Assembly (NCBI GenBank): GCA_009779995.1
Contig: WRDW01000022.1
Location: 1 to 32,260 of the forward strand
Reading direction: 5' to 3'
From: Oscillospiraceae bacterium
Lineage (GTDB): Bacteria > Bacillota > Clostridia > Oscillospirales > Acutalibacteraceae
DNA: 32,260 nt
Each line of letters begins with the position of its first letter. Position 1 is the stretch's first letter. The translations under genes were made by a program, and so were the position numbers. Under the pieces are notes generated by a model. That model had not been told where the DNA came from. It worked only from the letters and a program-made list of their open reading frames with translations, and did not search any database. Positions 1 to 32,260 of the stretch are shown in pieces.

Positions 1-108
1 AGAACCAGCGAGAAGCTCGATGAAGCGATTAAACATGTGTTCGATGCCCTCCCGCTTGCGTACATATCAAACTGGTTCGAACACTGTGGCTATATTGCTA
101 GTAACTAG
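1..108 (+). CDS. IS630-like transposase, C-terminal fragment (cut by window edge)
   Basis: Frame 1 is open from the first base to a TAG at 106-108 and gives 35 residues ending in ALPLAYISNWFEHCGYIASN. The Trp-Phe-x-His-Cys-Gly-Tyr ending resembles the C-termini of IS630/DDE_3-type transposases; this is from memory of the family. The 5' part lies outside the window, so it cannot be told whether the element is intact. The AT-rich 70 bases that follow hold two copies of CTATAATAA, which could belong to the element's end, but no terminal inverted repeat can be confirmed from one side. Confidence 0.5.
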   Translation, partial: RTSEKLDEAIKHVFDALPLAYISNWFEHCGYIASN

Positions 109-182
109 TGGAAGTGCTATAATAACAACCCCTTTCTATAATAAGTATAGCGCCTCATGATGTGAATGTCAACCTCAAATGG

Positions 183-214
183 AAAAAAATTACGGGCGGC
201 GCGCTGACCGCCCG
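183..214 (-). terminator. Rho-independent terminator of the minus-strand gene set
   Basis: Read on the minus strand, a 7-bp GC stem (CGGGCGG / CCGCCCG) with an 8-base loop is followed by TAATTTTTTT. It sits directly after the stop of the BNR-repeat gene and is the only clear terminator found for the minus-strand genes between 220 and 7646. Confidence 0.8.
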
Positions 215-219
215 CTTGG

Positions 220-1275
220 CTACAGTTCCTCATCAAACACCGTGGCCGCGATATAGCGCTCGCCCTCGGGGGTGTCGTTGTAGTAATACGCCACCACCAG
301 CTGGCCACGGGCGTTCTCCGCCATGCGCGGGTAGCCCAAATCCCAGCAGGCGGCGTCCTCGCGCAGGGCGCGCTCGGGGCCCCAGCTGCGGCCCTCGTCG
401 CGGGAGAAGCGGCAGCACATGCCGTAGGGCTCGCTGCGGCGGCCGTAGCAGAGGCACCACGCGCCGCCCTGCATCACAACCAGGGCGGGCGGGTTGCTGC
501 TGTTGCTGTCCGGCAGGATTTTCGCGACGAAGCGCCAGGTCTTGCCGTCATCGCCGGACTCGTACTGGGACATGTACCACTGCCGGAAGCCCAGCACGCG
601 CCGGGTCTGCCCGCGCACGAGCACGACCCAATCGCCGTTTTTGCGCCGCGCCGAGGCGGGCATGATCTCCCAGCCGGGGGGTTCGCCGCCCAGGCAGCCG
701 GCGAGCTCCCAATCGGAGCCGCCATTCGTCAATTTCGCGCAGACCACGCGGCCTTCATCGCCGTTCTCCTTCGTGACGGTGAGGAAGACCATCATCTCCG
801 AGGGCGAGAGCACGTGATAATCCGTGCGGGCGTTCACCCCCGTGAAGCCCATGGAGGGGATGCTGAACGGCCCCTGCCAGTGGTGCCCCCTGTCCAGGGA
901 GTACAGCCACCAGGAGGGCTTATCGGCCTCGGTGCCGGAGAGGGTGAAGCTGGCGCAGAAGTCCGGGTGGGCGAAATCAATCCCGCCGGGGCAGGGGAGT
1001 ATATCACTCGTTGAGACAGGCCCCTTGGTCTGGTCGGTGACATGCTTCACCGCCGGGCGCTCGATGCGCCAGGTCGCGCCGCCGTCCATGCTGCGGGCAA
1101 AGACCATGTAGCGCTCGCAGTCGGGCACCACGCTGTGGTGATCCTCCCAGACGTGGCTGTCCTCGCAGTCCTGGAAGGAGACGAGAATCTCGTCGCCCCA
1201 GCTCCAGCCGCCATGGTTGGCGGGCCAGCCCGCGTAGCGGCCATATTGCTTGTAGATGGTGTAATGCTGTTTCAT
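220..1275 (-). CDS. BNR/Asp-box repeat protein, sialidase-fold
   Basis: The 351-residue product is a probable six-bladed beta-propeller of the sialidase (neuraminidase) superfamily. Asp-box motifs of the S-x-D-x-G-x-x-W type are visible at residues 62-69 (SMDGGATW), 126-133 (SLDRGHHW), 240-247 (SGDDGKTW) and 291-298 (SRDEGRSW), with a degenerate one near 183-189. There is no signal peptide or membrane segment, so a cytoplasmic location is expected. The start is supported by CGGAGG seven bases upstream of the ATG. It is the last gene of the minus-strand set that begins with ceramidase-like genes and is followed by a terminator. Sialidase activity is not established: such propellers also occur in other glycoside hydrolases and in binding proteins. 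The context suggests action on an imported glycoside. Confidence 0.8.
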   Translation of the reverse strand: MKQHYTIYKQYGRYAGWPANHGGWSWGDEILVSFQDCEDSHVWEDHHSVVPDCERYMVFARSMDGGATWRIERPAVKHVTDQTKGPVSTSDILPCPGGIDFAHPDFCASFTLSGTEADKPSWWLYSLDRGHHWQGPFSIPSMGFTGVNARTDYHVLSPSEMMVFLTVTKENGDEGRVVCAKLTNGGSDWELAGCLGGEPPGWEIMPASARRKNGDWVVLVRGQTRRVLGFRQWYMSQYESGDDGKTWRFVAKILPDSNSSNPPALVVMQGGAWCLCYGRRSEPYGMCCRFSRDEGRSWGPERALREDAACWDLGYPRMAENARGQLVVAYYYNDTPEGERYIAATVFDEEL

Positions 1276-1310
1276 GCAATCCTCCGTTCTGTTGAACCTC
1301 TACACCACGG

Positions 1311-1338
1311 CCCCCCTACAGGGTCTCCGTAGGAGGGG
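1311..1338. repeat. Short CCCCTAC/GTAGG palindromic repeat
   Basis: CCCCCCTAC and GTAGGAGGGG form an imperfect hairpin in the 92-base gap between two minus-strand genes. It carries the CCCCTAC/GTAGGGG signature seen at several other gaps in this window. Confidence 0.5.
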
Positions 1339-1367
1339 CGTGTGCGCCGCATGGGGTTATTTGTGAT

Positions 1368-2252
1368 TTACCACTTGAAGTCGTAGAAGTGATAGTCGGC
1401 GATCACCTTGGCCGATGACGAACCGATGAACGTCCGCACGTCGATGATGTGGTCAAGCTTTACGCACTCGTCTGTCACGGGGTTGTAGGTCAGCACCGCC
1501 GTGCCCTTGAAGGTGCTGTAAGCGTTGTCGCGGGTCACGAAGGGGAGGCTCTGTGCGACCTCGAATACCTCCACGATGTCGATGACGTCGAAAATCTTCC
1601 CGTGCCAGCCGCTGATGGAGGCGGGGTTCGCCATATCGCGGATCGGGTCTTTTTCCTGGATTAACGTAATCGTAATCACATAGTTATCCCCGGATTTCAC
1701 GCAGGTGGCCGATTCGATCTTGCTCGTGTCCGTCAAAACACAGCCGACCTTGGCGCTGTCCGTGGGCATGGCGAACCACTTTGGGTGGTTTCCGGCGGTG
1801 TGCGTCCCCGGGCTCGACTGTTCATACGTCTCGGTAAACTGTTTCGCCAACCCGCTGACAGCGGCATACATGATGCCGTTCATGTCCACATTGCTCATGG
1901 TCTGCCAGTCATTGCTCGTATATGCCGGCGCATCGGTCTTGACCTTGTTGACCACCTTGGTGTAGGCCGCGAGGATTTCCGCCTTGCCCTGCGGCAGTGG
2001 AGGAACGACAACTGTGGTCGTCTCGCCCACCGAGGTCGTCTCGCCCTCTGTGGTCGGCTCTATCGATGTTTCGCCCTCGACGGTGGTCTCCCCCTCGACG
2101 GTGGTCTCGCCCTCGCCGGTGGTCTCCTCGGGGATGGTTGTCACCTCGGTGATTTCGCCCTCGCTGGTGTCGACGGGCTGCTTCGGGCCGCAGGCCGCGA
2201 AGAGCAGCGCCGCCGCCAGCAGCAGCGCCAGGATGGATAGCAGCTTTTTCAT
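1368..2252 (-). CDS. Lipoprotein with Thr/Glu-rich repeat linker
   Basis: The 294-residue protein starts with a lipoprotein signal peptide ending at lipobox FAAC (Cys21), so it should be anchored on the outer face of the cytoplasmic membrane. Residues about 30-85 are a low-complexity Thr/Glu linker with tandem EGETTV units, mirrored in the DNA by an 18-base unit repeated near 2072-2126. The remaining 200 residues form a globular domain I do not recognise. A Shine-Dalgarno AAAGGGG precedes the ATG. It lies between a ceramidase-like gene and the BNR-repeat gene in the same orientation, so it may work with them at the cell surface, for example in substrate capture. That role is inference. Confidence 0.75.
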   Translation of the reverse strand: MKKLLSILALLLAAALLFAACGPKQPVDTSEGEITEVTTIPEETTGEGETTVEGETTVEGETSIEPTTEGETTSVGETTTVVVPPLPQGKAEILAAYTKVVNKVKTDAPAYTSNDWQTMSNVDMNGIMYAAVSGLAKQFTETYEQSSPGTHTAGNHPKWFAMPTDSAKVGCVLTDTSKIESATCVKSGDNYVITITLIQEKDPIRDMANPASISGWHGKIFDVIDIVEVFEVAQSLPFVTRDNAYSTFKGTAVLTYNPVTDECVKLDHIIDVRTFIGSSSAKVIADYHFYDFKW

Positions 2253-2300
2253 TGTGGATACCCCTTTCGATAATGATTACTATACGCAATTTTTGTTTTC

Positions 2301-2326
2301 GGCGGGCCAAAGGCCCGCCGCCTACA
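2301..2326. repeat. GC-rich hairpin repeat with CCTACA end
   Basis: GGCGGGCC, a three-base loop AAA and GGCCCGCC are followed by GCCTACA. The hairpin lies between the lipoprotein gene and the ceramidase-like gene. No T-run follows it in the direction of transcription, so it fits the palindromic repeat family of this window better than a terminator. Confidence 0.5.
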
Positions 2327-2335
2327 AAACAATGC

Positions 2336-3784
2336 CTACGCCCTGATCCTCTCCAGCATGTCCTTCCAGGTGTCGGCGATCACCTGCGCCGCGTCCACGC
2401 CTACGCTCACGGTTTCTTCATAGTGCTTTCTGCCGTGCTGGTCGTGGGCGTTGACGAAGTAGGGGCGCTTGTCGTCCAGGAAGAAATCATTCGGCGGGAT
2501 GAGGTAGCCCAGCTCGTCGTCGCCCAGGCCGAACATGATCAAATCCGGGTCATTCGCGATCTCCAGCAGGGGCGTGGGGTTCATGGCGGAGCCGCCATTG
2601 GACGCCAGGTCCTCCTCCAGATAGCCGCCGTAGGCCAGCTCGGGGAACATCTCGCCCGGCACGGTGAGGATGCGCAGGTCGCCTATCTCAAAGTAGTTCA
2701 GCGCGGTTTTGGCGGAGAGCCCGAAGCGCCCCTTGCCGGTGGCCTGGAACTTCGCCGCGAGCACCTTCAGGATGCCGCCCAGCACCAGCAGCGTGTTGTC
2801 GCAGGCGAGGTAGATGTCCTGGCTCATGACACCGATCCTGGGCTCCAGCTTGTGCTCGTTTTCGACTGCAAGCGCAAGTTCGGCGATGCGGTGCCCGGCG
2901 ATCTCCGTGGCCTCCAGGTTGGGGACGTCCTCCTCGTGGGGATAGATCAGCCCGCCGATGAGCCCGTTGATGAAGATGACCTCGCCGCCGGTCTGCGCCT
3001 TGATGTCCTCCCGGAACCAGTAGACCCAGTCGGCGCTCATCTCCCGGTTCTTGCCGCCCATCATGCCGGGGTGGGCCGCGTAGTTGACGAGGTACACCGG
3101 CGCGCCGCCGTCAAAGGGGGCGAAGCGCAGGCGGGTGAGGATTTTGCTGTATACGATTGGCAGCCGGTAGTCGTCGTGGTAGCCCTCGGGCTCCTCGATC
3201 TGCCCGGCGTAGAGCTCGCCGCAGCGGCGGGTGTTGTAGGCCGTCTCGATGGCCTCGCAGATTTTGTCGTGCATCAGATCAATGAATTTCTTGTCCCGGC
3301 CGGATTTCGGCAGCTTGCCCCAGAGCCCGATGGTGTCGATCCCCGCGTGGTCGTGCGTGCCGAAGAAGTGCATCGCCCGGCAGCCGTGCCGCTTGGACCA
3401 CCCCGCCATGCGCTGCCGGATGACGTCGGCGTCGTAGCGCAAAAAGCCCACGCAGTCAATGCTTACCAGCACCAGCGCGCCCCGGCCCGCGTTGTCGTCG
3501 ATCCAGATGGCCGTGGCGCACTGGGGGTCGTGCATCCCGGTGATGGTCTTCGGCCCGTAGTAGCCCGCGATGTAGTAGCGCTCGCTGGCCACGTCGTCGG
3601 GCACCATCTCCTGCTTGGAGATCCCCACGGTGTAGTGCCCCGTCTTCGATTCCCCGGGCGGGATCCATTCCGCCTTGGGGATGGCGGGCGCGGGGCAGAG
3701 CTTCGCCTTGGTCTTGTAGTACGCCGCCGCCAGGTTTTCGATGGAGCCGACATACTTTTCGATCTGTTCGGTTACTTTTGCCAT
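2336..3784 (-). CDS. Neutral/alkaline ceramidase-fold protein, paralog 1 (divergent)
   Basis: The 482-residue protein matches the N-terminal catalytic domain of neutral/alkaline ceramidases and lacks the C-terminal domain of secreted ceramidases. Zinc-site motifs are recognisable: GTHDHAG (His144, His146), NYAAHPG (His238), VPGEMFPEL (Glu378) and DELGYLIPPND (Tyr427). The nucleophile motif of known ceramidases (G-D-V-S-P) reads G-L-I-Y-P here, with Tyr281 in the Ser position. It has no signal peptide, whereas known bacterial ceramidases are exported. CGGAGGTG lies just upstream of the ATG. It is the most divergent of three paralogs in this minus-strand set; the others have THCHA and GMITP motifs. 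The fold is fairly sure, but ceramidase activity is doubtful. Confidence 0.8.
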   Translation of the reverse strand: MAKVTEQIEKYVGSIENLAAAYYKTKAKLCPAPAIPKAEWIPPGESKTGHYTVGISKQEMVPDDVASERYYIAGYYGPKTITGMHDPQCATAIWIDDNAGRGALVLVSIDCVGFLRYDADVIRQRMAGWSKRHGCRAMHFFGTHDHAGIDTIGLWGKLPKSGRDKKFIDLMHDKICEAIETAYNTRRCGELYAGQIEEPEGYHDDYRLPIVYSKILTRLRFAPFDGGAPVYLVNYAAHPGMMGGKNREMSADWVYWFREDIKAQTGGEVIFINGLIGGLIYPHEEDVPNLEATEIAGHRIAELALAVENEHKLEPRIGVMSQDIYLACDNTLLVLGGILKVLAAKFQATGKGRFGLSAKTALNYFEIGDLRILTVPGEMFPELAYGGYLEEDLASNGGSAMNPTPLLEIANDPDLIMFGLGDDELGYLIPPNDFFLDDKRPYFVNAHDQHGRKHYEETVSVGVDAAQVIADTWKDMLERIRA

Positions 3785-3839
3785 GATTTCACCTCCGATG
3801 TAAATAAATATTTAATCAATTTCGTTCCGCGCATAATTC

Positions 3840-3858
3840 GGGAGGCAAGAAGCCTCCC
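3840..3858. repeat. GGGAGGC hairpin between ceramidase-like genes
   Basis: GGGAGGC and GCCTCCC flank a five-base loop, followed at 3884-3892 by CCCCTACAG. This again shows the CCCTACA signature of the dispersed palindromic repeats. There is no T-run, so termination is unlikely. Confidence 0.45.
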
Positions 3859-3886
3859 TTCGGTCGTGTCGCCTGTCGGCGAACCC

Positions 3887-5338
3887 CTACAGGCGTCCGA
3901 TAATCCCCAATATCCTCTCGAACGCCTGCGCCACACGCACAGCTGTCATCGGCCCGGCGGAGTTCGTCTCCTCGTAGTGCTTCCTGCCATGCCTGTCGAT
4001 GGGCTGCTTTACGAAAGGCTGCTCGTCGTCCAGCATGTAGTCGTTGGGCGGCAGGATGTAGCCCAGCTCGTCGCTGCCCAGGCCGAATACGATGAGGCCA
4101 GGGTCGTCCGCCAGTTCCCGCAGGGGCAGGGGATTTTTCTCCGGGCCGCCCATGGAGGCCTCCTCCGTGGGGAGATACCCGCCAAGCTGCAATTCCGGGA
4201 ACAATTCCCCCGGCACGGTGAGAATATGCACGTCGCCGATTTCGATATAATTCATCTCGGTCAAGACCGAAATGCCCAGCGGGCCCTCGCCGGTGGCGTG
4301 GCGCTCCCGGGGCAGCAGGCCGATGAGCCCGCCCAGCATGAAGAGCACATTGGCCAGCTCGATGTAGAAATCCTGCCGGATCAGGTTCACCAGGGGGACG
4401 AGCTCGCGCTCGGTTTCGATGCGCATGGCCGCCTTGGCGATCTCCTCCCCGGCCCATTGGCAGGATTCGAGGAAGTCCTCCGGGTTGATCTCCATGGGGG
4501 TAATCATGCCACCAATCGCGCCATTGAAATAAATCACCTTCGCGCCGCGCTCGGCCTCGATCTTCTCCCGCAGGAAGTGCACGTAGTCCGCGCTGACGGC
4601 CCGGTTGCGCTGGTCCATCACCTCGGGGTGCGCGGCGAAATTCAGCAGCCAGGTCTCCTTCGAGCCATCGTCAGGCGCGAAGCGCAATCTTGTCAGCGTC
4701 TTGCAAAAGACCTCCGGGGGGCGAATGTCTTTTTGGATGCCATCGGCCTCTATGCTCCCGGCATAGAGCCTGCCGTTTTTGCGTGAAGCCCAGGCCTGCT
4801 CGGCGGCGATGGAGGCCGCCCAATACAGGCGCTCCATGAAGGCCGGGTCGCGCCCGCTTGCGGGGAAGCGCCCGTAGATACCCATGGTATCCGGCCCGGC
4901 GTGGCAGTGGGTGGAGAACACGTTCACCGCACGGCACCCCGTTCTTTCGCAGAAATTCGCCAGCCGTTTGCGAATGACCAGCATGTCGTCCCGCAGCAGG
5001 CCCACGCAGTCCAGGGAGAGCAGCAGCAGCGCGCCGCGTCCCGTGTTGTCGTCGATGTAAATCGCGCCGGCGCGGATGTCGCTGTGGATGCTCGTCGCGG
5101 GCCGGTTCGTGCCGTAGCCCGCCAGCCAGCAGGGCTTCTCCTTGATTTCATCGATTGTAGGCGTGAAGGGCGCGCTGCCGAAGCCCACGGTGTAATATGG
5201 CCCCGGCGTATCCAGCGCGTCCCAAACGCCGTCGGGCAGGGGCGGCGGGGGCTTCACCCTCGCCTTGCGCTTGTAGTGCGCCGCAACGGCCTTCTGCATC
5301 CTCGGCAATTGCTTTGCTATGCTGTCCATGATGTCCAT
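3887..5338 (-). CDS. Neutral/alkaline ceramidase-fold protein, paralog 2
   Basis: The 483-residue protein is of the neutral/alkaline ceramidase N-terminal domain family. Visible motifs are STHCHAGPDTMG (His144, His146), NFAAHPEV (His237), VPGELFPEL (Glu378) and DELGYILPPND (Tyr427), matching the family's zinc ligands. At the nucleophile position GDVSP of ceramidases becomes GMITP, placing Thr280 where Ser is expected. No signal peptide is present. The frame extends to a GTG at 5350, but that GTG overlaps the Shine-Dalgarno sequence GAGGTG, so the ATG at 5338 is the better start. It is closer to paralog 3 than to paralog 1. Neighbours are a lipoprotein upstream and paralog 1 downstream on the same strand. 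The substrate is unknown. Confidence 0.8.
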   Translation of the reverse strand: MDIMDSIAKQLPRMQKAVAAHYKRKARVKPPPPLPDGVWDALDTPGPYYTVGFGSAPFTPTIDEIKEKPCWLAGYGTNRPATSIHSDIRAGAIYIDDNTGRGALLLLSLDCVGLLRDDMLVIRKRLANFCERTGCRAVNVFSTHCHAGPDTMGIYGRFPASGRDPAFMERLYWAASIAAEQAWASRKNGRLYAGSIEADGIQKDIRPPEVFCKTLTRLRFAPDDGSKETWLLNFAAHPEVMDQRNRAVSADYVHFLREKIEAERGAKVIYFNGAIGGMITPMEINPEDFLESCQWAGEEIAKAAMRIETERELVPLVNLIRQDFYIELANVLFMLGGLIGLLPRERHATGEGPLGISVLTEMNYIEIGDVHILTVPGELFPELQLGGYLPTEEASMGGPEKNPLPLRELADDPGLIVFGLGSDELGYILPPNDYMLDDEQPFVKQPIDRHGRKHYEETNSAGPMTAVRVAQAFERILGIIGRL

Positions 5339-5401
5339 AGGATAGCTCACCTCTTCGGGAGACGCACAGCCGTGAGCCTCTACATTTTTTGTGCGAAGTC
5401 A

Positions 5402-6175
5402 CTAATCAAATGCAAGATAGCCGTCATACCAATAGACGTTGATTTCGATCAATTTGCCATTGGAAAATGAATAGAATACCGAGCCGGTTTGGCTAGCTAT
5501 GTTGAAAATTTCATCGTCTGTGTATTCTATAATCTCATCCGGTCTGTATGCATAGAATAATCGTGTTATGCCCTCAGATTCCCGTTCGGAGCCTGCGAAA
5601 CCACCGTAGGCGGCAATCACTTTTTCTTTGCTGTCGCCGATCTTGATTCCTCTGATGAAATCAATCTTGTTGTCAGTGATCTTCGTCGAATACGGTTTAA
5701 TCCTTACGATTTTATCCCGCGATGTTACAGGGAATTCGGGCGCTTCACGCCATTCCATAGTGTAATTTTCCTCAGTGTCAAACGAGAGGCCTTCATCTCT
5801 TGAAACAAGGTCAAAAGAAACACCTTCGAATGCGGCGATCAAAGCAAAGTGTCCGCTGCTTATGCTAAAAATGGTTCCGAATAGTTTAACCGGCTCCCCG
5901 AAAACCGCCACCAGCTCGTTGACCGAAAACGGGCCTGGGCCAAACTTGCTGTCTATTTCTGAATAAGAAAACACTTTATATTCTTCCTTGTTGGTGGTCG
6001 CTTCTTCTGTAATCTCTTCTTCAGTGGTTTCTTCTTCAGTGGTAGATTCAGCAGTTGTTACGGTTTGCGATGGTTCCGAAGGTGCTTCGGGTTCGGACAC
6101 ATTACAACCCTCAGCGAAAAAAATCAATCCCGCCAGCAGACAAACCGCCAGCAAAACAGAGAGAATTTTTTTCAT
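5402..6175 (-). CDS. Lipoprotein with Thr/Glu linker, AT-richer than neighbours
   Basis: The 257-residue product has a signal peptide ending in FAEGC (Cys24), an imperfect lipobox, then an Ser/Pro/Thr/Glu linker to about residue 65 with EETTEEEITEE-type repeats. The mature part contains GIKIGDSKEKVIAAYGG, a motif style seen in small alpha/beta lipoprotein domains of Clostridia, and an earlier region FSVNELVAVFGEP that may be a second half-repeat. AAGGAG lies nine bases before the ATG at 6175; an in-frame ATG at 6184 is too close to it. The gene sits between ceramidase-like paralogs 2 and 3 and is visibly richer in A/T than they are, so it may have a separate origin. No specific function is recognised. 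Confidence 0.7.
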   Translation of the reverse strand: MKKILSVLLAVCLLAGLIFFAEGCNVSEPEAPSEPSQTVTTAESTTEEETTEEEITEEATTNKEEYKVFSYSEIDSKFGPGPFSVNELVAVFGEPVKLFGTIFSISSGHFALIAAFEGVSFDLVSRDEGLSFDTEENYTMEWREAPEFPVTSRDKIVRIKPYSTKITDNKIDFIRGIKIGDSKEKVIAAYGGFAGSERESEGITRLFYAYRPDEIIEYTDDEIFNIASQTGSVFYSFSNGKLIEINVYWYDGYLAFD

Positions 6176-6209
6176 GAGCAACATCTCCTTTGTAGTTTTT
6201 TTTGGTGCG

Positions 6210-7646
6210 TCAGCCCTTAAAATTCACCACACGCATCATCTGCGCAAAATTCTCAGCGATAATCTTCGCGGCGTTGGGCCCGGTGGAGTTGGTCTCCTCG
6301 TAGTGCCTGCGCCCGCCGTGGTCGGTGGCCCGCTCCAGGAAGGGGAGCTTTTCGTCCAGGATGAAGTCGTTGGGCGGGATGATATAGCCCAGTTCGTCGT
6401 TGGCCAGGCCGAAGATGATGAGGTCGGGGTCGTTCGCGATCTCCCGCAGAGGCTTGGGGTTGAGCTCCGGCCCGCCGACAGCGGCGACGTCCGCCTCCAA
6501 ATAGCCGCCGTAGGCCAGCTCGGGGAAGAGCTCGCCGGGCAGCATCAGGATATTGACGCCGTCGATGCTCATGTAGTTCATCTCGGTCTTCATGGTGACG
6601 TAGAGCGGGCCGTCCTTGCTGGGGAAGCGCTCGCGCGGCATGACCTTCAGCAGCCCGCACAGGGCGAAGACCAAGTTCTGGACTTCGATATAGAATTCCT
6701 TCCGGATGAGGCCGATGACGGGCGACAGCTTGCGCTCGTTCGTGATGGACATGGCCGCCTCGGCGGTTTTGATGCCCGCGACTTCCGAGGACTTGGTGGA
6801 TTCCCCGAAGCCCTCCACAACCGTCGGCGTGATCATGCCGCCGATCGCGCCGTTGAAGTAGATGACCTGCGCGCCGCGGTCCTTTTCGAGCTTGTCGCGC
6901 ATCCAGTGCACATAGTCGGCGCTCAGTTCCACGTTCTTGCTGCCCAGCACCTCGGGGTGGTTCTCGAATTTTAGTATGTAAATTTCTTTTCCCCCATCGC
7001 GGGGCGCGAAGCGCAGGCGGGTCAATTTATTTTCAAATACCTCCGGCAGGCGCTTATCCTGCTGAATGCCCTCGGTGGCGATGCTCCCGGCGTAGAGGTC
7101 GCCGTCTTTGCGCCTGGCGTAGGCGGCCTCGGCGGCCTGCTTGATGGCTTCAAACAGCAGCGCGAAGAAGTAGGGGTCGCGCCCCGTCTTCGGCAGCGGT
7201 CCCCAGAAGCCCATGGTATCGATGCTGGCGTGGCAGTGGGTGGACATGACGTGAACCGCCCGGCAGCCGGTGGTCCGGCAGAAGGGCCGCAGCATCGCGC
7301 GGATTTTCTCCACGTCGTTGTTCATGATGCCCACGCAGTCCACGGAGACCAGCAGGACGCCGCCGCGGCCCGAATTGTCGTCCAGCCACAGCGCCGTGGC
7401 GTAGACGGGGTTGAGGATGCCCTGGATGGGCTTGAAGAAGCCGTAGCCGGCCATGTAATACTTGTGGGTGAGCAGATTGGGCGGCGTGATGTTCGCCTTG
7501 GCCAGGCCCGCCGTGAAAAAATCAGAGCGAGCTTGGTCAGGGCAGTCCCACACGGGCTGCGCCAGGGGCGGCGGCCTGTAATTGATGGAACGCAGCTTGA
7601 AGGGCGTGGACAGCGCCTTTTCCAGCGCCTTGAGGGAATAGTGCAT
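6210..7646 (-). CDS. Neutral/alkaline ceramidase-fold protein, paralog 3 (first gene of the set)
   Basis: The 478-residue protein has the same ceramidase-type fold. Motifs are STHCHASIDTMG (His137, His139), KFENHPEV (His230), LPGELFPEL (Glu372) and DELGYIIPPND (Tyr421). The nucleophile motif is GMITP, with Thr273 in place of Ser. There is no signal peptide. GGAGG at 7655-7659 sits eight bases before the ATG, and a consensus promoter lies just upstream (7696-7724), so this is the promoter-proximal gene of the minus-strand set. Transcription diverges from three GPH-type symporters. I infer an intracellular zinc hydrolase acting on an imported amide- or ester-bearing compound; the reaction itself cannot be read from sequence. 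Confidence 0.8.
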   Translation of the reverse strand: MHYSLKALEKALSTPFKLRSINYRPPPLAQPVWDCPDQARSDFFTAGLAKANITPPNLLTHKYYMAGYGFFKPIQGILNPVYATALWLDDNSGRGGVLLVSVDCVGIMNNDVEKIRAMLRPFCRTTGCRAVHVMSTHCHASIDTMGFWGPLPKTGRDPYFFALLFEAIKQAAEAAYARRKDGDLYAGSIATEGIQQDKRLPEVFENKLTRLRFAPRDGGKEIYILKFENHPEVLGSKNVELSADYVHWMRDKLEKDRGAQVIYFNGAIGGMITPTVVEGFGESTKSSEVAGIKTAEAAMSITNERKLSPVIGLIRKEFYIEVQNLVFALCGLLKVMPRERFPSKDGPLYVTMKTEMNYMSIDGVNILMLPGELFPELAYGGYLEADVAAVGGPELNPKPLREIANDPDLIIFGLANDELGYIIPPNDFILDEKLPFLERATDHGGRRHYEETNSTGPNAAKIIAENFAQMMRVVNFKG

Positions 7647-7695
7647 GAGCTTTACCTCCGCCTGTCAATAAATTTTGGGACATTGCGCTTTATCC

Positions 7696-7724
7696 ATTGT
7701 ACCAGCACGGGGCGGCAAAGTCAA
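7696..7724 (-). promoter_or_regulatory. Sigma-A promoter of the minus-strand ceramidase-like gene set
   Basis: On the minus strand TTGACT (7719-7724) and TACAAT (7696-7701) are separated by exactly 17 bases. The first start codon follows about 50 bases downstream, at 7646. Confidence 0.8.
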
Positions 7725-7757
7725 GGGAAATCAAGTGCGTTTCATGATTTTTCTTGA
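7721..7757. promoter_or_regulatory. Candidate shared operator between divergent promoters
   Basis: TCAAGGGAAATCA (7721-7733) and TGATTTTTCTTGA (7745-7757) are inverted copies matching at 11 of 13 positions around an 11-base spacer. The outer ends overlap both -35 boxes, so a dimeric regulator bound here could control both gene sets together. Part of the symmetry is forced by the facing TTGAC boxes; the AAATCA/TGATTT part is not. No regulator gene is present in the window next to this locus. Confidence 0.5.
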
Positions 7758-7782
7758 CGAACCGGGTGTGGGCATGTATAAT
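7754..7782 (+). promoter_or_regulatory. Sigma-A promoter of the symporter/amidohydrolase operon
   Basis: TTGACG (7754-7759), a 17-base spacer and a perfect TATAAT (7777-7782) precede the first symporter start at 7811 by about 28 bases, which leaves a short untranslated leader. Confidence 0.85.
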
Positions 7783-7810
7783 AGATAAAATGAACAGAAG
7801 AGGTGCAATT

Positions 7811-9370
7811 ATGGCAATAAAAACGGAGGAGAAGGCCCCCGCCGCCGCGCCCCCGAAGGGGGTGGCTGAGCCCCCGAAGGGTCGGCGATACGTGGGCACG
7901 AAGGAGACCGTCGGCTTCATCATGTTCGCCGCCTCCCTGGACGTGCGGGTAGAGCGCAACAACGAGTGGATCGACAGGATCCTGTTCGTGGACAGGGGCC
8001 TGCAGGCGCTGTTCACGCCCATCCGGGGCATCTGGGACATGGTCAACGACATCTTTATGGCCGCCATCATCGAGAAAACCCGCACGCGCTGGGGCAAGTT
8101 CAAGCCCTACCTGGTGCTCTACCCCCTCTACGGCCTGCCCATGATGATGCTGCTGTACGCGCTGCCCTACGTCTTCTCCAACGCGCCCGGTACGGGCACG
8201 TTGATGTCCAAGGCCCTCGCCTGGGTCGTCATGGAGATGTTCAACGAGTTCACCGATACCATCGCCAGCATCGCCAAGCGGGGCATGAGGGCAAACCTCA
8301 CCCCCGACCCGGAGGAGCGGCTCTCCCTGCTGACCAAGGCAAAGCTGCTCAACATAGGCACCAACCTGCCCAAGCTGATCTTCCCCATCTTCCGGGACGT
8401 CATCTCCCGCAGCGCGAAGTATACGGCCATCGAGGCCAACACAAAAATGCGGGGGCTGTTCATGGCCTTCGGCGTGGGCACCCTGGCCATCAGCGGGGCC
8501 ATGGGGCTGTATTTCGCGATCGTCGGAAAAGAGCGCGTGTTCGACCCCCTGGGCGTGGAGCACGACAGGGCGCCCACGATCAAGGAATCCCTGGTCGCCC
8601 TGAAAAACAACCGGCCGATGTTCATGCTCATGATCTCGCAGATCCTGGGCAATATCAGCATCCAGAGTATGCTGGGCACCTACACGGATTCCGTGCTCAA
8701 CTTCGCCAACTTCGGCACGGTGTCGGGCATCCCCGGCAGCCCTATCGGCTATCTCGGCTATGCATACATAGGCAAGCTGCGGCAGCGCTTTTCCACCAAG
8801 ACGCTCTGGATCGTCTCGGAGAACATCAGCAAGCCGGTGTACGTCATGATCTACTTCTTCGGCATGATACGCACCAAAACCTATATACGGGGCAACAACC
8901 GCATGTATATGCAGCTGGTGCCCATGCTCATCGCCTTCGTCTTCGAGGATATGGCGCTCATGAGCCTGTACGCCCTGAAGAAGGTGCTGCCGGACGAGAT
9001 AGAGAACGAGATCATCGACTACGGCGAGTGGCGCAACGGCTTCCGCTCCGAGGCCATGGTGGGCACGCTCAAGGGCATCGCCCCGAAGATAGCGGGCATG
9101 GTCGGCAATACGATCAACAGCCTGCTGATGAAGCTCATCGGCTTCCAGGGCGGCCAGGAGTACCTGAACCAGAGCGTGAAGACCACCGACTGGATTTTTG
9201 CCATGGCCACCATCCTCCCCACGCTCACCGGCCTCATCTCGCTGATCCCCAAGTTCTTCTACAATATCAACCAGAAGGACCGGGAACAGATGTATACCGA
9301 CCTGGCCGCGCGCCGCGCCGCCGCCCTGGCCTCCCGCGGGGACGGCGCAAGCCCGGATACAGCCCAATAA
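7811..9370 (+). CDS. GPH-type (glycoside-pentoside-hexuronide) cation symporter, paralog 1
   Basis: The 519-residue protein is predicted to be polytopic and of the MFS_2/GPH symporter family, which couples uptake of glycosides, pentosides or uronides to cations. The family signature is seen at about residues 75-105: WDMVNDIFMAAI followed by EKTRTRWGKFKPYL, equivalent to the D-x-x-x-D and RTRWGRFRP region of MelB-like carriers. The N-terminus is a polar, Pro-rich tail of about 35 residues. The reading frame extends upstream to 7754, but that overlaps the -35 box; the ATG at 7811 follows AGAGGTG and lies downstream of the promoter. It is much closer to paralog 3 than to paralog 2. The substrate is unknown, but linkage to the ceramidase-fold genes suggests a common compound. 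Confidence 0.8.
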   Translation: MAIKTEEKAPAAAPPKGVAEPPKGRRYVGTKETVGFIMFAASLDVRVERNNEWIDRILFVDRGLQALFTPIRGIWDMVNDIFMAAIIEKTRTRWGKFKPYLVLYPLYGLPMMMLLYALPYVFSNAPGTGTLMSKALAWVVMEMFNEFTDTIASIAKRGMRANLTPDPEERLSLLTKAKLLNIGTNLPKLIFPIFRDVISRSAKYTAIEANTKMRGLFMAFGVGTLAISGAMGLYFAIVGKERVFDPLGVEHDRAPTIKESLVALKNNRPMFMLMISQILGNISIQSMLGTYTDSVLNFANFGTVSGIPGSPIGYLGYAYIGKLRQRFSTKTLWIVSENISKPVYVMIYFFGMIRTKTYIRGNNRMYMQLVPMLIAFVFEDMALMSLYALKKVLPDEIENEIIDYGEWRNGFRSEAMVGTLKGIAPKIAGMVGNTINSLLMKLIGFQGGQEYLNQSVKTTDWIFAMATILPTLTGLISLIPKFFYNINQKDREQMYTDLAARRAAALASRGDGASPDTAQ

Positions 9371-9389
9371 ATACATAAAGGGGTGCATT

Positions 9390-10934
9390 ATGGCAATAAA
9401 GGCCTTGAAGAGAAAAGAGAAGACCAAGGAGCCGGGAGGGCCGCCCAAAGGGCGGCGATACGTCGGCACGGCGGAGACGGTGGGCTTCATCATGTTCGCC
9501 GCCTCGAATGACGTGCGGCAGCCCAAGCCGGAGGGGGAGTGGATCGACAGGCTGCTGGACATCAGCAAGGGGACGCAGGCGCTGGTGCGGCCCATCATGA
9601 TCGCGTGGGACGTGATCAACGACCTGTTCGCGGCGGCGATCATAGAGAAGACCCGCACGCGCTTCGGCAAGTTCCGGCCCTACCTGCTGCTGTACCCCCT
9701 CTATGGCCTGCCGATGACCCTGGCCGTGTTCCTGCTGCCCTACCTGTTTTGGCAGACAAGCAACACCTTTTTGCCCAAGGTGGTGGCCTGGGCCGCGTTC
9801 AGCATGTTCAACGAGCTGACCGCCACCTTTTATGAGATCACCCGCATGGGGATGCTCGCCAACATCACGCCGGACCCGCAGGAGCGGCTGTGGCTGATCA
9901 CCAAGTCGAAGTTCCTGGCCATCGGCGCCTCCTGGCCCAAGCAGATTTTCAGGATTTTGCGGGACGTCATCTCGCGCAACACCGTGAAAACGGCCCTGGA
10001 GGTCAACGCAACGCTGCGCACCCTGTTCACGGTGATGGGCATCCTCACCATGTGCATCAGCGCGGGGATGTCGCTGTACTACGCGATGGTCTCCAGGGAG
10101 CGGGTGGTCGACAGCCAGAGCGAGGAGAAGCCGCCCAGCATCCGGGAATCCTTCGTGGGGCTGAAGAACAACCGCCCGCTGCTCATGCTGATGCTCTCGC
10201 TGGTGGTGGACGGCTTCAACATCCGCAGCCAGCTGGGCCTCTATGTGGATTCCGTCCTCAACTTCACCAACTTCGGCACGGTGTTCGGCATCCCCGGCGG
10301 GTTCATCAGCACGCCCAGCTACTTCTACGTGAAATGGCTGCGCGAGCGCTTCTCCACCAAGACGCTGTGGATCGCCGCGGAGAACATCACCAAGCCCTAC
10401 CAAATTTTAATTTATTTCTTCGGCATGATCAGGACGAAGACGCCCGCGAAGGGCAACGGGTTTTATCGGATGTACGGGCACCTGGTGCCAATGGTCTTCG
10501 CCTACATGGTAGACGACATGATCGCCATGACGCTCTACGGCACCAAGCGGGTCATCCCGGACGAGATACGCAACGAGGTGATCGACTACGGCGAGTGGAA
10601 GAACGGCTTCCGCAACGAGGCCATGGTGGGCATGATGCGCGGCTGGCCCGCGAAGATTTCCGGCGCGTTCGGTGCCTCCGTCACGGATATGATCGTGCAG
10701 ATGCTCGGCTTCCAGACCGGCGAAAACTTCCTGAAGCAGACAGAAAAAACGGCCAACGGCATCTTCGCCATGGCCACCATCGTCCCGGCGCTCACGGGCA
10801 TGGTGGCGCTGCTGCCCAAGTTCCTCTATCCCATAGACCAGAAGCAGCGCGAGATCATGTACGCGGAGCTCACCGAGCGGCGCGAGGCCACACTGGCTGC
10901 CATAGGCGTAAGGGAGGAGCGGACAGATGGCTAA
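9390..10934 (+). CDS. GPH-type cation symporter, paralog 2
   Basis: This 514-residue paralog of the preceding carrier begins 19 bases after its stop, with AAAGGGG before the ATG. The signature appears as WDVINDLFAAAI and EKTRTRFGKFRPYL. It differs from paralogs 1 and 3 in the N-terminal segment and in the region after the signature, which suggests another substrate or an accessory role. The stop overlaps the next start by eight bases, so translation is probably coupled. The family assignment is firm to the level of GPH/MFS_2; the transported compound cannot be inferred. Confidence 0.8.
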   Translation: MAIKALKRKEKTKEPGGPPKGRRYVGTAETVGFIMFAASNDVRQPKPEGEWIDRLLDISKGTQALVRPIMIAWDVINDLFAAAIIEKTRTRFGKFRPYLLLYPLYGLPMTLAVFLLPYLFWQTSNTFLPKVVAWAAFSMFNELTATFYEITRMGMLANITPDPQERLWLITKSKFLAIGASWPKQIFRILRDVISRNTVKTALEVNATLRTLFTVMGILTMCISAGMSLYYAMVSRERVVDSQSEEKPPSIRESFVGLKNNRPLLMLMLSLVVDGFNIRSQLGLYVDSVLNFTNFGTVFGIPGGFISTPSYFYVKWLRERFSTKTLWIAAENITKPYQILIYFFGMIRTKTPAKGNGFYRMYGHLVPMVFAYMVDDMIAMTLYGTKRVIPDEIRNEVIDYGEWKNGFRNEAMVGMMRGWPAKISGAFGASVTDMIVQMLGFQTGENFLKQTEKTANGIFAMATIVPALTGMVALLPKFLYPIDQKQREIMYAELTERREATLAAIGVREERTDG

Positions 10935-12462
10935 AAAGACGCAGGAGGAGGTTCAGCCTGCCCCTCCGAAAGGGAGAAGGTACATAGGCACGCTGGAGAA
11001 GGCGGGTTTCGTCGCCTTCGCCGCGTCCGTGAGCGTGAAGGTGGAGCGCAACGACGAGTGGATTGACAGGATCCTGTTTATTGACAGGGGAATGCAGGCG
11101 CTGTTTAACCCCATCCGGGCCGTCTGGGACATGGTCAACGACGTCTTTATGGCCGCCATCATCGAAAAGACCCGCACGCGCTGGGGTAAGTTCAAGCCCT
11201 ACCTGGTGCTCTACCCCGTCTATGGCCTGCCCATGGTGCTGCTGCTGTACGCGCTGCCCTATATCTTTCCCAACACGCCGGATTCCGGCACGATGATGTC
11301 CAAGGTTCTCGCCTGGGTTCTGATGGAGATGTTCAACGAATTCACCGACACCATTTCCAGCATTGGCAAACGGGGGATGCGGGCCAATCTCACGCCGAAC
11401 CCCGAGGAGCGGTTATCGCTGCTGACCACGGCGAAGCTGCTCAACAACTTCGGCGCCGATTCGCCCAAGCTCCTGTTCCCCATCTTCCGGGACGTCATAT
11501 CCCGCAACACGAAGCTGACGCAAATCGAGATCAACCAGAAGCTGCGCGGGCTGTTCATGGGCTTCGGCGTCGGCACCCTGATCGTCAGCGCGGCCCTGGC
11601 GCTGTTTTTCGCGGTGGTATCGAAGGAGCGCGTGTTCGACCCCCTGGGCGTGAAGGAGGACAGGGCGCCCACCATCAAGGAATCCCTGATTGCCTTGAAG
11701 AATAACAGGCCCATGTTCATGCTGATGCTCTCGCAGGTCCTGGGCGGCATCAGCATCCGCAGTATGCTGGGTACCTATACGAACTCCGTGCTCAATTTTG
11801 CCAACTTCGGCACGGTCTCGGGCATCCCCGGCGAGCCCTTCCACTATATCGGCTACTCCTACATAGGCTGGCTGCGGGCGCGCTTCTCCACCAAAACGCT
11901 CTGGATCGTCTCGGAGAACATCAGCAAGCCCGTGTACATCATGATCTACTTCTTCGGCATGTTACGCACCAAGACGCCCGTGCGGGGCAACAACCGCATG
12001 TACATGCAGCTTTGGCCCATGCTCATCGCCTTCGCCTTCGAGAATATCGCCCTCATGAGCCTGTATGCCCTCAAGAACGTCATCCCGGACGAGATCGAAA
12101 ACGAGATCATCGACTACGGCGAGTGGAAGAACGGCTTCCGCTCCGAGGCCATGGTGGGCACCCTGAAAGGAATCCCCCCGAAAATCGCGGGCATCTTCGG
12201 CAACACCATCACGAGCATTTTGATGAAGTACATCGGCTTCCAGGGCGGCATAGACTACCTGAACCAGACCGAGAAGACCACCGACGCCATCTTCGCCCTG
12301 GCCACCATCGTCCCAACGCTGTTCGGCGTCATCGCGCTGATCCCCAAGTTCTTCTACAACATCAACCAGAAAGACCGCGAGCAGATGTACGCGGACCTGG
12401 TGCAGCGCCGCGCCGCCGCCCTGGCCTCCCGCGGCACAACCATAGAGGAGATCATCACATGA
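10927..12462 (+). CDS. GPH-type cation symporter, paralog 3
   Basis: This 511-residue symporter begins inside the end of paralog 2 (ATG at 10927, previous stop at 10932-10934), preceded by GGGAGGAG. The signature WDMVNDVFMAAI and EKTRTRWGKFKPYL is present. Long stretches match paralog 1 nearly residue for residue, for example EWIDRILF and TIKESL, which points to a fairly recent duplication with paralog 2 lying between the two. The stop overlaps the amidohydrolase start as ATGA, so the last two genes of the operon are translationally coupled. Confidence 0.8.
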   Translation: MAKKTQEEVQPAPPKGRRYIGTLEKAGFVAFAASVSVKVERNDEWIDRILFIDRGMQALFNPIRAVWDMVNDVFMAAIIEKTRTRWGKFKPYLVLYPVYGLPMVLLLYALPYIFPNTPDSGTMMSKVLAWVLMEMFNEFTDTISSIGKRGMRANLTPNPEERLSLLTTAKLLNNFGADSPKLLFPIFRDVISRNTKLTQIEINQKLRGLFMGFGVGTLIVSAALALFFAVVSKERVFDPLGVKEDRAPTIKESLIALKNNRPMFMLMLSQVLGGISIRSMLGTYTNSVLNFANFGTVSGIPGEPFHYIGYSYIGWLRARFSTKTLWIVSENISKPVYIMIYFFGMLRTKTPVRGNNRMYMQLWPMLIAFAFENIALMSLYALKNVIPDEIENEIIDYGEWKNGFRSEAMVGTLKGIPPKIAGIFGNTITSILMKYIGFQGGIDYLNQTEKTTDAIFALATIVPTLFGVIALIPKFFYNINQKDREQMYADLVQRRAAALASRGTTIEEIIT

Positions 12463-13697
12463 CCAATACATACGCGGCGCTCATAGGCATCGCCGAGGCC
12501 ATGCCCGTGATCGATACCCACGAGCACCTGCCCCTGAAGGCCCATTTCCAGGGCAAAAAGCCGGATATTCTGGCGGACTACCTCTCCCACTACATCTCTT
12601 CCGACCTGCGCGCCGCGGGTATGACCCTGGAGGACTACGACAGAGCCCGCGACGCCGGCATTGACCTCATGGAGCGCTGGACGCTGCTCGAACCCTGGCT
12701 GGATCAGGTGAGGAACACTTCGTACTACAAATCGCTGCAAATCGCCATGCGTAAAATTCACGGCATTGACGACATGACCGGCGACACAATCCGGGCGCTC
12801 AATGAGAGCTTCGTCAAGAGCGTGAGCGACCCGGAGTACAAGCGCCGCATCATGAAGGACATGTGCCATATCGAGAAGTCCATCGACTGCGTGGGCGACG
12901 ACCCGGAATTTCTTGACGACCTGGCGACGCCCGCGCCCGATGAATTTTTCGCGCGCACGTTCTACCCCGAGGCTTTCGCCATGCCCTGGGTTACCGTGGA
13001 GCAAAAAAATCTTGACGACTACTGCGAGGCCTACAGGGCGAGGTACGAGCTCTTCAAGGGCGCCGGCGCGGTGGCGCTGAAGATCGCCATGGCCTACGAC
13101 CGCACGCTGCACATCGCCGAGGTGGGCTATGACGAGGCCGCCGCCCTGTTTGCCGCCTATGACAACAACAGCGGGCGTTTCCCCCAGCCGCTGCAGGATT
13201 ACATGCTGCGCTACGCCCTCACCCTGGCCGATGAGGACGGCTTCCCCGTGCAGATTCACACCGGCATCCAGGAGGGCATGTTCAACGACATCGAGAACAG
13301 CAACCCCATGCTATTGAAAAATATTTTCCGGCAGTATCCCAACGTGCCCTTCGACTTATTTCATATAGGCTACCCCTACCAGAGCGAGCTCATCACCCTG
13401 GCGAAGTACCACCCCAATGTGCACATCGACATGTGCTGGGCGAACATCATCTCGCCCTTTGCCTCCCGGAATTTTTTCAGGGAGGCCCTGGACGTGATCC
13501 CCTACACGAAAATTTTCGCCTTCGGCGGGGACTACCTGTTCTTCGACGGCGTGGTAGGGCACTTGCAGCTGGCCAAGCAGAACATCTGCGAGGTGCTGGC
13601 CGAGAAGGTCGATCGAGGCGAGTACAACATGGCCCTGGCGGAGAAGATTCTGCGGGCCGTGTTCTACGGGAACGCCAAGCGGGTGTTCGGGCTGTGA
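12459..13697 (+). CDS. Metal-dependent amidohydrolase (amidohydrolase_2 / uronate-isomerase-like TIM barrel)
   Basis: The 412-residue protein belongs to the amidohydrolase superfamily. DTHEHLP near the N-terminus gives the metal-binding His21-x-His23. Further candidate ligands are Lys208 (ALKIAM), His267 (VQIHTG), His302 (LFHIGYP) and Asp358 (FGGDYLFF). The layout resembles PF04909 and the uronate isomerase branch. The start is the ATG at 12459, preceded by GAGGAG at 12445-12450 and overlapping the symporter stop as ATGA; an upstream extension of the frame runs through the symporter gene and is not used. It is the last gene of the plus-strand operon and probably acts on the imported compound or its hydrolysis product. 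The exact reaction (decarboxylation, hydrolysis or isomerisation) is open. Confidence 0.8.
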   Translation: MTNTYAALIGIAEAMPVIDTHEHLPLKAHFQGKKPDILADYLSHYISSDLRAAGMTLEDYDRARDAGIDLMERWTLLEPWLDQVRNTSYYKSLQIAMRKIHGIDDMTGDTIRALNESFVKSVSDPEYKRRIMKDMCHIEKSIDCVGDDPEFLDDLATPAPDEFFARTFYPEAFAMPWVTVEQKNLDDYCEAYRARYELFKGAGAVALKIAMAYDRTLHIAEVGYDEAAALFAAYDNNSGRFPQPLQDYMLRYALTLADEDGFPVQIHTGIQEGMFNDIENSNPMLLKNIFRQYPNVPFDLFHIGYPYQSELITLAKYHPNVHIDMCWANIISPFASRNFFREALDVIPYTKIFAFGGDYLFFDGVVGHLQLAKQNICEVLAEKVDRGEYNMALAEKILRAVFYGNAKRVFGL

Positions 13698-13705
13698 CGG
13701 AAAGT

Positions 13706-13770
13706 GCACTTATGTTATTCCCGCTGTGAAAAACTCACTGCAATGGGCTCGTTTAGAACGGGAATAGTGC
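13706..13770. terminator. Possible inverted repeat between convergent genes
   Basis: GCACT..ATTCCCG (13706-13723) and CGGGAATAGTGC (13759-13770) are complementary, around a 35-base loop, in the gap between the amidohydrolase and the convergent carboxypeptidase gene. The stem is long-range and has no clear T-run, so the terminator role is weak. Confidence 0.3.
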
Positions 13771-15159
13771 CTACTTCTTCGTTATATCCGGCAGCACCCG
13801 CAGCTGCCTGTCCCTGCGCCTGCGCCAGGCCTGCCACAGCAGCGTGCCGAGGTAGATTCCCGCGGCGATGAGCACCGCCGCCAGCAGCATCCTGGCTAAA
13901 ATTGAGCGCGCGGCCTGCTTGGCAAGGCTCACCAGGTAGAGCGAGGCGCTGCGGCTGACGTCCCCGGCGGCGACGAGATCGACGCTCGCGAACGCCTCCC
14001 CGGCGTAGAGGATGCGCGCGCGGGCGATGGGCTGGCCCTTCTCTATGGGGGCGACGACGCTCTCCGGGACGTCCACCGGCTCGATGAGCACGCTGCCGCT
14101 GTCTATGCCCTCGGGCACCAGGGCGTAGACGTCCACCGCGGGCACAAGCTGGAGATAGTCCACATTGCGGGCCATCTCCACGGGCACGCCCGCCACGGCC
14201 TTGCCCCGCTCGGCCACCTGGCGCAGGCGGATGTTGGCGAAGGTCCAGTCCAGCAGGGCCTTGGCGTCCACGAAGGCGGTGTTCGTCAAAAAATTGTCGC
14301 CGCCCAGGGCGACCTTCTGCCCGCGCATCACCACGCAGAGATAATTGTAACCCCCCTTGGAGGCAGCAGCCACCACGCAGTCCCCGGCGGCGTCGGTGGA
14401 GCCGGTCTTCACGCCGTGGATGATGGGGCTGTAGTAGGCGGTGCGGTACACGTTGATCAGGTGGTTCGTGGTCACCAGCCTGCGCTCTTTATCGTGCTTG
14501 TTGTTGGCGGGTATATCGTAGACGGGCGTGTCCACGAGCTTCGCGAACATGGCCGCGCCCTTGAAGTCTTTTCCCAGGGCGTAGCGGGTAATCTTCGCGA
14601 CGTCCGCCGCCGTGGTGTAGTGCCCCTCCTCGTCCAGGCCGTGGGCGTTGGTGAAGTTCGTATCCGCGCAGCCGAGCTGCTGCGCCATCAGATTCATGCT
14701 CTCCACGAAGGCCTCCTGGCTGCCGGAGACCCAATCCGCGAGGATGAGCGCTGCTTCGTTGGCGCTGTTGAGCATCAGGCAGTAGAGCAGCTGCTCCACG
14801 GTCAGGCGCTCGCCCGCGCGTATGCCCGCGTTGGAGCTGTTCGTGCCGTAGAGCAGCTCCAGGCAGTAGGCGGGCGCCTCCACGACCTCGTTTATATCCG
14901 TGCAGTGCTCCAAAGCCAATATGGCCGTCATGATCTTCGTCAGGGAGGCCGGGGCGGTGCGCCGGGCCTCCCCCCGGCTGAAGATGACGCTGCCGCTGTC
15001 CAGATCCTCCAGCAGAAGAATCTCCGACACGCCGGTGATTTTGACGTCCCGGAGCAGGTTGTTGAACGCCGCCCCGGCCGGGAGCAGGCTCCCCGCCAGG
15101 ATGATCAAGCTCAGCGCAATGGCACATGCAACTTTTTTGGCCTTTTTAAAAAAACCCAT
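13771..15159 (-). CDS. D-alanyl-D-alanine carboxypeptidase, PBP5/DacA-like (peptidase S11)
   Basis: The 462-residue precursor has a signal peptide (residues 1 to about 30, ending AGA). The penicillin-binding catalytic motifs are SLTK (Ser72, Lys75), SAN (Ser132-Asn134) and KTG (Lys251-Gly253). These define the S11 family, which trims the terminal D-Ala of peptidoglycan stem peptides outside the membrane. A C-terminal beta domain is followed by a hydrophobic segment near residues 425-445 and a basic tail, here a genuine transmembrane anchor rather than an amphipathic helix. The open frame continues upstream across the metallophosphoesterase gene, but the start at 15159 with its signal peptide is clearly the real one. 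Spacing to the divergent gene leaves room for promoters. Confidence 0.92.
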   Translation of the reverse strand: MGFFKKAKKVACAIALSLIILAGSLLPAGAAFNNLLRDVKITGVSEILLLEDLDSGSVIFSRGEARRTAPASLTKIMTAILALEHCTDINEVVEAPAYCLELLYGTNSSNAGIRAGERLTVEQLLYCLMLNSANEAALILADWVSGSQEAFVESMNLMAQQLGCADTNFTNAHGLDEEGHYTTAADVAKITRYALGKDFKGAAMFAKLVDTPVYDIPANNKHDKERRLVTTNHLINVYRTAYYSPIIHGVKTGSTDAAGDCVVAAASKGGYNYLCVVMRGQKVALGGDNFLTNTAFVDAKALLDWTFANIRLRQVAERGKAVAGVPVEMARNVDYLQLVPAVDVYALVPEGIDSGSVLIEPVDVPESVVAPIEKGQPIARARILYAGEAFASVDLVAAGDVSRSASLYLVSLAKQAARSILARMLLAAVLIAAGIYLGTLLWQAWRRRRDRQLRVLPDITKK

Positions 15160-15202
15160 AGACAACCCGCCCCGAAATATAGTATAATAGATTCCAGCAT
15201 AT

Positions 15203-15230
15203 AGTATAGCATAGGAACATAAAAAAGCAA
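15203..15230 (-). promoter_or_regulatory. Possible promoter of the carboxypeptidase gene
   Basis: On the minus strand TTGCTT (15225-15230) and TATACT (15203-15208) are 16 bases apart and lie 44 bases before the start codon. The match is fair, not perfect, and other TATA-like boxes lie nearby. Confidence 0.4.
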
Positions 15231-15252
15231 AGGCTTTTTTCGGGAGGCATCC

Positions 15253-15936
15253 ATGATTTACGTCACCGGTGACCTGCACGGCGACATGGAGCGCTTCGGC
15301 TCCAGGGAGATGAAGCAGCTGAAGAAGGGCGATACCCTGCTGGTGTGCGGGGATTTCGGCTTCGTCTGGGACGGCTCCAAGGCCGAGCGGGCCGCGCTGA
15401 AAAAAATCGGCAAGCTGAAATACAGCGTGTGCTTCATCGACGGCGTGCACGAGAACTTCGCCCTGCTGGGGCAGTACCCCGTGGGCGAATACGCGGGCGC
15501 GCCCGCGCGCCATATCACCGGGAACCTGTACCACCTGCTGCGGGGGGAAATTTACACCATCGAGGGCAGGACAATCTTCGCCATGGGCGGCGGGGTGAGC
15601 CCCGACGACGACTTCCGCGAGCCCGACGACGATCGCGCGGGCTGGGAGATCCCCTCCCGGGAGGAGTTCGACCGCGCCGCGGCGAATCTCGAGCGCGTGC
15701 GCGGCCAGGTGGACTACATCGTCACCCACGAGCCGCCCATGAAAATCAAGGGCTTTTTGCAGCTGAAGGCCCAGACCACTTCCACCGGCGGCGAGGTCAC
15801 GGGCCTGAACACCTTCTTCGAGGAGCTGGGCAGGGTTTGCAGCTTCAAACGCTGGTACTTCGGCTCCATGCATGTGGATAAGTTCATATCCAGCACCCAC
15901 GCGGCTGTATTTCGCAAAGTATTGAAAGCAGAATGA
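15253..15936 (+). CDS. Metallophosphoesterase
   Basis: The 227-residue protein is of the calcineurin-like phosphoesterase family. Motifs in order are GDLHGD (residues 6-11), GDFGFVWD (near 33-40), GVHEN (in place of the usual GNHE, near 64-68), THEPP (near 158-162) and GSMHVD near the C-terminus. A GVHEN loop and a GDxGFxW signature are typical of small bacterial phosphoesterases of unknown substrate. GGGAGG lies before the ATG at 15253. It is a single gene divergent from the carboxypeptidase and followed by an 83-bp palindromic repeat. It is probably cytoplasmic. Confidence 0.85.
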   Translation: MIYVTGDLHGDMERFGSREMKQLKKGDTLLVCGDFGFVWDGSKAERAALKKIGKLKYSVCFIDGVHENFALLGQYPVGEYAGAPARHITGNLYHLLRGEIYTIEGRTIFAMGGGVSPDDDFREPDDDRAGWEIPSREEFDRAAANLERVRGQVDYIVTHEPPMKIKGFLQLKAQTTSTGGEVTGLNTFFEELGRVCSFKRWYFGSMHVDKFISSTHAAVFRKVLKAE

Positions 15937-15939
15937 TGC

Positions 15940-16022
15940 TGTAGGGGGCGGCGTCCCCGACGCCCCAAATGATGACCATTTGCTCTCTTTGACCAGGGAC
16001 GTCACGGAGGCCGTCCCCTACA
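15940..16022. repeat. 83-bp TGTAGGGG palindromic element, copy A
   Basis: The element starts TGTAGGGGGCGGCGTCCCCG and ends with GGCCGTCCCCTACA, so its ends are imperfect inverted repeats. Its reverse complement matches copy B (22568-22652) closely in both arms, with a different centre. It fills the gap between the metallophosphoesterase and a lipoprotein gene. It looks like a non-coding miniature mobile or REP-type element. Confidence 0.75.
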
Positions 16023-16043
16023 TGTCATGAAAGGTGTGTATAC

Positions 16044-16877
16044 ATGAAGCGATTATTTGCCCTATGCATTGTCGCCCTGCTGCTTCTATCGGCCTGCGTC
16101 CAAGCGCCGGTTGAGCCGATAGAACCATCAACGGCAGCGCCGACAACCACAGAAGAAATGCCAACAACACAAGCGCCATCCACCGCGGAGCTCATCACGG
16201 CCATCCCGGGCAAAACCCAATTCACCGTAACAAAGCACCAGCTCATCCCGCCCAAGCAGGTCTTCGACGCAGAATTCGAGGCCTTCTACAAGGAGTTCAC
16301 CGCCGCCGTGCGCAGGAAAGACATGCAGTTCATCGACAGCATTCTTGATGAAGGGATCATGTCCAGCTTTGGCGGCGAGCTTACCAAAGAATATTTTTAT
16401 GAGTTCTGGGAGCACAGAGATCAGAGAAAAGTTGTTTACAAAAAAGACCTGTGGGATGAACTGGAGGCAATCATCGCGCTGGGCGGGGTGTATTATCAGG
16501 CGGGCGAATTTCGACAATCCAATCGAGGGAAATGCTTTGCGGCCCCATACCTCTTCACAGAGTTCGACAGCACTTTATTTGATGGCTATTCGCATGGCTA
16601 TGAAGCAGTCATTGATAAAGGCGTGCGTGTATACGCAGAAAAGAGCATTAACTCGAAAGAGATCGATACCGTAGATTACAATATACTCGAATATCACTAT
16701 GACAGCAGCGAACAACTCTGGGAGCTGGGCCCCGATGACTTTATAAGCGTAACAACGCTCTCAGGAGCAGCCGGTTACATTCAATGGAAATACCTTCGTT
16801 CCCCAATTGACTTTCGCCTATGCATCGAGCAAAAAGACGGCGAATGGGAACTGCTCTGGCTCATCGCCGGGGATTGA
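16044..16877 (+). CDS. Lipoprotein with Thr/Pro linker and possible SH3-like C-terminal region
   Basis: The 277-residue product has lipobox LLSAC (Cys18) and a linker rich in Pro, Thr and Glu to about residue 50 (PTTTEEMPTTQ). A helical alpha/beta region (about 70-165) with FEAFYKEFTAAVRRKD is followed by a C-terminal part (about 185-277) that has the KGVRVYAEKS start and the GYIQWKYLR end typical of bacterial SH3-like domains. AAAGGTG precedes the ATG. Linker style and size match the lipoproteins at 1368 and 5402, so this appears to be a preferred surface-protein design of the host. The function is unknown; cell-wall association is plausible if the SH3-like reading is right. Confidence 0.7.
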   Translation: MKRLFALCIVALLLLSACVQAPVEPIEPSTAAPTTTEEMPTTQAPSTAELITAIPGKTQFTVTKHQLIPPKQVFDAEFEAFYKEFTAAVRRKDMQFIDSILDEGIMSSFGGELTKEYFYEFWEHRDQRKVVYKKDLWDELEAIIALGGVYYQAGEFRQSNRGKCFAAPYLFTEFDSTLFDGYSHGYEAVIDKGVRVYAEKSINSKEIDTVDYNILEYHYDSSEQLWELGPDDFISVTTLSGAAGYIQWKYLRSPIDFRLCIEQKDGEWELLWLIAGD

Positions 16878-16902
16878 ATATAGCAAACAGGAGGACATCA
16901 TC

Positions 16903-17154
16903 ATGACTTACAACTACAAACCCAAAGGCGTATGCACCCGGGACATTACCATCGACCTCGATGGCGGCGTGATTCAGTCCGTGGCCTTCAACGGGGGCTG
17001 CGCGGGCAACCTCGCGGGCATCTCGCGCCTGGTGGAGGGGATGCGCGCCGAGGACGTGGTGGCGAAGTTCAAGGGCACGAAATGCGGCAAAAAGGCCACC
17101 TCCTGCCCGGACCAGCTGGCCATGGCGCTGGAGGAGGCCATGGCGCGGGCATAG
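16903..17154 (+). CDS. TSCPD domain protein (TIGR03905-like)
   Basis: The 83-residue protein carries the eponymous TSCPD at residues 70-74 together with conserved GVC (10-12) and NGGCAGN (28-34) motifs and C-G-K-K near 65-68. The four or more cysteines suggest metal or thiol chemistry. The TSCPD domain is otherwise found at the C-terminus of some ribonucleotide reductases. The start is the ATG at 16903 behind CAGGAGG. The next genes, on the other strand, are a thioredoxin-reductase-like protein and a thioredoxin-like protein, so a redox link is plausible but inferred only from position. The biochemical role of the stand-alone family is, to my knowledge, not established. Confidence 0.85.
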   Translation: MTYNYKPKGVCTRDITIDLDGGVIQSVAFNGGCAGNLAGISRLVEGMRAEDVVAKFKGTKCGKKATSCPDQLAMALEEAMARA

Positions 17155-17167
17155 TTTTCAGAATATA

Positions 17168-18064
17168 TTAGGGCGTCTTCCGCAGGAAGGCGCTCATTTC
17201 CATGCCCGCGCGCGCGCCTTCCGCCACGGCGAAGGCCACCTGCGCGAAGGCCCCCGTGCAGTCCCCGGCGGCGTAGAGGCCCGGCAGGTCTGTCTCCTGT
17301 TTTTCGTTCACGGGGATTGCGCCGTCCCTCAGCCGCAGGCCGAGCTTCCTCGCCAAATCCCCCGCCGAGGCGCTCCCCAGCGCCACGAACAGGCCGTCCA
17401 GCGCCTCGAAGGGGGCGTTTTCCAATTGCGCCCCGGCGAGCTTCTCCTCCCCCTCCAGGCGCAGCAGGCGCTCTGTGCGCAGCGCCACCTCCGGCGGCGG
17501 GTCGAATTCCGGCTCGGCACCGTCGGTGAGCAGCGTCACGCGCTTCGCCAGGGGGAGCAACGCCTCCATTTCGTGCTTGGCGTAGGCCCCGCCGCCCAGC
17601 ACCGCCACCTGCCGCCCCCGGTAGAGGAAGGCGTCGCACACGGCGCAGTAGCTCACACCCCGGCCCTCGAAGGCCGAGATGCCCTCGATCCTGGGCGCGC
17701 GCTTGGCCCGGCCGGTGGCAAGCAGCACCGCGCGCGTAAATGCCGGGCCGCCCTCGGCCAGCTCGATTTTGTATCCCCCGGTTTCCAGCCACTCCAGGGC
17801 GAGCACCTCGTCCTCGCGCAAGTCGGCCCCCAGTGCCGCGCACTGCCGCCGCCCGGTCTCCAGCAGCGCCAGGCCGGAGAGCGGCTCCCCCAGGCCATAG
17901 AAGTTCTCGATTTTTTCCGCGCGCTCCAGGGCGCCGCCATCCTTGCCGATGACAGCCGCGCGCAAGCCCGCTCTGCATAAATAGAGCGCCGCCGAGCAGC
18001 CCGCCGGGCCGTGGCCCACAACCAGGGCGTCATATTCTTTTGTTTCTTTTGCTTGCAATGCCAT
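17168..18064 (-). CDS. Thioredoxin-reductase-like FAD/NAD(P)-dependent oxidoreductase
   Basis: The 298-residue flavoprotein has an N-terminal FAD-binding VVGHGPAGCSAALYL (about 15-29), a redox-active CAVC (Cys140, Cys143), an NAD(P)-binding VLGGGAYAKHE (about 155-165) and the second FAD motif GLYAAGDCTG near the C-terminus. Domain order and length are those of low-molecular-weight thioredoxin reductase. The usual GGGDSA pyridine motif is GGGAYA here, so the electron donor or partner may differ from classical TrxB. GAGGTG precedes the ATG. It is divergent, by 54 bases, from a gene for a thioredoxin-fold protein that is the obvious candidate substrate. Confidence 0.85.
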   Translation of the reverse strand: MALQAKETKEYDALVVGHGPAGCSAALYLCRAGLRAAVIGKDGGALERAEKIENFYGLGEPLSGLALLETGRRQCAALGADLREDEVLALEWLETGGYKIELAEGGPAFTRAVLLATGRAKRAPRIEGISAFEGRGVSYCAVCDAFLYRGRQVAVLGGGAYAKHEMEALLPLAKRVTLLTDGAEPEFDPPPEVALRTERLLRLEGEEKLAGAQLENAPFEALDGLFVALGSASAGDLARKLGLRLRDGAIPVNEKQETDLPGLYAAGDCTGAFAQVAFAVAEGARAGMEMSAFLRKTP

Positions 18065-18118
18065 TTTTTCACCTCGCTCGCATATGTTTAGAATGCCATA
18101 AAAAAAGGGGGAGTATCA

Positions 18119-18526
18119 ATGTCTATTCTAGTCAAGCCAAAAAATTTCGAGGCCGAGGTACTGCGGGCCGAAACGCCCGTGCTGGTGGATTTTTTCGGCG
18201 AGCACTGCCTGCCCTGCCTGCTGCTGCGCCCCATCCTGCTGGCGCTGGGCGAGGAGCTCGCCGGGCGGCTGAAAATCTGCATGTTCAACACCGACAGGGA
18301 GCGCCGGGAGTCCGACGAGGACTACGAAGAGAAGTTCAAGACCATAGCAGAATACGGCGTGATGCACCTGCCCACCCTGCTGCTGTTCATCGATGGCGAG
18401 CTGAAGCGCAGGTTCATCGGCCTGCAATCCGGGGAGGAGCTGCTGGCGGCCTTCGCCGAGGAGGGCCTGGCGCTGGAGGCTCATGTGATTGACAAAGTTG
18501 AGAAAGAAGACGAAGGGAAAGTGTAA
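18119..18526 (+). CDS. Thioredoxin-fold protein with CLPC active site
   Basis: The 135-residue protein shows VLVDFFGEHCLPC (Cys30, Cys33) and the cis-proline loop HLPT (Pro85), so it is a thioredoxin-like disulfide reductant in the cytoplasm. It departs from standard thioredoxin by having His-Cys-Leu-Pro-Cys in place of Trp-Cys-Gly-Pro-Cys. It also has an insertion of about 15 charged residues (near 58-75) between strands and an acidic C-terminal tail. The start ATG at 18119 follows GGGGGAG. It is divergently paired with the thioredoxin-reductase-like gene, which suggests a dedicated couple. Confidence 0.85.
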   Translation: MSILVKPKNFEAEVLRAETPVLVDFFGEHCLPCLLLRPILLALGEELAGRLKICMFNTDRERRESDEDYEEKFKTIAEYGVMHLPTLLLFIDGELKRRFIGLQSGEELLAAFAEEGLALEAHVIDKVEKEDEGKV

Positions 18527-18592
18527 GCATGTAATTATTATATCGCGCAGCGGATAAAAATACAACCCCTTCTTTGGCCTCGGAAATGCAAC

Positions 18593-18621
18593 GGCGGCCA
18601 TGAACCGGGTTTACGGCCGCC
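18593..18621 (+). terminator. Possible terminator after the thioredoxin-like gene
   Basis: GGCGGCC and GGCCGCC flank a 15-base loop and are followed by TGTTTTGCCTTT on the plus strand. It lies 66 bases after the thioredoxin-like stop. The interrupted T-run makes this moderate at best. Confidence 0.45.
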
Positions 18622-18638
18622 TGTTTTGCCTTTGGGCG

Positions 18639-18737
18639 CTACTTGACGATGAGGTAGACCAGGCCGCCGAGTGCGCCGAAAACCGCGACGAAGAAGGTGG
18701 TGACCGCGATGCCGATGGATGAGATCAACGTGACCAT
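18639..18737 (-). CDS. 32-residue single-span membrane protein
   Basis: ATG at 18737 to TAG at 18639-18641 encodes a 32-residue peptide starting MVTLISSIGIAV and ending GGLVYLIVK. It is almost entirely hydrophobic with Gly-Leu-Gly spacing, so one transmembrane helix is expected. AGGAG at 18745-18749 is seven bases from the ATG, a near-ideal ribosome binding site for so short a frame. A strong terminator closes the neighbouring operon just upstream, so it should have its own promoter, probably near the 14-bp palindrome at 18821-18834. Possible roles are a small regulator of a membrane protein, or a toxin-like peptide. No antisense RNA or antitoxin is recognised. It would be missed by usual length cut-offs. 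Confidence 0.65.
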   Translation of the reverse strand: MVTLISSIGIAVTTFFVAVFGALGGLVYLIVK

Positions 18738-18820
18738 GCGAATTCTCCTTTCGTTTGAATTTGGCTGCACGTCCAAATGCCTCCTGCCAATAGGATAGCG
18801 TATGACGGGCATATATGTAT

Positions 18821-18834
18821 GTAGAATATTCTAC
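18821..18834. promoter_or_regulatory. 14-bp perfect palindrome, candidate operator
   Basis: GTAGAATATTCTAC is a perfect palindrome about 85 bases upstream of the small membrane protein gene. On the minus strand it follows a TTGAAG (18838-18843) that could be a -35 box. Its position fits an operator for a dimeric repressor, but no regulator can be named. Confidence 0.45.
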
Positions 18835-18858
18835 AAACTTCAATATTTTTCAAAAAAA

Positions 18859-18886
18859 GCGCTTCGGCTTTTCCTGGCCGGAGCGC
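18859..18886. terminator. Strong terminator of the YgjP-kinase-radical SAM operon (bidirectional)
   Basis: A 10-bp stem, GCGCTTCGGC with GCCGGAGCGC (one G-T pair), encloses an 8-base loop. On the minus strand it is followed directly by seven T; on the plus strand by TCTTTTGCTTT. It closes the minus-strand operon that begins at 21585. Confidence 0.8.
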
Positions 18887-19005
18887 GTCTTTTGCTTTCG
18901 CGGGCTTTATCACAACAGCTCGATTCGATTGCGATAGTAACGGATCAACCCCTCCTTTTACATCAGAGATAGCTCTTTGGAGATGCCCTGCGGTCCATGG
19001 AGAGC

Positions 19006-19134
19006 TCATGCAAGCAGTGTCCGCTGTGACGCGCCCAGGTTGGGGCTTTCCTGCGTCTTTTCGCATTTACGCAGTGTAGACATAAGGACGCGGTAGGCCT
19101 CTTCCAGTTCTGGTTTTGTGTAATTGCTTGACAT
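19006..19134 (-). CDS. 42-residue small ORF, possibly a truncated conserved small protein
   Basis: The ATG overlaps the stop of the radical SAM gene as TGATG, and GGGAGGAGG lies just upstream, so translation is very likely. The peptide starts MSSNYTKPELEEAYRVLMST and continues with RKCEKTQES and GASQRTLLA before a TGA at 19006-19008. From memory it resembles small Clostridia proteins of 55-60 residues with KCEK and SQ-x-TLL motifs. Past the TGA the same frame stays open for 15 more codons (to 18958), giving GISKELSLM, which could be the lost C-terminus. It may therefore be a shortened but expressed gene. The family's function is unknown. Confidence 0.5.
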   Translation of the reverse strand: MSSNYTKPELEEAYRVLMSTLRKCEKTQESPNLGASQRTLLA

Positions 19135-20006
19135 CACGCCTCCTCCCACAGCGAGAGCTGCCGCTGCGCCGCCTCAAATTTGCCCAGATACCCGAACACA
19201 TCCTCCGGCCTGTATAAAATCCCCTGCGCCCTGCATGTGTCCCGAAAAATCTCCGTCAGCCGGGCGTGGTTCGGGCTGGTGCACTCGTAGCTGTTGCCGA
19301 AGGCCCGGATATAGCGCTGCTTCATGCCGGGGAAGTGCTCGTCCAGCTTGGCGTAGAAGAATTCCCGGTCGCCCTCGCGCATCGTCGTGCCGAAGCCGAA
19401 GCACAGGATTCCCCGCACCTTCGCCCGCACGCAGTAGTCCAGCAGGCCGTGTAAATTTTCTTCGCTGTCGTTGATGAAGGGCAGGGTCGGGCTGAGCCAC
19501 ACCACCGTCGGGATGCCCTCGTCGCGCATGGTCTCCAGCACGGCGAAGCGCTCGCGCGTCGTAGAGACATGCGGCTCTATGATCCTGCACAGTTCCTCGT
19601 CGAAGGTCGTCAGGGTCATCTGCACCACGCATTTCGTCTTCGCGTTGATGGCCTTGAGAATGTCCAGATCGCGCATTATTCTCGCTGACTTCGTCAGGAT
19701 AGTCACCCCGAAGCCGCAGCGCTCGATGACCTCCAGGCACTGCCGCGTGAGCCGCAGCTCCTCCTCCAGGTGAATATACGGGTCGCACATGGCCCCGGTG
19801 CCTATCATGCAGGGCCTGCGCTTCTTTTTCAGCTGCGCTTCGAGAATTTTCACAGCGTCGCGTTTGACCTCGATGTCCTCGAAGCCGTGCTTCATCTGGT
19901 AGCAGGCGCTGCGGCTGTCGCAATAGATGCAGCCGTGGGTGCAGCCGCGATAGAGATTCATCCCGCCCTGCGGCGAGAGGATGGTCTTGTAGTCGGCGTA
20001 GTGCAT
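19134..20006 (-). CDS. SPL-family radical SAM protein
   Basis: The 290-residue protein has the radical SAM cluster motif C-x3-C-x2-C at Cys22, Cys26 and Cys29 (GCTHGCIYC), preceded by NLYRG, as in the spore-photoproduct-lyase-like family. MIGTGAMCDPYIHLEEELRLTR and TILTKSARIMRDLD are typical of the Rv2578c-like branch of stand-alone SPL-type enzymes, whose substrates are unknown. The conserved C-terminal cysteine of true spore photoproduct lyase is not evident. The start ATG overlaps the stop of the upstream kinase as TAATG, and its own stop overlaps the next small ORF as TGATG, so it lies in a coupled operon. Confidence 0.85.
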   Translation of the reverse strand: MHYADYKTILSPQGGMNLYRGCTHGCIYCDSRSACYQMKHGFEDIEVKRDAVKILEAQLKKKRRPCMIGTGAMCDPYIHLEEELRLTRQCLEVIERCGFGVTILTKSARIMRDLDILKAINAKTKCVVQMTLTTFDEELCRIIEPHVSTTRERFAVLETMRDEGIPTVVWLSPTLPFINDSEENLHGLLDYCVRAKVRGILCFGFGTTMREGDREFFYAKLDEHFPGMKQRYIRAFGNSYECTSPNHARLTEIFRDTCRAQGILYRPEDVFGYLGKFEAAQRQLSLWEEA

Positions 20007-20914
20007 TATATCTTCACCTCAATCCCGCATCTCTCCAGCGACTCTTGCAGCCGCGTCCTCACGCGCTCATATTGCGGCTTCCCGGCATAGAAGACCAGGT
20101 GCTCCAAGCCGTGCCGCACATGCAGTATGTCCTCCGCCTGTTCAAACAGGTCTTTGTCATGCTCGTAGCTGTCGAGAAAAGCCCTTCGATAGAGCCCGGC
20201 CATGTCGTCGCTGTGTTCCAGCTTCAATAACCAGGTCAGCAGGGCGATGTCGTCCATCCAGCACAGGGAGTGCGCGTCGTCCCAGTCGATCAAAGTGATT
20301 TCGCCGGCATGTACGAGCATGTTCTTTTTTGATAGGTCGCCGTGGTTGAGCACGGAGGGCACGCCATCGCATATTTTCGTCTGTTCACGTATTTCCCTTG
20401 CGATCGCTTCGAATTTGTCAGCAGAAAGTATATTTCTTTCAACCAGCCGCACGGCGTAATCGCCGAGGGCATCGTAAGTGAATTCGGAAAACGCCGTCCA
20501 CAGTGCGGGCCTGCCGTCGCCAGTGTACCCGTAATTTTGCATTTTTATCTGATGCACCCGCGAGACCAGCGCCGCCAGCTTCTTATAGAATTGCAGGGCG
20601 TCGCTGCCGGACAATCCCAACCGGTCGGCAGTCGTTCCCGGCAAAAATTCCTCGATGAGATACCCTGTCGGGAAATATTCATCACCGGGGCTGAAAGCCA
20701 GAATCTCCGCATAGGGGATATTGTGTTCTTTCAGTTTTTGATTGACGAACAGCCGCTTGCCGTCCTCGGGCCAGCCCTTGGTGGCATAGACCTTGAAAAT
20801 ATACGCCCCGGCGTCTGTTTCAATTTTATAGACGCTGTTGTTCGTTTCATGCGCCAGTTTTTGAACGCGACGCGCTTTTTTGCCTGTCTGCGCTTCAAAT
20901 GCTTTGACTATCAC
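20006..20914 (-). CDS. Aminoglycoside-phosphotransferase-fold kinase (APH/CotS-like)
   Basis: The 302-residue protein is of the APH/choline kinase fold. It shows an N-lobe with YIFKVYA (ATP-binding Lys), the catalytic loop LNHGDLSKKNMLV (His191, Asp193, Asn198) and the metal motif LIDWDDA (Asp210). Substrates of the family range from aminoglycosides to small metabolites, homoserine and spore-coat sugars, so resistance should not be assumed. The annotated frame opens at a TTG (20920) only one base from the GGGGAGG site. The GTG at 20914, seven bases from it and overlapping the upstream stop as GTGA, is the better start. It is in a coupled operon between YgjP-like and SPL-type genes and is somewhat AT-richer than its neighbours. 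Confidence 0.82.
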   Translation of the reverse strand: MIVKAFEAQTGKKARRVQKLAHETNNSVYKIETDAGAYIFKVYATKGWPEDGKRLFVNQKLKEHNIPYAEILAFSPGDEYFPTGYLIEEFLPGTTADRLGLSGSDALQFYKKLAALVSRVHQIKMQNYGYTGDGRPALWTAFSEFTYDALGDYAVRLVERNILSADKFEAIAREIREQTKICDGVPSVLNHGDLSKKNMLVHAGEITLIDWDDAHSLCWMDDIALLTWLLKLEHSDDMAGLYRRAFLDSYEHDKDLFEQAEDILHVRHGLEHLVFYAGKPQYERVRTRLQESLERCGIEVKI

Positions 20915-21585
20915 TCCCAATCCTCCCCGCTAAGCCGCCTCTGCAGCTCCTTGAGCTTCTTCCTGCGCACCTGAAAATCCGGCAGCACGCCCTCCACGAT
21001 GGCCCAGAAGCGCGGCGAGTGGTTCATCTCGGTGATGTGCGCCAGCTCGTGGACGACCACGTAGTCGATCAGCGCGTCCTCGGCCATCACCAGCCGCCAG
21101 GAGAAGTTCAGGCTCTTCTGCGCGGAGCAGCTGCCCCAGCGGCCCGCCGCGCCGTTGATCTTCACGGCGCTTGGCGTGACGCCCATCTGCTTGGCGAAGT
21201 CCAGAGCCCGGTTTGTTAAATCGCGCTTTGCCAGCAGGCGATACACCTGCACGCAAGCGGCTTTAACGTCCTCTGGCGGCAGGCCCGGCGGCATGTAGAA
21301 CGCCTCGCCGTCGAAGCCCACGCGCCTGCCGTCCTTCGCTACAATGGGATAGGGCCTGCCCCTATATATTACGCTATCGCCATAGTCCAGGGAAAAGCTC
21401 TCGCGCCGCGCCAGCCGCTCGTTCGACGCAGCCAATTTCTCTAAAATCCACGCCTCCTTCGAGGCCACATAAAGATCGATGTCGCGCTTTGGCGCCTGCA
21501 ACGGCGCGCGCACTTCCACAGAGCCGTCGCGCACATAAATGGCGATGGTCTTCCGGTTGGAGCGGGTGAGTGTGTAATCTGTCAC
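20911..21585 (-). CDS. YgjP/WLM-type zinc metalloprotease (DUF45)
   Basis: The 224-residue protein carries VVVHELAHITEMNHSPRFW, with zinc ligands His179 and His183, catalytic Glu180 and third ligand His189, and the preceding GRWGSCS motif. Both are hallmarks of the YgjP-like M48-related family. There is no signal or membrane segment. The start is GTG at 21585. A consensus promoter is present at 21619-21647. It is the first gene of a four-gene coupled operon. The family's substrates are not well defined. Confidence 0.88.
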   Translation of the reverse strand: MTDYTLTRSNRKTIAIYVRDGSVEVRAPLQAPKRDIDLYVASKEAWILEKLAASNERLARRESFSLDYGDSVIYRGRPYPIVAKDGRRVGFDGEAFYMPPGLPPEDVKAACVQVYRLLAKRDLTNRALDFAKQMGVTPSAVKINGAAGRWGSCSAQKSLNFSWRLVMAEDALIDYVVVHELAHITEMNHSPRFWAIVEGVLPDFQVRRKKLKELQRRLSGEDWE

Positions 21586-21618
21586 GGCCTTCTCTCTCCA
21601 TGGCTGTTCTTATATGAC

Positions 21619-21647
21619 ATTATACAAGCCTCATGGAAATTGGTCAA
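21619..21647 (-). promoter_or_regulatory. Promoter of the YgjP-led operon
   Basis: On the minus strand TTGACC (21642-21647), a 17-base spacer and a perfect TATAAT (21619-21624) precede the start codon by 33 bases. Confidence 0.8.
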
Positions 21648-21654
21648 GTTTTTC

Positions 21655-21683
21655 TTGAATATTCATGCCCGGTGTGCTACAAT
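21655..21683 (+). promoter_or_regulatory. Promoter of the isomerase/epimerase gene
   Basis: TTGAAT (21655-21660), a 17-base spacer and TACAAT (21678-21683) precede the start at 21718. Its -35 box lies only seven bases from the -35 box of the divergent promoter, so the two cannot easily be occupied at once. Confidence 0.75.
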
Positions 21684-21717
21684 GAAAACACAATTTCAAC
21701 ATCACAAGGAGAATCAC

Positions 21718-22572
21718 ATGCAGATCAGCGTGAGCAGCTACAGCTTTTCCCGGATGAACACAAGCCCCGTCGAGCGCCTGCGCCTGGCGAAGGCGCTGGG
21801 CTTTGCCGCCATCGAGTTCACCGACGTGGACACGGATACGGCTCTCCGCCTGCGCGAGGAGAGCGAGCGCCTGGGCTTCCCCATCATCTGCTACACCGTG
21901 GGGGCCGATTTCCTGCGGGCCGCCTCCATCGAGGCCGAGGCAGAGCGCCTCTATGGCCAAGTAAACATCGCGCAGGTCTTGGGCGTACATCTTATGCGCC
22001 ACGACGCCACGAAGGGTTTTCCCCCGCTTCGCGCCGCGCATTCCAGCTTCGCTGAAGCCCTTCCCCTGCTGGCGAAAGGCTGCCGCCTGGTGACGGAATA
22101 CGCCGCCGAAAAGGGCGTAATCACTATGATCGAAAATCATGGATATTTCTGCCAGGACAGCGCGCGCGTCGCCGCGCTGGTGGGCGCGGTGAGCCACCCG
22201 AACTTCGGCGTCTTGGTGGACATAGGCAATTTCCTGTGCGCCGACGAAGACCCGGCCATCGCCACGGGGAACCTCGCCGCCATGGCCCTGCACGTCCACG
22301 CGAAGGATTTCCACGTGAAATCCGGCAGCGGCGACGACCCCGGCCGCGGCTGGTTCCGCAGCCGGGGCGGCAACTACCTGCGCGGGGCCATTATCGGCCA
22401 CGGCAGCGTGCCCGTGCGGCAGTGCCTGGGCAATCTGCGGCGCGCGGGCTACAACGGCTATGTGAGCATAGAATTCGAGGGCATGGAGGACTGCGAAACG
22501 GCACTGGAGATCGGCCTGGAGAACCTTGCGTCAATGATGAATGCTTTATTCATGACCGAGCGCAGTCTGTAG
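21718..22572 (+). CDS. Sugar phosphate isomerase/epimerase-like TIM barrel
   Basis: The 284-residue protein is of the xylose-isomerase-like AP endonuclease 2 TIM-barrel family. Features are an N-terminal ISVSSYSF strand, GFAAIEFTD, the metal-site segments MIENHGYF (Glu then His) and VLVDIGNF (Asp), LHVHAKDFHVK with two candidate His ligands, and YVSIEFEGMED with a late Glu ligand. The set Glu-Asp-His-Glu is complete, so an active metal-dependent isomerase or epimerase of a small sugar derivative is likely. The start is ATG at 21718 with AAGGAG seven bases upstream and downstream of the promoter; 26 in-frame codons further upstream overlap the promoter and are not used. It is monocistronic, followed by palindromic copy B. 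Confidence 0.85.
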   Translation: MQISVSSYSFSRMNTSPVERLRLAKALGFAAIEFTDVDTDTALRLREESERLGFPIICYTVGADFLRAASIEAEAERLYGQVNIAQVLGVHLMRHDATKGFPPLRAAHSSFAEALPLLAKGCRLVTEYAAEKGVITMIENHGYFCQDSARVAALVGAVSHPNFGVLVDIGNFLCADEDPAIATGNLAAMALHVHAKDFHVKSGSGDDPGRGWFRSRGGNYLRGAIIGHGSVPVRQCLGNLRRAGYNGYVSIEFEGMEDCETALEIGLENLASMMNALFMTERSL

Positions 22573-22652
22573 GGGACGGCCTCCGGACGTCCCTGGGCGA
22601 AAAGAACAGGCGTTTTCTTAGGCCAGGGGCGTCGGGGACGCCGCCGCCTACA
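22568..22652. repeat. 85-bp TGTAGGGG palindromic element, copy B
   Basis: The element begins TGTAGGGGACGGCCTCC at the end of the isomerase gene and ends GGGACGCCGCCGCCTACA. It is the inverted-orientation counterpart of copy A (15940-16022): both contain GACGTCCCTGG and GGGGCGTCGGGGACGCCGCC in the same order, with unlike centres. The isomerase stop codon lies inside its first bases. Confidence 0.75.
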
Positions 22653-22670
22653 ATATTTCTTGCCAGTCGG

Positions 22671-23585
22671 CTATTTCCCCATTAACTTCACCAAAATCGC
22701 CTTCTGCGCGTGCAGCCTGTTCTCCGCCTGGTCGAAAATTTCATCGGCGTGGGCCTCGAAGACGTCGAAGTCTATCTCCTCGCCCTTGTGGGCGGGCAGG
22801 TCGTGCAGCACCATGCAGCCGGGCGCGGCGGTGGCGACGACAGATTGATCGATCTGGTATCCCGCGAAGGCCCTGCGGCGCGCCTCCACCTCGTCGTCCT
22901 GGCCCATGGAGGCCCACACGTCCGTATAGAGCACGTCGGCCCCGGCGGCGGCGGCCAGCACGTCCGGCGTGCAGAGGAAATCGCCCTCCCGCGCGGCCCA
23001 GGCCATAAGGTCCGGGTCGGGGAAATACCCCGAAGGGCAGGCCATGCGCACCCTCATGCCCATTTTGACGCATCCGGCGATGAGCGAATTGGCCACGTTG
23101 AAACCGTCGCCCACATAGCACAGCGTCAGGCCCGCCAGGCGGCCCCTGTGCTCTTTGATCGTCAGCAGGTCGGCCACGATCTGGCAGGGGTGGGCGTAGT
23201 CCGTCAGGCCGTTGATCACCGGGATGCTGCTCCACTTGGCCAACTTTTCGGCTTTCTCCTGCTCAAAGGTGCGGATCATGATGCCGTCCAGGTAGCGCGA
23301 GAGCACCCGCGCGGTGTCCTCGATGCTCTCCCCCCGGCCCAGCTGCATGTCGTGGGGGCTCAGCAGCAGGGCGTGGCCGCCGAGGTCGGCCATCCCCACC
23401 TCAAACGAAACCCGCGTGCGCGTGGAGGATTTCTCGAAGATCATGCCGAGGGTCTTGCCCGGCAGCAGGGCGTGGGGCGCGCGGGCGCGCTTTTTCGCCT
23501 TGAGCTCGCCCGCCAGTTCCAGCAGGGCCGCGATCTCCTCGGGCGAATAGTCCATCAGGAGCAAAAAATCTTTTTTATCGAACAT
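22671..23585 (-). CDS. argF: Ornithine carbamoyltransferase with altered HCLP motif
   Basis: The 304-residue enzyme would make citrulline from ornithine and carbamoyl phosphate in arginine synthesis. Carbamoyl phosphate motifs SSTRTR (residues 53-58) and AHPCQ (131-135) are present, as is the ornithine loop TDVWASMG (Asp222, Ser226-Gly228). The C-terminal motif, HCLPA in nearly all family members, reads HDLPA (His261-Asp262), so the Cys that contacts ornithine is replaced by Asp. The flanking AHKGEEI is normal. The frame begins at GTG 23594, but that overlaps the GAGGTG ribosome site, so ATG 23585 is chosen. No other arginine genes are nearby. It may be a variant with shifted specificity or lowered activity. 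Confidence 0.85.
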   Translation of the reverse strand: MFDKKDFLLLMDYSPEEIAALLELAGELKAKKRARAPHALLPGKTLGMIFEKSSTRTRVSFEVGMADLGGHALLLSPHDMQLGRGESIEDTARVLSRYLDGIMIRTFEQEKAEKLAKWSSIPVINGLTDYAHPCQIVADLLTIKEHRGRLAGLTLCYVGDGFNVANSLIAGCVKMGMRVRMACPSGYFPDPDLMAWAAREGDFLCTPDVLAAAAGADVLYTDVWASMGQDDEVEARRRAFAGYQIDQSVVATAAPGCMVLHDLPAHKGEEIDFDVFEAHADEIFDQAENRLHAQKAILVKLMGK

Positions 23586-23616
23586 GACGCACACCTCTTC
23601 GGTTTATTTGGATGAC

Positions 23617-23635
23617 CGCCCCGCCCTGCGGGGCG
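23617..23635. repeat. GC-only hairpin between argF and nnrD
   Basis: CGCCCCGC and GCGGGGCG form a perfect 8-bp stem with a 3-base loop in the 95-base divergent gap. No T-run follows. It could be a repeat remnant or could affect the leader of either transcript. Confidence 0.5.
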
Positions 23636-23680
23636 TCTCTCCACGGGAAGGGAATGTCTATTATATCATATTTTTTGGGG

Positions 23681-24586
23681 ATGTCAACCTTGCATGAAGA
23701 AATACTGACTAAAATCAGGCTGCTGCTGCCCAAACGCGACCCCTGCGGCAACAAGGGCGATTTCGGCCACGTGCTGAGCATCTGCGGCTGCGAGCGCTAC
23801 CAGGGGGCCGCCGTTCTGGCGGCGCTGGGGGCCGTGCACTGCGGCGCGGGTCTGGTGACGGCGGCCTTCCCCCGGCGGATTTACGCGCCGCTGGCCGCCA
23901 AGCTCACCGTCACGCCGCTGCTGCCCCTGCCGGGGAACCGGCAGGGCACGCTGCACGTCTCGGCCCTGCCCGCACTGCGGGAGGCCCTGCCGGGCAAGGC
24001 CAGCGTCCTGCTGGGCTGCGGCCTGGGCCTGAACGCCGACACAATTGAGATCGCACACACCCTGCTGGGGGAGATCGCCTGCCCCCTGGTGCTGGACGCC
24101 GACGGCATAAACGCCCTGGCGTCGTTCATAAACGACGCCGCACAGCATATGCATGTGCTGAAAGCATTCCCGGGGAGTGCCCTCGTCCTGACCCCCCACC
24201 CCGGCGAGATGGCCCGCCTGACCGGCCTGCCCATCGCAGAAATCCAGCGCAATCGTGAATGTGCCGCACAGCGCTTTGCTGAAGAACACGGCTGCGTACT
24301 GGTGCTCAAGGGGGCGCACACCGTCGTCGCCGCGCCGGGCCGGGAGGCCGTGACCTCTCCCCTGCCCCCCAACGACGGCATGGCCAAGGGCGGCAGCGGC
24401 GACCTGCTGGCGGGCATGGCGGCCTCGCTGCTGGCGCAGGGCATGGAGGCGTTTGATGCGGCGCAATGCGCGGTGCTCCTCCACGGCTTTGCGGGCATAC
24501 TCGCGCAGGAAAAGCACTCCCGGCGCGGCATGACGGCCCTCGATTGCCTGGACGAACTGAAGGGGTTGCTTTCACTCTTTGAATGA
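23681..24586 (+). CDS. nnrD: ADP-dependent NAD(P)H-hydrate dehydratase
   Basis: The 301-residue protein is of the YjeF C-terminal/NnrD family, a ribokinase-fold enzyme that repairs hydrated NAD(P)H. Motifs are KGDFGHVL near the N-terminus, VLDADGINAL, LTPHPGEMARL, and AKGGSGDLLAGM with the catalytic Asp of the G-x-G-D anion hole. The usual fused epimerase domain (NnrE) is absent, so it is the dehydratase alone. The frame stays open upstream to 23612; the ATG at 23681 fits the family's N-terminus, although its only nearby purine tract is the GGGG abutting it, and an ATG at 23654 behind GGGAAGGG is an alternative. A lipoprotein gene begins 11 bases after the stop. Confidence 0.88.
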   Translation: MSTLHEEILTKIRLLLPKRDPCGNKGDFGHVLSICGCERYQGAAVLAALGAVHCGAGLVTAAFPRRIYAPLAAKLTVTPLLPLPGNRQGTLHVSALPALREALPGKASVLLGCGLGLNADTIEIAHTLLGEIACPLVLDADGINALASFINDAAQHMHVLKAFPGSALVLTPHPGEMARLTGLPIAEIQRNRECAAQRFAEEHGCVLVLKGAHTVVAAPGREAVTSPLPPNDGMAKGGSGDLLAGMAASLLAQGMEAFDAAQCAVLLHGFAGILAQEKHSRRGMTALDCLDELKGLLSLFE

Positions 24587-24596
24587 GGGTGAATTT

Positions 24597-25217
24597 ATGC
24601 GAAACAGGAATATGTGCGGATTCGCCATTGGCGAAACCCTCGTAGGGCGCGGCATCGCCACGCCGGGATGTAGACAAACCCGGCGGGCCAGTGGCTCGCC
24701 CTACGAGGGTTCCGCCAATGGCGGACGTGGAAAATCGATCTCTCTACTCGCATTCCCGTTCATGCTGCTTCTCCTCCTCGCTGCCTGCCAGCCCAAGCTC
24801 CCCCCGCCCCCGCCGGAGCGCTTCGCCGCGCGGGCGAATATCGCCTTCGGCGAAACGCGCTTCACGGCGGCGGTGGAGCAGCGCTGCCCGGGCTCGCTGC
24901 GGCTGGCATTCTCCGGCCTGCCGGAGCTGGAGGGCATGGTCATGCAGCTCGAGGGCGGCACGGCCATCCTGCGCTACGGGGAGCTGGAGCTCACCCTGCC
25001 CACGCCGTCGCTTCCGCGGGCGGGCGCCGTGGGCCTGCTGGGAGAGGCCCTGGCGCGGCTTGCGCAGCCCGCGCCGGAGAACTGCAGGCACGTGCCGGGC
25101 GGCTGGGAGATCACCGGCACGGTGGGCGTTCTGCCCTACACCGCCCGCGTGGACGCCGAGGGAATGCTGCGCAGTTTGTCGCTGCCCGGCGCGGGGTTGG
25201 TGATTGAATTTGGTTAA
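24597..25217 (+). CDS. Lipoprotein with a palindromic repeat inside its leader
   Basis: The 206-residue product starts at ATG 24597 behind GAGGG. Residues 9-43 are encoded by a palindromic repeat (24621-24725), and only then comes the hydrophobic core SISLLAFPFMLLLLLAAC with lipobox Cys64. Removing the repeat leaves an ordinary leader of about 29 residues. The mature domain (SLRLAFSGLPELEGMVMQLEGG and following) resembles small bacterial lipoproteins that follow housekeeping genes in Clostridia; no function is known. It may be co-transcribed with nnrD. Whether the long N-region still allows export is uncertain; an internal in-frame ATG within the hydrophobic core would leave too short a signal. 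Confidence 0.7.
   Translation: MRNRNMCGFAIGETLVGRGIATPGCRQTRRASGSPYEGSANGGRGKSISLLAFPFMLLLLLAACQPKLPPPPPERFAARANIAFGETRFTAAVEQRCPGSLRLAFSGLPELEGMVMQLEGGTAILRYGELELTLPTPSLPRAGAVGLLGEALARLAQPAPENCRHVPGGWEITGTVGVLPYTARVDAEGMLRSLSLPGAGLVIEFG
24621..24725. repeat. 105-bp palindromic repeat inserted in frame in a coding sequence
   Basis: Left arm 24621-24649 and right arm 24697-24725 match as inverted copies at 27 of 29 positions, and each arm contains its own small palindrome (TTCGCCATTGGCGAA; TCCGCCAATGGCGGA). The arms include CGTAGGGCG/CGCCCTACG, related to the GTAGGGG signature elsewhere. The length is exactly 35 codons. Confidence 0.8.
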
Positions 25218-25245
25218 TACTATTGCCGTTCTGAAAAACCGCTTC

Positions 25246-25464
25246 TATGCCTCTGCCGCCGATAGCGCTCAGCCGCTCACGCGGACACCCCTCGGTGCTG
25301 CGCACCGGTCCCCCACGGGGGCATTCTGACGAGGCGGCAGGATGTAACTGCAATTGCAAATGCATATGTCCGATCTGTCAAGATGCCCCCACTTGGGGGG
25401 CCGGTGCGCAGCACCGAGGGGGTGTCCGCGTAAGCGGCTGACCGCTATCGGCGGCAGAGGCATA
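25246..25464. repeat. 219-bp long palindrome (MITE-like)
   Basis: Arms of about 79-82 bases (25246-25324 and 25383-25464) are nearly perfect inverted copies, both starting from the outside with TATGCCTCTGCCGCCGATAG. The inner part contains CCTCGGTGCTGCGCACCGG and a run of C. The 58-base centre is unrelated AT-richer sequence. It occupies most of the 382-base gap before the MBL-fold gene. Short open frames in it are by-products of the palindrome. The rest of the gap (25465-25537) holds no gene; another C/G-rich imperfect hairpin region lies near 25500-25537. Confidence 0.85.
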
Positions 25465-25537
25465 AAAGTGATTCTTTTCACAGCTGAAATAGTATAAGCG
25501 CCCCTCCTTGGGTAACAGCCCCGTCGGGCAGAGGGGG

Positions 25538-25566
25538 TTGACACAGCCACAAAATTCCGCTATACT
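25538..25566 (+). promoter_or_regulatory. Promoter of the MBL-fold gene
   Basis: A perfect TTGACA (25538-25543), a 17-base spacer and TATACT (25561-25566) lie 34 bases before the start codon. Confidence 0.85.
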
Positions 25567-25599
25567 GTTGCTAACAAAAGCGACAGGATGGTGGATTTC

Positions 25600-26445
25600 A
25601 TGCATCTAAAATACTTCGGCACGGCGGCGGCGGAGGGCATCCCCGGCATGTTCTGCACCTGCGCGGTCTGCAGGGAGTCCCTGCGTTTGGGCGGGCGCAA
25701 CCTGCGCACGCGCTCCCAGGCGCTGGTGGACGGCCGCCTGCTCATCGATTTCCCGCCGGATACCTACGGCCACATGCTGCGCGGCGGGCTGGATTTGCCC
25801 TCCATCCACGCGCTGCTGATCACCCACGCCCACCAGGACCACCTCTACGCCCAGGATTTCGAAAACCGAAAGCCCGGTTTCGCCTACGTGGGCGATGCGG
25901 GCGCGCGCCACGAAACGCCGCTGCGCGTCTACGCCACGGCGAAGGCCATGGAGCACGTGCGCACTGAAGACAGGGATCGCATCGAGGAGCGCGGCATCAC
26001 GCAGCTGCACGAGATCGCGCCCTTCGAGCCGTTCACAGTCGATGATTTTGTTGCAACTGCCATGACAGCCGACCACGGCGCGGCCTCCGGCCCGGTGATC
26101 TACGCCATCGAGCGCGCGGGCGCGGCCATGCTCTACGCCAACGATACCGGCTTTTTCCCGGAGGAAACCTGGGAGTATCTCGCCGGTGTAAAGCCCTATT
26201 TCAGCTTTGTCTCGCTGGACTGCACGGGCATGATCCGGCAGGACTATCGAAGAGGCCACATGGCCCTGCCCGCCAACGCCGAAGTCCGCGACCGGCTGAT
26301 TGCCCTCGGCTGCGCGGATGAAAACACGATCTTCTGCGCGCACCACTTCTCCCACAACGGCGGCCTGACCCACGGCGATCTTGTAAATGAAGCCGCGAAG
26401 ATAGGCTTTCTGGTGTCATACGACGGCATGGAGATTGAATTTTAA
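25600..26445 (+). CDS. MBL-fold metallo-hydrolase (PhnP-like)
   Basis: The 281-residue protein has THAHQDHL (His76, His78, Asp80, His81), the core metallo-beta-lactamase-fold motif, and further metal-site candidates in MTADHGA, YANDTG and AHHFSHNGG. The N-terminal FGTAAAEGIPGMFCTCAVC, with three closely spaced Cys, is typical of PhnP-related proteins and may bind a structural zinc. The start could be ATG 25588 or ATG 25600; the latter gives the family-like N-terminus MHLKYFGTA and has GGTGG five bases before it. The substrate is unknown; phosphodiester hydrolysis is the usual activity in this branch. It has its own consensus promoter. Confidence 0.85.
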   Translation: MHLKYFGTAAAEGIPGMFCTCAVCRESLRLGGRNLRTRSQALVDGRLLIDFPPDTYGHMLRGGLDLPSIHALLITHAHQDHLYAQDFENRKPGFAYVGDAGARHETPLRVYATAKAMEHVRTEDRDRIEERGITQLHEIAPFEPFTVDDFVATAMTADHGAASGPVIYAIERAGAAMLYANDTGFFPEETWEYLAGVKPYFSFVSLDCTGMIRQDYRRGHMALPANAEVRDRLIALGCADENTIFCAHHFSHNGGLTHGDLVNEAAKIGFLVSYDGMEIEF

Positions 26446-26454
26446 TTGGGTGGT

Positions 26455-26476
26455 TTGGAGGGCCATGGCCCTCCAA
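26455..26476 (+). terminator. 22-base perfect palindrome with downstream T-runs
   Basis: Ten bases TTGGAGGGCC, then AT, then GGCCCTCCAA form a perfect palindrome, followed by GAGAAATAATTTTTT. It probably terminates the MBL-fold gene. The second T-run (TTTTTTT) directly abuts the next start codon at 26506, so read-through control of that gene is possible. Confidence 0.6.
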
Positions 26477-26505
26477 GAGAAATAATTTTTTAGATCGGTT
26501 TTTTT

Positions 26506-28011
26506 ATGGTTCGCAACTTAGCGCCGGAATATCCCGGCCAGCCTTTGCGCGAGCTGCTGGCCCTCCCCCTGCCCTGCGGCGGGCGGCGGCACTGCGGCAA
26601 CTGCGGGGTTTTGCTGCGCGGCGCGCTCTCCCCCATCTCGCCGGAAGAGGCGGCATTTTTACAGAAATACGCGGCGCCGCCCGAAGATTTCGCCTGGCGG
26701 CTGGCCTGCTTTTGCGCGCTGCGCGGCCCGGCGGAAATCATATTGCCCGAGGTCGCGCCCGCCACAGCCAATACTCGGGGCGTATTGCCAGACTATGATG
26801 GCAGCTCACCTGGTTCACATGGCCTGGCCATCGACATCGGCACGACGACCATCACCCTGGCGGCCTATCGCTTCCCGGGGAAGACGCCCGTGAAAATCCT
26901 CAGCGAGATGAACCGGCAGAGCGCCTTCGGGGCCGACGTCATCAGCCGCATCGGTGGGGATCGCGAGGCGCTGCACGGCTGCATTCGCGCGCAATTGCGC
27001 GATATGCTGGCGCAAACAAATGTCGCGCCGGGGGACGTCAGCCGGGCGGTGGTCACGGGCAACACGGCCATGCTGCACTTCTTCGCCGGGCTCGACCCGG
27101 CGGGCATGGGGCGGTACCCCTTCACGCCGCAGAGCCTCTTCGGCGAAGAAATCGTCTGGGATTCGCTCCCCAACGCAAAAGCCTACCTGCCGCCCTGCGT
27201 CACGGCCTTCGTCGGCGCGGACATCGCCTGCGGGGCGCTGGGGGCTGGCTTTTCGCGCGGCAATTCGAATATTTTACTGGTCGATGTCGGCACCAACGGC
27301 GAGATGCTCATGCGCAGCAATGGGGCGCTGCGCTGCTGCTCCGTGGCGGCGGGTCCCGCCTTCGAGGGCGCGGAAATCTCCATGGGGATGCCCGCCCTGC
27401 CCGGCGCGGTCGACCGGGTCTGGGTGGAGCAGGGCCAGCTGCGCTGGCATTCGATCACAGCAGCTTCGCAGCCTTTGGGCGCGCCCGTGCGGGGCGTCTG
27501 CGGCACGGGGCTGATCTCGGCGCTGCGGGCCTTCCTGGAACTGGGCTCGCTGGACGAGACCGGGGCCATCCAGCCCCGCGAGGACGACCCCAACCTGCTC
27601 TGGGGCGAGAACGGCCCTGCTTTATGGCTCACCGGCAGCGGGGTCACAATCACGCAGCGGGACGTGCGCAAGCTGCAGCTGGTGAAGGCCGCCGTGGCGG
27701 CGGGCATCGCCACCATGCTGGACGAGGCCGGGCTCGCGCCGGGTGAAATCGAGCGGCTGTGGCTGGCGGGGGGCTTCGGCAGCTACCTCGATCCGTTGGA
27801 CGCGGCTGCGATTGGCATGATCCCACAGGCTTTGTCTGAACGGGCCATTTCCGGGGGCAACCTGGCCCTGCGCGGCGCGGAGATGCTGCTGTTCTCGCGG
27901 GAACTGCGCGAGGATGCGCAGCGCCTCGCCCGGGAAACGCGCGAAATCCCGCTGGCGAATCACCCGGTTTTTCAAGAGGCGTTCATTGACGAAATGGGCT
28001 TTCCGGAATGA
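26506..28011 (+). CDS. RACo-like ASKHA protein with N-terminal [2Fe-2S] domain (DUF4445)
   Basis: The 501-residue protein resembles reductive activators of corrinoid-dependent methyltransferases. The N-terminal about 85 residues hold a short ferredoxin-type motif C-x5-C-x2-C (Cys24, Cys30, Cys33) with RLACFC (Cys68, Cys70). The ASKHA ATPase part shows GLAIDIGTTTITLA (about 106-119), GNTAMLHFF, VDVGTNGEML and AAGPAFEGAEI, and ends with WLAGGFGSYLDP. Such proteins reduce Co(II) corrinoids at the cost of ATP; no corrinoid protein or methyltransferase is in this window, so its partner is elsewhere. No Shine-Dalgarno sequence is seen before the ATG, where a T-run abuts the codon. The stop overlaps the next start as ATGA. 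Confidence 0.82.
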   Translation: MVRNLAPEYPGQPLRELLALPLPCGGRRHCGNCGVLLRGALSPISPEEAAFLQKYAAPPEDFAWRLACFCALRGPAEIILPEVAPATANTRGVLPDYDGSSPGSHGLAIDIGTTTITLAAYRFPGKTPVKILSEMNRQSAFGADVISRIGGDREALHGCIRAQLRDMLAQTNVAPGDVSRAVVTGNTAMLHFFAGLDPAGMGRYPFTPQSLFGEEIVWDSLPNAKAYLPPCVTAFVGADIACGALGAGFSRGNSNILLVDVGTNGEMLMRSNGALRCCSVAAGPAFEGAEISMGMPALPGAVDRVWVEQGQLRWHSITAASQPLGAPVRGVCGTGLISALRAFLELGSLDETGAIQPREDDPNLLWGENGPALWLTGSGVTITQRDVRKLQLVKAAVAAGIATMLDEAGLAPGEIERLWLAGGFGSYLDPLDAAAIGMIPQALSERAISGGNLALRGAEMLLFSRELREDAQRLARETREIPLANHPVFQEAFIDEMGFPE

Positions 28012-28916
28012 CTGAATTGACATTTATTGTCGCCCCCGGAGAGGACGACAGGCTCATCAAGACCATCCTGCGCGCGCGCGGGGTTTCCGTCAGATTGACG
28101 AATCAGCTCAAGCGCGTGCCGGGCGGGATGCGCCTCAACGGCGGCGCGGTGGCCCGCACGATTGACCCGGTGAAGGCGGGCGACGTGCTCACGCTGCGCA
28201 TCCCGGAGGACGCCGAAACCCTTGAAGCGATTGACTTTCCGCTGGACATCGTCTATGAGGACGGCGACCTGCTGGTGGTCGATAAGCCGCCCACCCTGCC
28301 CATGCACCCCAGCCACAACCACCAGGGGGATACCCTGGCCAACGCCGTGGCGGCCCATCTGGCAAAAAAAGGGGCGCAGGCGGCCTTCCGCGCGGCGGGG
28401 CGGCTGGACAAGGGGACGTCCGGCCTGGTGGTGTGCTGCCTGCACAGCTACGCGGCCTCGCGGCTCAACGGGCGGGTGGAGAAGATTTATTTCGCCCTGG
28501 CGCACGGGGAATATCACGGCGCCGGGACGTTCAAAAACGTACTATATCGGCCTTTCGCCCACCGCACGCTGCGCGCCTGCCGGGACTATGACGACCCCCG
28601 CGCGCCCGGCGACGAGACGGCCGTCACCCACTGGGAGGCGCTGGGTTATCGTGAGGGGATCAGCCTGCTGCGGGTGCGGCTGGAGACCGGGCGCACGCAC
28701 CAGATCCGCGCGCACTTCGCGCACCACGGGACGCCCCTGCTGGGGGACGACTACTATGGCGCGCCGCCGCGCGAGGAGCCGGGGCACTTTCTCCACTGCG
28801 GGGCGGTGAAATTTATTCACCCGGTGACGGGGGAGGACATGCAACTCGAGACGGCGCTGCCAGAGCGCTTCGTCAAAATGACGAAGCTTTTTCGCTTATC
28901 GATAAACGATAATTGA
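28008..28916 (+). CDS. RluA-family pseudouridine synthase
   Basis: The 302-residue protein would isomerise uridines in rRNA or tRNA. An S4-like N-terminal region (about 15-65) is followed by the catalytic domain. The catalytic motif is GRLDKGTSGL, with Asp134 as nucleophile; the usual H-R-L-D is G-R-L-D here, a common variant. LETGRTHQIRAHFAHHGTPLLGDDYYG is the conserved C-terminal signature. The start ATG at 28008 overlaps the stop of the RACo-like gene, so the two are coupled. The target site cannot be told from sequence. Confidence 0.92.
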   Translation: MTELTFIVAPGEDDRLIKTILRARGVSVRLTNQLKRVPGGMRLNGGAVARTIDPVKAGDVLTLRIPEDAETLEAIDFPLDIVYEDGDLLVVDKPPTLPMHPSHNHQGDTLANAVAAHLAKKGAQAAFRAAGRLDKGTSGLVVCCLHSYAASRLNGRVEKIYFALAHGEYHGAGTFKNVLYRPFAHRTLRACRDYDDPRAPGDETAVTHWEALGYREGISLLRVRLETGRTHQIRAHFAHHGTPLLGDDYYGAPPREEPGHFLHCGAVKFIHPVTGEDMQLETALPERFVKMTKLFRLSINDN

Positions 28917-28935
28917 CTCGCACGGAAGATGTGCG

Positions 28936-28968
28936 CTAAACCCCTGTTTTTTCGCGAAAACGGGTGTT
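28936..28968. repeat. Degenerate hairpin preceding the main terminator
   Basis: ACCCCTGTTTT and AAAACGGGT around TTCGCG form an imperfect stem that is a decayed likeness of the terminator hairpin 40-70 bases further on. Confidence 0.45.
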
Positions 28969-29000
28969 TCCCGTCCATTTCACAGTTTGTTCACATGTCA

Positions 29001-29037
29001 GAAAACCCCTGTTTTCCCGTCGAAAACAGGGGTTTTC
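29001..29037. terminator. Bidirectional terminator between convergent rluA-like and ispH-rpsA genes
   Basis: GAAAACCCCTGTTTTC (29001-29016) and GAAAACAGGGGTTTTC (29022-29037) are perfect 16-base inverted copies with a 5-base loop. The outer A/T tracts give a U-rich tail in both directions, so it can serve both convergent genes. Confidence 0.8.
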
Positions 29038-29114
29038 GCTTCAGTTCACGCAATTTTTGAGAGGCGAAAATTTTGTTGGTTTTACACCCGGCAAACTGCA
29101 CAAACGTGCAATGA

Positions 29115-31256
29115 CTAATCTTCGCTGCTGGAGCTGAACACGACCTCGTCCTCGTCGCTGTAGTCGTCCTCGGCCTCGGGGGCCTCGTCCTCCAGCAGGG
29201 CGCGGATGGACAGGCTCACGCGGCGCTTCTCGAAGTCTATGCCCACCACCTTCGCGCGCACCACCTGGCCGATGGAGAGCTCCTCCTGGGGCTTATCCAC
29301 GCGGCGGTCGGCGATCTGCGAGACGTGGATGAGGCCGTCCACGCCGGGCAGCACGCGCGCGAACGCGCCGAAGCTGGTGAAGCTGACCACGGTGGCCTCC
29401 ACCGCGCTGCCCACCGGGTGCTGCGCGCGCAGGACCTCCCAGGGGTTGTCCTCAAGCTTGCGGTAGCCGAGGGAGATCTTCTTCTTTTCGGGGTCGAGGG
29501 ATTTGATGTAGACCTCGGCCTCGCCGCCGACTTTCAGCACCTCCGAGGGGTCCTTCACGCGGCCCCAGGAGAGCTCGGAGATGTGCACCATGCCGTCCAG
29601 CCCGCCTATGTCCACGAAGACGCCGTAGCTGACCAGGGACTTCACCTTGCCCGTGATCACCTGGCCCACCTCGGCGTTCTCCCAGAAGCTGCGCTCGGCG
29701 GCGCGGCGTTCCTCCTGGGCCGCGGCGCGGATGGAGCCCACGGCGCGGCGGCGCGGCTTGTTGACCTCGATCACGCGGAAGCGCACGGTCTGGCCCTTCA
29801 TGCCGTCCAGGTTCTCGCCCCGGGGGGTGCCCGTGAGGGAGGCCGGCACGAACACGCGCACGCCGCCGGTCATCACCAGTACGCCGCCCTTGATCACGTC
29901 AATCACCTTGCCCTCGAGGACCGCGCCGTCCTCCTCGGCCTGGATGATGTTCGTCCAGGCCTGGCCGGCGTCGAACTTCTTCTTGGACAGCTGCACGGTG
30001 CCCTCGGCGTCGTTGGTCTTGAGAATGATGAGATCGATCACGTCGCCGATCTTGACTTCCTTGGCGGGGTCGGCATTGGGGTCGTTGCTGTATTCGGACG
30101 CGGCGACGTAGCCGGTCTGCTTGCGGCCGATATCCACCTGTATCTCGGACTGGTTCACCGCGGTGACCACGCCCTTGACCTTCTGGTCGGTGCTCATGCT
30201 GTTGAGGGATTTCTCCAGGGCCGCCGTGAAGTCGTCCAGCGGGGGGAAGTCCTCCTCCTGGGGCGCTTCGTCGGCGGGGGGAGCCTCCTCAATCACAGCG
30301 GCGGCCTCCTCCATGGGGGCCTCTTCGATGGGGGCGGCCTGCTCCGGCATGGCTTCGGTCTCTGGGTTCAGGGGCTCTTGGGTTAGCTCGGACATGGTTG
30401 ACAGTACCTCCTTTATTGTGCGCGCCGGGGTGGACGCGCCCGCCGTGCAGCCGATGCTGCGGAACCTGGAAAGCCCGCTCTTCAGCTGGTACAGGTCGCC
30501 GCTGCCCTCCACCAAAAACGAGGGGCACAGCTCACCGCACACGGCCAGCAGCTTGCTCGTGTTCGAGCTGCGCCGATCGCCAATGACGACCATGGCCTCG
30601 CATTCGCCCGCGAGCGCGCGCGCCTCTTCCTGGCGGGATTGCGTCGCACAACATATTGTATCAAATATTTTCGCGTTTGTACAGAGGCTTTTTAGAATTT
30701 TTATACTTTTTTTCCATTCCTCTGCCCGGAAAGTGGTCTGCGCGACGGCGATCACGGGTAAATCGCGCAGATTTGGGCGTTCGAGCAGCAAAGCCTCCAG
30801 TTCATCGGCGCTGCGAACGGCAAAAACCGGGCCCCTTGCGTAGCTGCGTATGCCCGCCACCTCGGGGTGACCGGGGTCGCCCGCGATAATAACGGGCACT
30901 TGCGGAGTGCCCGTGGGGGCGTTCTCGCCGGAATGCCCGGCCACGAGCTCGTGGATGCGCTTGACGAAGGGGCAGGTGGCGTCGCAGACAGACAGGCCCA
31001 GCGATTCGATCTCAGCCATAACTTCTTTTGATACGCCATGCGCGCGAATGACCAAAACATCGCCCGGCGAACACTGCGCCGGAGCGTCCACGACCTTCGC
31101 GCCCAGCGCAAGCAGCTCGTCGATCACCTGCCTGTTATGGATGAGCTCGCCCAGCAGCGTGACGGGCGTTCCGCCGCGCAGAAGGCCATGGGTCATATCC
31201 ACCGCGCGCCGCACGCCGAAGCAGAAACCCGCGGACTTGGCAAGGGTGATGGGCAT
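29115..31256 (-). CDS. ispH-rpsA: IspH-ribosomal protein S1 fusion
   Basis: The 713-residue protein joins two activities. Residues 1-285 are IspH (HMBPP reductase, last step of the MEP isoprenoid pathway), with the cluster cysteines Cys12 (GFCFGVRRAV), Cys95 (DATCPFVK) and Cys202 (FDTICCATQSRQ) and the active-site GHPEV (129-133). Residues about 286-350 are an acidic Glu/Ala/Pro linker. Four S1 RNA-binding repeats follow at about 357-425, 444-512, 530-599 and 616-685, then an acidic Ser/Asp tail. The same fusion is known in many Clostridia. The start is ATG 31256, overlapping the plsC stop as TAATG; 7 further in-frame codons upstream lie within plsC. Confidence 0.95.
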   Translation of the reverse strand: MPITLAKSAGFCFGVRRAVDMTHGLLRGGTPVTLLGELIHNRQVIDELLALGAKVVDAPAQCSPGDVLVIRAHGVSKEVMAEIESLGLSVCDATCPFVKRIHELVAGHSGENAPTGTPQVPVIIAGDPGHPEVAGIRSYARGPVFAVRSADELEALLLERPNLRDLPVIAVAQTTFRAEEWKKSIKILKSLCTNAKIFDTICCATQSRQEEARALAGECEAMVVIGDRRSSNTSKLLAVCGELCPSFLVEGSGDLYQLKSGLSRFRSIGCTAGASTPARTIKEVLSTMSELTQEPLNPETEAMPEQAAPIEEAPMEEAAAVIEEAPPADEAPQEEDFPPLDDFTAALEKSLNSMSTDQKVKGVVTAVNQSEIQVDIGRKQTGYVAASEYSNDPNADPAKEVKIGDVIDLIILKTNDAEGTVQLSKKKFDAGQAWTNIIQAEEDGAVLEGKVIDVIKGGVLVMTGGVRVFVPASLTGTPRGENLDGMKGQTVRFRVIEVNKPRRRAVGSIRAAAQEERRAAERSFWENAEVGQVITGKVKSLVSYGVFVDIGGLDGMVHISELSWGRVKDPSEVLKVGGEAEVYIKSLDPEKKKISLGYRKLEDNPWEVLRAQHPVGSAVEATVVSFTSFGAFARVLPGVDGLIHVSQIADRRVDKPQEELSIGQVVRAKVVGIDFEKRRVSLSIRALLEDEAPEAEDDYSDEDEVVFSSSSED

Positions 31257-31906
31257 TACTCGTGCCCCTGCTGCCACAGCGCCCTGATTGCCGCCATGAT
31301 CTGGTCCGTGGCGGCCTGGCTCTGGCGCTTGTTGGGGGCCTCCCCCAAGCCCAGTTCGGCGAAGGGGATCACCGGGCCAACACGAACCGTGACCTTGTTG
31401 CGCAGCTTCAGAGGGCCGTCGTGGTAGATGGCGCAGGGCAGGACGTCCGCCTTGGTGCGCCGGGCGATCATCGCCACGCCGGACTTGCCCTCCTTGGGCA
31501 CGCCGTCGTGCGAGCGCGTGCCCTCGGGGAAGACGCCGAGACCATAGCTGCCCTCCGCCATGGCCGCTAGGGCGAAATCCAGGGCGCGGCGGTCCACGTT
31601 GCCCCTATCCACCGGGAAGGCGTTGGCGTGGGTGAGGATGGTGGCCGCGAGCTTGTTCTTGAACAGCTCGATCTTCGCGATGAAGCGCCAGCGCTGGCGC
31701 GTGGCCACCATGAGGAACGCGGGATCGATGGAGTGCTGGTGGTTGCAGGCCAGGATCATGCCGGAGGCGCTCGCGGGCAGGTTTTCGCGGCCTTTCACCT
31801 TGATATTGTACATGGCATGTCCCACCACCGTGACAAATGCCATCTCGAAGCCGTAGAACTTATACGGCTTCACCCTGTCCCAGGGGAATGCGAAGGGCTT
31901 GCTCAT
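31256..31906 (-). CDS. plsC: 1-acyl-sn-glycerol-3-phosphate acyltransferase
   Basis: The 216-residue protein is a PlsC-type lysophosphatidate acyltransferase making phosphatidate at the membrane. NHQHSIDPAF supplies the N-H-x4-D catalytic motif (near residues 55-61), AFPVDRG is the second block and FPEGTRS (near 125-131) the third; DVLPCAI is the fourth. GGGAG lies before the ATG at 31906. Its stop overlaps the ispH-rpsA start. In Clostridia the usual order is cmk-plsC-ispH/rpsA; here the position of cmk is taken by repeats and a transposase end, so the cluster seems to be broken on this side. Confidence 0.92.
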   Translation of the reverse strand: MSKPFAFPWDRVKPYKFYGFEMAFVTVVGHAMYNIKVKGRENLPASASGMILACNHQHSIDPAFLMVATRQRWRFIAKIELFKNKLAATILTHANAFPVDRGNVDRRALDFALAAMAEGSYGLGVFPEGTRSHDGVPKEGKSGVAMIARRTKADVLPCAIYHDGPLKLRNKVTVRVGPVIPFAELGLGEAPNKRQSQAATDQIMAAIRALWQQGHE

Positions 31907-31937
31907 GGTTGGTCTCCCTTGCTATTCTTGATGTTGC

Positions 31938-32159
31938 GGGCGGCAACTACTTTTGCGCAACTAAGGTTCGCAAAAGTGCCGCCCCTACAGGATGTGCTTT
32001 CGCGCGAGGAACGCCGCAACCGCCATCGGCGTGCGCATGGAGTACCGCCTGCGGCGGCAGTGCTCCGCACCACCCCCGCTTCGCGTCCCCCCAAGGGGGG
32101 ACCTTTGGCAAGGTACGCGCGTTGGCGAAATTGCCGGGCGGCAAGAATGCCGCCCCTAC
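31938..32159. repeat. Cluster of GTAGGGGCGGC palindromic repeats
   Basis: An imperfect palindrome at 31938-31984 (GGGCGGCA..CTTTTGCG with CGCAAAAGTGCCGCCC) ends in CCCCTACAG. A second at 32136-32155 (GGGCGGCA with TGCCGCCC) ends in CCCCTAC. Between them are further GC-rich hairpins, including GTCCCCCC AA GGGGGGAC near 32087-32104. No gene is seen in 31907-32172. The repeats separate plsC from the transposase end. Confidence 0.65.
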
Positions 32160-32172
32160 TACCATGTCCGCG

Positions 32173-32260
32173 CTAATACTTGACAATTGGATAAAGGTGT
32201 TTGAGTTTAGTTCGAGCGTCTTGGGTAGAGAACTGCCAGTCGACACCGCGTTGTGTAGCG
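32173..32260 (-). CDS. IS630-family transposase, C-terminal end (cut by window edge)
   Basis: On the minus strand a frame open from the window edge ends at TAG (32173-32175). Its last residues, GVDWQFSTQDARTKLKHLYP followed by IVKY, match the conserved C-terminus of IS630-family transposases (W-Q-F-T-x-D-A-R-x-K-L-x-x-L-Y-P), recalled from family knowledge. It differs from the transposase end at the left edge, so these are two different elements. The 5' part is outside the window. Confidence 0.7.
   Translation of the reverse strand, partial: ATQRGVDWQFSTQDARTKLKHLYPIVKY

Follow-up and report, generated by a model that had tools for sequence, protein, structure and literature searches.

A divergent locus of three ceramidase-fold proteins and three GPH-type symporters in an Oscillospiraceae genome, with a possible role in sugar-derivative catabolism

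A cluster at positions 183 to 13,697 of a 32,260-nucleotide stretch from an Oscillospiraceae bacterium (contig WRDW01000022.1; hereafter the window) raises the question of what might join three paralogous ceramidase-fold proteins, CerA, CerB, and CerC, to three GPH-type symporters. The minus-strand arm holds the three Cer genes together with genes for two lipoproteins and a BNR propeller protein, the plus-strand arm holds the symporter genes and an amidohydrolase gene, and the arms diverge from two back-to-back promoter-like sites. Every part named in the original prediction, from gene content and paralogy to promoters and terminator, was recovered in place.

Read outward from the center, the minus arm comprises CerA (6210..7646, 478 aa), recognized by paralogy to CerB and CerC; lipoprotein LP2 (5402..6184, 260 aa), recognized by hydropathy; CerB (3887..5350, 487 aa, GTG start) and CerC (2336..3784, 482 aa), both with ceramidase-model scores below the cut-off; lipoprotein LP1 (1368..2252, 294 aa), with a lipobox-like FAAC; and the BNR/Asp-box protein (220..1275, 351 aa). 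Just 3′ of the last lies a terminator-like hairpin (192..215, minus strand) of nine pairs, seven of them G-C, followed by the T-run AATTTTTTTC. On the plus strand, GPH1 (7811..9370), GPH2 (9390..10934), GPH3 (10927..12462), and the amidohydrolase (12459..13697) follow one another, with overlaps of 8 bases between GPH2 and GPH3 and 4 bases between GPH3 and the amidohydrolase. A motif scan placed one promoter-like site ahead of the Cer arm (7696..7724, minus strand; TTGACT-17-TACAAT, with TG before the -10) and one ahead of the GPH arm (7754..7782, plus strand; TTGACG-17-TATAAT). As the scan totals, 8 promoter-like sites against 5.7 ± 2.6 in shuffled sequence, do not single these two out, they are credible through their position and their conservation elsewhere; the same scan returned 19 terminator-like sites against 11.0 ± 3.4. 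Phage origin of the cluster was considered and set aside, the viral scan having returned no relative.

The proposal that the two arms form one unit is borne out in at least one other genome. At locus L006, from a Bacillota MAG, CerA-CerB-CerC-lipoprotein-BNR occur in the same order and diverge from a single GPH gene, both promoter-like sites are conserved, and a homologue of LP1 occupies the equivalent place. Downstream of the BNR gene, L006 also encodes a nickel-dependent hexonate epimerase (617 bits against a cut-off of 500), a context with which sugar acids are also compatible. The fuller arrangement of three Cer proteins facing three symporters does not hold up as a conserved unit: besides the lone GPH gene of L006, the lipoprotein-CerA-CerB-CerC series of locus L007 is faced divergently by a non-GPH gene, and locus L005 has no GPH on its contig. 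Conservation of the amidohydrolase as a part is likewise unsupported, its nearest relative (67%) lying at a separate locus elsewhere in the L007 genome. The expected recurrence of the neighborhood in related genomes was thus seen in L006 and not in the one same-genus genome sampled, G048 (taken as L013), from which the cluster is absent and where the sole Cer match at E ≤ 1e-60 belongs to another clade.

Among 120 genomes of the family, 19 contain the Cer family, 20 the GPH subfamily, and 18 both. Linkage within 10 kb was found, by hand reading of fragmented assemblies, in 5 of these 18 (G000, G102, G015, G056, and, at ~9 kb, G057), and we discarded a single conserved Cer-GPH operon since physical linkage is only occasional. 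Outside the family, all seven Cer-containing genomes lacked a GPH-subfamily match at E ≤ 1e-100, with up to three candidates scored per genome. The subfamily often occurs away from Cer, tandem copies included. In one Cer pattern scan, 175 stretches were confirmed by tblastn and 79 loci kept; counts exclude the duplicate loci L113, L119, L124-L126, and L137, the analysis leaves out the short loci L143-L152, L171-L184, and L225-L232 as well as L238 (the L006 contig again) and L241-L248, and L241, L242, and L247 are taken as L047, L044, and L067.

The three Cer proteins are 44-50% identical to one another and form three separate lineages in the tree (support 100 each), each with its own orthologues: CerA groups with proteins of L006 and L007, CerB with L005, L006, and L007, and CerC with L005 and L006. 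CerB and CerC score 24.7 and 22.8 bits on the neutral/alkaline ceramidase model PF04734, both below its cut-off of 32.1, and CerA has no Pfam match at E ≤ 0.01; on NF041649, CerB reaches 14.4 against a cut-off of 1200. CerB alone as query retrieves no solved ceramidase at E ≤ 1, and a 76-row profile of the Cer family reaches the neutral ceramidases 4wgk (E = 8e-12) and 2zws (E = 3e-9). Judged from these profile comparisons, homology to neutral ceramidases is remote but significant, with an alignable N-terminal catalytic part.

Eleven residues are invariant across all 76 family rows (T147, H148, H150, D154, H241, D255, E382, Y431, H458, Y459, and E461). H148 and H241 align with conserved histidines of the solved ceramidases in a strong stretch of the alignment, and the pairing of E382 and Y431 with ceramidase Glu and Tyr is confined to a weak stretch (0.6 bits); we take these four to be the zinc-ligand positions of neutral ceramidases. 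The active-site comparison called for by the original prediction, made here by sequence alignment, thus finds the zinc-ligand positions kept, whereas the Ser nucleophile is probably missing. At column 283, which we presume from the place assumed for the nucleophile in 2zws to be the Ser position, 67 of the 76 rows carry Ile, 5 Val, and 4 Asp, with 4 rows gapped one column earlier; this column was placed by ungapped extension, the HMM alignment stopping 3 residues short, and a fragment profile meant to extend the alignment through the nucleophile motif retrieved no ceramidase. Cer proteins further differ from both solved ceramidases in an invariant Asp after the HxH motif, and at 478-487 aa they are shorter than the solved chains (646-688 aa), with no second Pfam domain at E ≤ 0.01 that would correspond to the C-terminal ceramidase domain. 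None of the three has a hydrophobic N-terminus according to a simple hydropathy script, which is not a signal-peptide predictor. The label ceramidase-fold should not be taken to mean ceramidase.

Compared with GPH1, GPH2 shows 55% identity and GPH3, its close relative in the tree, 78%. All three exceed the MFS_2 cut-off of 27 (PF13347; 106.6 bits on 7814-9370, 125.4, and 125.3 bits, respectively), yet they form a subfamily of their own and fall below the TIGR00792 cut-off of 231.35 (131.5, 135, and 137.5 bits). The helix-II residues D76 and D80 are present in all 57 subfamily rows that cover these positions and align to the Asp pair of MelB that we take to be cation-binding. Among the 56 subfamily rows that cover helix-I position 40, 49 carry Asp; Ala occurs in the symporters of the window and L006, and only in the four Cer-linked GPHs of that clade. 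In the source genome, L156, a paralogue on the GPH2 branch, has the Asp, as do all eight Cer-linked GPHs from other clades that cover this position, so Ala-40 marks the window/L006 clade rather than linkage to Cer.

Both lipoproteins have a clear hydrophobic N-terminus by the hydropathy script, and no called gene at the scanned loci is homologous to LP2. A lipoprotein beside Cer was rejected as a family rule: lipoproteins are encoded by 6 of the 127 genes that adjoin Cer in the same direction and by 27 of the 1118 remaining genes (p = 0.14), a count that misses LP2 because the gene caller shortened it. The BNR protein resembles sialidase-like BNR proteins in its BNR_2 domain (PF13088, 50.8 bits against a cut-off of 31.4) and differs from them in lacking, by the same script, a hydrophobic N-terminus; its only solved relative found, 5hx0, is named uncharacterized. 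The amidohydrolase matches Amidohydro_2 above the cut-off (PF04909, 71.2 bits) and shares an HxH near the N-terminus with Amidohydro_2 and UxaC proteins (2qpx, 4i6v), but its UxaC-like N-terminal part falls short of both uronate isomerase models (PF02614, 22.7 bits against 25; NF002794, 42.9 against 387). The claim that all enzymes here lack export signals is supported by this script for the Cer and BNR proteins, and the N-terminal hydropathy of the amidohydrolase, 1.94, is an in-between value.

GPH genes are concentrated close to Cer, with 20 in ~719 kb lying within 4 kb against 6 in ~815 kb at 4-10 kb across 103 loci (16 vs 5 by locus, p = 0.008). They are not a general Cer neighbor: when near and far genes were compared at 56 loci, MFS_2 was found in 5 of 103 direct neighbors and 3 of 103 distant genes. 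A kinase family occurs within 8 kb of Cer at 19 of the 103 loci, SIS at 18, and GH84 at 17. Genes over curated cut-offs for amino-sugar use include NagA at L130 and NagB at L010, and below the cut-offs are NagB-like (L027), N-acylglucosamine-epimerase-like (L138), and GlcNAc-kinase-like (L127) genes. Amino-sugar matches number 8 of 208 near genes against 1 of 336 far genes (8 matches in 6 loci), a difference biased upwards because the queries came from near genes. Genes typical of GlcNAc use (NagA, NagB, GlcNAc kinase, GH84) thus adjoin other Cer-family members, whereas none was found beside CerA, CerB, or CerC; the kinase-SIS-GH84 cluster of the source genome is on contig 16.

We tentatively favor a locus that breaks down a small, polar derivative of a sugar, which the GPH symporters would carry into the cell with a cation. 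CerA, CerB, and CerC would then act in the cytosol as zinc hydrolases, most probably amidases, that take the N-acyl group off an amino sugar or similar compound, with zinc-activated water and an acidic base in place of the ceramidase Ser nucleophile. The BNR protein and amidohydrolase may act on the same compound or its products, and the lipoproteins may lie on the outside of the membrane. Import followed by cytoplasmic hydrolysis, as originally suggested, fits the hydropathy of the Cer and BNR proteins; substrate and reaction are our extrapolation. In favor of this reading are the layout and promoters kept in L006, the three Cer lineages maintained in parallel, the invariant residues, the coincidence of Cer and GPH-subfamily genomes, the higher GPH density close to Cer, Ala-40, and the amino-sugar genes near Cer elsewhere. 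Against it are the lack of such genes beside CerA, CerB, and CerC, the near/far comparison for MFS_2, the upward bias of the amino-sugar comparison, Asp-40 in Cer-linked symporters of other clades, the seven genomes outside the family, and the epimerase of L006. A more speculative version has Cer as a new cytosolic family in which the ceramidase zinc site, without Ser, serves to deacylate imported amino-sugar compounds, the paralogues dividing the substrate range among themselves or assembling into one hetero-oligomer, and in which the accompanying transporters carry an altered helix-I residue. Among the literature matches listed, whose coverage leaves out most subscription journals, none describes a pathway of this composition. 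The Cer family turns up commonly in Clostridia MAGs from gut and rumen and is easily misnamed ceramidase; were it a sugar deacylase, many annotations would be wrong, and a new step of amino-sugar use by gut bacteria would become testable with small soluble proteins.

Conserved zinc-site residues and significant homology could also be taken to mean that Cer acts as an ordinary ceramidase or lipid amidase in sphingolipid breakdown. We consider this very unlikely and dropped it as the probable role: all three fall below or outside the ceramidase models, their length and missing C-terminal domain match count against it, as does the residue at the presumed Ser position, and they have no hydrophobic N-terminus and adjoin sugar transporters. 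A possible, if doubtful, alternative is that the locus serves growth on sugar acids or uronates, with Cer proteins as esterases or lactonases and the amidohydrolase as a uronate-type isomerase or lactonase. The UxaC-like similarity, the epimerase directly downstream of the L006 Cer arm, a gene upstream of CerB/C at L005 that resembles hydroxypyruvate isomerase with a score below the cut-off, and the hexuronides among the compounds in the GPH family name point this way, but the UxaC models were missed, no other uronate gene was recognized in either arm, and the sugar theme that recurs across the wider Cer family is amino sugars.

It is also conceivable, though in our view improbable, that the arms are independent and the divergent layout an inherited neighborhood without common function. 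GPH-type genes are very common in the source genome, whose 66%-complete assembly yields 29 MFS_2 matches, tandem copies apart from Cer are frequent, and a GPH is lacking opposite Cer at L007 and on the contig of L005. Against this, layout and both promoters are kept in L006, Ala-40 is confined to the Cer-linked symporters of its clade while L156 retains Asp, and Cer-GPH neighborhoods recur across several separate Cer and GPH lineages.

The divergent arrangement anticipated by the original prediction, with ceramidase-fold (Cer) and GPH-type symporter genes facing one another across back-to-back promoters, was borne out by gene coordinates and a promoter scan. The window corresponds to contig 22 in an assembly of 1.79 Mb that is 66% complete. 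CerA, the lipoprotein gene LP2, CerB, CerC, a second lipoprotein gene (LP1) and a gene for a BNR_2 propeller protein (BNR) run on the minus strand from 7646 down to 220 and are followed by a terminator-like hairpin (215-192, minus strand). GPH1, GPH2, GPH3 and an Amidohydro_2-family amidohydrolase gene occupy the plus strand from 7811 to 13697, with overlaps of 8 and 4 bases joining the last three, and two good sigma-70-like sites stand back to back within the 164-base intergenic region.

A scan of public genomes recovered 79 Cer-family loci. In the locus L006, from a Bacillota MAG, the membrane protein gene f2 and a single GPH share a strand, and the opposite strand holds CerA, CerB, a glyoxalase-like gene, CerC, LP1 and BNR. 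Both promoters are conserved in the region between these two arms (TTGACT, a 17-base spacer whose last three bases are TGG, and TACAAT for the Cer arm; TTGACG-17-TATAAT for the GPH arm). L007 holds a lipoprotein gene, CerA, CerB and a CerC that runs off the contig, and the gene lying divergent to them is not a GPH; L005 has CerB and CerC on a contig from which GPH is absent. In a FastTree phylogeny of 144 Cer sequences, from which the cut CerC of L007 was left out as too short, CerA, CerB and CerC form three clades (support 100 each), each with its own orthologues, which argues that the three paralogues have been maintained as a set. Against conservation of the whole layout, L006 has one GPH rather than three, and the sole same-genus genome among 120 sampled from the family, reported as 98% complete, yields just one Cer match at E<=1e-60, which belongs to another clade. 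A fourth, distant Cer-family gene of the window's own genome (E 1.7e-55; L139, G000:C6:10873-12114) lies apart, adjoining apparent TIM and Obg genes.

The GPH tree places GPH1 with the L006 gene (support 98) and GPH3 next to this pair (100); GPH2 falls with L156, another paralogue of its own genome (80). All three window symporters have the helix-II Asp pair, which we take to be the GPH cation site. Helix-I position 40 is occupied in 56 subfamily rows, of which 49 have Asp, two Lys, one His and four Ala, these last being GPH1, GPH2, GPH3 and the L006 protein. Among Cer-linked GPHs of other clades, all eight that have a residue at this position retain Asp, so the Ala is specific to this clade, and it suggests that the transporters tied to CerA/B/C share an alteration in what is bound. 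The source assembly (66% complete, 1.8 Mb) is unusually GPH-rich: it has 29 MFS_2 (GPH-type) matches, a few of which are fragments of one gene, and tandem GPH groups occur on contigs 10, 26 and 45 as well as in the window. On contig 16, a GPH gene apparently split over two frames (L168:8276-9761) lies near a GH84, SIS and kinase cluster.

Among the 120 family genomes, the Cer profile matches 19 (E<=1e-60) and the GPH-subfamily profile 20 (E<=1e-100, up to 12 candidates scored per genome); 18 have both, G043 has Cer only, and G002 and G098 have GPH only. The overlap (Fisher p = 3e-18) is not an independent test, since the genomes share ancestry and every one of the 12 GPH-profile sequences comes from a Cer locus. 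Across the order, Cer occurs in 10 of 394 genomes; with up to three candidates scored per genome, the GPH subfamily was found in the three from the same family and in none of the seven from other families. In 5 of the 18 genomes having both, Cer and GPH genes lie no more than 10 kb apart. In 103 Cer loci, with duplicates set aside and the window and L006 included, a GPH profile built from these same loci finds 20 GPH genes in ~719 kb within 4 kb of Cer vs 6 in ~815 kb at 4-10 kb (per locus, 16 near vs 5 far with L118 in both groups, p 0.008). In a comparison of 56 loci drawn mostly outside a large ruminant-gut clade (L142 being an exception), MFS_2 accounts for 5 of 103 direct Cer neighbors and for 3 of 103 distant genes sampled from 364. 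GPH is therefore a recurrent but not general partner of Cer.

Of the 103 loci, 11 have a BNR homologue no farther than 8 kb from Cer; these span three Cer clades, and in G102 a BNR homologue adjoins a GPH-subfamily gene. BNR is therefore a repeated member. The amidohydrolase belongs with glycoside loci and is no fixed component of the Cer set: its closest relative found (67% identical, in the genome of L007) stands with a GH78 rhamnosidase, a GH4 glycosidase and a URO-D-family gene, relatives at E<=1e-20 occur in only 6 of the 120 family genomes, and the scan of Cer neighborhoods saw none beside Cer except in the window.

In the ruminant-gut clade, Cer is usually divergent to a GNAT gene; members of this family (f1) occur in 42 of 103 loci at up to 8 kb from Cer. 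One version of these loci carries f2, sialidase-like BNR_2 proteins, and a Kdo-cytidylyltransferase-like gene and unknown 403-aa protein (17 loci); the other carries a GlcNAc-kinase-like gene, a SIS sugar isomerase and a GH84 beta-N-acetylglucosaminidase (19, 18 and 17 loci, respectively, a few in other clades). In other clades, NagA is near Cer in L130 (273 bits, cut-off 226) and NagB within two genes of it in L010 (241 bits, cut-off 237); below the cut-offs, NagB-like, N-acylglucosamine 2-epimerase-like and GlcNAc-kinase-like genes lie near Cer in L027, L138 and L127. Counts of amino-sugar genes, biased since the queries were chosen among near genes, are 8/208 near vs 1/336 far outside the ruminant-gut clade (the eight hits from six loci) and 36/180 vs 3/337 within it, where many loci are close kin. 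The Kdo-cytidylyltransferase-like gene is kept between BNR-type genes and the 403-aa protein in L037, L038, L044 and 14 similar loci. An alkaline-phosphatase-like gene immediately precedes Cer in L011, L017, L020, L028 and L128, the first four of which have a very large divergent protein (with dockerin in the representative scanned).

A 76-row Cer alignment recovers two neutral ceramidases of solved structure, 4wgk and 2zws. Residues invariant in all 76 rows include T147, H148, H150, D154, H241, D255, E382, Y431, H458, Y459 and E461 (CerB numbering). The conserved ceramidase THTH and H align to H148 and H241, and the PGEF and HYITT of 4wgk align, in a weak stretch only, to E382 (PGE) and Y431; we take these four positions to be the ceramidase zinc ligands. 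D154 is matched by Ala in 4wgk and Gly in 2zws. The ceramidase Ser nucleophile, which we presume to be the third residue past the last aligned Gly of 2zws, falls in column 283, where the rows have Ile (67), Val (5) or Asp (4), a few placements being uncertain as four rows are gapped one column before. CerA/B/C have no hydrophobic N-terminus and no second Pfam domain. By eye, some Cer relatives look exported, with lipoprotein-like starts in L025 and L027 and a signal-like start in the second Cer type of the ruminant loci.

Most likely, the GPHs would import a small sugar derivative, and CerA/B/C, as cytosolic enzymes using one zinc and an acidic base, would hydrolyze it. Fold ancestry and the neighbors in other loci make amide chemistry on an amino-sugar substrate our leading guess. 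Sugar-acid chemistry is a serious rival, favored by a hexonate epimerase gene below the Cer arm of L006 and by the weak likeness of the window amidohydrolase to the uronate isomerase UxaC. Import-and-hydrolyze sugar loci are well known as a kind; the composition and enzyme subfamily here are a new form of it, and among the matches listed we found no literature on this Cer group or such a locus.

Two further families recur around these genes. Members of f2 (~480-516 aa, motif GWGMRGTNLGGE) lie beside GPH, BNR and Cer genes (L006:793-2304, L116:5160-6710, L162:9290-10792 and 17 ruminant-gut loci); Pfam gave nothing for two representatives, and NCBIfam nothing for one. The f20 family (~440-660 aa, most with a signal-like start), whose single scanned representative gave no Pfam match, has an alpha/beta hydrolase look by eye and recurs near Cer (L041, L045, L051, L059, L060, L117, L122, L135) and in GPH loci (L190, L193, L212, L214, L222).
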